Assembly: GCF_025150085.1 (NCBI RefSeq)
Contig: NZ_CP102280.1
Location: 821,001-885,000 of the forward strand
Direction of reading: 5' to 3'
Length of the DNA stretch: 64,000 bases
DNA from: Dorea longicatena
GTDB lineage: Bacteria > Bacillota > Clostridia > Lachnospirales > Lachnospiraceae
Made by a program: the position numbers and the translations under genes. The stretch's first letter is position 1. Each line of letters starts with the position of its first letter. Below are positions 1 through 64,000 of the stretch, piece by piece. The notes below the pieces were generated by a model, which saw only the letters and a program-made list of their open reading frames with translations, made no database searches and was not told the origin of the DNA.

Positions 1-541
1 AGAAGGTGTGACCAAGGCGGCCGTAGAGACGGTGGCAGAGAATACATCGGATGGTGTGATCGCACCGTTATTTTATATGCTGATCGGCGGAGCTGTTCTG
101 GGATTTGCTTATAAGGCAATTAATACGATGGATTCGATGGTCGGTTATAAGAACGACCGGTATCAATGGTTTGGAACGGCTGCCGCGAAGCTGGATGATG
201 TGGTGAATTTTATTCCGGCGAGGGTATCGGCAGTACTGATGATCGCGGCGTCATATCTGACCGGAATGGATGGAAAGAATGCAGCACGTATCTTCCGAAG
301 AGACCGCTTTAATCATAAAAGTCCGAACTCGGCACAGACAGAAGCAGTCATGGCGGGGGCGCTGGATGTGCAGCTTGCAGGAGATGCATGGTATTTTGGA
401 AAGCTGCATAAGAAGCCGACGATCGGAGATCCGGTCCGGGAGATGGAACTATTGGATATCCGGAGATCGCATAAGCTGTTATATGGGACGGCAATGCTTG
501 GTCTGATACTTGGAATCATCCTCCGGATTCTGGTTCTGTAG
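1..541 (+). CDS. cbiB: Adenosylcobinamide-phosphate synthase CbiB (C-terminal part, cut by window edge)
   Basis: This is the C-terminal portion of the integral membrane enzyme that joins the aminopropanol arm to adenosylcobyric acid in cobalamin synthesis. The reading frame is open to the left edge, so the true start lies outside the window (codons begin at base 2). The visible part contains the family signature VAENTSDGVIAPLFY near its start, then a hydrophobic segment, the NTMDSMVGYKNDRY region and the PNSAQTEAVMAGAL motif, ending in a C-terminal membrane helix. The next genes include cobD, cbiP and cbiC, which fits the pathway: CobD supplies aminopropanol phosphate and CbiB uses it. The identification rests on several family-specific motifs and is secure; only the length is unknown. 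Confidence 0.93.
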   Translation, partial: EGVTKAAVETVAENTSDGVIAPLFYMLIGGAVLGFAYKAINTMDSMVGYKNDRYQWFGTAAAKLDDVVNFIPARVSAVLMIAASYLTGMDGKNAARIFRRDRFNHKSPNSAQTEAVMAGALDVQLAGDAWYFGKLHKKPTIGDPVREMELLDIRRSHKLLYGTAMLGLILGIILRILVL

Positions 542-628
542 ATGATATTGATAATAAAAATCAAAAAACAAATAATATTATCTGCAAATTATGAATAAAA
601 AGTTAGAATTGTGCAAACAATGTTCCTG

Positions 629-658
629 TTGACTAACATAGTCAGTGCAACTTACAAT
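629..658 (+). promoter_or_regulatory. Promoter with overlapping 15-bp palindromic operator, upstream of feoA-like gene
   Basis: A -35 TTGACT (629-634) and a -10 TACAAT (653-658) are separated by 18 bases. The palindrome TGACTAACATAGTCA (630-644; 6-bp arms, 3-base centre) overlaps the -35. That placement suggests a repressor site. A metal-responsive regulator such as a DtxR/MntR-type protein is the obvious candidate because the gene downstream encodes a FeoA domain, but the regulator is inferred. Confidence 0.6.
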
Positions 659-687
659 ATAAAAAAGAGGTAAAGAAGGTGTTAGTT

Positions 688-900
688 ATGCAGGCATTGT
701 CAAAGGCGGCGGCTGGAAAAAGCTACACCATCAAGTGGATGTTCGGCATCCCGGAAGTTCTGGATAAGATCCGAAAATGCAAGATTGATGAAGGCAGTGA
801 GATCACAGTCATTCAGAATTCCGGAAGAGACCTGATCATCAGAAGTGGTGAGAAGCGGATCGCAATGAGCAGCGATGCGGCAACAAGAATTCAGGTATAA
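688..900 (+). CDS. feoA: FeoA-domain protein
   Basis: This is a 70-residue stand-alone FeoA (SH3-like beta-barrel) protein. FeoA proteins are small cytoplasmic partners of the ferrous iron transporter FeoB; related domains also sit at the C-terminus of DtxR-type regulators. The sequence has the N-terminal AGKSYTIKWMFGIPE segment and the later EGSEITVIQNSGRDLIIRSG strands typical of the family. The ATG at 688 is chosen because a GAAGG ribosome site lies 8 bases upstream; a GTG at 679 would add three residues. No feoB is visible nearby. The gene sits between cbiB and cobD but has its own promoter and operator, so it may be regulated separately from the cobalamin genes. Confidence 0.82.
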   Translation: MQALSKAAAGKSYTIKWMFGIPEVLDKIRKCKIDEGSEITVIQNSGRDLIIRSGEKRIAMSSDAATRIQV

Positions 901-908
901 GATTCCGG

Positions 909-937
909 TTGACTATTTTCTGCAAAGTGAGTAAGAT
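909..937 (+). promoter_or_regulatory. Probable promoter for cobD-cbiP
   Basis: TTGACT (909-914) and TAAGAT (932-937) are separated by 17 bases, about 50 bases before the cobD start. It would let cobD be transcribed independently of feoA. A small GCGG/CCGC hairpin (962-974) follows in the leader. Inferred from sequence only. Confidence 0.45.
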
Positions 938-989
938 GGTTGTAGCAAAATAGCAGAGAGAGCGGTTTATCCGCACAGGTGAAGGAACG

Positions 990-2036
990 TTGGCAGAACC
1001 AAAAGAGACAGTTCACGGTGGAGACATTTACCGGAATCCATCTGTTACAGATTATTCTGTAAACAGTAACCCGCTGGGAGTTCCCGAAGCGGTACGAAAG
1101 AGCGTACAGGAAAGTGCAGACAGGATCATGTATTATCCGGATGTCAGATGCGACAGACTTCGGGAGTCGATCAGTGATTTTGAGAGAATAGAAAAAGAAA
1201 AGATACTCTGCGGCAATGGTGCTGCAGAGCTTTTTTTTGCTGTCGTAATGGCAGTGAGACCGAAAAAAGCACTGGTGACGGCACCAGCTTTTTCCGAGTA
1301 TGAGCGAGCACTTGGCACAGTTGGAGCAGAGGTACAATATTACAGATTAAAAGAAGAACAGGATTTCCGGATACAGGAGGATATACTGGAACAGATTACG
1401 GAAGATACAGATATGATATTTCTGTGCAATCCCAATAATCCGACCGGACAGACAACGGAAAAAGAACTGCTGATCCGTGTGATGAACGGGTGTAATAAAT
1501 GCGGTACGATACTGGTCCTGGATGAGTGTTTTATAGAGTTTCTGGAAGAACCAGAAAGATATGAATGCCGGGGGTATCTGACACAGTATCCGAATGTGGT
1601 CATTATCAAAGCATTTACGAAAATATTCTGTATGCCGGGTGTAAGACTTGGATATGCATTGTGTGAGAATGCAGCTCTTAGGAAACGAATGAGGGCAATG
1701 CTCCAGCCGTGGAATGTGTCGGTAACGGCACAGGAAGCAGGTGTGGCAGCACTTGTTGATTGCGAAGCATATTTAAAGAGAACGAGAGAATATATAAAAA
1801 AAGAAAAGTTCTGGATGACAGAGCGGATGAGAAAGCTTGGTCTGAATGTATGGGGATCGGAAGCAAACTATATATTTTTTAAAGGAAAAGCAGGGCTGTA
1901 TGAGAAGGCACTGAAAAGAGGACTGTTGATCCGGGACTGCAGTAACTATGAAGGACTGACAGAAGGGCATTACCGGATTGCAATAAGATCTGAAGAAGAG
2001 AATGAAAGGTTGATAACATGGCTGGAAAAATTATGA
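990..2036 (+). CDS. cobD: Threonine-phosphate decarboxylase CobD (PLP aminotransferase fold)
   Basis: A 348-residue fold-type I PLP enzyme that decarboxylates L-threonine phosphate to (R)-1-amino-2-propanol phosphate, the cobalamin side-chain precursor used by CbiB. The N-terminal HGGDIYRN segment is typical of CobD and separates it from its close relative HisC. The PLP-site motifs are present: CNPNNPTG (146-153), DECF (178-181), the Schiff-base lysine in AFTK (K211) and GVRLGY (217-222, Arg219 for carboxylate binding). The start is a TTG with a GAAGG site just upstream. Its end overlaps the cbiP start by 19 bases, indicating translational coupling. HisC activity cannot be excluded from sequence alone, but the neighbourhood strongly favours CobD. 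Confidence 0.88.
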
Positions 2037-3586
2037 TACAGGGAACAATGTCCAACGCAGGAAAGAGTCTTCTGTGTGCGGGACTTTGCAGAATATTCAA
2101 ACAGGACGGATACCGGGTGGCTCCGTTCAAATCCCAGAATATGGCACTGAATTCCTTTATTACAGAGGATGGACTGGAGATGGGACGTGCACAGGTTGTG
2201 CAGGCAGAGGCAGCAGGCGTGGCGCCGCAGGTAGAGATGAATCCGATCCTGTTAAAGCCGACCAACGATGTAGGATCACAGGTGATCGTAAATGGTGAAG
2301 TCCTGAAGAATATGAGTGCAAGAGAATATTTTGCTTATAAAAAGCAGCTCATACCGGACATTATGAAAGCATTTCACAAATTAGAAGAAGAGAATGATAT
2401 CATTGTGATCGAAGGAGCGGGAAGTCCGGCAGAGATCAACCTGAAGAAAGATGATATTGTAAATATGGGGCTGGCGAAGATGGTAGATGCGCCGGTGCTT
2501 CTGGTCGGAGATATTGACCGCGGAGGAGTATTTGCCCAGCTTCTGGGGACGCTTATGCTCCTGGAAGATGATGAGAAAGAACGTGTAAAGGGACTGGTCA
2601 TCAACAAATTCCGCGGGGATAAGACAATCCTGGATCCCGGTATTGTCATGCTGGAAGAAAGAGGCGGCATTCCGGTAGTCGGAGTTACACCGTATATGCA
2701 GGTCGAGATTGAAGATGAAGACAGTCTGACAGAGCGTTTTAACATGACAAAGGGTGGAAAAGGTGCAGAAGAAAGAATCGGTCTGGTGGATATCGCAGTC
2801 ATCCGGACACCGAGAATTTCGAACTTTACGGATTTCATGCTGTTGGAAAATGCTCCGGGAGTGAATCTGCGTTATGTAAAGAATCCAAGAGAACTGGAAA
2901 ATCCTGATATGATCATCCTTCCGGGAACAAAAAATACGATGGGAGATCTGAAATGGTTAAGACAGAGCGGAATGGAAGCGAAGATTCTAAAGGCGCATGC
3001 CGGCGGCTGTGTGGTCTGGGGAATCTGCGGCGGCTATCAGATGCTGGGGCAGTCGCTCAGTGATCCGGAAGGCGTGGAAGATGGCGGCAGTATGAAAGGA
3101 CTCGGCCTTTTGCCGGTAACGACTACATTTACCACAGAAAAGACCAGAACAAGGGTGAATGGAACACTCCTTCATGTGGAGGGGAATCTGAAAGCACTTG
3201 AGAATCTGAAGTTTGAAGGATACGAGATCCATATGGGAAAGACCGAACTTCTGGAAGGATGTCCGATGAATCAGATTCACGATACGGTGAAGAAAAAGGA
3301 CAGACAGATTCCGGATATGGAGCCGGAAAACAGAATAGAGAACAGTACAGACGGAATCTCGCATGGAAATGTATACGGAACATACATCCACGGCATTTTT
3401 GATAAGGAGAAAATTGTATCGGAGATCGTAAAATCCCTGGCAGAAAAGAAAGGACTTTCAATGGAAGAAGTGGAAGGTGTGGACCTGAAAGCATTCAAAG
3501 AAAGCCAGTATGATCTTCTTGCAGATACACTCAGAAAACATCTGGACATGAAGGCAATCTATCAGATCATGGGAATGCAGAAATAA
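2018..3586 (+). CDS. cbiP: Cobyric acid synthase CbiP
   Basis: A 522-residue ATP- and glutamine-dependent amidotransferase that amidates carboxylates b, d, e and g of adenosylcobyrinic acid a,c-diamide. The N-terminal ATPase domain of dethiobiotin-synthetase type has the P-loop-like GTMSNAGKS (9-17), followed by the [12 protein letters not shown] region and the [10 protein letters not shown] motif (about 130-139). The C-terminal class I glutaminase domain carries [10 protein letters not shown] with nucleophile Cys337 and the late GTYIHGIFD histidine motif. Length matches the family. It overlaps cobD by 19 bases and precedes cbiC, consistent with a cobalamin operon. The product CobQ/CbiP is well separated from CbiA by these motifs. 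Confidence 0.95.
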
Positions 3587-3612
3587 TTTTTCGGGATTAC
3601 TATGTATTCGTA

Positions 3613-3661
3613 AGGAGCTGTAGATACCAAAGTATGCAAGAGAAGTTGCCGATGGCAAGTT
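3613..3661. repeat. Dispersed intergenic repeat: TATACC-type box plus TGCC-GGCA hairpin
   Basis: In the 136-base gap between cbiP and cbiC, ATACCAAAGTATGCAAG (3624-3640) is followed by the small hairpin TTGCC-GAT-GGCAA (3646-3658). The same box recurs at 22295, 27343 and 39757 (opposite strand), and the hairpin core recurs at 46685 and 55511. This looks like a low-copy dispersed intergenic element; its function is unknown. Confidence 0.55.
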
Positions 3662-3722
3662 TTGTAGTTAGAAAAGATGAGATGTGGGCTATGACGGACT
3701 ATGAAGAGAAAGGAAGAAAACG

Positions 3723-4391
3723 TTGAATATACAGAAAAATAATCACGCAGCACATACTAAAATAGAGATAGAAAATGTTCTTCCGACAGAGATCGAAAAG
3801 CGCAGCTTTGAGATCATTACGGAAGAACTGGAGCAGGAAGGCATCGTGCTTCCTGAGATTCAGGCACCAATTACAAAGCGCTGCATACATACCAGTGCGG
3901 ATTTTGATTATGCGAAGAATTTGGTGTATTCCGAGCATGCGGTGGAGAAAGCACTTGAAGCGATCAGAGGCGGTGCTTCCATTGTAACCGATACACAGAT
4001 GGGACGTTCCGGAATTAACAAAAAGAGACTGGAACAGTATGGCGGTCAGGTATACTGCTTTATGTCGGATGAAGATGTGGCGCAGGCGGCGAAGAAGAAT
4101 GGAACAACAAGAGCCGTTGCCAGTATGGAAAAAGCGTGTGAACGGAATGAAAAGCTAATCTTTGCCATTGGGAATGCTCCGACAGCACTGATCCATCTGT
4201 ATGAACTGATCAAAGACGGAAGAATCCGTCCGGAGCTTGTAATCGGTGTGCCGGTTGGTTTTGTAAATGTGGTACAGTCCAAAGAGCTGATCCTGACTCT
4301 GGAAGATACCCCGTATATTGTAGCGAGGGGGAGAAAAGGCGGAAGTAATATTGCGGCATGTATCTGTAACGCACTGATCTATATGCTGTAG
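3723..4391 (+). CDS. cbiC: Cobalt-precorrin-8 methylmutase CbiC
   Basis: A 222-residue enzyme that moves the methyl group from C-11 to C-12 to form cobyrinic acid in the anaerobic cobalamin route. Family features include the IEKRSFEII segment near the N-terminus, KRCIHTSADFDY with the catalytic His56, GGASIVTDTQMGRSGI (about 83-98) and the C-terminal GVPVGFVNVVQSKE and ARGRKGGSN motifs. The only reasonable start is TTG at 3723 with an AAAGGA site upstream; an overlapping 24-codon upstream frame ends with a TGA that shares bases with this TTG. The LysR gene follows after 13 bases, so the two are probably co-transcribed. Confidence 0.93.
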   Translation: MNIQKNNHAAHTKIEIENVLPTEIEKRSFEIITEELEQEGIVLPEIQAPITKRCIHTSADFDYAKNLVYSEHAVEKALEAIRGGASIVTDTQMGRSGINKKRLEQYGGQVYCFMSDEDVAQAAKKNGTTRAVASMEKACERNEKLIFAIGNAPTALIHLYELIKDGRIRPELVIGVPVGFVNVVQSKELILTLEDTPYIVARGRKGGSNIAACICNALIYML

Positions 4392-4404
4392 GGAGGAAGA
4401 ATTT

Positions 4405-5310
4405 ATGACATTACAGCAGTTAAGGTATATTACCATGGTTGCGGAGAAGGGGACGATAAGTGAGGCGGCAAAAGAGCTGTTCATTTCCCAGCCGAGTCTT
4501 ACCAATGCGATCCGGGAACTGGAGCAGGAGATGCAGGTGACGATTTTTCACCGGACGAATAAAGGGGTGACGATCACCGCAGAGGGAGATGAATTTCTCG
4601 CCTATGCAAGACAGATACTGGATCAGGTCGGCCTCATGCAGGAGAGGTATCTGAATGTAAATGAACGGAACCCGAGATTTTCCGTATCCTGCCAGCATTA
4701 TTCTTTTGCGGTCAATGCATTTGTAGATGTGATCCGTAAATTTGATGCGAGAAAATATGATTTCACACTGCGGGAGACACAGACTTATGAGATCATCGAA
4801 GATGTGGCGAAGCTGAAAAGTGAGATAGGTATTCTGTATACTTCTTCACAGAATGAGACGATCATCATGAAACTGATCCGTCAGAATGATCTGAAATTCG
4901 AAGAGTTATTCGTAGCAAAGCCACATGTATTTATCAGTTCAAAGCATCCGTTGGCAGATAAGGAAGCACTGACACTGGAAGATCTGGAGGAGTATCCGTA
5001 TTTGTCATTTGAGCAGGGGGATTATAATTCCTTTTATTTTTCCGAAGAGATATTAAGCACACTGGACCGGAATAAGAACATCAAAGTCAGAGACCGGGCA
5101 ACGCTTTTCAATCTGGCGGTCGGCCTGGACGGGTATACGGTAAGCTCCGGCGTGATCAGTAAAGAACTGAACGGTGAGAATATCATCGGGAAGCCGCTTC
5201 TGGTGGATGAATATATGCGGATCGGAACGATCGTGCGGAAAGATGTGGCACTGAGCCGGTATGGAAAGGTGTATATGGAAGCGTTGAAAAAATACACAGG
5301 CGGGATGTAA
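4405..5310 (+). CDS. LysR-family transcriptional regulator at the end of the cobalamin cluster
   Basis: A 301-residue LysR-type regulator. The N-terminal winged helix-turn-helix (about 1-60) reads LQQLRYITMVAEKGTISEAA and SQPSLTNAIRELEQ, and the rest is a periplasmic-binding-like effector domain (about 90-295). The start is an ATG with a GGAGGAAG site. It begins 13 bases after cbiC, so it is probably in the same transcript, which is unusual because LysR genes are more often divergent from their targets. Whether it regulates cobalamin genes, the YoaK-type gene downstream or something else cannot be read from sequence. The effector is unknown. Confidence 0.88.
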   Translation: MTLQQLRYITMVAEKGTISEAAKELFISQPSLTNAIRELEQEMQVTIFHRTNKGVTITAEGDEFLAYARQILDQVGLMQERYLNVNERNPRFSVSCQHYSFAVNAFVDVIRKFDARKYDFTLRETQTYEIIEDVAKLKSEIGILYTSSQNETIIMKLIRQNDLKFEELFVAKPHVFISSKHPLADKEALTLEDLEEYPYLSFEQGDYNSFYFSEEILSTLDRNKNIKVRDRATLFNLAVGLDGYTVSSGVISKELNGENIIGKPLLVDEYMRIGTIVRKDVALSRYGKVYMEALKKYTGGM

Positions 5311-5428
5311 GAATAATTCAGAATAATAATGAAAAGCAGTGGGAAAAGGTTTCGTTTGTAAAAGAAGTTGCAGAAGAAGTCTGGGAGGCTTAATATCAAA
5401 TTGAATATATAAAAAAGATATGAAAGAT

Positions 5429-5534
5429 ATATCAAATATACGTTTCACATTTTTGATATTCTCTCGTATAATAGTTTGCTGAGGGGGATTGGTTTGAAAA
5501 CGTAAAAACGTGTGAAAGCAATTCCCCGTTTTTT
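5429..5534 (+). promoter_or_regulatory. Leader of the YoaK-type gene: promoter, inverted repeat and terminator-like hairpin
   Basis: An inverted repeat ATATCAAA (5429-5436) / TTTGATAT (5452-5459) brackets a possible -35 (TTCACA, 5444-5449) ahead of TATAAT (5467-5472). A hairpin follows in the leader (GGGGATTG 5484-5491 pairing with CAATTCCCC 5519-5527 with one bulge) and then six T (5529-5534), just before the AAGGAG ribosome site (5537-5542). The layout suggests an operator plus an attenuator, but no regulator or ligand is evident. No gene is seen in 5311-5550. Confidence 0.45.
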
Positions 5535-5550
5535 CTAAGGAGATGAAAAC

Positions 5551-6246
5551 ATGGGAGTAATGAAAAGTTTATTTTCCGGGAAACAGATGTCGGAGGCATT
5601 CATCTGTAGTGCATTTCTGGCTTTATCGGGAGGATTTCAGGATGCATATACCTATAATACGCGTAATGAAGTATTCTCGAATGCACAGACAGGTAACGTG
5701 GTGCTGATGAGCCAGAATTTCATGACGGGAAAATGGGAGGCGGGACTGAAGTATTTATTTCCGCTTTTTGCATTTGCTTTGGGTGTTCTGATCGCAGAAC
5801 AGATCCAGCATAAGTATAAATATGCAAAACATCTGCACTGGAGACAGGGAATTCTGGGAGCAGAGATTATAATCCTGTTCATTGTAGGATTTATTCCACA
5901 ACGCGGAAATATGATCGCGACTGTTCTGGTATCCTTTGCCTGTGCGATGCAGGTGCAGAGTTTCCGGAAGGTGAATGGATTCTCATATGCGAGTACGATG
6001 TGTATCGGTAATTTGAGAAGCGGAACGGCAGCACTGTCTTTTTATCTGAGAGAAAGAAGACCAGAGCAGCTGCGCCAGGCAATGTATTATTTGGGAATCA
6101 TAGTTCTGTTTGCGATAGGAGCCGGAATCGGCGGCAATCTTTCTGCCAATTACGGAATCCATATGATATGGGTATCGTGCGGACTTTTGATTGTCAGCTT
6201 CCTGCTGATGTTCCTGGATATAGAAGCACGGAGAAGCAGAGCATAA
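5551..6246 (+). CDS. YoaK / DUF1275 family membrane protein
   Basis: A 231-residue integral membrane protein of the DUF1275 (YoaK) family, whose function is not firmly established. The sequence has about six hydrophobic segments and the family hallmark near the N-terminus, SGGFQDAYTY followed by NAQTGNVVLM. Later membrane segments lie around 65-80, 93-110, 115-130, 175-195 and 200-220. The start ATG is preceded by AAGGAG with 8-base spacing. It stands alone between a LysR gene upstream and a convergent LysR gene downstream; its leader contains an operator-like repeat and a terminator-like hairpin. A small-molecule transport role is sometimes suggested for the family but is unproven here. Confidence 0.85.
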   Translation: MGVMKSLFSGKQMSEAFICSAFLALSGGFQDAYTYNTRNEVFSNAQTGNVVLMSQNFMTGKWEAGLKYLFPLFAFALGVLIAEQIQHKYKYAKHLHWRQGILGAEIIILFIVGFIPQRGNMIATVLVSFACAMQVQSFRKVNGFSYASTMCIGNLRSGTAALSFYLRERRPEQLRQAMYYLGIIVLFAIGAGIGGNLSANYGIHMIWVSCGLLIVSFLLMFLDIEARRSRA

Positions 6247-6261
6247 TAGAAGAAAAAATAA

Positions 6262-6299
6262 GAGACATTGATCCGCTGTCAGATGCGGATCAATGTCTC
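6262..6299. terminator. Strong hairpin terminator overlapping the 3' end of the convergent LysR gene
   Basis: Perfect 15-bp stem (GAGACATTGATCCGC 6262-6276 with its complement 6285-6299) and an 8-base loop. On the minus strand it is followed by a T-rich run, so it terminates the LysR gene (whose stop lies in the loop) and may also stop the plus-strand YoaK-type transcript. Confidence 0.85.
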
Positions 6300-7163
6300 G
6301 ATTAGTTTCTGTGCTGCAATACTTTGTGGCTTGGAAGCATTCTGTACAAGACAGATGTGTCTTGCAGGAAGAGATTCTTTCAGATGAATCTGAAGAATTT
6401 CCCCGCGCTTCAGCGGTTCTTCTGCAAGTTTCTCCGGATAGAAGCCGATACCGAGATTGTGCTGGATCAGGGCCAGACACTGATCGGTAGATGTAACTTC
6501 CAGATCCGGACGGAACGGAAAGCCGTGGGAAGAAAAGTACTGAATATGAAGATCTCTGGTGCTGGTATTATTCTCCAGCGAGACAAAAGGATATTCCGCA
6601 AGTTCTTCCAGCGAGCAGATGTGAGAAGCCAGTTCTTTGTATTTCGGACCGGCGATCAGAATTTCCCGGAAAGAACCAAGGGAAATCTTCTGGAACTGCT
6701 TCTGGACCGAAAGAGGTGTTGTTACAACTGCGAAATCCACCAGCCCGCTTTCCAGGGAAGCGATTGCCTGCGGAGTGGAATGGTTGGAAATCTTAAGCCT
6801 TACATGTGGATAATGATTGTGAAATGCTTCTAATTTTGGCAGCAGCATAATACGTAGTGCATTTTCGCTGACTCCGATGGAGATGAGTCCGCTGGTAAGG
6901 CTCTGGTCACGCTTCAACTCGGTTTCTCCGAGCTCCAGTTGTTCAAAGGCAATTGCAACGTGGTTAAAAAGCTTCTGTCCTTCCGGAGTCAGTGAGACCC
7001 CACGGTTCGAACGGACGAAAAGATGGCAGCCAAGTTCTGTCTCAAGATTATTCATACACCGGGTAATATTCGGCTGGTTATTGTGTAATACCTCTGCCGC
7101 TTTTGTAAAACTGTGCTGTTGTGCGACATGGTAGAAAATGCGGTAATAATCGTATGTACTCAT
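6279..7163 (-). CDS. LysR-family transcriptional regulator
   Basis: A 294-residue LysR-type regulator. The N-terminal DNA-binding helix-turn-helix reads YYRIFYHVAQQHSFTKAAE and NNQPNITRCMNNLETELGC, then an effector-binding domain runs from about residue 90. The ATG at 7163 is chosen because a GGAGGAT site lies directly upstream; an alternative TTG four codons earlier would lie inside that site. It converges with the YoaK-type gene and its stop codon lies within the shared terminator. It is transcribed away from the Crh-like gene, so a shared control region at 7164-7390 is possible. The target and inducer are unknown. Confidence 0.88.
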   Translation of the reverse strand: MSTYDYYRIFYHVAQQHSFTKAAEVLHNNQPNITRCMNNLETELGCHLFVRSNRGVSLTPEGQKLFNHVAIAFEQLELGETELKRDQSLTSGLISIGVSENALRIMLLPKLEAFHNHYPHVRLKISNHSTPQAIASLESGLVDFAVVTTPLSVQKQFQKISLGSFREILIAGPKYKELASHICSLEELAEYPFVSLENNTSTRDLHIQYFSSHGFPFRPDLEVTSTDQCLALIQHNLGIGFYPEKLAEEPLKRGEILQIHLKESLPARHICLVQNASKPQSIAAQKLIETLIRI

Positions 7164-7390
7164 AATATCCTCCAAAATAATATATAAAATTGATATATAA
7201 AAATAATTTGCTATCTTTTATCCAGATGATGCCAGATAAGTATAATATATCCCATGTGAAAAGACAATGTTAAGAAATAAAAAATATATTACATTGTAGA
7301 AAAAAACGTAGTATACTGATTTATATTTTTTTATGAACAGATGTGTTTGTAACGAAAATAATGGATACACCTGAGAGGAGAGACTTAATT

Positions 7391-7654
7391 ATGGTAAAAA
7401 TGAATGTAAAATTTGAAACACCGGAACAGCTTGTAGAATTTTCAAGAATGTGTCAGAAAGTAGAGGCTGATACTCTGATTGAAGATACTGTACATAAACT
7501 TATCATTGATGGAAAATCAGTTATGGGAATGATGACAGTTACATTGAATCAGAGGCTGATCTTTGTAGTAGATGGTTCTGATGAGAAAGAGGTACTTTCT
7601 ACATTTGAAAAATATCGTACGGAAGATATGGTACAGAAGCAGAATCTGGGTTAA
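7391..7654 (+). CDS. Crh-like HPr-fold protein lacking the phosphocarrier histidine
   Basis: An 87-residue HPr-fold protein. HPr normally has a GLHARPA histidine that carries phosphate in the PTS; here the aligned stretch (about 10-20, PEQLVEFSRM) has no histidine. The second HPr landmark is retained: GKSVMGMM (41-48), with Ser43 at the position phosphorylated by HPr kinase (Ser46 in HPr, KSIMG motif). This is the pattern of Crh, a regulatory HPr homologue in bacilli, so a role in carbon catabolite control through HprK (encoded at 44709 in this window) is a reasonable inference. The ATG at 7391 is chosen for its GAGAGGAGAG site upstream; upstream in-frame codons are unlikely to be translated. 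Confidence 0.78.
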   Translation: MVKMNVKFETPEQLVEFSRMCQKVEADTLIEDTVHKLIIDGKSVMGMMTVTLNQRLIFVVDGSDEKEVLSTFEKYRTEDMVQKQNLG

Positions 7655-7699
7655 TAATTGCATTTTACAGATACTTGTGGTATCGTAGTCAAGGTGAAA

Positions 7700-7925
7700 A
7701 GAATAGAATGAAAACTGCAGGTGCCGGTTGGATAAGATTGATCAGAGCCGGTGAAAAGGGAAACAGGTGCAAGTCCTGTACGAACTCGTCACTGTGAGCA
7801 GGGAATATCAGAAAAGAAAAAAGTCACTGGATAACGGGAAGACAAGCTTCTGATGTATGGATCTGTGAGTCAGGAGACCTGCCTGTAGCGTACATGGAAG
7901 TAAATCCGGACCACGAGTAATTGGT
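7700..7925 (+). ncRNA. Cobalamin (B12) riboswitch
   Basis: The conserved cobalamin aptamer core is readable: GAAAAGGGAAACAGGTGCAA (7752-7771) then GTCC, the CACTGTGAGCAGGGAA segment beginning at 7790, and the diagnostic B12 box GTCAGGAGACCTGCC (7869-7883). A possible promoter is TTGCAT (7658-7663) with TATCGT (7681-7686). The aptamer ends about 90 bases before an intrinsic terminator and 120 bases before a secreted protein gene, so cobalamin binding probably favours termination and represses the uptake operon. The exact 5' and 3' limits are approximate. Confidence 0.95.
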
Positions 7926-7971
7926 TGTACAAAAATGGAGGAAAATTATAATAAATTCACAAGGCCATTTT

Positions 7972-8009
7972 ATACCCTTTTACGGATGATTTCGTGGAAG
8001 GGTATTTTT
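7972..8009 (+). terminator. Riboswitch-controlled intrinsic terminator
   Basis: ATACCCTT (7972-7979) pairs with AAGGGTAT (7998-8005), the inner ACG/CGT adds further pairing, and a T run follows. It lies between the B12 box and the start codon at 8043, the position expected for the expression platform of a transcription-terminating cobalamin riboswitch. Confidence 0.88.
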
Positions 8010-8042
8010 GGTGACAGAAAAGTAGTAGGGAGAGAGTAAAAG

Positions 8043-10730
8043 ATGAAACACAATTCCAAGCAATTTTTGGCCTTATTTATGGCTGTGTCTATGGCAGTTG
8101 CACCGGTATCGGGAGTGTATGCGGAAGATCAGAATGCAGCTGTAGAAAATGCTGTGAATGCGAATGTACAGGAGGGCAGTGAAGCGGAGCAGAATGAGAC
8201 TGCTTCGAATGCCGGACAGGCAGAAAGCAGTGTGACGGCGGTTGGAAGTCAGGAAGAAAATAAAGCGGAAACAGCCGGTAAAGGAACAGATACTGCGGAG
8301 GACGAAGACGCGAAGAAGAATGCGGCTCTTGCAAAGCTGTCAGTGGTCAGTGGAACAACCGGTGAACTGAAAGACGGAACATATAAAGTAGAGGCAAAAG
8401 TAGGCGGATCATCCAGAACAAGTATCACCTGTGAAAAAGTGGAAGTAAAGGATGGAAAAGCGACTGCCAGAATCGTATTTTCAAGTGCCGGATATCCAAA
8501 ACTGTGGGTAAATGTAAATGGCACTGTAAAAGAATATGAAAAAAGAACAGACAGTGCAGCAGGAACCAGCGCATTTGATATTCCGGCTGATATTAATAAA
8601 GAGATGAATGTGATCGGATATGTGGAAAAGATGGGATCCTATACAGAATATAAGCTAAACATCAACATTTCCAAAGATACAGAGCCGACAACACCGGAAG
8701 CTCCGGAACAGACGGTTATCACAGGTGTAAGCTTCAGTGAAGGAACGGAACTCAGTATGAAGACGGGAGAAGTTAAGAACCTGACGCTTAAGTTTACACC
8801 GGCATTATCAGCAGAAGAGACAGCACCGGATATGACATGGACTTCTTCTGATCCGGAGGTTGTAACGGTTGAAAAATCCGGATCACAGGCTAAGCTGACT
8901 GCAATGAAAGCAGGAACTGCAGAGGTAACAGCAACATTTAATAACTCTGAAGGTACAGAGATTAAAGCCACATGTAAGGTAACGGTAACAGCACAGGAAA
9001 CAGAAAATAAGACCCTGACAGACGGAAACTATCAGGTGAATGCCGAAGCCGGTGGAAAGATGATCCGTGTCACAAACTGTGTAATGACGGTAAAGAATGG
9101 ACAGATGACGGCAGCAGTAACATTGAGCGGACGGGGATATAACAGAATCTATCTGGGAGATGTAAAAGACGCGCCGAACGATGAAAGTAACTGGATACTT
9201 CCAGATTCGCTTCTTGCAGAGCAGTATACATTCCAGATTCCGGTAGAGAAACTGGATGAGGTAATGACGATTGCCGTTCATACAACGAAGAGTAATAAAT
9301 GGGATACCAGAACACTGACATTCCATTCAGAAGGCATGACTAAGATTGCGGACAGCAATCATGGAAATGCTTCGAATGGCAATAACGGAAGCAATGGATC
9401 GCTGACACCGGGCGGAAATAATAACAACCCGGGAAATACTTCCAATGGAAATAACTCAGGAAGTACAGGAAGCAATAACGGAAATACAGGAAATAATACA
9501 ACAAACAATGGAAAACCGGACAAAGAATCAAAATACGAATCAGATCTGAACAAATCAACAGCCAGAGTTAACAGTGCCACAGGCTTAAAAGATGGTGTAT
9601 ACACACCGGACAGCTTCTCATGGTCAGGTGGAACCGGAAAGGTAAGAATCAGCTGTAGTAAGGTAACAGTTACCGGTGGCCAGGCATATGCAACGATCAC
9701 ATTCAGCAGTACGCATTACCAGTACGTGAAAGCCAATGGAAATGTATATTATCCAAGTTCCAAAACAGGAAGCTCTACTTCCTTTGTAATTCCGGTGGAA
9801 CTGAATAAGAATAATACGATTGTAGGTATGACAACAGCCATGTCTGCAGCACATGAGATTAAGTATACGATTTTTGTATACATTGCGGAAGCAGCAAAAG
9901 CAAATGCATCAACAAGAGCTAATGGAAAAGAAATTACCGTGATTGGTGTAAATGGCAGTGACAGCAGTAAGACGGCAGCTGCAAGTAAGAAACTGGATGA
10001 AGTAGCACCTGAGATCATCGGCCTGGAATATCAGTCAGAGACAAAAGCCGAGCATGCGAAATATTTCAAAATCTATCATTATGATCAGGGGATCACACTT
10101 CTGGAAATTGATATGAGCAAAAAGACGGGAAGAAAAGCAGCCGGTAAGAAATGGAAACAGTCTTCGGATACAAGCGGACTGAATCCTGCAGAGCAGGAGC
10201 AGGCAGCACTGTATCTGAACAAAGTTGTAAAATATCTGATCGTTCCGGAAAATGCAGAGATTCCTGCAGGACTTGATAAGGAAGTTATCGTGGTGAGACA
10301 GCCGGCAGATCATATCTATGCAGGAACCAATAAGATCATTTCCAAGATAGCCAAACTGGGACAGACTGATAAAGTGACGGCAGTTGGTGTAAAGAAAAAG
10401 AAGTGTAAGAATGAGACTATCAAAGAAAAGATGGAAAAGAAAGAAATCATTTACACAGGTAAATCCGGCAAATTAAATTATAAGAAACTGGTAAAAAATA
10501 AATGTGATCTGGCACTCCTTTCTTCCGGTATCCTGCCGAAAAAAGGAAGTAGTAAGAAAGCTGCCAGAAAGAAAATGAAAGCTTATCAGAAGATGACCGA
10601 GAAGATGACGCTTCTTGAGATGCCTGTGATCGTTGACCGTTCAAAAGATGAAAAGGGAAAAGATGCAAAGAAAGAATGGGAAAAAGTCTATCAGGTAATC
10701 CTCGGATGTGAAGATCAGAGTGCAGAATAA
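8043..10730 (+). CDS. Large secreted protein: three repeated beta-rich domains, a BIG2-like domain and half of a substrate-binding fold
   Basis: An 895-residue exported protein and first gene of a B12-riboswitch operon. The signal peptide spans about 1-27 (VSGVYA before EDQ), without lipobox, followed by an acidic Ala/Glu-rich stretch (28-95). A roughly 105-residue domain occurs three times (107-210, 322-428, 513-617), each starting DG(T/N/V)Y and having a V-x-V-(K/T)-x-G-(K/Q) strand turn, one cysteine (130, 346, 538) and an (F/Q)xIP strand; the pattern recalls NEAT domains but is not proven. A bacterial Ig-like BIG2 domain lies at 224-316 and an Asn/Gly/Ser linker at 438-495. The C-terminus (652-890) matches the N-terminal lobe of the next gene's binding protein, sharing YLIVPE, QPxDHIY and CDLA, but the second lobe is absent. 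No LPXTG or membrane anchor. A corrinoid-capture role is inference. Confidence 0.75.
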   Translation: MKHNSKQFLALFMAVSMAVAPVSGVYAEDQNAAVENAVNANVQEGSEAEQNETASNAGQAESSVTAVGSQEENKAETAGKGTDTAEDEDAKKNAALAKLSVVSGTTGELKDGTYKVEAKVGGSSRTSITCEKVEVKDGKATARIVFSSAGYPKLWVNVNGTVKEYEKRTDSAAGTSAFDIPADINKEMNVIGYVEKMGSYTEYKLNINISKDTEPTTPEAPEQTVITGVSFSEGTELSMKTGEVKNLTLKFTPALSAEETAPDMTWTSSDPEVVTVEKSGSQAKLTAMKAGTAEVTATFNNSEGTEIKATCKVTVTAQETENKTLTDGNYQVNAEAGGKMIRVTNCVMTVKNGQMTAAVTLSGRGYNRIYLGDVKDAPNDESNWILPDSLLAEQYTFQIPVEKLDEVMTIAVHTTKSNKWDTRTLTFHSEGMTKIADSNHGNASNGNNGSNGSLTPGGNNNNPGNTSNGNNSGSTGSNNGNTGNNTTNNGKPDKESKYESDLNKSTARVNSATGLKDGVYTPDSFSWSGGTGKVRISCSKVTVTGGQAYATITFSSTHYQYVKANGNVYYPSSKTGSSTSFVIPVELNKNNTIVGMTTAMSAAHEIKYTIFVYIAEAAKANASTRANGKEITVIGVNGSDSSKTAAASKKLDEVAPEIIGLEYQSETKAEHAKYFKIYHYDQGITLLEIDMSKKTGRKAAGKKWKQSSDTSGLNPAEQEQAALYLNKVVKYLIVPENAEIPAGLDKEVIVVRQPADHIYAGTNKIISKIAKLGQTDKVTAVGVKKKKCKNETIKEKMEKKEIIYTGKSGKLNYKKLVKNKCDLALLSSGILPKKGSSKKAARKKMKAYQKMTEKMTLLEMPVIVDRSKDEKGKDAKKEWEKVYQVILGCEDQSAE

Positions 10731-10821
10731 GGGTTATATAAGATGACCAGAATGCGGATCGCATAAAATGATCGGAATGCAGACAAAATATCATGTAATC
10801 AGAAAAAAAGTGGAGAAAAGA

Positions 10822-12027
10822 ATGAAAAAGAGAACATATCGCTTGTTGTGTATACTTGCAAGTACAGTGCTTCTGGTAACAGGAGCACTGACTGGATGCA
10901 GTAGTTCAGGAAAATCGGGTGTGTCTAAAGGAGACGGAACACAGCAGACAGAAGAAAACGGGGCAGAAGAAAAGAAAGCTCCGAAGATAGACGGACTGAA
11001 GTATCAGAAGACGATGCAGTTAAAATATGCCACAGGTTTTGATGTTTACTATTATAAAGGTGGATATAAATTACTGGATGTGCATGATGACAGACAGTAT
11101 CTGATCGTTCCGGAAGGAAAGAAGAAACCGGCAGATCTGGATAAAGATATTGTGGTATTAAAACAGCCGCTGGATCACATTTATCTTGCGGCAACATCGG
11201 CAATGGCACTGTTCGATTCGATGGATGGCCTGGACAGTATCCGGATGTCAGGCGCACAGGCTTCAGACTGGTATATTGATAATGCGAAAAAAGCTATGGA
11301 GGAAGGCCGGATATTGTTCGCCGGAAAATACAGTGAGCCGGATTATGAGATGCTGGTAGATGAGGATTGTGATCTTGCAATTGAATCAACGATGATCCTG
11401 CATACGCCAAAAGTACAGGAAATGATCGAAGATCTGGATATTCCGGTATTTATCGACCGGTCCAGCTATGAAAGTCATCCGCTTGGCAGAACAGAATGGA
11501 TTAAGGCTTATGCGGCAATGTTGAATAAAGAGGATGTGGCAGATACATTTTTCGAGAAACAGACGAAGGTGATCGAAAACCTGAAAGATTTTAAGAATAC
11601 GGGAAAGACGGTTGCTTATTTCTTTGTTAATGCAGATGGAACAGTGGTCGTAAGAAGCAGTAAAGATTATATTCCGAAGATGATTGATATTGCCGGAGGA
11701 AAATACATTTTTTCAGATCTTAAGAATACAGAAAGCAAGAGTGCTTCGGTAGAATTATCAATGGAAGAATTCTATTCAAAGGCGGAAGAAGCAGACTATC
11801 TGATCTACAATGCAACAATTGACAGTCCGATAAACAGTATTGCAGAGCTGACGGCAAAGAATGAACTGTTTAAGGATTTTAAAGCTGTGAAGAACGGTAA
11901 TGTATGGTGCACCGGCAAATCACTGTATCAGGCAACGGATATAGTCGGTAATCTGATCACGGATATTCATCTGATGCTGACAAATGGAGATGAGAAGGAT
12001 ATGACATTCTTGTACAGGGTAAAATAA
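10822..12027 (+). CDS. btuF: Corrinoid ABC transporter substrate-binding lipoprotein (BtuF-like)
   Basis: A 401-residue lipoprotein of the iron/B12 (TroA-like) binding-protein class. The signal peptide ends in lipobox LTGC with Cys26 as the lipid anchor. The N-lobe (about 53-225) contains YLIVPEGKKKPADLDK and QPLDHIYLAATSAM; the C-lobe (about 255-401) follows a long connecting helix typical of the class. The ATG at 10822 is chosen because a TGGAG site precedes it and it begins the signal peptide; the 18 upstream in-frame codons have no ribosome site. It follows the riboswitch-controlled secreted protein and precedes the permease and ATPase, so cobalamin or another corrinoid is the likely ligand, though family members also bind haem and siderophores. 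Confidence 0.85.
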   Translation: MKKRTYRLLCILASTVLLVTGALTGCSSSGKSGVSKGDGTQQTEENGAEEKKAPKIDGLKYQKTMQLKYATGFDVYYYKGGYKLLDVHDDRQYLIVPEGKKKPADLDKDIVVLKQPLDHIYLAATSAMALFDSMDGLDSIRMSGAQASDWYIDNAKKAMEEGRILFAGKYSEPDYEMLVDEDCDLAIESTMILHTPKVQEMIEDLDIPVFIDRSSYESHPLGRTEWIKAYAAMLNKEDVADTFFEKQTKVIENLKDFKNTGKTVAYFFVNADGTVVVRSSKDYIPKMIDIAGGKYIFSDLKNTESKSASVELSMEEFYSKAEEADYLIYNATIDSPINSIAELTAKNELFKDFKAVKNGNVWCTGKSLYQATDIVGNLITDIHLMLTNGDEKDMTFLYRVK

Positions 12028-12041
12028 TACAGTATAATAAG

Positions 12042-12078
12042 AATCAGGTGGGCAAAAGGAAATGTTCACCTGATTTTT
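12042..12078 (+). terminator. Intra-operon terminator between binding protein and permease genes
   Basis: AATCAGGTG (12042-12050) pairs with CACCTGATT (12067-12075) and is followed by TTT. It lies between the stop of the binding-protein gene and the ribosome site of the permease gene, so it probably reduces downstream expression so that binding proteins outnumber the membrane components. Confidence 0.75.
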
Positions 12079-12098
12079 CATCAAAGGAGAAATATAAC

Positions 12099-13178
12099 GT
12101 GGCAGACACTTATAATCAGAAAACGGATCGGCAGGATACGGCCGGATCTGTTTATCAAAAGGAAATTTTTAAACGGCGTTCCAGATATATTCTGGTATTT
12201 TCTGTATTGACGGCAGCATTTTTGATTGTTACGGTTTTGAATATCAATACAGGAAATGTACATATCTCCTTGCCAGAGATCCTGAAAATACTGGCAAGAC
12301 GGGGAGAGGGCGGAACGGAAGCAAATATTATATGGAAGATACGTCTGCCACGGGTTCTGATGGCAGCAATCCTTGGGGGAGCGTTGTCATTATCTGGATT
12401 CTTACTTCAGACTTTCTTTTCCAATCCGATCGCGGGACCGTTTGTCCTTGGAATTTCGTCCGGAGCGAAGATGATGGTGGCACTGGCAATGATATTCTTT
12501 TTGGAACGCTATGCATTTGTGTCTTCTTATACACTGATTGTTGCGGCATTTATCGGAGCATTGATCTCCACCGGTTTTATTTTACTGCTATCCAGGAAAA
12601 TGAAGCATATGGCCACACTTCTGGTAGGTGGAATCATGATTGGCTACATTTGTTCGGCAATCACAGATTTTGTCGTTACATTTGCAGAGGATTCTGATAT
12701 TGTCAATCTTCATGGATGGTCACAGGGGAGCTTTTCCGGAATGAACTGGAGTAATGTACAGGTAGCGGTGATCGTGATCGGTGTGACGACTGTACTTACA
12801 TTTTTCCTGTCTAAGCCAATCGGTGCTTATCAGCTGGGAGAAGCTTATGCGCAGAGCATGGGAGTGAATATCCGCTTTTTCAGGGTGGCACTGATTCTCT
12901 TGTCCAGTATTCTTTCGGCAAGCGTAACTGCATTTGCAGGTCCGATCTCATTTGTCGGAATAGCGGTTCCATATCTGGTAAAACATGCACTTCGTACATC
13001 GAAACCTTTGGTAGTGATACCAGGAACATTTGTTGGTGGAGCGGTATTCTGTATGATCTGTGATCTGATCGCGAGAATGGCATTTGCACCAATGGAATTG
13101 AATATCAGTACGGTGACTTCGATATTCGGAGCGCCTGTTGTAATCTTCATGATGGTGCGTGGGCAGAAAGGCAGGTAG
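12099..13178 (+). CDS. btuC: Corrinoid/iron-type ABC transporter permease (BtuC-like)
   Basis: A 359-residue FecCD/BtuC-family permease that would form the transmembrane channel of the corrinoid importer. The hydrophobic profile suggests about ten helices. Family motifs include RLPRVLMAAILGGALSLSG (about 84-102), FSNPIAGPFVLGISSGA and the C-terminal FAGPISFVGIAVPYLVKH near the ATPase-coupling helix. The start is the GTG at 12099 with AAGGAG 9 bases upstream. A GTG at 12048 in the same frame is rejected because translation from there would run through the terminator hairpin. The ATPase gene follows after only 3 bases, showing tight coupling. Confidence 0.9.
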   Translation: MADTYNQKTDRQDTAGSVYQKEIFKRRSRYILVFSVLTAAFLIVTVLNINTGNVHISLPEILKILARRGEGGTEANIIWKIRLPRVLMAAILGGALSLSGFLLQTFFSNPIAGPFVLGISSGAKMMVALAMIFFLERYAFVSSYTLIVAAFIGALISTGFILLLSRKMKHMATLLVGGIMIGYICSAITDFVVTFAEDSDIVNLHGWSQGSFSGMNWSNVQVAVIVIGVTTVLTFFLSKPIGAYQLGEAYAQSMGVNIRFFRVALILLSSILSASVTAFAGPISFVGIAVPYLVKHALRTSKPLVVIPGTFVGGAVFCMICDLIARMAFAPMELNISTVTSIFGAPVVIFMMVRGQKGR

Positions 13179-13181
13179 AAG

Positions 13182-14282
13182 ATGACAGAGTATTATATAA
13201 AAATGAAAGATCTCGCAGTGGGATATCAGGGGAATGCGCTGATAAGCGATATTAATCTGAAAATAAAAAAAGGCGAGATCGTGACACTGATCGGTCCCAA
13301 TGGAGCGGGAAAATCTACAATATTAAAAAGCATCACCAGACAGTTAAAGCTGATTGGCGGGGAAGTATACATAGATAGCGAGGAAATCCGTAAACTTTCT
13401 TATAAAGAGATGGCAGTTAAGGCGGCCGTGATGCTGACCGAGAGGATGAAACCAGAATTGATGACCTGTCATGATATTGTAGCGACCGGGCGTTATCCTT
13501 ATACCGGAAGACTTGGAATCTTGTCAAGGGAAGATGAGAGAAAGGTGGATGAGGCATTAGAGGCGGTACATGCACAGGAACTTGGAATCCGTAATTTTCA
13601 GGAAATCAGTGACGGACAGAGGCAGCGGGTGCTGCTTGCCCGGGCTATCTGTCAGGAACCGGAAGTGATGATCCTGGATGAGCCGACCTCTTATCTGGAT
13701 ATCCGTCATAAACTGGAACTGCTGGCAATCTTAAGAAAGATGGCAAAAGAGAACGGAATTACTGTAATTATGTCTCTGCATGAGATTGATCTGGCGCAAA
13801 AAATATCGGATCAGGTTATCTGTGTCAAAGGCGACCGGATTGCCGAATTTGGTGATCCGGAAGAAATATTCACGGAAGCAACAATTCGTGATCTTTATGA
13901 AATCGACAATGGTTATTACGATCCGATATTCGGAAGTGTGGAACTTCCAAAGCCGGAAGGAGAACCGGAAGTTCTGGTATTATCTTCCGGTAAAACAGGA
14001 ATCCCGGTCTACAGAAAACTTCAGAAAGCCGGGATTCCATTTGCCGCCGGAATCCTCTATCCGGGCGAGAGCGACTATCAGCTGGCACGGCTGCTGGCAT
14101 CCGGGATCATCAGCGAAGAGCCATATGAACCGATATCCGATGAGACTTACCAGAGGACATTAGAAGTTATGGAAAGATGCGGAAAAGTGATCAATGCGGG
14201 AGTGAAAGTTGGAAGTATGAACCAAAAGATGGGGGAACTGCTTCGGATTGCGGAGGAGAGAAGGATGTTGGTTTCTATTTAA
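13182..14282 (+). CDS. btuD: Corrinoid/iron-type ABC transporter ATPase with C-terminal extension (BtuD-like)
   Basis: A 366-residue ATPase that powers the importer. The ABC domain (about 1-240) has Walker A GPNGAGKST (38-46), the Q-loop region near 85, signature ISDGQRQR (142-149, with Asp where the consensus LSGGQ has Gly), Walker B VMILDEP (162-168) and switch His200 in SLHEID. Residues 255-366 form an extra domain (EVLVLSSGKTGIPVYRKL onward, about 110 residues) absent from minimal BtuD/FhuC proteins of about 255 residues; its role is unknown. The gene starts 3 bases after the permease. Its last codons lie inside a giant inverted repeat shared with the end of aroA, so the proteins end in MLVSI and NSVSI. 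Confidence 0.88.
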   Translation: MTEYYIKMKDLAVGYQGNALISDINLKIKKGEIVTLIGPNGAGKSTILKSITRQLKLIGGEVYIDSEEIRKLSYKEMAVKAAVMLTERMKPELMTCHDIVATGRYPYTGRLGILSREDERKVDEALEAVHAQELGIRNFQEISDGQRQRVLLARAICQEPEVMILDEPTSYLDIRHKLELLAILRKMAKENGITVIMSLHEIDLAQKISDQVICVKGDRIAEFGDPEEIFTEATIRDLYEIDNGYYDPIFGSVELPKPEGEPEVLVLSSGKTGIPVYRKLQKAGIPFAAGILYPGESDYQLARLLASGIISEEPYEPISDETYQRTLEVMERCGKVINAGVKVGSMNQKMGELLRIAEERRMLVSI

Positions 14283-14555
14283 TCATCATGGCGGCTTCCC
14301 CCGGTCCTGAATAAAAGTATGGGAGTGATTTCTGTGCTGATTCGATCATGGAGTAACTCTAGAGCAACAAAATTGTCCTAAAAGCAGCCTTGAAAAAATC
14401 AAAGCTCGACATTCGTCTCAGACAATGATTTTTCCAAGGCTAACGGTCAATTTTATTACTCAAGAGTTACTAACCATGACCTCATATGCACAGAAATCAC
14501 TCCCATACTTTTATTCAGTCACGTTTTCGCATGCCATAATAATTAAATAGAAACC
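14270..14555. repeat. Giant imperfect inverted repeat (about 286 bases) across two convergent gene ends
   Basis: Outer arms 14270-14292 and 14533-14555 match over 23 bases with two differences and include the last coding codons and stops of both the ATPase and aroA. Middle arms 14308-14337 and 14488-14517 are a perfect 30-bp complement. Inner pairing continues: TCATGG and AGTAACTCT against AGAGTTACT and CCATGA (14346-14360 with 14463-14479), and GCCTTG/CAAGGC segments (14387-14401 with 14426-14440), around a roughly 24-base loop. There is no transposase. It could act as a bidirectional transcription barrier or be a MITE-like insertion. Confidence 0.85.
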
Positions 14556-15844
14556 GAATTCAACGTCGCATAAAACTCCGGATAAGACACATCCACGCAC
14601 TGACTATCCACTATCTGCGTTTCACCGTCAGATGCAAGTCCCGCAACCGAGAATGCCATTGCGATCCGGTGATCAAGGTAGCTTTGAATAGAAGCACCAT
14701 TTAAATGTCCGGTACCTTCAATGATCATGCCGTCATCGGTTGGTGTAATAACAGCTCCCATCGCTTTTAATCCTGCAGTGACAGTATCGATTCGGTTCGT
14801 TTCTTTTACCTTTAACTCAGCTGCATCTCTGATGACTGTCTGACCATCTGCAAAGGCTGCCATAATTGCGATCATCGGAATCTCGTCGATCAGAGTCGGG
14901 ATGATATCACCCTCGATTACAGTTCCTTTTAAGTGGCTGTAGCGGACAAGAAGATCAGCACGGCTTTCGCCGCCCTCGATTGTCTGGCTGACGGTTTCGA
15001 TATCGGCTCCCATGGCTTTGCAGACTTTTAAGAAACCGGCACGTGTGAAGTTGGTTCCTACATTTTTAACAAGAAGCTCGGAACCAGGAACTAACAGTGC
15101 GGCCGCAATAAAGTAAGCAGCAGAAGAGATATCGCCAGGAACACAGATCTGTTGTCCGTAAAGTTCTTTGCATGGTTCTACATGTGCAGTGGCAGTTCCG
15201 TCTGTATGAAGATCTGTGGCAACGTATGCGCCGAATCCCTGAAGCATAAGTTCCGTATGATTACGGGAAAGAGCAGGTTCTGTAACAGAAGTAGGACTGT
15301 CTGCATAAAGTCCGGCTAACAGAACTGCCGATTTTACCTGGGCAGAGGCAACCGGTGACTGGTAATGAATACCATGCAGAGCACCAGGTCTTATGTGAAG
15401 CGGGGCGCATCCGTTGTCGTTGAGACTTCTGATATGTGCTCCCATGGTGTTAAGTGGTGTCATAATGCGCTTCATTGGTCTGGAGTTCAAAGAATCATCG
15501 CCGGATAATGTAGTCGCAAAATTTTGCCCGGACAAAATTCCGGAGATCAGGCGGGTTGTAGTTCCGCTGTTTCCTACATTTAAAGTAGAAGCCGGGGCGG
15601 TCAGGCCGCGCAGACCTTTCCCGTGTACCAGGATACTGGATGGTTTTCTTTCAATCTCAACACCCATTTTACGGAAACAGTCAATCGTGGAAAGACAGTC
15701 GGCTCCTTCCAGAAAATGAGTGATCTCTGTGGTTCCAAGCGCAATGGAACCTAACATAATGGAACGATGTGAGATGGATTTGTCTCCCGGTATGGTTACT
15801 TCTCCTTTTAATCCCCTTGTGGGTGCAATTGTTCTAACGCTCAT
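14543..15844 (-). CDS. aroA: 3-phosphoshikimate 1-carboxyvinyltransferase (EPSP synthase) AroA
   Basis: A 433-residue enzyme of the shikimate pathway that transfers the enolpyruvyl group of PEP to shikimate 3-phosphate. Hallmarks are GDKSISHRSIMLG (20-32), the PEP-binding loop LNVGNSGTTTRL, SRPMKRI (a phosphate-binding Arg), and the C-terminal LKVKETNRID and DHRIAMAFSVA motifs. The ATG at 15844 overlaps the end of tyrA by 11 bases, so the two are co-transcribed. The last codons and stop lie in the giant inverted repeat, so the terminus SVSI may have been shaped by that element. Length is normal for the family. Confidence 0.96.
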   Translation of the reverse strand: MSVRTIAPTRGLKGEVTIPGDKSISHRSIMLGSIALGTTEITHFLEGADCLSTIDCFRKMGVEIERKPSSILVHGKGLRGLTAPASTLNVGNSGTTTRLISGILSGQNFATTLSGDDSLNSRPMKRIMTPLNTMGAHIRSLNDNGCAPLHIRPGALHGIHYQSPVASAQVKSAVLLAGLYADSPTSVTEPALSRNHTELMLQGFGAYVATDLHTDGTATAHVEPCKELYGQQICVPGDISSAAYFIAAALLVPGSELLVKNVGTNFTRAGFLKVCKAMGADIETVSQTIEGGESRADLLVRYSHLKGTVIEGDIIPTLIDEIPMIAIMAAFADGQTVIRDAAELKVKETNRIDTVTAGLKAMGAVITPTDDGMIIEGTGHLNGASIQSYLDHRIAMAFSVAGLASDGETQIVDSQCVDVSYPEFYATLNSVSI

Positions 15845-16928
15845 AAACGATATACCTGAATTTCTGCAGTAATCCTACGGCGCGTTTGCTGGAATCTTCG
15901 TCGTAGAATTCAATACGCAGAACCCCTTCTTCAAATTCTCTGTTGTGTACGATTCCAATGTTTTTGATACTGATATTATTGGAAGCAAGAATGGTTGCGA
16001 TAGCAGCAATCCCACCGGCTTCATCAATGATGTCACAGTATACGGCAAATGCTTTCTTGATCGGTCCGGCCGAAGAAGATGGCATGGAATTACGATAATT
16101 TCTGGAGGATTCAAACCGGTTATAAAGATCCAGATCATCTTCACGTTCGATAGCTTCTTTGAAATCTTCCAGAGAGTCTATATACTGATCTAATATATCT
16201 ACAATATTGTCCTTGTTCTTCAGGCAGATATTCTGCCACATGATAGGAGAAGAAGAGGCAATACGTGTGATATCTTTAAATCCTCCAGCAGCAAGATTTT
16301 TCATCATCTCATCATGTGTATCGTGTGTTTTGACAAAATTAACGAGTGAAGAAGCAATGATATGTGGGAGATGGCTGATGGTTCCTGTAATCTGGTCATG
16401 AAGCTGGTAGTCCAGAATAACCGGAAGGGCCTTCAGGCTTTCCACGAATTTTTCATAAGTTTGTACTTTTTCTTCAGCTACCTGAGGAGTCGGAGTAAGA
16501 ATATAGTATGCATTTTCAATCAGCATAGCTTTGGAATTACTGTAACCGCTTTTCTCGGATCCGGCCATCGGATGTCCCCCGATGAAATACTTCCCAATAC
16601 CGAGATTCTGCACTTCTTCGTGGATGTTCGTCTTTACACTTCCGACATCTGTGAGGATGCAGTCATCATTCAGATATTCCGTCAGCTGTTTCAGATAGGC
16701 GGTATTATATGCGACCGGTGCGCATAAGAATATATAGTTACAATTTTGAAAATTATTGTCAATGGTAGTTGCGGCAACATCGATCATAGATTCCTGGGTT
16801 GCAAGTGCAAGGGATTCTTTGTTTTTGTCGAAAGCCACAATCTCATAATCGGGATAATACTGGCGGATGGCCTTTGCAATAGAACCACCGATCAGTCCGA
16901 GCCCGATAAAACCAATTTTGTGTTTCAT
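15834..16928 (-). CDS. tyrA: Prephenate dehydrogenase TyrA with C-terminal ACT domain
   Basis: A 364-residue NAD-dependent enzyme that converts prephenate to 4-hydroxyphenylpyruvate in tyrosine synthesis. The N-terminal Rossmann motif is GFIGLGLIGGSIA (5-17); the central catalytic region includes GGHPMAGSEKSGY (His for substrate) and ISHLPHIIASSL. The last 75 residues resemble a regulatory ACT domain (EAGGIAAIATILASNNISIKNIG), consistent with feedback inhibition by tyrosine. The start ATG has a GGAGG site, and a near-consensus promoter lies about 45 bases upstream. It heads a tyrA-aroA pair on the minus strand. Confidence 0.94.
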   Translation of the reverse strand: MKHKIGFIGLGLIGGSIAKAIRQYYPDYEIVAFDKNKESLALATQESMIDVAATTIDNNFQNCNYIFLCAPVAYNTAYLKQLTEYLNDDCILTDVGSVKTNIHEEVQNLGIGKYFIGGHPMAGSEKSGYSNSKAMLIENAYYILTPTPQVAEEKVQTYEKFVESLKALPVILDYQLHDQITGTISHLPHIIASSLVNFVKTHDTHDEMMKNLAAGGFKDITRIASSSPIMWQNICLKNKDNIVDILDQYIDSLEDFKEAIEREDDLDLYNRFESSRNYRNSMPSSSAGPIKKAFAVYCDIIDEAGGIAAIATILASNNISIKNIGIVHNREFEEGVLRIEFYDEDSSKRAVGLLQKFRYIVYER

Positions 16929-16969
16929 GATGTTTCCTCCTTGTGCTTTGATCTAGAAACTCAGTTCAT

Positions 16970-16999
16970 ATTGTAACGTGTTGTAAGAGGATTTGTCAA
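16970..16999 (-). promoter_or_regulatory. Promoter for tyrA-aroA
   Basis: Read on the minus strand: a consensus -35 TTGACA (16999-16994) and -10 TACAAT (16975-16970), with an 18-base spacer, about 40 bases before the tyrA start codon. Confidence 0.75.
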
Positions 17000-17154
17000 T
17001 ACTATAATACTTTAAAGTGAAAAAGTGAATGAGGTAAAACGAGAAAATAGACAATCTGCAGTATAAAATTGCAAAGAAAATTCTGAAATAAGTGAAAATT
17101 CACATTTATTTGAAAATAAATACAAAAATAATATGGTTAAAGTGTATAAAAGTG

Positions 17155-17183
17155 TTGTAAAAAAACAGAAAGTTTAGTACAAT
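17155..17183 (+). promoter_or_regulatory. Promoter for the EF-G-like gene
   Basis: TTGTAA (17155-17160) and TACAAT (17178-17183) with a 17-base spacer, about 39 bases before the ATG. The rest of the 17000-17150 gap is AT-rich without other structure that I can see. Confidence 0.7.
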
Positions 17184-17221
17184 ATCTACATGAGATTTTA
17201 CCAAAATAAGGAGGCAGCTAT

Positions 17222-19297
17222 ATGAAAGTTTACAGAACGGACGAAATCAGGAACGTGGTTCTCTTAGGACACGGTGGAAGCGGAAAGACCAGTCTTGCAG
17301 AGGCCATGGCATATGTGTCAGGAGCGACAAACCGTATGGGAAAGATTACGGATGGTAACACGATCAGTGATTTTGATAAAGAAGAGCAGAAACGTGAATT
17401 TTCAATCAGTACAAGCTTAATCCCGATTGAATGGGAGAAAGCCAAGATCAATATTCTGGATACACCGGGATATTTCGACTTTGTCGGAGAAGTCGAAGAA
17501 GCTGTAAGTGCCGCTGATGCAGCTGTTATTGTTGTATCCGGTAAAGCAGGAGTTGAAGTCGGTACAGAGAAAGCATGGGAACTTTGTGACAAGTACAAAC
17601 TTCCAAGAATGATATATGTAACAGAGATGGATGTAGACGACGCAAGTTTCCGTCAGGTGGTACAGGACCTTACAGATCGTTATGGAAAGGTGATCGCACC
17701 TCATTTCCAGCCGATTCGTGAGAATGAGAAACTGGTAGGATATGTGAACGTTATCAAGAATGCGGCAAGACGTTACACAGGTGTCGGACAGAGAGAAGAA
17801 TGTGAGATTCCGGAATATTGTAAACCAAATCTGGAGATTTATCGTGATAAGTTACTGGAAGCAGTTGCAGAGACAAGTGAAGCATTTATGGAAAGATACT
17901 TTGATGGAGATGAGTTCTCAGTAGAAGAGATTCGTTCTGCAATGCGTACCGAAGTTATGGACGGAGATATCGTACCGGTTGCTATGGGATCTAATATTCA
18001 GGCACAGGGAGTTGCAAACTTACTTTCCGATATCGTAAGATTTTTCCCAAGTCCTGATAATAGAAGCTGTGCAGGAATCAACCGCAAGACCAATGAGATT
18101 TTTGAAGGTAATTATGATTTCGCAAAAGCGAAATCAGCATATGTATTTAAGACGATGGTAGACCCATTTATCGGAAAGTATTCATTTATCAAAGTATGCT
18201 CCGGTGTATTAAAAGGGGATGATACATTATATAACGGAGATTCTGATGCAGAGGCAAAACTTGGAAAGATATATACAATGGTAGGTAACAAGCCGACGGA
18301 AGTCAGCGAATTATTTGCAGGAGATATCGGAGCAATTGCCAAGCTTGCGAATACAAAGACCGGTGATACACTGTCTACGAAGAATACGCCTGTTATGTAT
18401 GGAAAGACAGAATATTCCAAACCATATACATATATGAAATATATCTGCAACAATAAAGGTGATGAGGATAAAGTATCTCAGGCACTGCAGAAGATGATGG
18501 CAGAAGATGTGACATTGAAAACAGTCAATGACAGTGAGAACCGTCAGACACTGCTTTATGGTATGGGAGACCAACATCTGGAGATTACAGCAAGTAAACT
18601 TGCAACACGTTATAAATGTGAGATCAAACTGGAGACACCAAAGGTGGCTTTCCGTGAGACGATCAAGAAGAAATCCGATGTCGATTCCAAATACAAGAAA
18701 CAATCAGGAGGACATGGACAGTACGGACATGTAAAGATGAGATTTGAAGCATCTGGTGATCTTGAGACACCTTATGTATTTGAAGAAGAAGTGGTAGGTG
18801 GAGCAGTTCCGAAGAATTACTTCCCGGCAGTAGAAAAAGGTCTGCAGGAAGCAGTTGTAAAAGGACCTCTTGCAGGATATCCGGTAGTTGGAGTAAAAGC
18901 TGTATTATATGATGGATCTTATCATCCGGTAGATTCTTCCGAAATGGCATTCAAGACGGCTACGATCCAGGCATTCAAGAAAGGATTCATGGAAGCTTCC
19001 CCGGTACTTCTGGAACCAATCGCATCTCTTACAGTAACAGTTCCGGATGATTACACAGGTGATGTTATGGGAGATCTGAACAAACGCAGAGGACGTGTAC
19101 TTGGAATGAATCCTGTTTCTGGTGGAAAACAGGAGATCGTGGCAGATATTCCGATGACGGGACTCTTTGGTTATTGTACAGTGCTTCGCTCTATGACAGG
19201 TGGAAGAGGAGTATATTCTTACGAATTCAGCCGCTACGAGCAGGCACCGTCAGATGTGCAGGAAGCAGAGATCAGTAAACGTGCAAAAGAAGAATAA
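17222..19297 (+). CDS. fusA2: Divergent EF-G paralogue (FusA2-type) with altered GTPase motifs
   Basis: A 691-residue full-length EF-G homologue with G domain, domains II to V and the C-terminal EF-G fold; the domain IV loop region SGGHGQYGHV and the PIMTG-like DIPMTGLFGY are present. The G domain deviates from canonical EF-G: P-loop GHGGSGKTS (16-24) replaces AHIDAGKTT; the switch I Thr is replaced in KREFSIS; switch II is DTPGYFDF (80-87) with Tyr84 in place of the catalytic His; and the base-specificity motif is TEMD (134-137) instead of NKMD. These changes are shared by a known EF-G2/FusA2 subgroup, some members of which hydrolyse GTP poorly or not at all. Role here: probably an auxiliary or stress-condition translocase, not the main EF-G. 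It stands alone between its own promoter and terminator. Confidence 0.88.
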   Translation: MKVYRTDEIRNVVLLGHGGSGKTSLAEAMAYVSGATNRMGKITDGNTISDFDKEEQKREFSISTSLIPIEWEKAKINILDTPGYFDFVGEVEEAVSAADAAVIVVSGKAGVEVGTEKAWELCDKYKLPRMIYVTEMDVDDASFRQVVQDLTDRYGKVIAPHFQPIRENEKLVGYVNVIKNAARRYTGVGQREECEIPEYCKPNLEIYRDKLLEAVAETSEAFMERYFDGDEFSVEEIRSAMRTEVMDGDIVPVAMGSNIQAQGVANLLSDIVRFFPSPDNRSCAGINRKTNEIFEGNYDFAKAKSAYVFKTMVDPFIGKYSFIKVCSGVLKGDDTLYNGDSDAEAKLGKIYTMVGNKPTEVSELFAGDIGAIAKLANTKTGDTLSTKNTPVMYGKTEYSKPYTYMKYICNNKGDEDKVSQALQKMMAEDVTLKTVNDSENRQTLLYGMGDQHLEITASKLATRYKCEIKLETPKVAFRETIKKKSDVDSKYKKQSGGHGQYGHVKMRFEASGDLETPYVFEEEVVGGAVPKNYFPAVEKGLQEAVVKGPLAGYPVVGVKAVLYDGSYHPVDSSEMAFKTATIQAFKKGFMEASPVLLEPIASLTVTVPDDYTGDVMGDLNKRRGRVLGMNPVSGGKQEIVADIPMTGLFGYCTVLRSMTGGRGVYSYEFSRYEQAPSDVQEAEISKRAKEE

Positions 19298-19324
19298 ACT
19301 GCTAAGAAAATGTATAAATAGAAG

Positions 19325-19348
19325 AAAAGCCCGTAAGGGCTTTTTTTC
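19325..19348 (+). terminator. Intrinsic terminator of the EF-G-like gene
   Basis: AAAAGCCC-GTAA-GGGCTTTTTTTC: an 8-bp stem, four-base loop and T run, 30 bases after the stop codon. Confidence 0.92.
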
Positions 19349-19360
19349 TTAATACAAAGA

Positions 19361-19369
19361 TGCTATAAT
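19361..19369 (+). promoter_or_regulatory. Extended -10 promoter for trkA-trkH
   Basis: TGCTATAAT is an extended -10 element (TGn-TATAAT) about 70 bases before the trkA start. The -35 region is only a T-rich run from the preceding terminator, consistent with an extended -10 promoter. Confidence 0.5.
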
Positions 19370-19439
19370 CTCTTGTGTTAAAAATACAGGTATCCGGATA
19401 ATAATAAAGATACAAAGTGGATAATTGTGAGGTCAGGGA

Positions 19440-20795
19440 ATGAAAATTGTGATTATTGGGGACGGAAAGGTTGGTCATAAATTGACAACCCAGCTGTCCG
19501 AAGAAAATTATGATGTGGTTTTGATTGATCAAAATGAGGGAAAATTAAAGGAGGCCGTGAATAAGCTTGATATTTTCTGCATTACCGGAAATGGAGCAGA
19601 TGTAGACGTTCAGAGACAGGCAGATGTTCCGCATGCAGATCTGGTGATCGCATGTGCATCGACAGATGAATTGAATATGTTAAGTTGTCTGCTGGCCAAG
19701 AGATTAGGCGCCAGACATACGATTGCACGTGTACGAAATCCGATCTATTATCGACAGATCGATCTGTTGAAAGAAGATCTGCATCTGAGTATGGCAGTCA
19801 ATCCGGAAAGAACAGCGGCAAATGAGATTGCCAGGGTATTGCTTTTCCCGGAGACGAGTAAAGTAGAGACGTTCATGAAGGGACGTGTGGAACTGGTAGA
19901 ATTCATTGTAAGAGAAGACAGTGCACTTGCAGGACTTTCTCTTGCAGAAGTATATCGGAAATTCCAGATTAAAATTTTGGTATGTGCAGTAAAAAGAGGT
20001 CAGAAAATCTATATCCCGGATGGAGAGTTTATTCTGGAAAAAGGCGATAAAATGCATATCGTTGCAGCGCATCAGGATCTGAAGTCATTTTTCCGTGCAC
20101 TGGGACACAGAAATGCAAAAGTGAAAAAGGTACTGATCTGTGGTGGAGGACATGTATGTTTTTATCTTGCAATGCAGCTTTTGCAGGTAGGCATGCAGGT
20201 GAAGATCATTGAGCAGAATATGAAAAGATGCGAGGAATTATGTGAACTTTTGCCGAAGGCAACGGTTATTCACGGAGATGCAGCCAATCATGATCTTCTT
20301 ATGGAAGAAGGAATCCATGAAGCGGACGCATTGATCGCACTTACCGGTATGGACGAAGAGAATATTATTATGGCACTCTTTGCAAAACTGCAGGGAGTCA
20401 ATAAGATTGTCGCAAAGGTCAATGAGGATTCCAGAGCGCAGATGGTAGAAGGGCTTGGAATTGATTCGATCGTGTCGGCAAAAAGTGCAACGGCAGATGC
20501 AATTATGAGTTATGTCAGAGCGAGAAATGAATCTGCGAGCAATGTGAACGTAGAATCTCTGTATCAGCTCCTGGGTGGAAAAGTGGAAGCATTGGAATTC
20601 ATTATCAAATGCGAATGCAGTTTCACGAATGTACCGCTTCGTGAACTGCGGACAAAGAAGAATAATCTGATCGCCTGCATAGGAAGAAAAAGGCGTATTA
20701 TTATTCCAAATGGTGAGGATCATCTGGAAGTCGGTGACAGTGTAGTGGTCGTAACAATGGATCATATTGATAAATTCAGCGACATACTGGAATAA
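19440..20795 (+). CDS. trkA: Trk potassium uptake regulatory subunit TrkA
   Basis: A 451-residue cytoplasmic NAD-binding subunit that gates the TrkH potassium channel. It has two tandem RCK units, each with a Rossmann GxGxxG-like motif: IGDGKVGHKL near residue 6 and ICGGGHVCFYL near 232, each followed by a TrkA-C domain (PDGEFILEKGDKMHIVA and PNGEDHLEVGDSVVVV). Double-RCK architecture is the norm for TrkA. The trkH gene begins 17 bases after it, so they form an operon. The start ATG follows GTGAGGTCAGGGA, an acceptable ribosome site. Confidence 0.95.
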   Translation: MKIVIIGDGKVGHKLTTQLSEENYDVVLIDQNEGKLKEAVNKLDIFCITGNGADVDVQRQADVPHADLVIACASTDELNMLSCLLAKRLGARHTIARVRNPIYYRQIDLLKEDLHLSMAVNPERTAANEIARVLLFPETSKVETFMKGRVELVEFIVREDSALAGLSLAEVYRKFQIKILVCAVKRGQKIYIPDGEFILEKGDKMHIVAAHQDLKSFFRALGHRNAKVKKVLICGGGHVCFYLAMQLLQVGMQVKIIEQNMKRCEELCELLPKATVIHGDAANHDLLMEEGIHEADALIALTGMDEENIIMALFAKLQGVNKIVAKVNEDSRAQMVEGLGIDSIVSAKSATADAIMSYVRARNESASNVNVESLYQLLGGKVEALEFIIKCECSFTNVPLRELRTKKNNLIACIGRKRRIIIPNGEDHLEVGDSVVVVTMDHIDKFSDILE

Positions 20796-20812
20796 GGAGA
20801 TAGACAAAGGTT

Positions 20813-22258
20813 ATGAATACAAAAATGATAAGATATATCCTTTGCAGAATGCTGGGAGTTGAGTCAGTGCTTCTTATGATCCCGGTAATCGTAGCGGCAT
20901 TATATCAGGAAATGAGTGGTATTGCATTTCTGATACCTGCGGGGATATTATTGTTACTGTTTTTTCTGGCAGGTGTAAAAAAGCCGGAGCAAAGTCATAT
21001 TTACGGAAAAGAAGGTATGGTAATCGTTGCACTTGCATGGATTTTATGGTCTTTGTTTGGCGCAATGCCTTTTACGATATCAGGCTTTATACCAAACTAC
21101 ATGGATGCGTTTTTTGAGACGGTTTCCGGATTCACAACGACAGGTTCCAGTATTTTAAGAGATGTAGAAGCGCTTCCGCAGTGTCTGTTGTTCTGGCGGA
21201 GTCTGACTCACTGGATCGGAGGAATGGGAGTGCTGGTGTTTGTACTGGTGCTTACATCATTAGATAAAAAGAACTCAATGTACCTGATGCGTGCAGAGGT
21301 TCCGGGGCCGGAGAAGGACAAACTCGTTCCGAAAGCAATGTCTACAGCGCGTATCTTATATGGTATGTATCTGATCATGACGGTTGTAGAGATCATTTTT
21401 CTGATGCTGGGTGGAGTGAATCTGTTTGACAGTATGATCTTTTCTTTTGGATCCGCAGGAACAGGTGGATTCTCGAATTATGCAGACAGTGTTGCACATT
21501 TCCACAGTGCTTATATTGATGGAGTGATCACAACATTCTGTGCATTATTCGGAGTGAATTTTTCGTTATTTTATTTTATGTTGTTAGGTGATTTTAAGTC
21601 AGTCAGAAAGAATGAGGAACTGCGTACGTATATTATGCTGATCGTCGGAGCAACAGCGTTGATCACACTGAATATCCATTCGATGTTCCCGAGTATGATC
21701 AAGGCGTTCCGCTATGCAATATTCCAGGTCGTGACGGTTATCACAACAACCGGATATGCGACAACGGATTTTGCAAAATGGCCGATGTTCTCAAAATCAA
21801 TACTTATGATGCTGACGGTCGTGGGAGCGTGTGCTTCTTCAACCGGAGGTGGTATTAAGGTATCCCGTCTTCTGGTGGGAATCAAATGTATAAAAAGAGA
21901 GATCGTACAGCTTGCACACCCGAAATCAGTCGGAATCATCCGGATCGGCGGTAAGAAAGTCGGTTCCGATATTCTGCGTACGATTTACATTTATTTTATA
22001 GCATATGTCGGAATTTTGATCGTATCGGTCATGTTGGTATCACTGGATAATTTTGATTTTGAGACGACATTCAGTGCGGTCCTTACAACACTTGGCAATG
22101 TCGGACCGGGTATGGCAAAGGTTGGACCGATGGGTAATTTTGCTGATTTTTCTATATTATCAAAATTAGTATTATGTTTTGACATGCTGGCAGGACGTTT
22201 GGAGATATTCCCGTTCCTAGTGCTGTTTACGGCACCGGCATGGCGCAGAAAATTTTAG
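20813..22258 (+). CDS. trkH: Trk potassium uptake channel subunit TrkH
   Basis: A 481-residue membrane channel of the TrkH/KtrB superfamily with four membrane-pore-membrane repeats. Filter-like sequences are visible: ETVSGFTTTGSSIL, SFGSAGTGGFSNYA, VITTTGYATTDF and TLGNVGPGMAKVG, each centred on the potassium selectivity glycine. Length and motif order match the family. It follows trkA directly, and the operon ends in a hairpin at 22264. Confidence 0.95.
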   Translation: MNTKMIRYILCRMLGVESVLLMIPVIVAALYQEMSGIAFLIPAGILLLLFFLAGVKKPEQSHIYGKEGMVIVALAWILWSLFGAMPFTISGFIPNYMDAFFETVSGFTTTGSSILRDVEALPQCLLFWRSLTHWIGGMGVLVFVLVLTSLDKKNSMYLMRAEVPGPEKDKLVPKAMSTARILYGMYLIMTVVEIIFLMLGGVNLFDSMIFSFGSAGTGGFSNYADSVAHFHSAYIDGVITTFCALFGVNFSLFYFMLLGDFKSVRKNEELRTYIMLIVGATALITLNIHSMFPSMIKAFRYAIFQVVTVITTTGYATTDFAKWPMFSKSILMMLTVVGACASSTGGGIKVSRLLVGIKCIKREIVQLAHPKSVGIIRIGGKKVGSDILRTIYIYFIAYVGILIVSVMLVSLDNFDFETTFSAVLTTLGNVGPGMAKVGPMGNFADFSILSKLVLCFDMLAGRLEIFPFLVLFTAPAWRRKF

Positions 22259-22263
22259 AATAA

Positions 22264-22294
22264 CAGGTGGCACTTAGGAAGCCGCCTGATTTTC
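22264..22294 (+). terminator. Terminator after trkH
   Basis: CAGGTGGC (22264-22271) pairs with GCCGCCTG (22281-22288) with one G-T pair, followed by ATTTTC. It separates the trk operon from the gene at 22330. Confidence 0.7.
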
Positions 22295-22308
22295 TATACC
22301 AAAGTATC
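22295..22308. repeat. Dispersed TATACCAAAGTAT box
   Basis: TATACCAAAGTATC lies directly after the trkH terminator. It is one of four near-identical copies in intergenic gaps of this window (3624, 22295, 27343, 39757 reverse). Confidence 0.55.
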
Positions 22309-22329
22309 ACTGTATGAGAGGAGAGAATT

Positions 22330-23991
22330 ATGAAAGGTAAAACGAAAGCAATAATCACGGTATTTGTCGTAATCCTTGCAGGTATCTATTACTATGCGGC
22401 AATACCGGCGATCAACATTCATTCATCGGAGACATGGTTTTTTATCATGATCTTTCTGGTGATCCTGGCTGTTCTGTATCTGGGAAGAAAGAAATTGAAC
22501 AGATATGAAGTCAGAGAAAGTAAAGTAGTAAAAGGATTTCTTGGAGTGATAGTGTTTCTAGGAGTTGTATATCTGTTGGGAACACTGTTTTCTTCTCCGG
22601 TTATTAATGCCAAAAAGTATCAGAAGCTTATGACAGTTAAAGAGGGTGAATTTACAAAGGATGTAGATGAACTGTCATTTGACAAGATCCCGCTTCTGGA
22701 TAAGGATACGGCAGCACTTCTCGGTGACCGTAAGATGGGAAGCATGGTGGACATGGTATCACAGTTTGAGGCGGATGATATCTACAGCCAGATCAACTAT
22801 AAGGGCAATCCGGTCCGTGTGACTCCGCTGAAATACGCGAGCCTGATCAAATGGTTTACCAACCAGAGTGAAGGAATTCCGTCTTATATCCGGATTAATA
22901 TGGCGAATCAGTCTACGGAGCTTGTCAAATTGAAACAGGGTATGAAATATACAACGAGTGATCATTTCAACCGTAATATTTATCGTCATTTACGTTTCGC
23001 ACATCCGACATATATTTATGGAGAGCTGAGCTTTGAGATTGATGAAAATGGAGATCCATATTGGATCGCACCGGTAAAGAAATTCAACATTGGATTATTT
23101 GGTGGTGAAACAGTAGGAAAAGTAGTAATCTGTAATGCTGTGACGGGAAAAACAAAGACATATGATGTCGGAAATGTTCCACAGTGGGTAGACCGTGTAT
23201 ATTCCGCAGACTTATTAGTAAATTTATTTGATTATTATGGAAAATTAAAACACGGATTCTTTAACAGTGTGCTGAGTCAGAAAGACTGTTTGGAGACAAC
23301 GGACGGTTATAACTATCTGGCATTAAATGATGATGTGTGGATGTATACCGGAGTTACTTCTGTAAACGGAGATCAGTCAAATGTTGGATTTGTTCTGGCA
23401 AATCAGCGTACAATGGAGACGAAATATTATAAAGTAGAAGGTGCAACAGAATCTTCTGCAATGTCATCCGCAGAAGGACAGGTGCAGAACCTGAAATACC
23501 AGGCAACATTTCCATTACTTTTGAACATTGCGGGTGAGCCGACATATTTTGTTGCATTAAAAGACGATGCCGGTCTGGTTAAAAAATATGCCATGGTAAA
23601 TGTTCAGAAATATCAGATCGTTGCAATCGGGGACAGTGTCAGCCAGTGTCAGGAGAATTATAACGAACTTCTTCTGAAAAATGGTGTGAAGGAAAAAGAA
23701 AAGGACACGCGTAAGGAAGAAGAAATATCCGGAAAAATTACAAAGATTGCGCAGGCGGTTCTGGATGGAAATTCACATTATTATCTGATGTTGGAAGATT
23801 CTGATGCGATTTATGATGTGTCAGTAGCAGATATTATTGATGTAATAAAGTGTGAACTTGGAGAACAGGTGACAGTCACTTACAAAGAAGATAAAGATGT
23901 CAATACGGTTACCAAACTTGACATCGGTGAAAAAGCAAAAGATAAAACTTCTTCTGATAAGATAGAGAAGGAAACAGGTACACAGGAGTAA
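22330..23991 (+). CDS. Membrane-anchored protein of unknown function
   Basis: A 553-residue protein that I do not recognise. Three hydrophobic segments lie at the N-terminus (about 7-25, 36-52, 69-88), followed by a long, probably extracytoplasmic domain (about 95-455) with many aromatic and charged residues, for example WIAPVKKFNIGLFGGETVGK and DVGNVPQWVDRVY. A linker (about 455-470) of Glu/Lys precedes a small C-terminal domain (470-530, ISGKITKIAQAVLDGNSHYY) that resembles an OB-like or nucleotide-tag fold, and a charged tail. The start has a GAGAGGAGAG site. It follows the trk operon but is separated by a terminator; the preceding leader carries a dispersed repeat box. No function is proposed. 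Confidence 0.8.
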   Translation: MKGKTKAIITVFVVILAGIYYYAAIPAINIHSSETWFFIMIFLVILAVLYLGRKKLNRYEVRESKVVKGFLGVIVFLGVVYLLGTLFSSPVINAKKYQKLMTVKEGEFTKDVDELSFDKIPLLDKDTAALLGDRKMGSMVDMVSQFEADDIYSQINYKGNPVRVTPLKYASLIKWFTNQSEGIPSYIRINMANQSTELVKLKQGMKYTTSDHFNRNIYRHLRFAHPTYIYGELSFEIDENGDPYWIAPVKKFNIGLFGGETVGKVVICNAVTGKTKTYDVGNVPQWVDRVYSADLLVNLFDYYGKLKHGFFNSVLSQKDCLETTDGYNYLALNDDVWMYTGVTSVNGDQSNVGFVLANQRTMETKYYKVEGATESSAMSSAEGQVQNLKYQATFPLLLNIAGEPTYFVALKDDAGLVKKYAMVNVQKYQIVAIGDSVSQCQENYNELLLKNGVKEKEKDTRKEEEISGKITKIAQAVLDGNSHYYLMLEDSDAIYDVSVADIIDVIKCELGEQVTVTYKEDKDVNTVTKLDIGEKAKDKTSSDKIEKETGTQE

Positions 23992-24035
23992 CAAGATTCA
24001 TCATATAGAAATGATGCAGGAAATGAGAGAGGATA

Positions 24036-24974
24036 ATGGAAATTAGTATACTTCTTGCGGAGCAGATTTTGGCTATGTTTCTTACGATGGCAGTGGGATT
24101 CGGAGTGGTCAGGGCTGGTCTTTTTAAAACAGAGGACAGCCGGATCATTTCAAATATGGTTGTGTATATCTGTAATCCGTGTGTCGTTGTTCATTCGTTT
24201 CAGATTGAATTGACAGATGATAAGATTAAGGGGCTGATGATCGCAATCGGACTGTCAGTGGTAGTGCATATGGTTCTGATCATCGGATCGGAAATTTTAT
24301 CATTCATATTCCACTTTAACAGTATTGAAAAAGCATCCATCATTTATACAAATGCAGGGTATCTTGTGATTCCACTGGTGGGAGCTGTTCTGGGAGAAGA
24401 ATGGGTTTTTTATACGACTGCATTTATCCTGGTACAGACGGTACTGATGTGGACGCATGGTGTGAAACTGATCGGACAGGAAAAGGAGCTGAATATCAGG
24501 AAAATCCTGTGTAATCCGAATGTGATCGCGATGATCATAGGAATTGCGCTTTTTACGCTGGAGATCCGGCTTCCAACGGTTGTTGACAGTTGTGTCAGTG
24601 GTTTTGGAGATATGATCAGTCCGGCGAGTATGATGGTAATTGGTATGGTGATCGGAGATGTGGATCTGAAATGGGTATTCCGTCAAAAGCGTCCGTACCT
24701 GATCTGCCTGCTCAGGCTGATCGTATTCCCGCTGATTGCGGTTGTTGCCTTCGCCGGATTGGAACGGAGTGGAATTCATCCGGATGCGGAATATATTCTG
24801 ATGATTGTTCTGATTGCAACGTCAGCTCCGGCGGCAGCAATGATCACACAGCTTGCACAGATTTATGGAAAGGATTCCAGATATGCGAGTGTGATTAATG
24901 TAATGTCGGTGATATTCTGTATTATAACGATGCCTGTGATGGTGCTGAGTTATGAAATGCTGATTGCATTATAA
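24036..24974 (+). CDS. AEC family (auxin efflux carrier-like) transporter
   Basis: A 312-residue integral membrane protein of the AEC/bile-acid-sodium-symporter-like class, with about ten hydrophobic helices in two inverted halves. Family features include the N-terminal MAVGFGVVRAGLF segment, NMVVYICNPCVVVHSF with a helix-breaking Asn-Pro, and the C-terminal half with MMVIGMVIGDVDLKW and ATSAPAAAMITQLA. Substrates of bacterial members vary (malate, malonate, others) and cannot be read here. It starts 44 bases after the unknown membrane protein and may share its transcript; a terminator follows it. Confidence 0.88.
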   Translation: MEISILLAEQILAMFLTMAVGFGVVRAGLFKTEDSRIISNMVVYICNPCVVVHSFQIELTDDKIKGLMIAIGLSVVVHMVLIIGSEILSFIFHFNSIEKASIIYTNAGYLVIPLVGAVLGEEWVFYTTAFILVQTVLMWTHGVKLIGQEKELNIRKILCNPNVIAMIIGIALFTLEIRLPTVVDSCVSGFGDMISPASMMVIGMVIGDVDLKWVFRQKRPYLICLLRLIVFPLIAVVAFAGLERSGIHPDAEYILMIVLIATSAPAAAMITQLAQIYGKDSRYASVINVMSVIFCIITMPVMVLSYEMLIAL

Positions 24975-24994
24975 TAGAGTAAGACAGATAAAAG

Positions 24995-25032
24995 CTCTGC
25001 AATATGTATGAAACATATTGCAGAGTTTTTTT
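24995..25032. terminator. Terminator between convergent AEC and CapA-type genes
   Basis: CTCTGCAATATGT (24995-25007) pairs perfectly with ACATATTGCAGAG (25013-25025), followed by seven T. It serves the plus-strand transcript most clearly. Confidence 0.93.
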
Positions 25033-25038
25033 GCAGAG

Positions 25039-26286
25039 TTATAGTTCTTCACTGTATTGTGAAATTTTATCCAGTACCCGTTGCTTCTCATCTCCGGTAA
25101 GTGGAACCGGGCAGTAATCGTTGTAACCGCTGGAAGAAGTGATGGAGCAGGGAATGATATTTAATTTGCTGCTTTTCTTTAATTTCCCTTTATGGAATGT
25201 GAATGTCTGCTGTACGATCATGCTATCCGTATCGCCAGGTGTAGAATTGCCGCCAAAGCAGAAATTGCCAAGGCTGTAGCAGATGTATTTTCCGTTGTAT
25301 TTTTCAATGCCCTCGAGCACATGTGGGTGGTGTCCGATTACAAGGTCTGCACCTTCATCAATGGCGAGATGTGCAAGAGCCTTCTGGTTCTCGTCCGGTG
25401 TATATTGCTTTTCAATTCCCCAATGGAAATTTACGATGATAATCTGAGCACCGGCTTTTTTCAATGCTTTGATATTCTTTTTTACCTGCGATGCACGTTT
25501 TTGGTGATCCGCAAGCTCATAGATTCCGGTAACACCGACTTTGATTCCTTTTACTTTGAAGATCTTCACCCGGTTATAACCAAAGGAAGCAATTCCGGCA
25601 TCGTCCAGTGCGGAGATTGTATCGGTGTAGCTCTTCTTCCCATAGTCATGACTGTGGTTATTAGCGAGATTGGCCGCTTCGATGGAGCTTCCGGAAAGGA
25701 TTGCAGCATATTTGGCAGGTGCTTTGAAGGCAAAGGTTTTGGCCTCCCGGGCAGTTTCATCTGTCAGGGTTCCTTCCATATTGACGATAGACAGATCATC
25801 TTTTTGGAAAATGGATCTGACGTTCTGGAAGAAATAGTCGGCACCGTATGATTCGTAATAAGCATTCAGGCTGGTAGAATAACTGAAATTTTCATCGGTT
25901 CCCAATGTACAGTCTCCGGTGGAACTGATAGTAAGAGAAACCTTGTCTGGATTTTTTTTACTGATGGTTACGGTTTCTAATTGAACAGCTCTTTTTGAAG
26001 AATCTGCCTTTGGGGAAGTGTTTTTGGTCGAAGTCTTCTTTTTTGAAGCAGATTTCTTTTTGGTTTTATGTTTTCCGGCAGTGCTTTTGGTACCGGCTGT
26101 TTTATTTGCCGAAGTTGTAACTGCAGGGACGGTGAATTTATTTACAACAGTGCGGATGGCAGCTCGGACCAGGAATATAAATCCAATCAGGATCAATACC
26201 ATGGCAATGATTAATAAGATACGTTGTATCTGTCGCTTACGTCTCCTTCGGGCTCTCTTCTTTTTTGCATCTTTGATTCCGCTCAT
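25039..26286 (-). CDS. CapA-family (metallophosphatase-fold) membrane-anchored protein
   Basis: A 415-residue protein. A very basic N-terminus (KKKRARRRRKRQIQR) precedes one membrane helix (about 23-42), then a Lys/Thr/Ser-rich linker (about 60-100), then a CapA-like calcineurin/metallophosphatase-type domain (about 110-400). Characteristic motifs are STGDCTLG near the start of the domain, VNMEGTLTD, ANLANNHSHDYG, VNFHWGIE and VIGHHPHVLEG, then SLGNFCFGG. In other bacteria CapA takes part in poly-gamma-glutamate anchoring or synthesis, but no capB/capC genes are here, so the substrate is unknown. The topology is type II, domain outside. It is monocistronic. Confidence 0.88.
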   Translation of the reverse strand: MSGIKDAKKKRARRRRKRQIQRILLIIAMVLILIGFIFLVRAAIRTVVNKFTVPAVTTSANKTAGTKSTAGKHKTKKKSASKKKTSTKNTSPKADSSKRAVQLETVTISKKNPDKVSLTISSTGDCTLGTDENFSYSTSLNAYYESYGADYFFQNVRSIFQKDDLSIVNMEGTLTDETAREAKTFAFKAPAKYAAILSGSSIEAANLANNHSHDYGKKSYTDTISALDDAGIASFGYNRVKIFKVKGIKVGVTGIYELADHQKRASQVKKNIKALKKAGAQIIIVNFHWGIEKQYTPDENQKALAHLAIDEGADLVIGHHPHVLEGIEKYNGKYICYSLGNFCFGGNSTPGDTDSMIVQQTFTFHKGKLKKSSKLNIIPCSITSSSGYNDYCPVPLTGDEKQRVLDKISQYSEEL

Positions 26287-26331
26287 ACTTTTTCTCCTGT
26301 ATTTTAAAATACTATCAGTATTTCAGACAAC

Positions 26332-26364
26332 AAAAACGACAGTCCATTGTAGAAATGGACTGTC
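26332..26364 (-). terminator. Terminator of the small P-loop gene
   Basis: GACAGTCCATT (26338-26348) pairs with AATGGACTGTC (26354-26364). On the minus strand it is followed by GTTTTTG, so it terminates the gene ending at 26387. Confidence 0.9.
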
Positions 26365-26386
26365 AGATCTTTCTATTCAGAAAGGA

Positions 26387-26809
26387 TTAGTTCAGATATT
26401 TGCATCCTTCCATATTTACGTCAGCAAGATCTTCTTTGCTTGCACTGATGCTGACATAGAATTCAACTTCACATTCTTTGGAAACCTGTTTCAGGCGGTC
26501 GATAAATGCTGGAATATTATCCAGTGAGATATCGGCATGTTTTAAGATTCCGTCAATAAATACACATTCGATATCATGATTAGAACTGTACATACCATAT
26601 AAAAATCCAATATATTCGTCAATATTGGTGATTGCCGGAAAATCATCCATACAGATAGTACGGATATCAAAAGTTACACTTGCTGTGTCGCGGTGAGTTT
26701 TTTTGATGAATACGACGTTTCCATTACATTTTTTTGCAGCCTCGTTAGCCTGCTCGATCATCTGCTGTGTTTTTCCTGTTCCTTTAGGACCTGCTAATAA
26801 ATAAACCAT
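26387..26809 (-). CDS. Small P-loop NTPase of unknown function
   Basis: A 140-residue protein with an N-terminal Walker A, AGPKGTGKT (6-14), and a likely Walker B, ECVFIDGIL, about residue 86-94. It is small and lacks recognisable further domains, so it resembles a minimal ATP/GTPase domain. The ATG at 26809 is chosen because AAGGAG lies 9 bases upstream; a GTG three codons earlier sits directly against that site. The protein is conserved in style with stand-alone proteins in related bacteria, but I cannot assign a role. The 600 bases upstream, toward leuS, hold no other gene. Confidence 0.75.
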   Translation of the reverse strand: MVYLLAGPKGTGKTQQMIEQANEAAKKCNGNVVFIKKTHRDTASVTFDIRTICMDDFPAITNIDEYIGFLYGMYSSNHDIECVFIDGILKHADISLDNIPAFIDRLKQVSKECEVEFYVSISASKEDLADVNMEGCKYLN

Positions 26810-26994
26810 GGTAAACACTCTCCTTTATGTATCATATTTACTGATCTGCATCAGTAGTAATTACTTATCCTTATTATACACTATGGAACTGGCAATAACA
26901 ACCAAAAAAATGAATTTTCTGACAATTTTTTTGGATAAAATGTTGCTGAAAGCAGAAGGCACAGTGGATTTATACACTTTCTTAGAGACAGGCC

Positions 26995-27023
26995 TTGACT
27001 TATTTTAACATTCTTCATATAAT
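26995..27023 (+). promoter_or_regulatory. Promoter of the leuS T-box leader
   Basis: TTGACT (26995-27000) and TATAAT (27018-27023) with a 17-base spacer. The transcript would begin near 27030. Confidence 0.85.
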
Positions 27024-27030
27024 AATGAAG

Positions 27031-27344
27031 AATATTGAAAAAAGCGCAGAAGAGGAGTATTAAGAGTCGAGCGTTATCAAGAGAACTGCCGGTTGGTGCA
27101 AGGCAGCAGACGAAGACTCCCAACTCGCCTCAGAGTTCTTTTGCTGAACAGATCATGTGGATAGAGAAGATACGGGATACAAGGTATTTATCCGAAATCA
27201 TGATAACATAGGCAGAAGCGGGAACTTCCCGTTACAGAAGATCAATGAGTGCATCTGACAGATGATGTCGGGTGAAAAAGAGTGGTACCACGGAATATGA
27301 GCCTTTTTCGTCTCTTATAAAGCGAGATGAACAGGCTTTTTTTA
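27031..27344 (+). ncRNA. T-box riboswitch (leucine) with terminator
   Basis: The leader of leuS. Stem I includes AGAGAACTGCCGGTTGGTGC (27093-27112), a typical distal-loop region. The conserved T-box AGTGGTACCACGG is at 27281-27293. The antiterminator competes with a terminator whose arms include GAGCCT and AGGCTTTTTTT (27299-27344). The probable specifier codon is CTC (27124-27126), Leu, in the loop after GACTCCCAA; this is inferred by position and by the downstream gene. Uncharged tRNA-Leu should allow read-through into leuS. Confidence 0.92.
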
Positions 27345-27360
27345 TACCAAAGTATGCAAG
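27343..27360. repeat. Dispersed TATACCAAAGTATGCAAG box
   Basis: An 18-base match to the box at 3624-3640 (17 of its bases shared), located right after the T-box terminator and before the leuS ribosome site. It lies in the leuS leader on the sense strand. Confidence 0.55.
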
Positions 27361-27412
27361 CAAAGCTGTCAGGTATGAGTAGTTACCATATAAAAAACAG
27401 GAGGACGAAAAA

Positions 27413-29842
27413 ATGTCAAAAATCCCTTATAACCATAAGGCAATTGAAAAAAAGTGGCGTGAAAAATGGGAAGAAAACCCGGTAAACGTCCAGTATGATG
27501 AGAATGGAAATAAGAAAGAAAAATATTACTGTCTGGATATGTTCCCATATCCGTCAGGAAACGGACTTCACGTAGGTCACTGGAGAGGATATGTAATCTC
27601 TGATGTATGGAGCCGTTATAAATTACAGCAGGGCTATTACATCATTCATCCAATGGGATGGGATGCATTCGGACTTCCGGCTGAGAATTACGCAATTAAG
27701 ATGGGCGTTCATCCGGAGATCTCCACAGCTGCCAACATTAAGAATATCAAACGTCAGATTAATGAGATCGCGGCTCTTTATGACTGGGACAGAGAAGTAA
27801 ATACAACAGATCCGAATTTCTACAAATGGACACAGTGGATCTTTGTTAAGATGTTCAAAGAAGGTCTTGCTTATGAGAAAGAATTCCCGATCAACTGGTG
27901 CCCTTCATGTAAGACAGGTCTTGCAAACGAAGAAGTAGTCGGTGGAAAATGCGAACGTTGCGGAGCTGAGGTTACAAAGAAGAACTTACGTCAGTGGATG
28001 TTAAAGATCACAAAATATGCAGATAGACTGTTAAATGACCTGGATAAACTGGACTGGCCTGAAAAGGTTAAAAAGATGCAGGCTGACTGGATCGGTAAAT
28101 CTTACGGAGCAGAGGTTGATTTCCCTGTAGAAGGAAGAGACGAGAAGATCACAGTTTACACAACAAGACCAGATACCTTATACGGAGCAACATTCATGGT
28201 TCTGGCACCAGAGCATGAACTGGCTAAGAGTCTTGCAAACGATGAGACAAGAGAAGCAGTAGAGCAGTACATTTACGATGCTTCTATGAAGTCTAACGTA
28301 GACCGTATGCAGGATAAAGAAAAGACAGGTGTCTTCACAGGAAGCTATGCGATCAATCCGATCAACGGAGCAAAAGTTCCGATCTGGCTGTCTGATTATG
28401 TACTGGCTGACTATGGTACAGGAGCAATCATGTGTGTACCGGCTCACGATGATCGTGACTTTGAATTCGCTACAAAGTTCAATATCCCGATCATCCAGGT
28501 AATTGCAAAAGACGGTAAAGAGATTGAGAACATGACAGAGGCTTATACAGATGCTGTCGGAACCATGATCAATTCCGGAGAATGGAACGGACAGGAATCT
28601 TCTGTACTGAAGAAAGAAGCACCACATATCATCGAAGAGCGTGGAATCGGACGTGCGACAGTGAACTTCAAACTGCGTGACTGGGTATTCTCTCGTCAGA
28701 GATACTGGGGAGAGCCAATCCCGATCGTACATTGTCCAAAATGTGGAAATGTACCGGTACCGGAAGAAGAACTTCCACTCCGCCTGCCTGAAGTAGAATC
28801 TTACGAGCCTACAGGAACAGGAGAATCTCCACTGGCTGCAATCGATGAGTGGGTAAACTGCAAGTGCCCTCAGTGCGGAGCTGATGCAAAGAGAGAGACA
28901 AACACAATGCCACAGTGGGCTGGATCTTCATGGTACTTCCTGCGTTACGTAGATAACCACAATGATAAAGAACTCGTATCAAGAGAAAAAGCAGATGAGA
29001 TGCTTCCGGTAGATATGTATATCGGAGGAGTAGAACATGCAGTACTTCACCTTCTGTATTCACGTTTCTACACCAAGTTCTTATATGATATCGGAGTCGT
29101 AGACTTTGACGAGCCATTCCATAAACTGTTCAACCAGGGAATGATCACTGGTAAGAACGGTATTAAGATGAGTAAGTCAAAAGGAAACGTTGTATCACCG
29201 GATGATCTGGTAAGAGACTATGGATGTGACTCCCTGAGAATGTATGAACTCTTCGTTGGACCACCGGAGTTAGATGCTGAGTGGGATGACAGAGGAATCG
29301 ACGGAGTAAACCGTTTCCTGAAACGTGTATGGAACCTTGTTATGGACAGCAAGGACGCAGACATCACAGCAACAAAAGAGATGATCAAAGAGCGTCACAA
29401 ACTGGTATACGATGTAACAACACGTCTGGAAAGCTTCAGCCTGAATACAGTAATCTCAGCATTCATGGAGCACAACAACAAACTGCTTGAGATCGCTAAG
29501 AAAGAGGGCGGAATCGACAAAGAGACATTATCTACAATGGCAGTACTTCTGTCACCATTCGCACCACACGTTGCAGAAGAACTGTGGGAAGAACTGGGAC
29601 ACACAGAGAGCGTATTCAAAGCCGGATGGCCAAAATACGACGAGAACGCTATGAAAGATGATGAGATCAAAGTTCCGGTACAGATCAACGGAAAGACAAA
29701 AGCAGTTATCGAGATCTCTGCAGACGCTTCCAAAGAAGAAGCACTTGCAGCAGGTAAAGAAGCAATTGCCGACAAGCTGACAGGAAATGTGATCAAAGAG
29801 ATCTATGTTCCGAAGAAGATCATTAATATTGTAATGAAATAA
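27413..29842 (+). CDS. leuS: Leucyl-tRNA synthetase LeuS
   Basis: An 809-residue class I synthetase that charges tRNA-Leu. The HIGH motif appears as HVGH (about 53-56) in YPSGNGLHVGHWRGY; the KMSKS motif KMSKS is at 585-589. The editing domain includes TTRPDTLYGATFM near 245. A zinc-site cluster CPSCKTG...CERCG (about 163-183) precedes the editing insertion, and CPKCGN...CKCPQCG lies near 442-487. The anticodon-binding region forms the C-terminus. Length is normal for bacteria. Regulated by the T-box in the leader. Confidence 0.98.
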   Translation: MSKIPYNHKAIEKKWREKWEENPVNVQYDENGNKKEKYYCLDMFPYPSGNGLHVGHWRGYVISDVWSRYKLQQGYYIIHPMGWDAFGLPAENYAIKMGVHPEISTAANIKNIKRQINEIAALYDWDREVNTTDPNFYKWTQWIFVKMFKEGLAYEKEFPINWCPSCKTGLANEEVVGGKCERCGAEVTKKNLRQWMLKITKYADRLLNDLDKLDWPEKVKKMQADWIGKSYGAEVDFPVEGRDEKITVYTTRPDTLYGATFMVLAPEHELAKSLANDETREAVEQYIYDASMKSNVDRMQDKEKTGVFTGSYAINPINGAKVPIWLSDYVLADYGTGAIMCVPAHDDRDFEFATKFNIPIIQVIAKDGKEIENMTEAYTDAVGTMINSGEWNGQESSVLKKEAPHIIEERGIGRATVNFKLRDWVFSRQRYWGEPIPIVHCPKCGNVPVPEEELPLRLPEVESYEPTGTGESPLAAIDEWVNCKCPQCGADAKRETNTMPQWAGSSWYFLRYVDNHNDKELVSREKADEMLPVDMYIGGVEHAVLHLLYSRFYTKFLYDIGVVDFDEPFHKLFNQGMITGKNGIKMSKSKGNVVSPDDLVRDYGCDSLRMYELFVGPPELDAEWDDRGIDGVNRFLKRVWNLVMDSKDADITATKEMIKERHKLVYDVTTRLESFSLNTVISAFMEHNNKLLEIAKKEGGIDKETLSTMAVLLSPFAPHVAEELWEELGHTESVFKAGWPKYDENAMKDDEIKVPVQINGKTKAVIEISADASKEEALAAGKEAIADKLTGNVIKEIYVPKKIINIVMK

Positions 29843-29871
29843 GAAATTCATATAGAATTATAATGAATGGG

Positions 29872-29916
29872 GAAAGAGGGTTGCCTGAAAGAGAGCGGGT
29901 GATCCTCTTCTTTTTT
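29872..29916 (+). terminator. Terminator after leuS
   Basis: GAAAGAGG (29872-29879) pairs with CCTCTTC (29904-29910) around a partly paired interior, followed by six T (29911-29916). Confidence 0.75.
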
Positions 29917-30042
29917 ATAGTCAATATAAGTTATAATTTATTGCAATTATATATATTGCTGTGTTAAAATACAACAAAGCATATTTCAAAATTGTCAAAG
30001 GTGTGTGTCACCGTCTATAGTCTGATTACATTTCGGAAATCT

Positions 30043-30234
30043 ATGCTTTTATACCAGGAAAAAAGGAAAAAAAGCAGGGGTCCGAGCAAAACAATCAGAT
30101 TCCGTAATACAGATATAAGGACAGTATTTGAGATAATCCAGATGATTTATGAACGGGATTATAAAAAGATGAATGCATTCATTGTATGGAGAAAAAGAAT
30201 TGATACTGAATTAGCACTCGTTGAATATGTGTAA
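30043..30234 (+). CDS. Doubtful small ORF, basic, unknown
   Basis: A possible 63-residue product beginning ATG at 30043 (or GTG at 30001). It is rich in Lys/Arg at its N-terminus (QEKRKKSRGPSK) and ends in a helix-like stretch; no domain is recognisable. A promoter-like TTGCAA (29941) with TAAAAT (29965), spacer 18, lies upstream, but there is no convincing ribosome site. It could be a decayed gene fragment or a chance frame in the 450-base gap between leuS and the LOG-family gene. Low confidence. Confidence 0.25.
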   Translation: MLLYQEKRKKSRGPSKTIRFRNTDIRTVFEIIQMIYERDYKKMNAFIVWRKRIDTELALVEYV

Positions 30235-30296
30235 GGCATTGGAAGAACTATCCGTTATTTGAAAGATAATAGAAGATTTACAAGGAGAAGTATAAA

Positions 30297-30830
30297 ATGA
30301 ATATTACAGTATATCTCGGAGCAAATGAAGGAAATGACCCATTTTTTAAAGAAGCAGTGCGTGAGTTGGGAGCGTGGATTGGAACAAATGGAAATACTCT
30401 TGTATATGGCGGTTCAAAATCTGGCCTGATGGGAGAACTTGCAGAAAGTGTATTGCAGGCCGGTGGTAAAGTAATCGGTGTAGAGCCACAGTTTTTTATT
30501 GATGCAGGATTTGTATATGACGAGATTACGGAACTGATCACGACGAAAGATATGTCAGAAAGAAAGGCAAAAATGATAGAACTTGGAGACGCGTTCATTG
30601 CATTTCCGGGAGGAACGGGAACACTGGAAGAGATCACGGAGGTGATGTCCAAGGTATCGCTAAAGCATTTGGATGCACCGTGTATTCTATATAATCTGAA
30701 CGGATATTATGACAGCCTGAAGCAGCTTCTGGAGCATATGATAGAGATGGATCTTTCATCCAGAGAAAAGCAGGAAGGAATATATTTTGCAGAGAATCTG
30801 GAAAAAATTCAGAAGTGTCTGGCTAAATAG
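30297..30830 (+). CDS. LOG family (Rossmann-fold, possible nucleoside-monophosphate phosphoribohydrolase)
   Basis: A 177-residue protein of the LOG/YvdD family. Bacterial members are related to plant cytokinin-activating enzymes that hydrolyse ribose 5-phosphate from nucleoside monophosphates. The hallmark PGGTGTLEEI is at about 102-111, and the first motif GGSKSGLMGE (about 38-47) is present. Both belong to the active site in characterised members. The natural substrate here cannot be known. It stands alone with a promoter-like and AAGGAG-containing upstream region; downstream is an mscL remnant. Confidence 0.88.
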   Translation: MNITVYLGANEGNDPFFKEAVRELGAWIGTNGNTLVYGGSKSGLMGELAESVLQAGGKVIGVEPQFFIDAGFVYDEITELITTKDMSERKAKMIELGDAFIAFPGGTGTLEEITEVMSKVSLKHLDAPCILYNLNGYYDSLKQLLEHMIEMDLSSREKQEGIYFAENLEKIQKCLAK

Positions 30831-30932
30831 AGGGGATGTCATGAAAGAAAATAAGAACAGGATGATTGACCGTCAAATTAGAAAAATGATAAGATAAAAA
30901 AGGTACAAAATGAGAGACCAATGAGGAAAGGA

Positions 30933-31070
30933 ATGAACTTCGATCAGCTGAAATTAAATCTTCAGGGAGAGGTTACATTGAATTATGGTAAGTTTATATC
31001 TACGGTTATTAACTTTCTGATCACATACAAAGGTTACAATTCCGCTGTTGAATTTAGTATCACTGGCTAA
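30933..31070 (+). pseudogene. Probable remnant of the mechanosensitive channel gene mscL
   Basis: A 45-codon frame with an AGGAAAGG site upstream. Residues about 16-30 read TLNYGKFISTVINFLI, which resembles the end of the MscL periplasmic loop and start of its second membrane helix (known MscL proteins have a Y-G-x-F-I-x-x-V-x-x-F-L-I pattern). The preceding NFDQLKLNLQGE resembles loop sequence. The following residues (TYKGYNSAVEF) no longer match the expected hydrophobic helix, and the first membrane helix is missing, so this looks like a truncated or degraded copy. A chance match is possible. Confidence 0.5.
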
Positions 31071-31079
31071 TCATGACAT

Positions 31080-31189
31080 GAGAAAGACTTGGTGTTGTGT
31101 TTGTGGTGTATATGGAGGGATGTTTGGACTCCCTTAGATTTTCTTACATCACGGAATCTTAGCCACAAACATAACATCAAGTCTTTCTC
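31080..31189. repeat. Large hairpin element between convergent genes
   Basis: Arms 31080-31106 and 31163-31189 are complementary over 27 bases with two G-T pairs. The roughly 56-base interior contains further local pairing (a GGAGGG/CTCCC pair, and TTAGATT with AATCTTAG). It lies between the mscL remnant (plus) and the Cys-cluster gene (minus), like the element at 14270-14555. It has no T run next to it, so it is not a standard terminator. Confidence 0.75.
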
Positions 31190-31215
31190 GTGGACTGAGA
31201 GGCCACGATGATAAA

Positions 31216-31908
31216 TTAAATACCAATTGATTGAGTGAAAAGCCGCGACTTTTCTAATCGTTTATAAAATTCAGAATAAAAATCCCCATCTTCCGGATAA
31301 GGCGTAAGATAAAACTGCGTCAGCACATGCATACTGATCGTTCTGGCGGTTCCGTCAGAATTCGCAGAAGAATCGAAAGCAAGATTCGTAACATATTCCT
31401 GAAGGTCTTTCAGAAAGAAATGCCAGTCGGCTATATATTTTTCATAAGTTTTCAGATTCGGTGTATCCAACCATTTCTTGATTTTTACTTTGGAACGGTC
31501 TGTTTTTGGACATTCATGTATCTGTAAGAAATACTGGAAAGACCGATTTTCATAAAAGCGTCCAAGAGGAAACATACGGCAGATTCCGGGACGGAATGCA
31601 TGGACCGTACAGCGTCCATTAGTATCCAGAAAGGAACAGGCTTCTTCGGCTCCGGCCATTTTCAGATTCGGAAGAATGATACCGTCTACAACATTAAGTT
31701 CCAGAGGGCCGGTCAGCAGTTCGTTTACAGATTTGGAAAGATTGGTGGAAAGCCGGTATACATCCAGTGGATCAAGGACGATGGAATTTCCCATGTCATG
31801 ACAACAGGCAGAGCAGCCATCACATCCTTTACAGTCTGTCTTGGCCATGTCATTGCTGCTATATAATCTTCCATCGGATATTTCATCCAAATTAATTTCT
31901 CTTAACAT
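31216..31908 (-). CDS. YkgJ family cysteine-cluster protein
   Basis: A 230-residue protein with an N-terminal cysteine cluster, CKGCDGCSACC (about 26-36), and later single cysteines in CSFLD, CTVHAFRPGICRMFP and HECP. Such YkgJ-type clusters are thought to bind zinc or an iron-sulfur centre, but the biochemical role is unsettled. The ATG at 31908 is chosen for its GAGGT site upstream and because the extra upstream codons overlap the promoter (-10 at 31972-31967, -35 at 31995-31990). It faces the sbcD gene back-to-back, with both promoters in the roughly 110-base gap. Confidence 0.8.
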   Translation of the reverse strand: MLREINLDEISDGRLYSSNDMAKTDCKGCDGCSACCHDMGNSIVLDPLDVYRLSTNLSKSVNELLTGPLELNVVDGIILPNLKMAGAEEACSFLDTNGRCTVHAFRPGICRMFPLGRFYENRSFQYFLQIHECPKTDRSKVKIKKWLDTPNLKTYEKYIADWHFFLKDLQEYVTNLAFDSSANSDGTARTISMHVLTQFYLTPYPEDGDFYSEFYKRLEKSRLFTQSIGI

Positions 31909-31966
31909 ATTTATTACCTCATATCTGTGTTTATCGTTTTCTTGTATAGACTTGTTAGATAAGTTG

Positions 31967-31995
31967 ATTATAGTGTAAAATAGAGAAAGATGCAA
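31967..31995 (-). promoter_or_regulatory. Promoter of the cysteine-cluster gene
   Basis: On the minus strand: TTGCAT (31995-31990) and TATAAT (31972-31967) with a 17-base spacer, about 58 bases before the ATG. Confidence 0.75.
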
Positions 31996-32021
31996 ATAAA
32001 ATAGAAGGGATGAGGAAAGGT

Positions 32022-33185
32022 ATGAAATTTTTTCATTTATCGGATCTGCATATTGGAAAGCAGCTTCATCGTTATAATTTAAAAGAAGATCAGCAGGTGA
32101 TATTAAAAGAAGTTATTACTTATGCAAAAGAATTACGGCCGGATGCAATTGTAATCGCCGGAGATATTTATGATAAGTCCGTTCCATCGGCAGAAGCTGT
32201 GAATGTATTTGATGAGTTCCTGACGGATCTTTCAGAGATTACACCAGAGATTCCGATTCTGATTATCAGTGGAAACCACGATTCGCCGGATCGTCTGAAG
32301 TATGCATCTGAGATTTTAAAGAGACATCATATTTACCTTGCCGGCAATGTTCCTGAAAGACCGGAAGAACATATTGAAAAAGTAACTTTGCATGATGCAT
32401 ATGGAGAGGTGGATTTTTATCTGCTTCCATTTATGAAGCCGGCATATGTGAAAAATATTTTTGTTGACGGAACACCAGAAACGTATTCAGATGCTGTAAA
32501 AGAAATTATTAAACGGGAAAAGATAGATTATAAAGACAAAAGAAATGTATTAGTTTCACATCAATTCTATGTGGGCGAAAAAGCGGAAAGCCCGGAAACC
32601 TGTGATTCGGAAGTGTTTTCTGTAGGTGGGATTGATAACGTAGATATTGGATCGGTGAAAGAATTTGATTATGTAGCGCTGGGGCATCTTCACGGTGCAC
32701 AGTGTATCGGAAAACCGGAGATCCGCTATTGTGGAACGCTTTTAAAGTATTCGGTCAGTGAGAGTACACAGAATAAAAGTCTTACCGTGGTGACATTAAA
32801 GGCAAAAGGCGAGAAGCCGGAAATTGAAAATTACCCGCTGCATCCGTTAAGAGATGTCAGAAAGAAAAAAGGAACACTGGATGAGATTATAAAAGAATTC
32901 CGAGAGACGGAAAAAGATGATTATATCAGTATTACACTGACAGATGAAATCGATCCGTATAAGCCGAAAGAGCAGCTGGAACGGATATTTTCCCATATAC
33001 TGGAGATCCGGGTGGATAATCAGCGGACAAGAACAAAATTAAAAGAAATGGATGAAGAACTGGTCATGAAAGATCCTTTTACTTCTTTTGCGGAATTCTA
33101 TAAGGAGATGCAGGGAAGAGAGATGAATGGGGAAGAAGAGACGATCATGAAAGAAATCTTCGATAAGGCGAAGGGAGTTGAGTAG
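32022..33185 (+). CDS. sbcD: Exonuclease SbcD subunit (Mre11-type nuclease)
   Basis: A 387-residue metallophosphoesterase of the SbcCD complex, which cleaves DNA hairpins and processes double-strand ends. Motifs are clear: DLHIGKQLH (about 8-16), GDIYDKS (about 48-54), SGNHDS (about 84-89), and SHQFY and GHLHGA later, giving the dimetal site ligands. The ATG at 32022 is chosen because GAGG lies 6 bases upstream and the product then starts MKFFHLSDLHIG, as in other SbcD proteins; an ATG at 32010 directly abuts its ribosome site. sbcC follows immediately after the stop. Confidence 0.95.
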   Translation: MKFFHLSDLHIGKQLHRYNLKEDQQVILKEVITYAKELRPDAIVIAGDIYDKSVPSAEAVNVFDEFLTDLSEITPEIPILIISGNHDSPDRLKYASEILKRHHIYLAGNVPERPEEHIEKVTLHDAYGEVDFYLLPFMKPAYVKNIFVDGTPETYSDAVKEIIKREKIDYKDKRNVLVSHQFYVGEKAESPETCDSEVFSVGGIDNVDIGSVKEFDYVALGHLHGAQCIGKPEIRYCGTLLKYSVSESTQNKSLTVVTLKAKGEKPEIENYPLHPLRDVRKKKGTLDEIIKEFRETEKDDYISITLTDEIDPYKPKEQLERIFSHILEIRVDNQRTRTKLKEMDEELVMKDPFTSFAEFYKEMQGREMNGEEETIMKEIFDKAKGVE

Positions 33186-36100
33186 ATGAGACCGGTAAAG
33201 CTAATTATGTCGGCATTCGGATCATATGCCGGTAAAACAGAGATTGATTTTACAGAGATCCCGAATGGTCTGTTTCTGATTACAGGAGATACAGGTGCGG
33301 GTAAGACGACGGTCTTTGATGCGATTACTTATGCATTGTATGACAGGACCAGCGGAGGAACCAGAGATGGAAATATGATGCGAAGCCAGTATGCTGGAGA
33401 AGAAACGAGCACTTATGTAGAGTACACTTTTTTGTATCAAAAGAAAGAATACAAGATACGAAGAAACCCGGAATATCTACGACTTGGAAAAAGAAGATAT
33501 GCAGACGGGTCGCCGAGATATGTGAAAGAAACTCCGAAGGTAGAACTGACATTGCCGGACGGCAGCATATTCAAAGGAAAGAAAAGAGAGACAGATCAGA
33601 AGATTTCCGAGATTATCGGACTGGATGCAGACCAGTTTACGCAGATTTCCATGATTGCACAGGGAGAATTTCTCAAGCTTTTGCTGGCTGAGTCCAGGGA
33701 ACGGAAAAAGATATTTTCCAGAATATTTCAGACGCGGTTTTACTACAGGATACAGGAAGAACTGAAAAAACAGGCTGTACAGTTATATGTGAAGCTGGAA
33801 CAAAATCTTCAGGAAATGAAACTTGAGATGGCCAGAGTAGAATATCCGTCATATAAGAAGGATGGAGGTGTGTGGCCGGAAGAAGTTCAGCTGGAAAAAT
33901 GTACAGAAGAAAATGAACTTATAAAGCAGTGGAAGGTGATTGCTGGGCAGGATATTCCGGACAGAGAACGTATATCCGTGATTTTGAAAGAGATCATTGA
34001 TCAGGGAAACCGGTGGGAAAAAGTATGCAAAAAAGAATCTTCCCGGGCGCAGACGGTACTGGAAGATAAGAACCGACTGCTGAAGGAAGCAGAACTGCTG
34101 AATCAGCTCTTTGATTCGTATGAACGGGTATTGAGCCGACTGGAAGAAAAAATGCCGGAAAAAGCGAAATATGAGTTTTTAACAGGACGGATACAAACAG
34201 GTAAAAAGGCGGGACGTGTACTGCAAGAAGAAAAAAGGTATCTGGAGGAAGAAAAGCGCCTGACAGAACTGGAAGTACAGGAACGTAGTCTTCAAAAGGA
34301 ATTACAGGAATGCCGGAAGCAGCTGCAGGAATTAACAGACAAACAGAAAGAAGCTGGCCGGGAAAAGACGGAAAAAGAGACAGTACTTACAGAAAAAAAG
34401 GTGCGGATACAGGATGCAATTTTACAGTATCAAAGTATGAATGCAAAAAAAGAAGAATTAGATAAAATTACAAAAGAAATAAAAAACTATCTTAATCAAT
34501 CGGAAACCATACTACAGAAGAAAGAAATCCTGCAAAATAATCAAAAAGAAATATTAACATTTCTAAAGAAATATGAAAAGATAGAAACATGCATAAATGA
34601 ATGCAGGAATCAAAAAAAACATATAGAAGAACAGATACGCCATTACGAAGATCTTGACCATCAGGAAGAGAGAAAAGAAGAATTAAAAGAAGACTGTGAA
34701 AGAGCAAAGAAGGAAGCAGACAGGGAACAGAAGAATTATGAAAATGCCTGGGCGGAATATGAAATGAAGTATCACAAGTTCCTGAATGAACAGGCGGGGA
34801 TACTTGCTTTGAATCTGGAAGATGGGCAGCCTTGTCCGGTCTGTGGTTCCAGAGAACATCCACAGATTGCAGCCTTGAGTGATGAGGCGCCGACGCAGGC
34901 GGAAGTGGAACTTGCAAAAGCTGAAAGGGATAAGAAAGAAAAAATAAGAGATATAAAAACAGAAGCATTCAGGAAATGTCTTGCGGGATATCAGGCAGCA
35001 CAGGAAATCTGTCTGACACTTCAAAAGAATATAAAAGATGAGGCGGAAGATATAACTGGAATTGGCTGGAAAGAGAAGATACAAAGCCTGAAGCGTACGC
35101 TTATGGAAACAGAAAAAAGATTGAAACAGTTGGAAGAAATTTTTGAAAGATGTAGAACGTTAAAAGAGAATCAGGAACAGATTGCGGACCAGATAGAAAA
35201 ATTAGAAGAAAAAGAACGAAAGACCAGCCAGAGTCTGACGGAATCAAAACTTATGTATACAAAGCTGGAGGCGGAGTATCAGGCAATGGAGGAGAAGCTT
35301 CCATACAAGACGATGGAAGAAGCCGAAGAACATCTGAGAGAGATAACAGGGAAACTTGAGTTGGTCAGAAATAATTACGAGACGGTAACAAGATCTCTTA
35401 CGGAAAAGCAGAATAAAGAAAAGGAACTGGAAGGACAACAGAAGACCGTATCAGCATCTGTCGTGCAATCACAGGAAGAAGTACAGAAAAAGATACGTTC
35501 CTATAAACAGATTATAAAAGAGCAGGGATTTGAGGACGAAGAAAGCTATCATAGTCAATGTATGACTGAGAGAGAACTGGAAGAAGCAGAACAATGGATA
35601 GGGGCATATCAGAAAGAATTGCAGGAACTGGAAGCGAACAGGACATTGCTTGAGCAACAGTTAGAGGGAAAAGAAAGAAAAGATACGGAACAGATTGCGA
35701 GGGAGATAAAAGAGGCATCCGGAGAGCTGGAAGAAATCCGTAAGGAATATATGAAACTTCATAATACCAATGAAAGAAACCGTGAGATAAGAGACAATCT
35801 GAAACGTAATTTTGAAAAGAACAGTGGACTTCAGAAGCAGTATGAGATTGTTGGAAATCTGAGTAAGACAGCAAATGGGAATCTGAGTGGAAGTGCCAAG
35901 CTTGATTTTGAGACCTATATTCAGAGGCAGTATTTCCGTCAGATCATACGTGCTGCGAATAAGAGACTGGTTCGTATGACGTCAGGAGAGTTTATTATGC
36001 AATGCAGAGATGTAGAAAAACTGGGTAGCCAGGGACAGGCCGGACTGGATTTGGATGTTTATCATATGGCAACAGATACGGTCAGAGATGTAAAAACATT

Positions 36101-36389
36101 ATCGGGAGGAGAGTCTTTCATGGCAGCTTTATCCATGGCACTTGGACTTTCAGATATTGTCCAGAATACAGCAGGTGCAATCCATCTCGATACAATGTTT
36201 ATTGATGAAGGATTCGGGTCTTTGGATGATGTATCGAGAGATCAGGCAATCCGTGTGTTGAATGATCTTGCAGATAAGGACAGACTGATTGGAATTATTT
36301 CTCATGTAAATGAACTGAAGGAGCAGATAGATCATAAACTTGTGGTGAAAAAGAACGAAAAGGGAAGTTCTGTAAGCTGGTCTTTATAA
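33186..36389 (+). CDS. sbcC: Exonuclease SbcC subunit (Rad50-type ATPase)
   Basis: A 1067-residue SMC-like ATPase partner of SbcD. The N-terminal Walker A is GDTGAGKTTVFDA (about 34-46). Long coiled-coil arms (about 190-870) surround the zinc hook CPVCG (about 550-554). The C-terminal ABC half has the signature TLSGGESFMAALSMALGLSD and Walker B MFIDEGFGSLD. The start ATG abuts the sbcD stop (TAGATG), indicating coupling. Because this complex destroys long hairpins, the presence of large palindromes in the same window is worth noting. Confidence 0.96.
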   Translation: MRPVKLIMSAFGSYAGKTEIDFTEIPNGLFLITGDTGAGKTTVFDAITYALYDRTSGGTRDGNMMRSQYAGEETSTYVEYTFLYQKKEYKIRRNPEYLRLGKRRYADGSPRYVKETPKVELTLPDGSIFKGKKRETDQKISEIIGLDADQFTQISMIAQGEFLKLLLAESRERKKIFSRIFQTRFYYRIQEELKKQAVQLYVKLEQNLQEMKLEMARVEYPSYKKDGGVWPEEVQLEKCTEENELIKQWKVIAGQDIPDRERISVILKEIIDQGNRWEKVCKKESSRAQTVLEDKNRLLKEAELLNQLFDSYERVLSRLEEKMPEKAKYEFLTGRIQTGKKAGRVLQEEKRYLEEEKRLTELEVQERSLQKELQECRKQLQELTDKQKEAGREKTEKETVLTEKKVRIQDAILQYQSMNAKKEELDKITKEIKNYLNQSETILQKKEILQNNQKEILTFLKKYEKIETCINECRNQKKHIEEQIRHYEDLDHQEERKEELKEDCERAKKEADREQKNYENAWAEYEMKYHKFLNEQAGILALNLEDGQPCPVCGSREHPQIAALSDEAPTQAEVELAKAERDKKEKIRDIKTEAFRKCLAGYQAAQEICLTLQKNIKDEAEDITGIGWKEKIQSLKRTLMETEKRLKQLEEIFERCRTLKENQEQIADQIEKLEEKERKTSQSLTESKLMYTKLEAEYQAMEEKLPYKTMEEAEEHLREITGKLELVRNNYETVTRSLTEKQNKEKELEGQQKTVSASVVQSQEEVQKKIRSYKQIIKEQGFEDEESYHSQCMTERELEEAEQWIGAYQKELQELEANRTLLEQQLEGKERKDTEQIAREIKEASGELEEIRKEYMKLHNTNERNREIRDNLKRNFEKNSGLQKQYEIVGNLSKTANGNLSGSAKLDFETYIQRQYFRQIIRAANKRLVRMTSGEFIMQCRDVEKLGSQGQAGLDLDVYHMATDTVRDVKTLSGGESFMAALSMALGLSDIVQNTAGAIHLDTMFIDEGFGSLDDVSRDQAIRVLNDLADKDRLIGIISHVNELKEQIDHKLVVKKNEKGSSVSWSL

Positions 36390-36455
36390 GAGAAATATAA
36401 GGTATAAGATCAGAAATACAGAGAAGCTGTCATTTTCTCTATAGTATATGCAGAT

Positions 36456-36505
36456 AAAAAAGGAAATCTGTTGCAATATATAAACATGCAACAGATTTCT
36501 TTTTT
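36456..36505. terminator. Bidirectional terminator between sbcC and pyrG
   Basis: GAAATCTGTTGCA (36463-36475) pairs perfectly with TGCAACAGATTTC (36487-36499). A-rich flank (36456-36461) and T run (36500-36505) give terminators on both strands, serving the convergent sbcC (plus) and pyrG (minus). Confidence 0.95.
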
Positions 36506-36515
36506 ATATCATATT

Positions 36516-38129
36516 TTATTTATGATCGTTCTGATATTTCAAAGCGGCTTCAATAAATCCTCTGAACAATGGATGCGGTCTGTTCGGTCTTGATTTTAAT
36601 TCCGGATGAGCCTGAGTGGCAACAAACCAAGGATGCTCAGGAATCTCGATCATTTCCACGATTCTTCCGTCTGGTGAAAGTCCGGAAAGCTTCATGCCGT
36701 GAGAAGTCAGTGCATCACGATAATCGTTATTTACTTCATAACGATGACGGTGACGTTCGCTGATCTGCTCTGTTCCATACATTTCGTAAGCTTTTGATGT
36801 CTTATCAAGAACACAAGGATAAGCTCCCAGTCTTAAAGTTCCACCGATGTCTTCGATACCGATCTGTTCCGGCATGATATGGATAACCGGATGTGTAGTG
36901 TTCGGATCAAGCTCAGCACTGTGTGCATCGTTATATCCAAGAACGTCTCTTGCAAATTCTACGATAGAAAGCTGCATTCCGAGACACAGACCTAAGAAAG
37001 GTACATTGTGTGTACGGGCATATTTGATTGCTTCGAGTTTTCCGTCAATTCCACGTGTACCGAATCCTCCCGGAACCAGAATACCACTTACATCACCGAG
37101 TAATTCATCTACATTATCGGCAGTAACAGTTTCGGAATCGATCCATTTGATATTTACGGTTGCACGGCTGAAGATTCCACCATGTTTTAAGGCTTCTACC
37201 ACGCTGATGTAAGCGTCATGAAGTTGGATATATTTACCAACCAGAGCAACTGTGACTTCTGTGTTTGGATTCTTAAGGTAGTCAACCATCTCTGTCCAGT
37301 CTTTTAAGTCTGGTTCCGGACAATCAAGGTGCAGACATTCACATACGACACCTGCAAGGTTCTCTTTTTCCATTGCAAGAGGTGCTTCGTAGAGATATTC
37401 TACATCCAGGTTCTGCAGTACATGGTTAGCAGGTACATTACAGAATAATGCAATCTTGTCCTTGATTCCGACACCGAGCGGATATTCGGAACGACATACC
37501 AGGATATCCGGCTGGATTCCCATTCCCTGAAGATCTTTTACACTTGCCTGTGTAGGTTTGGTCTTCATTTCCTGAGAAGCTTTCAGATATGGAATCAGTG
37601 TAACATGGATCAGGATAACATTTTCACGTCCTTTTTCATGCTGGAACTGACGAATGGCTTCCAGGAAAGGCTGGCTTTCGATGTCACCAACAGTTCCACC
37701 GACTTCAATAATGGCAATTTCCGTATTATCAGCAGCAGGGTTGCGGTAGAAGCGGGATTTGATCTCGTTTGTAATATGTGGGATAACCTGAACCGTTCCT
37801 CCGCCGAAATCTCCGCGGCGTTCTTTCTGAAGAACAGACCAGTAGATTTTACCAGTTGTTACATTTGAATTCTTGCTCAGACTTTCATCGATGAATCTTT
37901 CATAATGTCCAAGGTCAAGGTCGGTCTCAGCACCATCATCAGTTACAAATACTTCACCATGCTGTACAGGGTTCATAGTACCAGGGTCAATGTTGATATA
38001 CGGGTCAAATTTCTGCATTGTGACTGTGTAACCACGGGCTTTCAACAGACGTCCGAGGGACGCAGCCGTAATTCCTTTACCTAATCCGGATACTACACCG
38101 CCTGTAACGAATACGTATTTTACTGCCAT
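36516..38129 (-). CDS. pyrG: CTP synthase PyrG
   Basis: A 537-residue enzyme that makes CTP from UTP, ATP and glutamine. The N-terminal amidoligase domain has [10 protein letters not shown] (10-19) and the [13 protein letters not shown] region; the C-terminal class I glutaminase has LGLCLGMQ with nucleophile Cys382 and the later catalytic His-Glu pair (HPELKSRP). Length matches the family. The ATG has a GGAGG site. It ends at the bidirectional terminator shared with sbcC. The DUF1846 gene lies 63 bases upstream on the same strand and may be co-transcribed. Confidence 0.98.
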
Positions 38130-38192
38130 AACTTCCTCCTTAAGTCAAAAATAGTTTCTCTGTTATAAAGTGTTCAAAAAAATACTTTAAGA

Positions 38193-39686
38193 TTATACAC
38201 CTTTGTTATTAAAAAATACAGAGTTTTTTTCATATTTTGCTTCAAAAGTTGCCTGAATAGACAGACGCTTGAACTGTTTGATGTCTACAGACCCCGGCAT
38301 GACAGATACATGAACCTGACAGCCTTTTAATTTTGGAAGCTGATCCATTGCAAGTCTGGCGTCTTTGCTGGTTGCGGCACTTACGGAAAGTGCAATGAGG
38401 ACTTCATCGGTATGCAGACGTGGATTACGGCTGCCCAGATACTTGGTCTTCAGACTTTGGATTGGTTCGATTGCCTGTGGTGAGATGATCTTAATCTCAT
38501 GTTCAATACCTGCAAGTTCTTTTAATGCATTTAACAGCAGGGCAGAGCATGCACCGAGAAGATCGGATGTCTTTCCAGTGACGATTGATCCATCCGGGAG
38601 TTCCAGTGCTGCCGCAGGTCCGTTGGTCCGTTCGGCTTCTGCCAATGCTGCATCGACGACCGGTCTGTCATGAACCGTAATATTTGCCTGATTCATTAAC
38701 ATTTCTAATTTATAAGTCTCTTCTTCAGAGCATGCACCAAGCAAGAGTCTTCTTCTGGATGCATAGTATCTGCGGATAATCTCCTGACGGGAAGCTTCCT
38801 GACATGCATCGTCGTCGCAGATACAGTTTCCGGCCATATTCACTCCCATATCGGTTGGAGATTTATAAGGACTTTCACCGTAGATGCGCTGGAACATTGC
38901 ATTTAATACAGGGAAAATCTCTACATCACGATTATAGTTGATGGTTGTCTCACCATATGCTTCGAGATGGAACGGATCAATCATATTGATATCATTCAGA
39001 TCAGCTGTTGCTGCCTCGTAAGCGAGGTTAACCGGATGCTTCAACGGGATATTCCAAATTGGGAATGTTTCGAATTTGGCGTATCCGGCTTTGATTCCGT
39101 GTTTGTGTTCGTGATATAACTGGGACAGGCAGACTGCCATTTTACCGCTTCCAGGTCCTGGTGCAGTTACAACGACCAGCGGACGGCTTGTCTTGATATA
39201 ATCATTTTTTCCATATCCGTCGTCACTTACAATAAATGGTACATTTGTAGGGTAGCCAGGGATCAGGTAGTGGCGGTACACTTTGATACCCAGTTTTTCC
39301 AGGCGGTTTTTGAATAATTCAGCACTTTCCTGAGCGTTATATTTGGTAATAACAACGCTTCCGACATAAAGCCCCAGCCCCTGATAAATCTGCATCAGGC
39401 GAAGTACATCGGAATCATAGGTGATACCAAGATCACCGCGGATCTTGTTCTTTTCAATGTCTTCGGCACTGATGACGATGACGATCTCGGCCTGATCAGA
39501 AAGTTCTCTTAACATGCAAAGCTTGCTGTCTGGCTGGAATCCGGGAAGAACTCTGGAAGCATGATAATCATCAAAAAGTTTACCACCAAATTCCAGATAA
39601 AGTTTGTTGTCAAATTGACCGATGCGTTCACGGATGTGTTCGGACTGCATTTTTAAATATTTTTCGTTATCGAATCCAATTTTCAT
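38193..39686 (-). CDS. DUF1846 family protein
   Basis: A 497-residue cytoplasmic protein of the DUF1846 family found in Firmicutes; structures are known but the function is not established. Conserved stretches include MKIGFDNEKYLKMQSEHI at the start, LYLEFGGKLFDDYHASRVLP, the phosphate-binding-like APGPGSGKMAVCLSQLYHE and the Cys-containing MAGNCICDDDACQEAS. The P-loop-like GPGSGK suggests a nucleotide- or metabolite-binding role, but this is inference. The start ATG lies about 125 bases downstream of a promoter and 5'-end hairpin. pyrG follows 63 bases later. Confidence 0.9.
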   Translation of the reverse strand: MKIGFDNEKYLKMQSEHIRERIGQFDNKLYLEFGGKLFDDYHASRVLPGFQPDSKLCMLRELSDQAEIVIVISAEDIEKNKIRGDLGITYDSDVLRLMQIYQGLGLYVGSVVITKYNAQESAELFKNRLEKLGIKVYRHYLIPGYPTNVPFIVSDDGYGKNDYIKTSRPLVVVTAPGPGSGKMAVCLSQLYHEHKHGIKAGYAKFETFPIWNIPLKHPVNLAYEAATADLNDINMIDPFHLEAYGETTINYNRDVEIFPVLNAMFQRIYGESPYKSPTDMGVNMAGNCICDDDACQEASRQEIIRRYYASRRRLLLGACSEEETYKLEMLMNQANITVHDRPVVDAALAEAERTNGPAAALELPDGSIVTGKTSDLLGACSALLLNALKELAGIEHEIKIISPQAIEPIQSLKTKYLGSRNPRLHTDEVLIALSVSAATSKDARLAMDQLPKLKGCQVHVSVMPGSVDIKQFKRLSIQATFEAKYEKNSVFFNNKGV

Positions 39687-39756
39687 AAGTATATGCCCTC
39701 GTTTAAAATTTATTTGATTTTTGATGCGGTAAAACTGCTGTATGCAGATCTGCCGT

Positions 39757-39770
39757 CATACTTTGGTATA
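39757..39770. repeat. Dispersed TATACCAAAGTATG box (reverse orientation)
   Basis: CATACTTTGGTATA is the reverse complement of the box at 3624 and 27343. It lies in the DUF1846 leader, sense to that gene, as in the other copies relative to downstream genes. Confidence 0.55.
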
Positions 39771-39780
39771 AAAATGAAAA

Positions 39781-39849
39781 GAAAAATGCGCCGGAAGCGG
39801 CATAAGCATTTTCATTTCAAGTATACTACAACACATAGGAAGTTTACAA
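39781..39849 (-). promoter_or_regulatory. Promoter and 5'-end hairpin for the DUF1846 gene
   Basis: On the minus strand: -35 TTGTAA (39849-39844), -10 TATACT (39825-39820), spacer 18. The predicted transcript start falls at a composite hairpin (39813-39781; outer AAAATGC/GCATTTT, inner GCCG/CGGC) followed by a T-rich stretch. This could be a stabilising 5' hairpin or an attenuator. Confidence 0.5.
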
Positions 39850-39868
39850 TCTTTTCATAATGTTTTTA

Positions 39869-39897
39869 TTGATTTCTAACATGACGCTCTATATAAT
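39869..39897 (+). promoter_or_regulatory. Promoter for ftsH
   Basis: TTGATT (39869-39874) and TATAAT (39892-39897) with a 17-base spacer, about 25 bases before the ATG, so the leader is short. It is divergent to the DUF1846 promoter. Confidence 0.75.
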
Positions 39898-39921
39898 AAT
39901 TAGGTATACAGGAGGATTAAA

Positions 39922-41937
39922 ATGGATAACCAGAATAATAAGAATAACAAGAATAATAAACAGGGTATATCGTTTATTTTACTGGTCACAGTTATTACAT
40001 CGATCCTGGTGATCGCACTGTTCCAGTTTCAGGGAATGACCTCTGCAAAAGAGATTACCTATAATAAATTTCTGAAAATGGTAGATGACGGAGAGGTCAG
40101 AAAAGTACAGATCCAGAGTGACAAAATCATGATTGTTACAAAAAAGGACAAGGACAGCGGGGTTGCACAGGAATATTACACAGGAGTGGTGAATGACGAT
40201 GACTTGACAAAGCGTCTGGAGAAGGCAGGCGTGGAGTTTAAGCAGGAGATTCCGGATACTACATCGGCAGTAGCGATGAACGTGATCTTAACATTCCTGC
40301 CAATTGCATTCTTTGTCGGAATGATCATCTGGATGACAAAGCGTATGTCAAAGGGCGGCGGCATGATGGGAATCGGTAAGAGCAATGCCAAGATGTATGT
40401 GGAAAAGCAGACCGGAGTTACATTTAAAGATGTAGCCGGACAGGATGAAGCGAAAGAATCTTTACAGGAAGTGGTAGATTTTCTCCATAATCCGGGAAAA
40501 TATACGAGTGTCGGTGCAAAGCTTCCGAAGGGAGCACTGTTGGTCGGCCCTCCGGGAACAGGTAAGACGCTTTTGGCGAAAGCAGTAGCAGGAGAAGCAA
40601 AGGTGCCGTTCTTTTCATTGAGTGGTTCGGCATTTGTGGAAATGTATGTCGGTGTCGGAGCATCCAGAGTGCGTGATCTGTTCAAGCAGGCACAGCAGAT
40701 GGCACCATGTATCATTTTCATCGACGAGATTGATGCGATCGGTAAAAGCCGAGACAATCAGATGGGCGGCAATGATGAGCGTGAGCAGACACTGAATCAG
40801 CTGCTTGCAGAGATGGATGGATTTGAAAGCAATAAAGGACTGGTACTTCTGGCTGCAACTAACAGACCGGAGATTTTGGATCCTGCATTATTAAGACCGG
40901 GACGTTTTGACAGACGTATCATTGTTGAAAAACCAGATCTGAAAGGACGTGTAGAAGTCCTGAAGGTTCATTCTAAAGATGTGAAGATGGATGAGACAGT
41001 CAATCTGGAGGAAATCGCACTTGCGACATCCGGAGCAGTAGGTTCTGATCTTGCAAATATGATCAATGAAGCGGCAATTAATGCTGTAAAGCATGGAAGA
41101 AATGCAGTATGTCAGTCTGATTTATTTGAAGCGGTAGAAGTGGTACTTGTAGGTAAGGAAAAGAAAGACCGTATCATGAGCCAGGAAGAACGAAGGATTG
41201 TTTCTTACCATGAAGTCGGACATGCACTTGTAAGTGCATTGCAGAAAGATGCGGAGCCGGTACAGAAGATTACAATCGTTCCACGTACAATGGGAGCACT
41301 TGGTTATGTAATGCAGACTCCGGAAGAAGAAAAATTCCTGAATACCAAAAAAGAACTTCAGGCAATGTTAGTCGGACTGCTTGCAGGACGTGCGGCAGAA
41401 GAAGTAGTGTTTGATACGGTTACAACAGGAGCCTCTAATGATATTGAGAAAGCAACAAGCGTAGCAAGAGCGATGATCACACAGTATGGTATGAGCGAGA
41501 AATTCGGATTGATCGGTCTGGAATCTATTCAGAACCGTTATCTGGACGGACGCCCGGTCAGCAACTGTGGACAGCAGACAGCATCAGAGATTGACGAAGA
41601 AGTTATGAAGATGTTGAAAGATGCTTACGAAGAGGCAAAACAGCTTCTGAGAAATCACAGACAGGCGCTGGATAAAATTGCTGCATTCCTGATTGAAAAA
41701 GAGACAATTACCGGAAAAGAATTTATGGAGATTTTCCATGAAGTAGAAGGAATTGATCCGGATGCACCGAAGAAGGAAGAAGCAAGAATCGGTATGAATC
41801 CGGTAGAGGGTGAAGGATTTGTGATGAAGCCGGCAGATGATATAGATGATGCGCATAACGCAGATGTACAGGAAAAATCAGAAAAGACAGAAGAAAAAAC
41901 TGTCGGAACAGCAACTGAATCTGTTCATGAAGAATAG
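39922..41937 (+). CDS. ftsH: ATP-dependent zinc metalloprotease FtsH
   Basis: A 671-residue membrane-bound AAA+ protease that degrades membrane and regulatory proteins. After an Asn/Lys-rich start there are two membrane helices (about 15-33 and 115-135) around a small extracytoplasmic domain. The AAA domain has Walker A GPPGTGKT (about 209-216), Walker B IIFIDEID and the second region of homology with GRFDRRI. The protease zinc motif is HEVGH, starting at His430. The acidic tail (about 610-671) is longer than in many homologues and poorly conserved. The ATG has an AGGAGG site. Confidence 0.97.
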   Translation: MDNQNNKNNKNNKQGISFILLVTVITSILVIALFQFQGMTSAKEITYNKFLKMVDDGEVRKVQIQSDKIMIVTKKDKDSGVAQEYYTGVVNDDDLTKRLEKAGVEFKQEIPDTTSAVAMNVILTFLPIAFFVGMIIWMTKRMSKGGGMMGIGKSNAKMYVEKQTGVTFKDVAGQDEAKESLQEVVDFLHNPGKYTSVGAKLPKGALLVGPPGTGKTLLAKAVAGEAKVPFFSLSGSAFVEMYVGVGASRVRDLFKQAQQMAPCIIFIDEIDAIGKSRDNQMGGNDEREQTLNQLLAEMDGFESNKGLVLLAATNRPEILDPALLRPGRFDRRIIVEKPDLKGRVEVLKVHSKDVKMDETVNLEEIALATSGAVGSDLANMINEAAINAVKHGRNAVCQSDLFEAVEVVLVGKEKKDRIMSQEERRIVSYHEVGHALVSALQKDAEPVQKITIVPRTMGALGYVMQTPEEEKFLNTKKELQAMLVGLLAGRAAEEVVFDTVTTGASNDIEKATSVARAMITQYGMSEKFGLIGLESIQNRYLDGRPVSNCGQQTASEIDEEVMKMLKDAYEEAKQLLRNHRQALDKIAAFLIEKETITGKEFMEIFHEVEGIDPDAPKKEEARIGMNPVEGEGFVMKPADDIDDAHNADVQEKSEKTEEKTVGTATESVHEE

Positions 41938-41955
41938 AATTCTATAAAAAAGAAC

Positions 41956-41998
41956 AAAAGATATGAAGTATGGCAAGAGCCGGCTTCATATCTTTTTT
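41956..41998 (+). terminator. Terminator after ftsH
   Basis: AAAAGATATGAAG (41956-41968) pairs with CTTCATATCTTTT, followed by T residues and C (41984-41999). A strong intrinsic terminator 18 bases after the stop. Confidence 0.92.
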
Positions 41999-42062
41999 CT
42001 TTTCAATTATATTTGTCTGGTATATAATAGGCAGGATAAGATTATTCTGGAGGAGATATAAC

Positions 42063-42749
42063 ATGAAAGGAAGATTGTTCGGAGTCGGAGTTGGTCCAGG
42101 TGATCCGGAACTTATGACGTATAAGGCTGTTCGTACGATAGAAAAATGTCCGGTAATAGCAGTGCCTGCGAAGGGCAGGGAACATGCGGTCAGTTACAGA
42201 ATTGCGGCAGGAATGGTAGATAATATGGAAGAAAAAGAATATCTGGATCTAGATACGCCGATGACAAAGGACAGACAGATTCTGAATCAGAATTATGAGA
42301 AAGCTGCCAAAAGGATCATAGAGGAACTGGAAAAGGGAAAAGATGTAGCATATCTGACATTGGGAGATCCAACGATTTATTCGACTTATATGTATATTCA
42401 ACGTATTATAAAGGAAAAAGGATATGAAACATCAATTATAAACGGGATTCCATCATTTTGCGCAGCTGCATCAAAACTGAATGAAAGTCTGGCAGACAGA
42501 GCAGATGAGCTTCATGTGATTCCATCCAGCTATGATATAAGGAACGCATTGAGATATCCGGGAACGAAGATCCTGATGAAGTCTGCTTCCAGATTAGCGG
42601 AGGTAAGGGAAATCCTGGAAGAAAAAAATGTGGATGTAAAGATGATAGAAAATTGTGGGATGGCAGACGAACAGATATATGAACGGTTGGAAGATATACC
42701 AGAGCATGCCAGCTATTATTCGCTTCTGATTGTAAAAGAATCTGTGTAA
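42063..42749 (+). CDS. cbiL: Cobalt-precorrin-2 C20-methyltransferase CbiL
   Basis: A 228-residue SAM-dependent methyltransferase that methylates C-20 of cobalt-precorrin-2 in cobalamin synthesis. The class III methylase landmarks are GVGVGPGDPELMTYKA (about 6-21), YLTLGDPTIYSTYMYI (about 99-114) and the IINGIPSFCAAASKL region. The ATG at 42063 is chosen for its GGAGGAG site 7 bases upstream; codons upstream in frame run back into the ftsH terminator. It lies 38 kb from the other cobalamin genes of this window, between ftsH and uvrC, with its own TATAAT-type promoter (42023-42028). Confidence 0.9.
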   Translation: MKGRLFGVGVGPGDPELMTYKAVRTIEKCPVIAVPAKGREHAVSYRIAAGMVDNMEEKEYLDLDTPMTKDRQILNQNYEKAAKRIIEELEKGKDVAYLTLGDPTIYSTYMYIQRIIKEKGYETSIINGIPSFCAAASKLNESLADRADELHVIPSSYDIRNALRYPGTKILMKSASRLAEVREILEEKNVDVKMIENCGMADEQIYERLEDIPEHASYYSLLIVKESV

Positions 42750-42803
42750 CATTCATAAGCAACGGGTAAGAAAATAGTAAAAGAAAATGTACAGGTGACA
42801 TAT

Positions 42804-44657
42804 ATGGAAAATTTTAATATACAGGAAGAACTGAAGAAGCTGCCGGGAAAACCAGGTGTATATCTTATGCACGATGAAAAAGATGCGATCATTTATGTCG
42901 GAAAAGCAATCAGTCTTAAAAACCGTGTCCGACAGTATTTTCAGAGCAGCAGGAATAAGGGAGCCAAGATAGAACAGATGGTGACACATATTTCCAGGTT
43001 CGAATATATTGTGACGGATTCCGAGCTGGAAGCGCTTGTTCTGGAATGTAATCTGATTAAAGAACACAGACCAAAATACAATACGATGCTGATGGATGAT
43101 AAAACGTATCCATTTATAAAAGTAACTGTAAATGAACCTTTCCCGCGTGTAATGATGGCAAGGCGGATGAAGAAAGATAAGGCAAAATATTTTGGTCCGT
43201 ATACCAGTACCGGTGCAGTAAAAGATACCATTGAACTGATACGAAAGCTTTATCATATTCGAAGCTGCAATCGTTCACTCCCAAAAGATATCGGAAAAGA
43301 ACGTCCGTGTCTCAATTATCATATCCATCAGTGTTATGCGCCGTGTCAGGGCTACATTTCCAGAGAAGAGTACAGGAAATCTATTGATGAAGTAGTAAGA
43401 TTCCTGAATGGAAATTATGATCCGATATTAAAAGAACTGGAAGAAAAGATGCTGGATGCATCCGAAAATCTGGAATTCGAGAAAGCAATAGAATACAGGG
43501 AACTTCTTGCAAGCGTTCAGAAGATCGCTCAGAAACAGAAGATTACAGATACAGCGGGGGACGACAGGGATATTATTGCAATGGCTTCGGAAGGTGAGGA
43601 CGCGGTTGTACAAGTCTTCTTTATCCGGGGAGGAAGGTTGATCGGACGGGATCATTTTTATCTGAAGATTGCGGAAAATGATACAAAAAGCGAAATCCTG
43701 TCAAGCTTTATCAAGCAATTTTATGCAGGAACACCGTATATCCCGGCCGAGTTAATGTTGCCGGAAGAGATTGAAGACCAGGAGATTATAGAGGAGTGGC
43801 TGACGACCAGAAGGGAACATAAAGTACGGCTTCGTATACCGAAGAAAGGGACAAAAGAAAAGCTGGTAGAGCTGGCGCAGAAGAATGCACAGATGGTATT
43901 AAAGAATGACAAAGAACGTCTGAAGCGTGAAGAAGGAAGAACGATCGGAGCGGTGAAGGAACTGGAAAAAATACTGGGACTTACCGGAATTATACGTATG
44001 GAGGCTTATGATATCTCTAATACAAACGGATTTGATTCGGTTGGTTCTATGGTCGTTTATGAGCATGGAAAGCCAAAGCGTAATGATTATCGCAAATTTA
44101 AGATAAAAAGTGTACAGGGACCGGATGACTACGCAAGTATGAATGAGGTGTTGACCCGAAGATTCGAGCATGGATTAAGGGAACGACAGGATGAAAGTGA
44201 GACAGGCGGATTTCAGGCATTCCCGGATCTGATCATGATGGACGGAGGCCGGGGACAGGTGAATATTGCATTGGAGGTCCTGGAGAAGCTGAATCAGCAC
44301 ATTCCTGTGTGTGGAATGGTAAAAGACGATAATCACAGAACCAGAGGATTGTATTTCAATAATGTAGAATTACCGATTGACCGTAATTCGGAATGTTTTC
44401 GCCTGATCACCAGAATACAGGATGAGGCGCATCGGTTCGCAATCACATTCCACAGACAGTTAAGAAGTAAAGGACAGGTACATTCGATACTGGATGATAT
44501 TCCGGGAGTGGGACCTGCAAGAAGAAAAGACCTGATGCGGAGCTTTGAAAATATTGAAGCAATCCGGAATGCAACAGTGGATGATCTGAAAGAGCTGCCG
44601 TCCATGAATGAAAAATCTGCGCAGGAAGTGTATAAATTTTTTCACCAGGATACTTAA
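42804..44657 (+). CDS. uvrC: Excinuclease ABC subunit C (UvrC)
   Basis: A 617-residue nucleotide-excision-repair nuclease that cuts on both sides of DNA lesions in the UvrABC system. The N-terminal GIY-YIG domain has [19 protein letters not shown] (about 14-32); the UVR domain reads [20 protein letters not shown] sequence near 215; the C-terminal half has the RNase H-like endonuclease domain with AYDISN and MMDGGRGQ; and helix-hairpin-helix motifs near [11 protein letters not shown]. The ATG at 42804 is preferred over GTG at 42795 because AGGTGA serves as its ribosome site. Confidence 0.96.
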
Positions 44658-44669
44658 GTATGGTATAAT
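44641..44669 (+). promoter_or_regulatory. Promoter for hprK
   Basis: An extended -10 TGGTATAAT (44661-44669) with a TTCACC -35-like element 17 bases upstream. It overlaps the end of uvrC, so hprK-glk may also receive read-through from uvrC. Confidence 0.6.
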
Positions 44670-44708
44670 AGGGCTATCAGATTTTTAATACGTGTGAGGT
44701 AAAAGAAT

Positions 44709-45638
44709 ATGGCGAATAAAGTAAAATTAAAAACACTCGTTGAAAAAATGAATCTCAAAAATCTTACACCGGATGTAGATCTTTCCGAAAAAGAAGTTGA
44801 GATACCAGACATTAACAGACCGGCTTTGCAGCTTACCGGATTCTTTGAACATTTTGATTCCGAACGTGTGCAGATCATAGGATATGTGGAGTACACATTC
44901 CTGGAGAAGATGACAGATGAAGTTAAGAAAAAAAAGATTTATGAAACACTGCTTTCTTACAAGATTCCATGTCTGATCTTCTGCAGAAACCTTCCGCCGG
45001 AGGCAATGCTTCTTGAAATGGCAGAAAAGGCTAATATTCCAGTGTTCCAGACAGAGAAGAAGACATCAGAATTTACAGCAGAGATTATCCGCTGGCTGAA
45101 TGTAGAACTTGCGCCATGCATTTCTATCCATGGTGTGCTGGTTGATGTATATGGTGTCGGAGTACTGATCATGGGAGAAAGCGGAATCGGTAAAAGTGAG
45201 GCGGCTCTGGAGCTGATCAAACGTGGACACCGTCTTGTCAGTGATGATGTAGTTGAAATCCGCAGAGTCAGTGATGAGACACTTGTAGGAACGGCACCGG
45301 ATATTACGAGACATTTTATCGAACTGCGAGGTATCGGTATCGTAGACGTCAAGGCTCTGTTTGGTGTATTAAGTGTCAGAGAGACACAGAATATTGATCT
45401 TGTTATCACTCTGGAAGAGTGGAATAAGAATAAAGAATACGACCGCCTCGGTCTCGAAGAAGAATATACAGAATTCCTTGGTAACAAAGTGGTTTGCCAT
45501 CATCTGCCAATTCGTCCTGGACGTAATCTTGCAATCATTGTTGAGACGGCAGCAGTTAACCACAGACAGAAACAGATGGGATATAATGCAGCTCAGGAAC
45601 TGTACAAACGTGTTCAGCAGAATTTAATAAAGAAATAG
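44709..45638 (+). CDS. hprK: HPr kinase/phosphorylase HprK
   Basis: A 309-residue bifunctional enzyme that phosphorylates and dephosphorylates the regulatory serine of HPr and Crh, the signal for catabolite control in Firmicutes. The C-terminal kinase half has Walker A GESGIGKS (156-163), the catalytic His141 in SIHGVLVDVYGVG, and LVSDDVVEIRRV (about 176-187) with the conserved acidic pair. The signature near 200-212 includes IELRGIGIVDV. The N-terminal half is the variable domain. The glucokinase gene follows after 14 bases. Confidence 0.96.
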   Translation: MANKVKLKTLVEKMNLKNLTPDVDLSEKEVEIPDINRPALQLTGFFEHFDSERVQIIGYVEYTFLEKMTDEVKKKKIYETLLSYKIPCLIFCRNLPPEAMLLEMAEKANIPVFQTEKKTSEFTAEIIRWLNVELAPCISIHGVLVDVYGVGVLIMGESGIGKSEAALELIKRGHRLVSDDVVEIRRVSDETLVGTAPDITRHFIELRGIGIVDVKALFGVLSVRETQNIDLVITLEEWNKNKEYDRLGLEEEYTEFLGNKVVCHHLPIRPGRNLAIIVETAAVNHRQKQMGYNAAQELYKRVQQNLIKK

Positions 45639-45652
45639 GAGAAATACAGAAA

Positions 45653-46582
45653 ATGAAATATTGCTTTGGAGTAGATATTGGGGGAACAACTGTAAAATTA
45701 GGTTTGTTTACAACCGAAGGAGAGATTGTAGATAAATGGGAGATTAAGACACGCACAGAGAATCAGGGTGAAGCCGTTCTTCCGGATATTGCCGCTGCTT
45801 TGAATGAAAAGTTAGAGGAAAAGCAGATTCCGAAAGATGAAGTGGAAGGAATCGGAGTCGGAGTTCCTGCACCGGTAGATTCAGAAGGAGTTGTTCAGAA
45901 TACAGCAAACCTTGGCTGGGGATATAAAGAAGTAAAAAGAGAGATGGAAGAACTTTCCGGTATGAAAGCAGAGATAGGGAATGATGCCAATGTAGCTGCA
46001 CTTGGAGAGATGTGGCTGGGTGCAGGAAAGGGCCGCAAAAATATTATTATGGTCACACTTGGAACCGGAGTCGGCGGTGGAATTATTATTGATGGTAAAC
46101 CATTGGTAGGAGCACATGGTGCAGGTGGTGAGATCGGACATCTTTGTGTGAATTATGAAGAGACAGATCACTGCGGCTGCGGCAACACAGGATGCCTGGA
46201 GCAGTATGCATCTGCAACAGGTATTACAAGACTTGCCAATATTCGTCTGGCTAAGGATGATAAAGCGTCTGTATTAAGAGGACAGGAAGTCAGCGCCAAG
46301 ACCGTATTTGATGCTGTTAAGGCAGACGATGAAGTGGCAAAAGAGATTGCAGAGGAATTTGGAAAATATCTTGGACATGCGATGGCTAATCTTGCAGCTG
46401 TTGCAGATCCTTCAGCAATTGTAATTGGAGGAGGCGTTTCGAAAGCAGGAGAAGTACTTCTTCAGTATGTTGAAAAGAATTTTAAGGAAAAAGCATTCTT
46501 TGCGAACAAAGATACGGAATTTGTTCTTGCTACATTAGGAAATGATGCCGGTATCTGTGGAGCTGCGAAACTGATTCTTTAG
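45653..46582 (+). CDS. glk: ROK family glucokinase
   Basis: A 309-residue sugar kinase of the ROK family that phosphorylates glucose. It has the N-terminal phosphate motif VDIGGTTVKLGLF (about 7-19), the ROK signature LVGAHGAGGEIGHL (about 149-162) and the zinc-type cysteine motif CGCGNTGCLEQY (174-185). Pairing with hprK is a conserved arrangement that links sugar phosphorylation with catabolite control. The stop is followed by a short hairpin and then a strong terminator. Confidence 0.93.
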   Translation: MKYCFGVDIGGTTVKLGLFTTEGEIVDKWEIKTRTENQGEAVLPDIAAALNEKLEEKQIPKDEVEGIGVGVPAPVDSEGVVQNTANLGWGYKEVKREMEELSGMKAEIGNDANVAALGEMWLGAGKGRKNIIMVTLGTGVGGGIIIDGKPLVGAHGAGGEIGHLCVNYEETDHCGCGNTGCLEQYASATGITRLANIRLAKDDKASVLRGQEVSAKTVFDAVKADDEVAKEIAEEFGKYLGHAMANLAAVADPSAIVIGGGVSKAGEVLLQYVEKNFKEKAFFANKDTEFVLATLGNDAGICGAAKLIL

Positions 46583-46625
46583 AGCTTTTAGAGCGTTATA
46601 CATCCTTTTGGATGTCAGGTATAAT

Positions 46626-46662
46626 AAAAACTGCGGAAACATTTTGTTCCCGCAGTTTTTTT
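46626..46662. terminator. Bidirectional terminator between glk and the PBP1A gene
   Basis: AAAAACTGCGG (46626-46636) pairs with CCGCAGTTTTT (46650-46660), with a T run on the plus strand and A-rich flank for the minus strand. It serves glk and the convergent PBP1A gene. Confidence 0.93.
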
Positions 46663-46678
46663 ATTGTCATGCATTTGG

Positions 46679-46711
46679 AAGGAGCTGCCAGTGGCAGGTC
46701 CTGTAGATACC
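46679..46711. repeat. Dispersed hairpin element, TGCC-NNN-GGCA type
   Basis: CTGCC-AGT-GGCAG (46685-46697), followed by CCTGTAGATACC, resembles the hairpin cores at 3646 and 55511 and the GCTGTAGATACC at 3617-3628. It lies between the glk terminator and the end of the PBP1A gene. Confidence 0.5.
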
Positions 46712-46744
46712 TTTCTGTAGATATCATAGGTTTGTACAGTATGG

Positions 46745-49384
46745 TTACTGAGAAGTATCTCCGTCGGTAGAGCCACCTGTATTACCACCGGTAGAACCAC
46801 CACCTGTATTACCACCGGTAGAACCACCACCTGTATTACCACCGGTAGAACCACCACCTGTATTACCGCCGGTAGAGCCACCTGTATTACCGCCGGTAGA
46901 ACCACCTGTGTTACCACCGGTATTATCACTGGTAGTGCCTGTATTATTGTTATAACTGTTTCCTGTATTGTTTGAATAAGAAGAAGCATCTTTAGTTGTA
47001 TCATTGTCTTCTGTAGAAGACTTATACTTTCTTCCAGAAGAGTATCCGTGACCGGAACATGTTTCGGATGGAAGCGTGTCTTTGGCAAAATATTCTGTAA
47101 TAGAAGGGCATCCGTTGGTTGCAAGCTTTCCGGTAATAGTACATATACTCTTTTTCTCAACAGAGGTCGGAACCTTAAAATCTTTACTTTCCAGATTCTC
47201 GTGAATACGACTCATAATACCTTTCCAGAGTCTGAAGCGGAAACTTGTGTCATAATCACATTCTTTATTGTCGTCATAACCGCCCCATACAGCACATGTA
47301 TAATATGGTGTAAATCCACAGAACCATAAGTCTTTATTGGATGTTGTGGTACCTGTCTTTCCGGCTACCGGCATATTCGGAAGCTGGCATGCTGTACCTG
47401 TTCCGGAATTGACAACATCTTCCATTGCACTGGTAAGAAGATAAGCTGTGCTGTCTTTGATAACTGTATGAGATTCGCCTGTTCCGTCAAGAAGAACGTT
47501 GCCATCGTGGTCTACAACTTTACTATATAAAGTTGGTTTGTTATAGACGCCGCCGTTAGCGATAGAGGCATAAGCAGCACACATTTCATAGTTATAGACA
47601 CCTTCTGTGATTCCACCAAGTGCGAGCGTCTGTGAAGTGCTGTCATCAAAGACCTTGCCGTTGATTGTTTTGTCTTTTACCAGAGTACTGATACCGAATT
47701 TTTCACAGTATTCATAGCCTAATTCCTGAGTGATTTCATCGCTTAACTTTACGGCAACTACGTTGATGGATTTTTTGATACCATTTCTGAGCGTTGTTGT
47801 ACCGCCGTACTGTTTGTTGGCATTCCGCAAAACATTTCCATTCTTTAAGGTATATGGTTCATCATCAATTGTTGTTGCGAGTGTCTTATCACAGGAATCT
47901 AATGCCGGTGCATAAGCTGCAAGGATCTTAAAAGTAGAACCAGGCTGTCTCTTGGAACCCTGATAAGCTCTGTTCAGTCCAAGACTGGAAGCTTTTTCTC
48001 CACGGCCGCCGACCATTGCTTTGATCTGTCCGGTCTTCTGATCCATGATTGTGATAGAAGACTGTGGCTGAGGGGTAATGGTAATACGTTCATCATAGGT
48101 ATCACCCTCCTGGGCAATCGTGGATTTCCATTCTGCCACCATTGCTTTTGCGGCATCTTCACTGGAGTAGAGAAGTCCCTGAGCATTTCCGTAAGTTTTT
48201 TCTACATAATTTTTAATATTATTACTTCCATAGTTTTCAACCGATCCATCAGCACGGGTTACCGTCAGCGCATAATCAAGACCATACTCTTTCAGACCAG
48301 GATAGTTGGCATCATTATTAGCTTCTTCATCACAGATTTTCTGCATTTCCTGATTTTGTGTAGAGTAGATACTGAGACCGCCGCTGTAAACGGCATTGTA
48401 AGCCTGTGTATCAGTGTAGCCAAGCTGATCTTTCAGATCCTGGATTACCTGCTGTGCAAGTGCATCAACAAAGTAACTGTATGCATTATCAGCTTGGGAA
48501 GAAGCGCTGGTTGCCTGGATTCTTGCATAGACATCATCGGACATCGCTTTATCATACTGCTTCTGGCTGATATAGCCTTGCTCCAGCATATTCTTTAATA
48601 CTTTATTACGTCTGATCTTGTTATTCTCGGGACGTGTAACTGGATCATAATCTGTCGGATTCTGTGTGATTCCGGCAATTACCGCACATTCAGATAATGT
48701 CAGATCGGAAACATCTTTACCAAAATAACGTTGAGAAGCAGACTGTACACCCAGACAATTCTGTCCAAGGTTGATTGTGTTGAGATAACTTTCCATAATC
48801 TCATTTTTATTCATCTGCTTTTCAATCTGTACTGCAAGATACTGTTCCTGAATTTTACGTTGTAATTTATCATAGAAATTTTTCTCTTTTGTAAAGTTCG
48901 GGAATACATTGTTCTTGATCAGCTGCTGAGTCAGAGTACTGGCACCTTCAGAAAAACCGCCCCGGGCAATACCCACTACCGCAGCACGGGCAATACCCTG
49001 AAGATCTATACCGTTATGCTTATAAAAACGCTCATCCTCGATTGCAACAAAAGCATGTTGAAGATTTTTCGGTATCTCATCAATAGACTTGTATACTCGA
49101 TTGGAACCAGAAGATACAAAACGTTCAATCTCAGTGCTTCCGTCATCAGCATAAACGAAAGTAGTAAATCCTTTCGGTTTAACGTCAGAAGTGGAAACAT
49201 GCGGAGTGTCATCAATAATCTTTTTTATAAAAAGACCGCCGCCGGCCATTCCGACTACTGCAGCAAGTACGATACAGATCAGCAGTGCCTTGAACAAACG
49301 GACAACGATGCGTTTCCCCTGCATTGTAGATTTGGACGTTATTTTTTTCTGCCTTTTCGCAGCTTTTTTCTTTCCATAGTTCAT
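46745..49384 (-). CDS. Class A penicillin-binding protein (PBP1A) with repetitive Gly/Thr/Asn tail
   Basis: An 879-residue bifunctional peptidoglycan synthase. After a basic cytoplasmic start and one membrane helix (about 30-52), the glycosyltransferase domain shows VAIEDERFYKHNGID (about 92-106), GASTLTQQLIKNN and KIQEQYLAVQIE. The transpeptidase domain has SKRQPGSTFK (SxxK serine near 470), the SxN-like region, and KTGTTTSNKD (KTG triad). An extra extracellular segment follows the catalytic domain. The C-terminus (about 808-875) is a low-complexity TGGNTGGS array encoded by near-perfect repeats (46762-46924). The ATG has AAAGGAGG upstream. Function is cell-wall synthesis; the tail may lie in the wall or vary in length between strains. 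Confidence 0.95.
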   Translation of the reverse strand: MNYGKKKAAKRQKKITSKSTMQGKRIVVRLFKALLICIVLAAVVGMAGGGLFIKKIIDDTPHVSTSDVKPKGFTTFVYADDGSTEIERFVSSGSNRVYKSIDEIPKNLQHAFVAIEDERFYKHNGIDLQGIARAAVVGIARGGFSEGASTLTQQLIKNNVFPNFTKEKNFYDKLQRKIQEQYLAVQIEKQMNKNEIMESYLNTINLGQNCLGVQSASQRYFGKDVSDLTLSECAVIAGITQNPTDYDPVTRPENNKIRRNKVLKNMLEQGYISQKQYDKAMSDDVYARIQATSASSQADNAYSYFVDALAQQVIQDLKDQLGYTDTQAYNAVYSGGLSIYSTQNQEMQKICDEEANNDANYPGLKEYGLDYALTVTRADGSVENYGSNNIKNYVEKTYGNAQGLLYSSEDAAKAMVAEWKSTIAQEGDTYDERITITPQPQSSITIMDQKTGQIKAMVGGRGEKASSLGLNRAYQGSKRQPGSTFKILAAYAPALDSCDKTLATTIDDEPYTLKNGNVLRNANKQYGGTTTLRNGIKKSINVVAVKLSDEITQELGYEYCEKFGISTLVKDKTINGKVFDDSTSQTLALGGITEGVYNYEMCAAYASIANGGVYNKPTLYSKVVDHDGNVLLDGTGESHTVIKDSTAYLLTSAMEDVVNSGTGTACQLPNMPVAGKTGTTTSNKDLWFCGFTPYYTCAVWGGYDDNKECDYDTSFRFRLWKGIMSRIHENLESKDFKVPTSVEKKSICTITGKLATNGCPSITEYFAKDTLPSETCSGHGYSSGRKYKSSTEDNDTTKDASSYSNNTGNSYNNNTGTTSDNTGGNTGGSTGGNTGGSTGGNTGGGSTGGNTGGGSTGGNTGGGSTGGNTGGSTDGDTSQ
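46762..46924. repeat. Coding tandem repeat (27/24-base units) in the PBP1A gene
   Basis: Three 27-base units built on CCACCACCTGTATTACC plus CCGGTAGAA, then shorter 24-base variants, all encoding S-T-G-G-N-T-G-G(-G) on the minus strand. Such arrays change copy number by slippage. Confidence 0.9.
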
Positions 49385-49536
49385 GCGTTTAAGCCTCCTT
49401 TATACCAAGTTATTATAGCAAATGTACACTCTTTTATAAAGAAAAAAATGAAAACTTCATATTTGAGTAGGAAAATCTTAAGAAATTAGGTATTATATTA
49501 TGTATAAAGTTGTAAATTATACGAAAGGATGACAAT

Positions 49537-50202
49537 ATGTTACCAGAATACAGAACTATTTATCGGGGTGGAGAAGATGAGATTGTAGAAAAAAAGTCAC
49601 GATTTATTGCGACTGTGGTACCGGTAAATACAGAGGAAGAAGCACTTGAATTTGTAGAGAAGACAAGAAAAAAATACTGGGATGCAAGACATAACTGTTT
49701 TGCATATATAATAGGGGAGAGAGGACAGCTTCAAAGATGCAGTGATGACGGCGAACCAAACGGTACAGCCGGCAAACCGATGCTAGATGTATTGCTTGGA
49801 AATGAACTGAGGAATGTGGCTGTTGTGGTGACCCGGTATTTCGGAGGAACCCTTCTTGGAACCGGTGGACTGGTCAGAGCATATTCGGGAGCCGTGAAAG
49901 CGGGACTTGATGCCTCGGTGGTCATTACGAAAATTTTAGGAGTGAAACTTCATATAGAAACAGACTATACGACATTTGGAAAGATTCAGTATATTCTGGC
50001 GCAGAGAGAGCTGAAGATATTAGATACTGTCTATACGGATAAAGTAGAACTGGAAGTACTGATTCCAAAAACGGATGTGGATCAGGTTATGCATGCAATT
50101 ACTGAGGGGACAAATGCGCAGGCAGAGATGACAGCAGGTGAAGAATGTTATTATGCAGAGATTGATGGGGTGCCGACAATTTTGGAAGAAAATATAATAT
50201 AA
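49537..50202 (+). CDS. YigZ/IMPACT family protein
   Basis: A 221-residue protein of the YigZ (UPF0029/IMPACT) family. The N-terminal domain has the family signatures KKSRFIATVVPV, WDARHNCFAYIIG and DDGEPNGTAGKPML (about 68-81), then VVVTRYFGGTLLGTGGLVRAY (about 95-115). The C-terminal domain (about 140-221) is an EF-G-like DUF1949 fold. Family members have been linked to translation or proteolysis, but the biochemical role is unsettled. It converges on hpf with a shared large terminator. Confidence 0.9.
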   Translation: MLPEYRTIYRGGEDEIVEKKSRFIATVVPVNTEEEALEFVEKTRKKYWDARHNCFAYIIGERGQLQRCSDDGEPNGTAGKPMLDVLLGNELRNVAVVVTRYFGGTLLGTGGLVRAYSGAVKAGLDASVVITKILGVKLHIETDYTTFGKIQYILAQRELKILDTVYTDKVELEVLIPKTDVDQVMHAITEGTNAQAEMTAGEECYYAEIDGVPTILEENII

Positions 50203-50212
50203 AAATAATATA

Positions 50213-50277
50213 CAAAAGCCGTACACGATATCTCATGAAAGGAGCTGTTCTTTAGGAGATATTGCGTACGGCTTTTG
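50213..50277. terminator. Large bidirectional terminator between yigZ and hpf
   Basis: CAAAAGCCGTAC (50213-50224) pairs with GTACGGCTTTTG (50266-50277); inside, GATATCTC pairs with GGAGATAT (50227-50234 with 50255-50262), and AAAG with CTTT. The hairpin is about 65 bases long and acts in both directions. Confidence 0.88.
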
Positions 50278-50313
50278 TTATTGCCATATTTTTATAAGAT
50301 TATGAGTTGCGAT

Positions 50314-50850
50314 TTAAGAAAATTCAGGCTCGATCAAACCAAATGTTCCGTTTTTACGTCTGTATACTACATTCACTTCATCTGATTCTGCATTACAGAA
50401 AACATAGAAATCATGTCCGAGAAGCTCCATCTGAACACATGCATCTTCCGGATACATAGGTTTAAATCCGAATTTTTTGGTACGTACGATTTTAATCTCG
50501 CCGTCATCTTCAATATTATCTTCGGCGTCAAAGAATTCCTGTTTGAAGTTACCGCCTTCCTGTTCACGTGCTACCAGTTTATTTTTATATTTACGAAGTT
50601 GACGTTCGATGACTTCTTCTACAAGATCAATCGATACATACATATCAGAACTTTCCTGTTCGGAACGAACCAGACCACCCTTTACAGGAATTGTTACTTC
50701 AATTTTCTGATGTCCTTTCTGTACACTTAAGGTTACGTGAATCTCTGTATTCGGAGTAAAGTACCTTCCTAACTTTCCTAACTTGCTTTCTACGGCCTCT
50801 CTTAAGCCTGGTGTTACATCGATGTTCTTTCCAATAATAATAAATTTCAT
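50314..50850 (-). CDS. hpf: Ribosome hibernation promoting factor, long form (HPF)
   Basis: A 178-residue long-form HPF. The N-terminal domain (about 1-95) is the YfiA/RaiA-type ribosome-binding fold (MKFIIIGKNIDVTPGLREAVE and SDMYVSIDLVEEVIERQLRKYK); the C-terminal domain (about 120-178) is the dimerisation domain of long HPF (KFGFKPMYPEDACVQMELLGHDFYVF). It drives formation of 100S ribosome dimers in stationary phase. The ATG at 50850 is chosen because AAAGGAG lies 9 bases upstream. The upstream leader has only an AT-rich promoter-like region. Confidence 0.96.
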   Translation of the reverse strand: MKFIIIGKNIDVTPGLREAVESKLGKLGRYFTPNTEIHVTLSVQKGHQKIEVTIPVKGGLVRSEQESSDMYVSIDLVEEVIERQLRKYKNKLVAREQEGGNFKQEFFDAEDNIEDDGEIKIVRTKKFGFKPMYPEDACVQMELLGHDFYVFCNAESDEVNVVYRRKNGTFGLIEPEFS

Positions 50851-50984
50851 GATGCCCAACTCCTTTGCGACATAATTTCAAATAATTGCACGTTATACAA
50901 TCATCAAATAAATGAATTATAATCTGACAATTGTTACTCGAACCGGCAATCTATCTGATATGTGTAGTATAACATGTTTGGCCG

Positions 50985-51596
50985 CTAATGTATAGCACGA
51001 ATTACCTGAATTCTTGAAATTTTTCCATCATGAAGTTTGGCAACCCGCAGACCGCAATCGTGGAAGTAATAACATGCACCAACACGGGGCGTGATATTCT
51101 GTTCTTCGAGATGCCGCAGCAGTACATTGGAAAGGGTATCATCTGCTTCATGCGGAATGTTCACGCTGAGAATCTTGTTGACAACTTTAGCCTTGGTTGA
51201 AGCACGGAATACCGTTTCGTCTGCTATGTCGAATTCGGAGAATAAGAATTTTCTGGTTGCAAATAAGACTGCGATGGAACAGACGCCGATCAGACTGCTG
51301 TAGATGGAAGTGTGGTCCATAATGATGTGTCTTGCAATCGCAAAAAGCAGAACCTCAAATACGGTACTCGGAGAGTGCGAATACATCATACGGATCAATT
51401 CGACACCGATGATCAGATTAAAACAAACCTCGAGAAGATCATCGTAATTCGGATAGGTGTTCAGATTCGGAATATACTGAAGTGAACATACCATACGAAG
51501 GCAAAGCAGTATGATACCGATCGCAAGCATAAATGCAATCACATATTCCAGAATTGCGGCCACCTGTTTGAGAAGGTGAGAAATCAGTTCTTTCAT
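50985..51596 (-). CDS. PsiE-like membrane protein with soluble C-terminal domain
   Basis: A 203-residue protein with four hydrophobic segments (about 12-36, 52-72, 79-93, 97-118), similar in layout to the PsiE phosphate-starvation-inducible family, then a soluble C-terminal region (119-203). That region includes VGACYYFHDCGLRVAKLHDGKISRIQVIRAI and looks like a small ligand-binding or regulatory domain fused to the membrane part. Function is unknown. It is transcribed alone, with a possible promoter in the gap before it, and lies between hpf and typA. The name PsiE-like is by topology and weak sequence resemblance. Confidence 0.7.
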   Translation of the reverse strand: MKELISHLLKQVAAILEYVIAFMLAIGIILLCLRMVCSLQYIPNLNTYPNYDDLLEVCFNLIIGVELIRMMYSHSPSTVFEVLLFAIARHIIMDHTSIYSSLIGVCSIAVLFATRKFLFSEFDIADETVFRASTKAKVVNKILSVNIPHEADDTLSNVLLRHLEEQNITPRVGACYYFHDCGLRVAKLHDGKISRIQVIRAIH

Positions 51597-51751
51597 TCGT
51601 GGATTCCTTTCTTTTATATAGATTTTCGCTGTAATTCCAGTATAAGTGAAAAAAAGATATTTGCCAATATCCCAAAGAAAGATATCATATCAAAATGAAG
51701 AACAATGGAGAAGGAAAATTTTTAGTAATGTGTGCTGCAGATGAGAACAAA

Positions 51752-51833
51752 AAAGCGGCAGAAAATAAAATATATAAATTGTCAGGTTTTCGTGAACAAA
51801 AACTGTTTTATATATTTTATTTTCTGCCGCTTT
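51752..51833. terminator. Very large terminator hairpin downstream of typA
   Basis: Perfect 27-bp complement between 51752-51778 and 51807-51833 (beginning AAAGCGGCAGAAAATAAAAT), with further pairing in the 28-base loop (CAGGTTTT against AAAAACTG). On the minus strand the stem ends in a T run (TTTTTTG), so it terminates typA. Its stem is much longer than that of a normal terminator. Confidence 0.85.
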
Positions 51834-51867
51834 CGTGCGGTCAGTTATAACCGTAAATGTTTATTCA

Positions 51868-53691
51868 TTAGCGATTTACACGTTTTCTCATCTTAGGATC
51901 CAGAATCTTCTTACGAATACGGAGTGATTCCGGAGTAACCTCCAGAAGTTCATCTGTATCGATGAAGTCGATTGCCTGCTCCAGACTGAGGACTGTCGGA
52001 GGTGTCAGACGAAGTGCATCATCTGCGCTGGAAGAACGAGTATTGGTAAGATGCTTGGTCTTACATACATTTACTTCGATATCATCTGTTTTTGCATTTT
52101 CACCGATGACCATACCGGAATAAACTTTTTCACCGGCACCGATGAAGAGTGTTCCACGCTCCTGAGCACTGTACAGACCATAAGTTACAGACTCACCGGT
52201 CTCGTATGCAATCAGAGATCCCTGTTTACGATACTGGATATCTCCCTTATATGGAGCGTATCCGTCGAATGCAGTGTTCATGATACCATTTCCCTTTGTG
52301 TCTGTCAGGAAATCACCACGGTAACCGATCAGACCACGGGATGGGATACGGAACTCAAGACGTGTATATCCACCATTGGCAGCACCCATTGTCTGTAATT
52401 CACCTTTTCTCTGGCTCAGTTTATCAATAACGACACCAGTGTATTCATCAGGTACATCAATGTAAGCAATCTCCATTGGCTCAAGAAGTTTACCATTCTC
52501 GTCTTTGTGATACAGAACCTCAGCTTTGCTGACTGCGAATTCATATCCTTCACGTCTCATATTCTCAATTAGAACGGAAAGGTGAAGTTCACCACGTCCG
52601 GATACTTTGAATGCGTCCATGTTTTCGGTATCTTCAACACGAAGGCTGACATCTGTGTTCAGTTCGCGCATCAGACGATCACGTAAGTGACGGGAAGTTA
52701 CATATTTTCCTTCCTGTCCGGCAAACGGACTGTCATTTACAACGAAATCCATAGAGATTGTTGGTTCAGAAATCTTCTGGAACGGAATTGGTGTCGGATT
52801 TTCAGGTGAGCAGAGTGTATCACCGATGGAAATGTCAGAGATACCTGAAATTGCCACGATTGCACCGATAGATGCTTCTTTTACTTCTACTTTCTGCAGA
52901 CCGTCAAATTCATATAATTTACTGATCTTAACTTTCTTCTGTTTGTCAGGATCATGATGGTTGACAACAACCATGTCCTGGTTAACTGCGATTGTACCGT
53001 TATCTACTTTACCAACACCGATACGTCCAACGTATTCATTATAGTCAATCGTACTGATCAGAACCTGAGTCGGAGCTTCCGGATCTCCTTCTGGTGCAGG
53101 AATATAATCCAGAATGGTCTCAAACAGAGGCTTCATGTCTTTCATTTCATCCGAAATCTCAAGTGCAGCCACACCATTCTTAGCGGATGCGTATACGAAT
53201 GGGCAGTCTAACTGTTCGTCAGAAGCACCAAGGTCGATGAGAAGTTCGAGAACTTCATCGATCACTTCTTCGGCTCTTGCTTCCGGACGGTCGATCTTGT
53301 TGATACATACGATGACTGGAAGCTTTAATTCCATAGCTTTGCGGAGTACGAATTTGGTCTGCGGCATAGCTCCCTCGAACGCATCAACGACGAGGATAAC
53401 ACCGTTAACCATCTTAAGGACACGTTCTACTTCTCCACCGAAGTCAGCATGTCCCGGAGTATCTATAATATTGATCTTTACACCGTTGTAGGTGACGGCA
53501 GTATTCTTGGAGAGGATTGTGATTCCACGTTCTCTTTCGATATCGTTAGAGTCCATGACACGTTCTGCTACTTCCTGATTCTCACGGAATACACCGCTTT
53601 GCTTTAATAATTCATCTACTAATGTTGTCTTACCATGGTCAACATGGGCGATAATCGCGATATTACGTACATCTTCACGTTTTGTCTTCAT
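51868..53691 (-). CDS. typA: Translational GTPase TypA/BipA
   Basis: A 607-residue ribosome-associated GTPase. Canonical G motifs are present: AHVDHGKTTL (15-24), ITILSKNTAV switch I, DTPGHADFGGEVERV (77-91, with the catalytic His) and NKIDRPEAR. Domains III and V of EF-G type and the C-terminal TypA domain (with LTPPTVLSLEQAIDFI) follow. It assists ribosome assembly and stress growth, typically in cold. These intact motifs contrast with the altered G domain of the EF-G paralogue at 17222. A promoter lies at 53764-53737. The ATG has a GGAAG site. Confidence 0.97.
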   Translation of the reverse strand: MKTKREDVRNIAIIAHVDHGKTTLVDELLKQSGVFRENQEVAERVMDSNDIERERGITILSKNTAVTYNGVKINIIDTPGHADFGGEVERVLKMVNGVILVVDAFEGAMPQTKFVLRKAMELKLPVIVCINKIDRPEARAEEVIDEVLELLIDLGASDEQLDCPFVYASAKNGVAALEISDEMKDMKPLFETILDYIPAPEGDPEAPTQVLISTIDYNEYVGRIGVGKVDNGTIAVNQDMVVVNHHDPDKQKKVKISKLYEFDGLQKVEVKEASIGAIVAISGISDISIGDTLCSPENPTPIPFQKISEPTISMDFVVNDSPFAGQEGKYVTSRHLRDRLMRELNTDVSLRVEDTENMDAFKVSGRGELHLSVLIENMRREGYEFAVSKAEVLYHKDENGKLLEPMEIAYIDVPDEYTGVVIDKLSQRKGELQTMGAANGGYTRLEFRIPSRGLIGYRGDFLTDTKGNGIMNTAFDGYAPYKGDIQYRKQGSLIAYETGESVTYGLYSAQERGTLFIGAGEKVYSGMVIGENAKTDDIEVNVCKTKHLTNTRSSSADDALRLTPPTVLSLEQAIDFIDTDELLEVTPESLRIRKKILDPKMRKRVNR

Positions 53692-53736
53692 TACGAATCT
53701 TCCTTTTCTCTACCTATTATTATCTGCAACCACATT

Positions 53737-53764
53737 AGTTTATCACATTTTTTAAAATTTACAA
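53737..53764 (-). promoter_or_regulatory. Promoter for typA
   Basis: On the minus strand: TTGTAA (53764-53759) and TAAACT (53742-53737), spacer 16, about 46 bases before the typA ATG. Confidence 0.55.
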
Positions 53765-53848
53765 GTATTTAGTTCTAAAATACTGATTTGATTCATAGAC
53801 TTTGTAATGACTCAAAATACGATTCAGAGGAAGGGAGATTACAAAATT

Positions 53849-54478
53849 ATGTCAGATAAGATGATTGAGAACAACCAGGTAACCGTTATGGGAGAAATCG
53901 TGACACCATTTTCATTCAGCCATGAAGTATTTGGAGAAGGCTTCTATATGGTAGAGGTGGATGTGAAGCGGCTCAGCAATTCCAAAGACAGGATCCCACT
54001 CATGATCTCGGAGCGTCTGATTGATGTTACGAAAGATTACACGGGAGAATTCATTATGGTAAACGGACAGTTCAGGTCCTACAACCGGCATGAAGAAATG
54101 AAAAACCGTCTGATTTTATCCGTATTTGTCAGGGAAATTACATTTGTGGAAGAAGAACTTGACGGTGCAAAGACGAATCAGATTTTTCTGGATGGTTATA
54201 TCTGCAAACAGCCTGTTTACCGTAAGACACCGCTTGGCAGAGAGATTGCAGATCTATTGCTGGCAGTGAACCGGCCATATGGAAAGTCTGATTACATTCC
54301 ATGTATCTGCTGGGGAAGGAATGCCAGATTTGCCTCTGCTTTTGAGGTTGGAGAACATGTGCAGGTAATGGGAAGAATTCAGAGCCGTGAATATATGAAA
54401 AAAATTACAGAAACGGAATCACAGAAAAGGGTTGCATATGAAGTGTCGGTCAGTAAACTGGAATGTATGGATGAATAA
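53849..54478 (+). CDS. SSB-like protein with two OB-type segments
   Basis: A 209-residue protein. The C-terminal half (about 105-205) matches the single-stranded DNA-binding OB fold: NQIFLDGYICKQPVYRKTPLGREIADLLLAVNRP, then IPCICWGRNARFASAFEVGEHVQVMGRIQSREY. The N-terminal half (about 8-100) is a second beta-rich segment of similar length that may be a divergent OB fold. The protein lacks the acidic DDDIPF-like tail of replicative SSB, so it probably has a specialised, non-essential role. The ATG at 53849 is chosen for the AAGGGAG site upstream. It precedes dapA with a strong promoter in between. Confidence 0.78.
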   Translation: MSDKMIENNQVTVMGEIVTPFSFSHEVFGEGFYMVEVDVKRLSNSKDRIPLMISERLIDVTKDYTGEFIMVNGQFRSYNRHEEMKNRLILSVFVREITFVEEELDGAKTNQIFLDGYICKQPVYRKTPLGREIADLLLAVNRPYGKSDYIPCICWGRNARFASAFEVGEHVQVMGRIQSREYMKKITETESQKRVAYEVSVSKLECMDE

Positions 54479-54509
54479 GGGATGGTAAAAGTTTAGATAA
54501 GGGTTCGGA

Positions 54510-54538
54510 TTGACATCATATTTAATTGATGATAGAAT
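54510..54538 (+). promoter_or_regulatory. Promoter for dapA
   Basis: Consensus -35 TTGACA (54510-54515) and TAGAAT (54533-54538), spacer 17, about 35 bases before the ATG. Confidence 0.85.
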
Positions 54539-54572
54539 TTCATTAGATTATATGAAAGTCAGGAGGATCACT

Positions 54573-55463
54573 ATGGCTATTTTTACAGGAGCCGGCGTGG
54601 CAATTGTCACACCATTTAATGAAGATGGAAGTATTAATTATGATAGACTTGATGAATTGATTGAGTTTCATTGTGAGCATAAAACAGACAGCATTGTAAT
54701 CTGCGGTACAACAGGAGAATCTGCTACCATGACAGAAGAAGAGCATATGCAGTGTGTAAAATTCACAATTGACCGTGTTAACAAGAGAGTTCCGGTTATT
54801 GCAGGAACAGGTTCTAATTGTACACGTACTGCTATCGATATGTCGAAGGAAGCTTCAGAATATGGGGCAGATGGTTTACTTTTGGTTACACCTTATTATA
54901 ATAAAGCAACTCAGAATGGACTGATCGGACATTTCAGTGCAGTGGCAAAAGAAGTAACAGCACCAATCATTATGTATAGTGTTGCAAGCAGAACGGGATG
55001 CAATATCGAACCTGCAACAGCAGCAAAACTGGTGAAAGAAGTAGATAATATCGTTGGTATAAAGGAAGCATCAGGAAATATTTCGCAGGTTGCAAAGATC
55101 ATGAACCTGACAGACGGTAACATTGATGTATATTCAGGAAATGACGACCAGATCGTGCCGGTATTATCTCTCGGTGGAAAAGGTGTGATCTCAGTACTGT
55201 CAAACGTTGCTCCGGATGAAGCACATGATATCTGTGAGAAGTATTTTAACGGAGATGTGAAGGGAAGTGCAGCACTTCAGCTGAAAGCACTGCCGCTGAT
55301 CGAGCAGTTATTCTGCGAAGTAAACCCGATTCCGGTTAAGAAAGCAATGCAGCTGATGGGAGTTGACTGCGGACCACTTCGTATGCCGCTTACAGAGATA
55401 TCCCCTGAACATGAGAAGAACCTTGCACAGGCAATGAAAGATTTCGGTATTCAGTTAGCATAA
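54573..55463 (+). CDS. dapA: 4-hydroxy-tetrahydrodipicolinate synthase DapA
   Basis: A 296-residue class I aldolase that condenses pyruvate with aspartate semialdehyde in lysine and diaminopimelate synthesis. Features are FTGAGVAIVTPF at the start, CGTTGESATMTEEEH (about 43-57), the catalytic Tyr in VTPYYNKATQ and the Schiff-base Lys in VGIKEASGN (about 160-168). The ATG at 54573 is chosen because AGGAGG lies 6 bases upstream. It is followed by a nested hairpin and then dapB, the next enzyme in the pathway. Confidence 0.97.
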   Translation: MAIFTGAGVAIVTPFNEDGSINYDRLDELIEFHCEHKTDSIVICGTTGESATMTEEEHMQCVKFTIDRVNKRVPVIAGTGSNCTRTAIDMSKEASEYGADGLLLVTPYYNKATQNGLIGHFSAVAKEVTAPIIMYSVASRTGCNIEPATAAKLVKEVDNIVGIKEASGNISQVAKIMNLTDGNIDVYSGNDDQIVPVLSLGGKGVISVLSNVAPDEAHDICEKYFNGDVKGSAALQLKALPLIEQLFCEVNPIPVKKAMQLMGVDCGPLRMPLTEISPEHEKNLAQAMKDFGIQLA

Positions 55464-55475
55464 TAAGAAAAAGAG

Positions 55476-55565
55476 AAGGATATCATACATCGCCATGCGT
55501 TTGTAAGAAACTGCCAACGGCAGGCTTTCACAGATGCATTACATATATGGTATCCTTTGTTTTTA
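55476..55565 (+). terminator. Long nested hairpin after dapA (dispersed-repeat type)
   Basis: Outer arms 55476-55487 and 55546-55557 pair over 12 bases (one G-T); an inner stem-loop runs 55494-55537 around CTGCC-AAC-GGCAG (55511-55523). T-rich sequence follows (55556-55564). The inner core matches the hairpins at 3646 and 46685. The element separates dapA and dapB and is probably a terminator formed by the dispersed repeat. Confidence 0.7.
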
Positions 55566-55578
55566 TAACAAAGTATAC
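55564..55578. repeat. Variant of the dispersed box beside the hairpin
   Basis: TATAACAAAGTATAC differs by one internal base from TATACCAAAGTATG at other sites (apart from the last base). Box and hairpin therefore occur together here, as at 3624-3658, but in reverse order. Confidence 0.45.
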
Positions 55579-55595
55579 AAAAGGAGGATAAGAAT

Positions 55596-56354
55596 ATGGT
55601 AAAAGCAATCATGCATGGCTGTAACGGACACATGGGTCGTGTCATTACAGATATAATCAAGAACACAGAAGGGATCGAACTGGTAGCCGGAGTTGATAAA
55701 TATACCAAAGTACCAAATGACTATCCGGTATTTGAAAGCATCGGTGCATGTGACGTGGAGGCCGATGTGATCATTGATTTTTCAAATGCGGCAGCAGCAG
55801 ATGAACTGCTTGACTATTGTGTTGAAAAACAGGTGCCGGTCGTACTTTGTACTACGGGACTTTCCGAAGAACAGCTGGAAAAGGTAGAAGAATCAGCAAA
55901 GAAAGTAGCAGTATTAAAATCTGCCAATATGTCACTTGGCATCAATCTGCTTATGAAGATCCTTAAGGATGCGACAAAAGTACTTTCTCCGGCAGGATAT
56001 GATATTGAGCTGGTAGAGAAGCATCATAACCAGAAACTGGATGCGCCGAGTGGTACTGCACTTGCTCTGGCAGATTCAATTAATGAAGCGGCGGATAATC
56101 AGTATCATTATGTATATGACAGAAGTCAGGTGCGTCAGAAACGTGATCAGAAAGAGATTGGCATTTCGGCAGTACGTGGTGGAACAATCGTAGGAGACCA
56201 CGAAGTGATCTTTGCAGGTCAGGATGAAGTGATTGAATTCAAACATACAGCATATTCTAAGGCCGTATTTGGAAAAGGCGCCGTAGAAGCAGCAAAATTC
56301 CTGGCTGGGAAACCGGCCGGCAGATATGATATGTCTGACGTGATCCAATTATAA
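55596..56354 (+). CDS. dapB: 4-hydroxy-tetrahydrodipicolinate reductase DapB
   Basis: A 252-residue NAD(P)H-dependent enzyme acting on the DapA product. It has the Rossmann start [14 protein letters not shown] (about 3-16), the [10 protein letters not shown] stretch after the cofactor-binding region, the catalytic-site motif [15 protein letters not shown] (about 142-156) and [16 protein letters not shown] (about 190-205). Length is typical. Start ATG with AAGGAGG. Located directly after dapA and the hairpin. Confidence 0.97.
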
Positions 56355-56398
56355 ATCGTTATGAACAGCAGAATATACAGGGAGACCGGGAGGTAATT

Positions 56399-58351
56399 AT
56401 GAGACAATTAGAGGAACGTTATCTGGAAAGACTTTCTCAACTGTATCCGACCATCGCCAAAGCTTCCACAGAAATCATTAATTTACAGGCGATACTGAAT
56501 CTGCCAAAGGGCACAGAGCATTTTCTGACAGACATTCATGGGGAATATGAGGCATTTGCGCATGTTCTGAAGAATGGCTCTGGTTCAGTACGCCGTAAAA
56601 TTGATGATGTATTCGGGAATACTATGAGTAGCAGGGATAAACAGACCCTTGCTACTCTTATTTATTATCCGAAAGAGAAGATGGACCGGATTAAGAAAAC
56701 GGAGAAGAATATGGAGGACTGGTATAAGATTACGTTGTACCGCTTGATTGAGGTGTGTAAAAGAACAGCAAGTAAATATACCAGATCTAAAGTAAGAAAA
56801 GCACTTCCTCCGGATTTTGCTTATGTGATCGAGGAACTGATCACAGAGAAAAATGATATGACGGATAAAGAATCGTATTATAATGCAATTGTCAGTACGA
56901 TTATAAGAATTGGACGGGCAGAGAAATTCATTATAGCTATGAGTGAACTGATTCAACGTCTGACGGTTGATCATCTGCATATTGTCGGAGACATCTATGA
57001 CAGAGGTCCTGGACCACATATTATTATGGATGAGCTTATGGCGTACCATTCGGTTGATATTCAATGGGGAAATCATGATGTTTTGTGGATGGGAGCTGCA
57101 GCAGGGCAGAGAGGCTGCATTGCCAATGTGATCCGTATCTGTGCAAGATATGGCAACCTGGATATCCTGGAAGAAGGATATGGGATTAACCTGCTTCCGC
57201 TGGCTACATTTGCCATGAATACATATAAAGATGATCCGTGTGAGTGCTTTAAATTAAAAGGCAATCCGGATTACAATGCAACAGAAATGTTGATGGATGT
57301 AAAGATGCATAAAGCAATTTCTGTGATCCAGTTCAAAGTTGAGAGCCAGATTATAAAAAAGAATCCGGGATTTAAGCTGGAAAAGCGCAATTTATTGCAT
57401 CATATTAATTATGAAAAAGGAACGATAGAGTTAGACGGAAAAGAATATAAATTGCTGGATAAAAATTTTCCGACGATCGATCCGAAAAAACCATATGCGC
57501 TGACGAAAGAAGAAGAGGATATTATGGAACGCCTGGAACGGGCGTTTGAAAACTGCGAAAAATTACAGCGTCATATGCATTTCCTTTTAAATAAAGGTGG
57601 ATTATATAAAGTATATAACGGCAATCTTCTTTATCATGGCTGCGTACCGTTAAAAGAGGACGGTAATTTGAAAAGTGTAAGGATCTTTGGCCGGGCGTAT
57701 AAGGGCAAAGGGCTTTATGAAGTACTTGAAAGTTACGTGAGAAAAGGATTCTATGCTATGGATCCTAAAGAAAAAGAACGTGGAAAAGATATCATGTGGT
57801 ATATCTGGCTGAGTGAAAATTCTCCGTTGTTTGGAAAGGATAAGATGGCGACATTTGAACGCTATTTCCTGGCGGAGAAGGAAACTCATAAAGAGAAGAA
57901 AAATCCATACTACCTTTTACTGGAAGATGAAAAAGTAGTGGGAAAAATATTGAAAGAATTCGGACTTGAGAACGAAGATGCGCATATAATCAACGGTCAT
58001 GTGCCGGTAAAGTGTAAAGATGGAGAAAATCCGGTGAAATGCGGTGGAAAAGTTCTGGTTATAGATGGCGGATTTTCGAAAGCTTATCAGAAAGAGACCG
58101 GAATCGCAGGTTATACACTGATCTATAATTCCTATGGATTGATTCTGGCGGCGCATAAGCCATTTGAGTCTACAGAAGCAGCGATCGAAAAGGAAAGTGA
58201 TATTCATTCGGACAGCACGGTGGTAAAGAGAACGCTGGAACGGAAAAAAGTAGAAGATACAGATGTCGGAAAAGAGTTAAAAGAACAGATTTCGGATCTG
58301 GAAGTACTTCTGGCTGCATACAGAAGTGGTGTGATTGCTGAAAGAATGTAA
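56399..58351 (+). CDS. fbp: Fructose-1,6-bisphosphatase class III
   Basis: A 650-residue gluconeogenic enzyme of the Firmicutes-type class III Fbp. Motifs of the calcineurin-like metal centre are visible: [10 protein letters not shown] (about 43-52), [16 protein letters not shown] (about 198-213), [10 protein letters not shown] (about 222-231) and [20 protein letters not shown] (about 530-550). It dephosphorylates fructose 1,6-bisphosphate. It starts 44 bases after dapB with a GGGAGGTAATT site, so it may be co-transcribed. It complements HprK, glucokinase and the Crh-like protein as carbon-metabolism genes. Confidence 0.95.
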
Positions 58352-58468
58352 AAATATACCAGCATTCTGATAAAGAAAAATTCGTATATATTTCTGGAAA
58401 ATGCAGATATTACTGGTAACAAGTAATACTTGATCATAGATGAAGATATACGAAGGGAGATTATGAGA

Positions 58469-58813
58469 ATGAAACAATGGAAGAAATTCATGCTGGTATT
58501 CATGTGCACGGGGATCATGATGGGGCTTACCGCCTGTGGAAATAATACAGATGATAATGCGGCGAATGATAACTCGGCGACAGAAGGTACAACCGGAACA
58601 GATGATACAGTAAAGGATGATGTGACAGACCGGAATAATGAAAATGATGGAGTTATGGATGAAATCGGAGATGATGTACAGGATGGTGTAGATGATATCG
58701 AAGATGATCTCGATCCGAATGACAGAAAAAATGAGACGGACCAGAATAATGACGGAACAACAGACCAGAACCGGGATAACACTAATAAAAACGATACGAA
58801 AAACGCAAAATAA
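58469..58813 (+). CDS. Small acidic lipoprotein of unknown function
   Basis: A 114-residue predicted lipoprotein. The signal region KQWKKFMLVFMCTGIMMG ends in lipobox LTAC, with the Cys near residue 23 as lipid anchor. The remainder is low-complexity, very rich in Asp, Asn and Thr (VMDEIGDDVQDGVDDIEDDL and similar), likely disordered and exposed on the cell surface. The ATG at 58469 fits AAGGGAG 9 bases upstream better than the ATG two codons earlier. A hairpin terminator follows (58826-58869). Function is unknown; such proteins are common and variable. Confidence 0.78.
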   Translation: MKQWKKFMLVFMCTGIMMGLTACGNNTDDNAANDNSATEGTTGTDDTVKDDVTDRNNENDGVMDEIGDDVQDGVDDIEDDLDPNDRKNETDQNNDGTTDQNRDNTNKNDTKNAK

Positions 58814-58825
58814 TAGATAGTATAT

Positions 58826-58869
58826 AAGGATGTGGGGAAATGATAAGTAAAATCTCTGCATCCTTATTT
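58826..58869 (+). terminator. Terminator after the small lipoprotein gene
   Basis: AAGGATG (58826-58832) pairs with CATCCTT (58859-58865); the interior pairs weakly, and ATTTT follows. Confidence 0.65.
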
Positions 58870-58965
58870 TGTACAGTATATCTGTACTGGACGCTGATAC
58901 TTTAGTGTGGTAAAATGTTTTGAAAAAAGAATATAATCAAGAATATAATAAGGAGAAAAGCATTT

Positions 58966-59733
58966 ATGAAATTCAGACCATGCATCGACATACATAATGG
59001 AAAAGTAAAGCAGATTGTAGGGGGCAGCCTTCTTGATCAGGGAGATCAGGCGGTAGAAAACTTTGCGGCAGATCAGGAAGCAGATTATTTTGCAAATTTG
59101 TATAAAAAGGACGGCTTAAAGGGAGGACATGTAATTCTGTTGAATCCTTCAACTTCTGAATATTATCCGGAGACAAAGAGGCAGGCTTTGAAAGCACTGC
59201 AGACATATCAGGATGGATTGCAGATTGGAGGAGGAATTACGGCAGAAAATGCAGAGGAATATATGAAGGCCGGTGCAAGCCATGTAATTGTAACATCGTA
59301 TGTATTTAAGAATGGAGAAATCTACTGGGATAATCTGCAAAATCTGTGTGATGCCGTCGGGAAAGAACATGTGGTTCTGGACTTAAGCTGCAGAAAAAAA
59401 GATGAAAAATATTATATTGTGACTGACCGGTGGCAGACATTTACGAATGTGGAGCTGAATACAGATATTTTGGAAAAACTGTCAGGATATTGTGACGAAT
59501 TTCTGGTGCATGGTGTGGACGTTGAGGGAAAGGCGTCCGGAATTGAAGAAGAGCTGATAAAGATTCTGGAACAAGCCGAAATACCGGTGACATATGCCGG
59601 CGGGATTGGAAGTCTTGATGATCTGGAACGTATTCGGGAAATTGGTAATGGAAAGATTGATTTTACAATCGGAAGTGCGTTGGATCTTTTTGGCGGACAG
59701 ATTCCGTATGATGTTATAAAAAATTATCGTTAG
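58966..59733 (+). CDS. Eukaryotic-type phosphoribosylformimino-AICAR isomerase (HIS6-like HisA)
   Basis: A 255-residue TIM-barrel enzyme of histidine biosynthesis. The sequence follows the yeast HIS6 pattern rather than bacterial HisA: MKFRPCIDIHNGKVKQIVGG at the start, VVLDLSCRKKDEKYYIV, RWQTFTNVELN, EFLVHGVDVEGKASG and GSALDLFGG near the end. Such eukaryotic-type enzymes are known in some Clostridia. No other his genes are near, so it is an orphan, probably serving a histidine pathway located elsewhere. The ATG has AAGGAG 10 bases upstream. Confidence 0.88.
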   Translation: MKFRPCIDIHNGKVKQIVGGSLLDQGDQAVENFAADQEADYFANLYKKDGLKGGHVILLNPSTSEYYPETKRQALKALQTYQDGLQIGGGITAENAEEYMKAGASHVIVTSYVFKNGEIYWDNLQNLCDAVGKEHVVLDLSCRKKDEKYYIVTDRWQTFTNVELNTDILEKLSGYCDEFLVHGVDVEGKASGIEEELIKILEQAEIPVTYAGGIGSLDDLERIREIGNGKIDFTIGSALDLFGGQIPYDVIKNYR

Positions 59734-59781
59734 AGAAAATGGAAAGCTTCGTAAACAAAGTGTTAACACTTTATAAATCGG

Positions 59782-59810
59782 TTGAATTGAAATATAGATA
59801 GTGATAAAAT
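59782..59810 (+). promoter_or_regulatory. Promoter for secA
   Basis: TTGAAT (59782-59787) and TAAAAT (59805-59810), spacer 17, about 55 bases before the ATG. Nothing else is seen in the 130-base gap. Confidence 0.6.
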
Positions 59811-59865
59811 GGGGAATAGAGTGGTCGTTTTGCGTCCATAATCAGGAATAAGGAGCACATAGCGA

Positions 59866-62433
59866 ATGAATATTATACAGAAAATATTTGGAACTCACAG
59901 CCAGAATGAGTTGAAGAGAGTTTATCCGATTGCAGATGCAGTTATGGCACTGGATGAAGACATGCAGAAACTTTCGGATGAGGAATTAAAAGCAAAGACA
60001 AAAGAATTTAAAGAACGTCTGGAAAATGGCGAGACATTAGATGATATTCTCCCAGAGGCATATGCGGTAGTAAGAGAAGCAGCAAGCCGTGTACTTGGAA
60101 TGAAGCACTACCGTGTACAGATCGTCGGTGGTATTATCCTGCATCAGGGACGTATCGCAGAGATGAGGACTGGTGAAGGTAAAACTTTAGTGGCAACACT
60201 TCCTTCGTACCTGAATGCGTTGGAGGGAAAAGGTGTACATGTTGTAACCGTCAATGATTATCTGGCCAAACGTGATGCGGAATGGATGGGACAGGTACAT
60301 GAGTTCCTGGGCCTGACTGTTGGTGTGGTACTGAACAGCATGGATAATGATGAGAGACGTGCCGCATATGAGTGTGATATCACATACGTGACAAATAATG
60401 AACTTGGATTCGATTATCTGAGAGATAATATGGTGATCTATAAAGAACAGCTGGTTCAGAGGGGACTGAATTATGCTCTGATCGATGAGGTCGATTCAGT
60501 ATTGATCGATGAGGCGAGAACTCCTCTTATCATTTCCGGACAGAGTGAGAAATCTACGAAACTTTATGAAGCATGCGATATACTTGCACGTCAGTTAGAG
60601 CGTGGTGAGGCAAGCGGCGAGTTTACCAAGATGAATGCCATCATGGGTGAAGATATTGAAGAGACGGGAGACTTTATTGTTAACGAGAAAGAGAAGAATA
60701 TCAACCTTACCGAAGATGGTGTGAAAAAGGTAGAGAAGTTCTTCCATATTGAAAACCTTGCGGATTCTGAGAACCTGGAGATTCAGCACAATATTATCCT
60801 TGCTCTTCGAGCACATAATCTGATGTTCCGCGACAAAGATTATGTGGTAAAAGATGACGAGGTACTGATTGTAGATGAATTTACCGGACGTATTATGCCG
60901 GGACGTCGTTATTCAGACGGACTGCATCAGGCAATTGAGGCAAAAGAACACGTAAAGGTTAAGAGAGAAAGCAAGACTCTGGCGACTATCACATTCCAGA
61001 ACCTGTTCAATAAATATGCGAAGAAGTCTGGTATGACAGGTACAGCCCTGACAGAAGAAAAAGAGTTCCGCGAGATTTACGGAATGGACGTTATCGAAAT
61101 TCCGACAAATCTACCTGTTCAGCGTAAGGATCTTGAAGATGCGGTATATAAGACACAGAAAGAGAAGTTCAGAGCTGTATGTGACGCGATCGAAGAAGCA
61201 CATGCAAAACATCAGCCAGTACTGGTCGGTACGATCACAATCGATAATTCCGAACTGTTAAGCGGTATGTTAAAACGCCGTGGTATCAAGCACAATGTAT
61301 TGAATGCGAAGTTCCATGAACTCGAGGCTGAAATTGTTGCGCAGGCAGGTATTCATGATGCGGTAACGATCGCAACGAATATGGCAGGTCGTGGTACAGA
61401 TATCAAACTGGACGATGAGGCAAGGGCAGCGGGTGGTCTTAAGATTATCGGAACCGAGCGTCATGAATCCAGACGTATCGACAATCAGCTGCGTGGACGT
61501 TCCGGACGTCAGGGAGATCCGGGAGAATCCAGATTCTATATTTCCCTGGAAGATGATCTGATGAGATTGTTCGGATCAGAGAGACTGATGAATGTCTTTA
61601 ATGCACTTGGTGTGGAAGACGGCGAACAGATCGAGCATAAGATGCTTTCCAGTGCGATTGAAAAAGCACAGGAGAAGATAGAAAGCAACAACTTTGGAAT
61701 TCGTAAAAACCTGCTGGAATATGACCAGGTAATGAACGAACAGAGAGAAATTATTTATGAAGAAAGACGTCATGTACTGGACGGAGACAACATGCGTGAT
61801 TCTATCTTCCATATGATGAATGATTATATAGAGAATGTTGTAGACATGGTGGTCAGCCCGGATCAGGATTACGATGAGTGGAATCTGACAGAACTGAACC
61901 TGACGATCCGCAATACGATCCCGATGGAAATGATTACAGAAGAAGATGTCAAGGATATCAGTCAGAAAGAGCTGAAACATATGCTGAAAGAGCGCGCAGC
62001 CAAGGTTTACGAGGCAAAGGAATCAGAGTTCCCGGAACCGGAGCATATGCGTGAGATCGAGCGAGTAGTTCTTCTGAAAGTAATCGATGCAAAATGGATG
62101 GATCATATTGATGATATGGACCAGTTACGTCAGGGAATCGGTCTTCAGGCTTATGGACAGAGAGATCCAAAGGTTGAGTATAAGATGATCGGTTACGAGA
62201 TGTTTGATGAGATGACAAGAAGTATCGAAGAAGATACAGTCCGAACGATCCTGCACGTTAAGCTGGAGCAGAAAGTAGAAAGAGAGCAGGTTGCCAAAGT
62301 AACCGGAACCAATAAGGATGATACGGGAGTGCGTGAGCCTAAGAAACGTGCAGAAAAGAAAGTATATCCGAACGATCCATGCCCGTGCGGAAGTGGAAAG
62401 AAATACAAACAGTGCTGCGGACGTAAGAACTAG
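59866..62433 (+). CDS. secA: Preprotein translocase ATPase SecA
   Basis: An 855-residue motor of the Sec export pathway. Motifs include [17 protein letters not shown] (Walker A, about 102-118), [16 protein letters not shown] (DEAD-like, about 211-226) and [12 protein letters not shown]. The C-terminus carries the zinc-binding SecB/phospholipid tail motif [14 protein letters not shown] with Cys839, 841, 850 and 851. It is normal in length. The signal-peptide proteins of this window would be exported through it. prfB follows 97 bases later, a frequent pairing. Confidence 0.98.
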
Positions 62434-62461
62434 ATTTATTGAAATATAAGATATGAGAAGA

Positions 62462-62488
62462 CGGCAGCCGGGGAAAGAACGGCTGCCG
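62462..62488 (+). other. Perfect hairpin between secA and prfB, no T run
   Basis: CGGCAGCCG (62462-62470) pairs with CGGCTGCCG (62480-62488). It is GC-rich and stable but is followed by GATAATTG, so it is not a classical terminator; it may tune secA-prfB read-through or RNA stability. Confidence 0.6.
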
Positions 62489-62529
62489 GATAATTGAGCA
62501 TATAATTTCAAACAGAAAGAGGTGGTAAT

Positions 62530-63637
62530 ATGGTTGAATTAGATCAGTTCAAAACAATAATGAACGCTTATGAAGAACCTCTTGCCGAAATGAGGGATTC
62601 ACTTTGACGTTGCAGGAAAAGAGCGGAGAATCGAAGAACTGGAACGCAAGATAGAGGAACCTGGGTTCTGGGATAATCCGGAAGAATCACAGGAACTGAT
62701 GAAAGAGCTTAAGAATTTAAAAGAACTTGTAGAGACGATCCACGGTCTCTATACTTCTTATGAAGATATCAATCTCCTGATCGAGATGGGATATGAAGAC
62801 GAAGATCCTGCAATGGTAAAAGAACTGGAGGAAGAAATTCATACATTTGAAAAGGTGTTTGAAAAGCTGAAGATCCAGACGTTACTGTCGGGAGAATATG
62901 ATGCATGTAATGCAATCATGACCATTCATGCAGGAGCGGGAGGAACGGAATCCTGTGACTGGGCAGGCATGTTATACCGTATGTACTGCCGTTGGGCAGA
63001 GAGAAAAGGATTCTCGCTTCAGGTGCTGGATTTCCTGGATGGCGATATCGCAGGGATTAAGGCAGTTACTTTTGAGGTAAAAGGTGAGAATGCTTACGGA
63101 TATCTGAAATCGGAAAAAGGAGTGCACAGGCTGGTACGTATTTCGCCGTTTAATTCTGCCGGTAAACGACAGACATCTTTTGCATCCTGTGATGTGCTCC
63201 CTGATCTGGAAGATGATATTGATATTGAAATTGATGAAGATGATCTGAAAATCGATACTTACCGTGCCAGCGGTGCGGGAGGCCAGCATGTTAATAAGAC
63301 ATCTTCGGCGATCCGAATTACACATCTGCCAACCGGAATCGTGGTGCAGTGCCAGAATGAAAGATCACAGCATCATAATAAAGAAAAGGCAATGCAGATG
63401 TTAAAGGCAAAACTGCAGCTTATGAAAGAGCAGGAACAGGCAGAAAAAGTATCGGATATCAGGGGTGAAGTAAAAGATATCGGATTTGGTAATCAGATCA
63501 GATCTTATGTTATGCAACCATATACACTGGTGAAAGATCACAGAACGAATGAAGAAAACAGCAATGTAAATGCCGTGATGGACGGGGATATTGATTCATT
63601 TATCAATGCATATCTGAAAAAAATCGCAAACGGCTAA
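62530..63637 (+). CDS. prfB: Peptide chain release factor 2 (PrfB), programmed +1 frameshift
   Basis: Release factor that recognises UAA/UGA stop codons. The frame begins at ATG 62530 and hits TGA at 62605 after 25 codons; the slip site CTT-TGA-C with an upstream SD-like AGGG (62593-62596) is the standard autoregulated +1 frameshift of prfB. Reading then continues from GAC (62606) to the stop at 63635, giving about 368 residues. The body has GAGGTESCDW, the GGQ catalytic motif in GAGGQHVNKTSSA and QCQNERSQHHNK. The anticodon-like motif region SPF (RISPFNSAGK) indicates RF2 rather than RF1. Confidence 0.97.
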
Positions 63638-63650
63638 AAGGAGGGAATAT

Positions 63651-64000
63651 ATGATCAATATAGCAGTAATGGGCTACGGAACAGTAGGTTCCGGAGTGGT
63701 AGAAGTGATTAATACCAACGGAGCGCGCATCAATCAGCGAATCGGTGATGAGCTGAACATTAAATATGTACTGGATATGAAGGATTTCCCGGGGGATCCG
63801 GTGCAGGAGAAAATCGTACATGATTTTGAGACGATTGTTTCGGATGAAGATGTACAGATTGTCGTAGAAGTAATGGGAGGAATCGAGCCGGCCTATACGT
63901 TTGTAAAACGCTGCCTTCAGGCTGGAAAAAGCGTGGCAACATCGAATAAAGCACTGGTTGCAAAGCATGGGGCTGAGCTTCTTTCTATAGCAGCGGAACA
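63651..64000 (+). CDS. hom: Homoserine dehydrogenase (N-terminal part, cut by window edge)
   Basis: The first 116 codons of an NAD(P)-dependent oxidoreductase that reduces aspartate semialdehyde to homoserine, leading to threonine and methionine. The Rossmann start IAVMGYGTVGSGVVEVI (about 4-20) and the VVEVMGGIEPAY and SVATSNKALVAKHG stretches match Hom. The frame is open to the right edge. The ATG has GGAGGG just upstream and lies 13 bases after prfB. Together with dapA and dapB it represents the aspartate-family pathway in this region. Confidence 0.93.
   Translation, partial: MINIAVMGYGTVGSGVVEVINTNGARINQRIGDELNIKYVLDMKDFPGDPVQEKIVHDFETIVSDEDVQIVVEVMGGIEPAYTFVKRCLQAGKSVATSNKALVAKHGAELLSIAAE

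Follow-up and report, generated by a model that had tools for sequence, protein, structure and literature searches.

Organization of the cobalamin-regulated NEAT operon

The window analyzed here, a stretch of 64,000 nucleotides from the genome of Dorea longicatena, contains an operon that the fold of its proteins places among Isd-type NEAT relays and its regulation among B12 uptake operons. We hold it a little better than an even chance that this operon encodes a cobalamin-repressed, Isd-like NEAT relay, which captures a cobalt tetrapyrrole, most likely corrinoids, outside the membrane for delivery to a binding protein and a FecCD-type importer, and we place this reading in Lachnospiraceae and neighbouring Clostridia. 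Its computed part comprises the riboswitch and terminator, the NEAT fold of repeats R2 and R3, the absence of the heme motif, the conservation of the operon, and the single origin and degeneration of the half-lobe, a partial binding protein at the end of the first gene product.

The operon runs in the order riboswitch, terminator, P0001 gene, P0002 gene, FecCD permease, and ABC ATPase (Table 1). The aptamer covered model positions 1-189 of 189 and passed the gathering cut-off of RF00174 (97.4 vs 31.5 bits), and the terminator hairpin was stable (-25.9 kcal/mol, z -5.2). Both elements lie before the P0001 gene. The cobalamin-regulated system that an earlier note on this DNA had proposed is supported. 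The top NCBIfam families were BtuC for the permease (206.4 bits, under the cut-off of 334) and the corrinoid ATPase for the ATPase (219.9 bits, under the cut-off of 537).

A cbi/cob cluster that includes CbiD lies some 11 kb ahead of the window in the same genome (names other than CbiD were assigned by eye). Two cobalamin riboswitches were found in total in the genome, each preceding NEAT proteins. Downstream of the second lie a secreted CbiK and a lipoprotein of 184 aa, the latter 64% identical to the NEAT part of the protein P0123, and the only CbiK/CbiX-family matches in the genome lie within the secreted lipoprotein under this second riboswitch.

No lipobox, LPXTG motif, or C-terminal transmembrane segment was found in P0001 by sequence inspection and script. 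The lysine-rich C-terminus of the window protein was considered as a wall anchor and dropped; most of the other nine half-lobes in alignment A2 look acidic by eye. Relative to the R1-BIG2-R2 region of P0001, homologs contain an extra repeat.

Table 1. Features of the operon and of the P0001 protein, with positions in the window
Feature	Position	Strand	Basis
Cobalamin riboswitch aptamer (RF00174)	7702..7900	+	97.4 bits, E 4.6e-23
Intrinsic terminator hairpin, presumed expression platform	7972..8005	+	15-pair stem and T tract
Secreted NEAT(3)-BIG2-half-lobe fusion protein P0001, 895 aa	8043..10730	+	
Signal peptide, residues 1-27	8043..8123	+	Site by eye
NEAT repeat R1, residues 106-214	8358..8684	+	Alignment to R3 far above shuffles
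BIG2 domain, residues 227-307	8721..8963	+	PF02368 28.2 bits, cut-off 22.8
NEAT repeat R2, type B, residues 322-432; Trp near last-strand start	9006..9338	+	
Asn/Gly/Ser-rich linker, about residues 440-490	9360..9512	+	Sequence
NEAT repeat R3, type A, residues 512-617	9576..9893	+	
His604-x-x-x-Tyr608, last-strand start, in place of YXXXY	9852..9866	+	By strand position
Half-lobe, degenerate N-lobe of class III binding protein, residues 651-895	9993..10727	+	
Lys814, at the position of the binding protein's predicted docking Glu	10482..10484	+	
Lipoprotein substrate-binding protein P0002, both lobes	10822..12027	+	PF01497 2.2e-54; lipobox by eye
FecCD-type permease	12048..13178	+	PF01032 2.4e-77
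ABC ATPase	13182..14282	+	PF00005 3.3e-30

Identity of the repeats

The three repeats had been described in the earlier note as copies of one beta-rich domain, and their kinship held: all three pairwise scores, as well as that of the half-lobe with P0002, exceeded 500 of 500 shuffles. The note had missed their NEAT identity and the conservation of the fusion. The predicted models of R2 and R3 have the NEAT beta-sandwich fold, and NEAT proteins made up 41 of the best 42 rows in the structure comparison of R2, which rules out an Ig-only reading of the repeats. The NEAT structures matched by the repeat models are heme chaperones.

The NEAT assignment came only from fold comparison and weak Pfam matches; when solved structures were searched by sequence with P0001 and with the repeat profiles, no match was significant. 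PF05031 scored 24.3 bits on R1, below its cut-off of 32.8, and this cut-off was passed by the close homolog P0074 (33.1 bits). With the two-domain model, Foldseek alone did not reach E 0.001, its top matches (best E 2.5e-3, probability 1.00) being binding proteins and Isd proteins. In the Dorea longicatena genome, PF05031 at E up to 1 detected no further NEAT domain, a weak test that also missed R2 and R3, and the type A profile matched P0001 only. The division into type A and type B is a simplification, made by pattern on 451 domains including duplicates (156 type A, 155 type B, and 140 neither); at E<0.01, NEAT was matched by 6 of 31 domains of type A and by 5 of 31 of type B.

Heme-binding NEAT domains carry YXXXY in strand beta-8, with the first tyrosine as the metal ligand, according to a review (PMC7815599). 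This motif is absent from all three repeats, its place being taken by YTEY in R1, by WDTRT with its Trp in R2, and by HEIKY (His604-x-x-x-Tyr608) in R3, and this replacement sets them apart from heme NEATs. The repeats are thus NEAT domains but not ordinary heme NEATs. The His and Tyr of R3 were invariant in 56 of 56 rows of alignment A4, the window row included, and these rows had been selected without regard to the motif. Alignment A5 was selected by a pattern containing His and is hence not usable for counting it. Among the type A domains, His occurred at its spacing in 145 of 156, a count that is partly circular. The Trp was invariant in the type B rows of alignment A8, which was not selected by Trp. 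In the R3 model the last strand (96-105) begins with His604, and, judged by strand position, this residue would sit about where heme NEATs have their iron-binding tyrosine. Loop 22-27 of the same model, the candidate counterpart of the heme-NEAT 3-10 helix lip with its serine, consists of six residues and shows no helix.

Association of the NEAT domain with cobalamin genes

The type A NEAT domain is tied to cobalamin genes. It was present in 53 of the 150 family genomes sampled (149 genera), and 51 of the 150 had it alongside a binding protein or half-lobe of this kind; two genomes had the one only, two the other only, and 95 neither (Fisher p 4.6e-35, kinship ignored). At least 41 of 56 type A contig clusters had a same-strand riboswitch no more than 9 kb upstream. 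Seen from the riboswitches, 43 of the 150 listed were followed by a type A domain at no more than 9 kb, which indicates that cobalamin riboswitches in this family mostly control other genes.

Twenty unfused operons had been chosen for a riboswitch lying a few kb ahead of the binding protein; every one of them (20/20) encodes a NEAT domain, often after a CbiK-like lipoprotein (CbiK was called by eye, except at L048, L056, and L148). NEAT and CbiK are fused in one gene at L048 and L056, and NEAT is fused to a complete binding protein at three of the 20 loci, namely L048 (by Pfam), L049, and L062. The repeats therefore occur with cobalamin and cobalt-chelatase genes and not only in unrelated proteins. 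None of the three outcomes that the earlier note had set as refuting its view was seen; its observation is confirmed, and its interpretation is supported in part.

Conservation and single origin of the half-lobe

The fusion of NEAT domains to a half-lobe was found in about 11 of the 150 family genomes, including Dorea longicatena (the G010 copy is broken or masked). A contig scan with an alignment of ten fusions gave 127 relatives, and the best 80 of these 127 loci contained 79 fusions in 78 loci, with none at L139 and L143; the scan motifs derive from the fusion, and the counts describe the fusion and not its prevalence. The loci include those of Coprococcus comes, Faecalicatena contorta, Blautia glucerasea, Fusicatenibacter saccharivorans, and Eubacterium pyruvativorans. 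A same-strand upstream riboswitch was identified in 61 of the 69 fusions with testable upstream DNA, by a model built on 14 examples, several of them from these same loci; the other ten fusions lie at contig edges. No riboswitch was found at L076, L097 (first copy), L108, L110, L116, L122, L130, and L140, some of which have only about 1 kb upstream.

The structural match of the C-terminal segment stops at the N-lobe, and for 78 of the 79 fusions no C-lobe was detected (L116 and L125, both among these, are cut at the contig end); the exception is L115, in which the half-lobe runs on into a whole binding protein. At most 47 residues follow the half-lobe in 78 of 79. With no complete two-lobe fold found, the earlier claim of a true single lobe stands. 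In a tree of 35 half-lobes (sampled from the 79) and 51 binding proteins, the half-lobes all fell on one side with support of 100/100. The half-lobe also holds 8 of the 22 invariant columns of alignment A4, and its model is a high-confidence fold. The half-lobe has one origin, is old, and has been kept. A recent pseudogene or an assembly artefact is ruled out by this single origin and conservation.

Residues lost and kept in the half-lobe

We compared 80 half-lobes aligned with 89 binding proteins. Ala655-Pro656, Tyr680, Tyr731, Gly743, and Pro754 were each kept in 80 of 80 half-lobes, and Asp865, Arg866, and Trp879 were mostly kept. Trp150, Glu188, Met191, His194, and Arg223, each present in 88 or 89 of the 89 binding proteins, were replaced, and Tyr170 was retained in 32 of 80. 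The lost residues would presumably line the ligand cleft.

P0002 itself is a complete binding protein (PF01497, Peripla_BP_2, profile 5-234 of 235), and its predicted docking residues Glu176 and Glu315 were invariant in 21 of 21 rows of alignment A9. No solved relative was found with its sequence alone; its profile had Lmo2184, which we take to be a heme-uptake protein, as the sole significant solved relative, and its top NCBIfam match was IsdE (30.3 bits, far under the cut-off). In BtuCD-F, the glutamates of the binding protein pair with permease Arg56, and such pairs are needed in relatives (PMC3741162). Glu176 aligns to Glu72 and Glu315 to Glu202 of the E. coli BtuF precursor (PMC3741162 writes Glu74), and the same pairing was obtained with one BtuF and with 16 BtuF sequences, in which both glutamates are invariant, at values that are not significant (E 0.059 and 0.053, hhalign probability ~1%). 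Glu176 was present in 89 of 89 binding proteins, and at the equivalent position 53 of the 80 half-lobes have Lys, 14 Arg, and 7 Ala. If the weak BtuF mapping of Glu176 holds, the docking charge would be reversed in the half-lobe.

With Lys or Arg in place of the predicted docking Glu in 67 of 80, the half-lobe is likely not a usual permease dock. Of the three roles suggested in the earlier note, docking to the importer is accordingly disfavoured in its usual form, as far as the weak mapping allows, and the suggested decoy found no support. The third, handing corrinoid over from the repeats, fits best because NEAT is fused to a whole binding protein in some unfused operons. The half-lobe is unable to close on ligand; it is probably neither a binding lobe nor the usual importer dock, and probably serves instead as an adaptor that places the final NEAT domain at the binding protein.

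Anchoring and partner of the half-lobe

The half-lobe goes together with a different anchoring. A signal peptide without other anchor was found in 65 of 69 fusions and in 119 of 120 close homologs, and a lipobox in three fusions. Among those listed, 111 of 120 relatives of about 300 residues without a half-lobe had a lipobox. No lipobox was found by pattern in 23 of 89 binding proteins; 12 of these, in fusion loci, and that of L046 have an ordinary signal peptide instead, by reading. The idea that the half-lobe replaces an anchor is weakened at these loci, since the 12 binding proteins there seem to be without a lipobox themselves. Across 47 loci, the partial distance correlation of the half-lobe was 0.32 with the C-lobe of the binding protein, 0.27 with its N-lobe, and 0.38 with the permease, and this mirror-tree comparison did not discriminate the binding protein from the permease as its partner.

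Proposed mechanism and alternative explanations

Under the relay reading, low cobalamin would make the leader let the operon through, and the NEAT repeats of the secreted fusion would gather ligand. The final NEAT domain of the fusion, which carries His604, would hold the ligand and pass it on to the binding protein, a lipoprotein. For its part, the half-lobe would no longer bind ligand or dock on the permease in the usual way; we infer that it acts as an adaptor keeping the secreted NEAT protein against the complex of binding protein and importer, where it may substitute for the lipid or membrane anchor of relatives without a half-lobe. Regulation and neighbouring genes point to a corrinoid or cobalt-tetrapyrrole as the ligand. 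R1 and R2 are without the His, the nearest matches of the binding protein are Lmo2184 and IsdE, and eight fusions with upstream DNA had no riboswitch; these observations speak against the relay reading.

The operon could instead be a heme (iron) NEAT system over which a cobalamin riboswitch has gained control, its repeats binding heme through other axial ligands and its importer taking up heme; this would account for the heme chaperones among the structure matches and for the resemblance of P0002 to IsdE and Lmo2184. NCBI labels several two-domain relatives 'iron transporter' (others are 'hypothetical protein' in databases), and NEAT domains that bind heme via other axial ligands exist, according to the review cited above (PMC7815599). 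Nevertheless, the loss of YXXXY from R1, R2, and R3, the riboswitch before most testable fusions, and the CbiK fusions and neighbourhood make this explanation unlikely. An intermediate of the cobalt-tetrapyrrole type has to be weighed seriously against a finished corrinoid, because the only CbiK/CbiX matches lie in a secreted protein, and with the genome's own cbi/cob cluster with CbiD the import need not be of a finished corrinoid. In its specific form, the ligand would be cobalt or a cobalt-loaded early intermediate: secreted CbiK would load sirohydrochlorin or a related tetrapyrrole with cobalt outside the membrane, and the relay would feed the cbi pathway. The CbiK-NEAT fusions suit this explanation. 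However, the riboswitch fits the uptake of finished corrinoids equally, enzymes of other families could insert cobalt inside the cell, and the gene for CbiK, a putative chelatase, lies in a separate operon here, and we regard this form as unlikely too.

Regarding the half-lobe, its direct docking not on the binding protein but on the permease, as an additional or competing plug of the importer, would agree with its N-lobe ancestry and with a correlation slightly higher for the permease than for the binding protein. The Lys or Arg at the predicted docking position, though the Glu mapping is weak, carries a charge opposite to that of the partner of the permease arginine in BtuCD-F (PMC3741162), and such docking seems rather unlikely. 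We find it improbable, as a joint reading, that a whole NEAT class moved from iron to cobalt with a His-ligated surface relay and an extracytoplasmic CbiK, loading or catching cobalt-tetrapyrroles outside the cell, and that the half-lobe forms a hetero-clam with the real binding protein, so that the importer receives its ligand from a tethered chaperone and not from free solution. The loss of residues invariant in binding proteins could also mark the half-lobe as a decaying remnant without function, but its single origin in 35 of 35 sampled half-lobes, its invariant columns, its high-confidence predicted fold, and its constant end near the protein terminus leave this explanation very improbable.

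Significance and comparison with known systems

To our knowledge, cobamide capture at the surface of Gram-positive gut bacteria is an open question; Bacteroides have BtuG and BtuH. If the relay reading is true, proteins now called 'iron transporter' or 'hypothetical' would serve cobamide capture in about a third of the 150 family genomes, the NEAT fold would extend from heme to corrinoids, and the half-lobe would be a natural case of half a two-lobe binding protein kept for another job. Among the titles and abstract beginnings of the open-access literature, we found none on a NEAT domain with cobalamin in this sense, although a publication may exist in subscription papers or preprints. For NEAT with corrinoid, the same open-access material, which does not extend to subscription papers or preprints, gave only a remark on S-layer proteins of Dehalobacteriia. 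We found no described counterpart of the half-lobe in the open-access literature.

The operon resembles the Isd heme relay (NEAT to IsdE-IsdF) in the NEAT fold, the secreted NEAT chain, the class III binding protein, and the FecCD permease. It differs from Isd in the cobalamin riboswitch, the absence of YXXXY with a His or Trp close to where the last strand begins, the half-lobe, the CbiK partner, and the lack of a sortase signal on P0001. With BtuCD-F it shares a class III binding protein, a BtuC/FecCD-type permease, an ATPase, and the two predicted docking glutamates of P0002, whereas its scores fall below the NCBIfam cut-offs, NEAT proteins stand in front, and a degenerate N-lobe has been duplicated. 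In Desulfovibrio, a B12-element precedes cbiK-cbiL and btuCDF (PMC545781); unlike that cbiK next to B12 transport genes, CbiK here is secreted, with NEAT domains fused or adjacent. In its presumed working, the system can be likened to BtuG and BtuH of Bacteroides, surface lipoproteins that catch cobamides for uptake (PMC8941943, PMC10404256).

Genomic context and allelic variation of the riboswitch operon

A short way 5' of the B12-riboswitch operon lies a cbi/cob cobamide biosynthesis cluster (about 809-825 kb in the genome), the end of which overlaps the start of the window. A second cobalamin riboswitch was identified in the same genome (locus at about 649.7-651.9 kb, riboswitch included), followed by a gene for a predicted secreted CbiK-type cobalt chelatase and then by one for a NEAT lipoprotein. 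Genome-wide, CbiK/CbiX-family matches were found only in this secreted CbiK protein.

Comparison of window positions 8988-9347 with the homolog P0003 showed that one type B NEAT repeat of the 1007-aa homologs is missing from the window allele, and the loss apparently occurred by exchange between adjacent repeats. The 895-aa form also constitutes a big cluster (P0027, 1744 members).

Within the window, a small HPr-like ORF is the immediate 5' neighbour of the cobalamin riboswitch. Additionally, an imperfect inverted repeat was located past the operon and before the next gene; it may represent a terminator or else a small mobile element.

Features in the window, elsewhere in its genome and in comparison loci
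Feature	Location	Basis or remark
Small HPr-like ORF	window 7343-7654	PF00381, 23.4 bits (cut-off 23)
Imperfect inverted repeat, AGTAACTC... / ...GAGTTACT	window about 14350-14478	by eye
T-box leader	window 27038-27318	RF00230, 98.4 bits
cbi/cob cluster	L149 16737 to L150 13392 (own genome)	CbiD by test, remaining genes named by eye
Secreted CbiK-type chelatase and NEAT lipoprotein	L148 5128-6912 (own genome)	downstream of second cobalamin riboswitch
NEAT protein with FMN-binding-domain-like stretch	L045 13006-15999	by eye
Binding proteins without visible lipobox	L068, L075, L077, L080, L082, L088, L103, L104, L119, L128, L132, L137	by eye

Among the comparison loci, 12 from Gram-positive genomes encoded ABC-importer binding proteins in which no lipobox could be seen and whose signal peptides look ordinary. 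The locus encoding a NEAT protein with an FMN-binding-domain-like stretch contained two cobalamin riboswitches.
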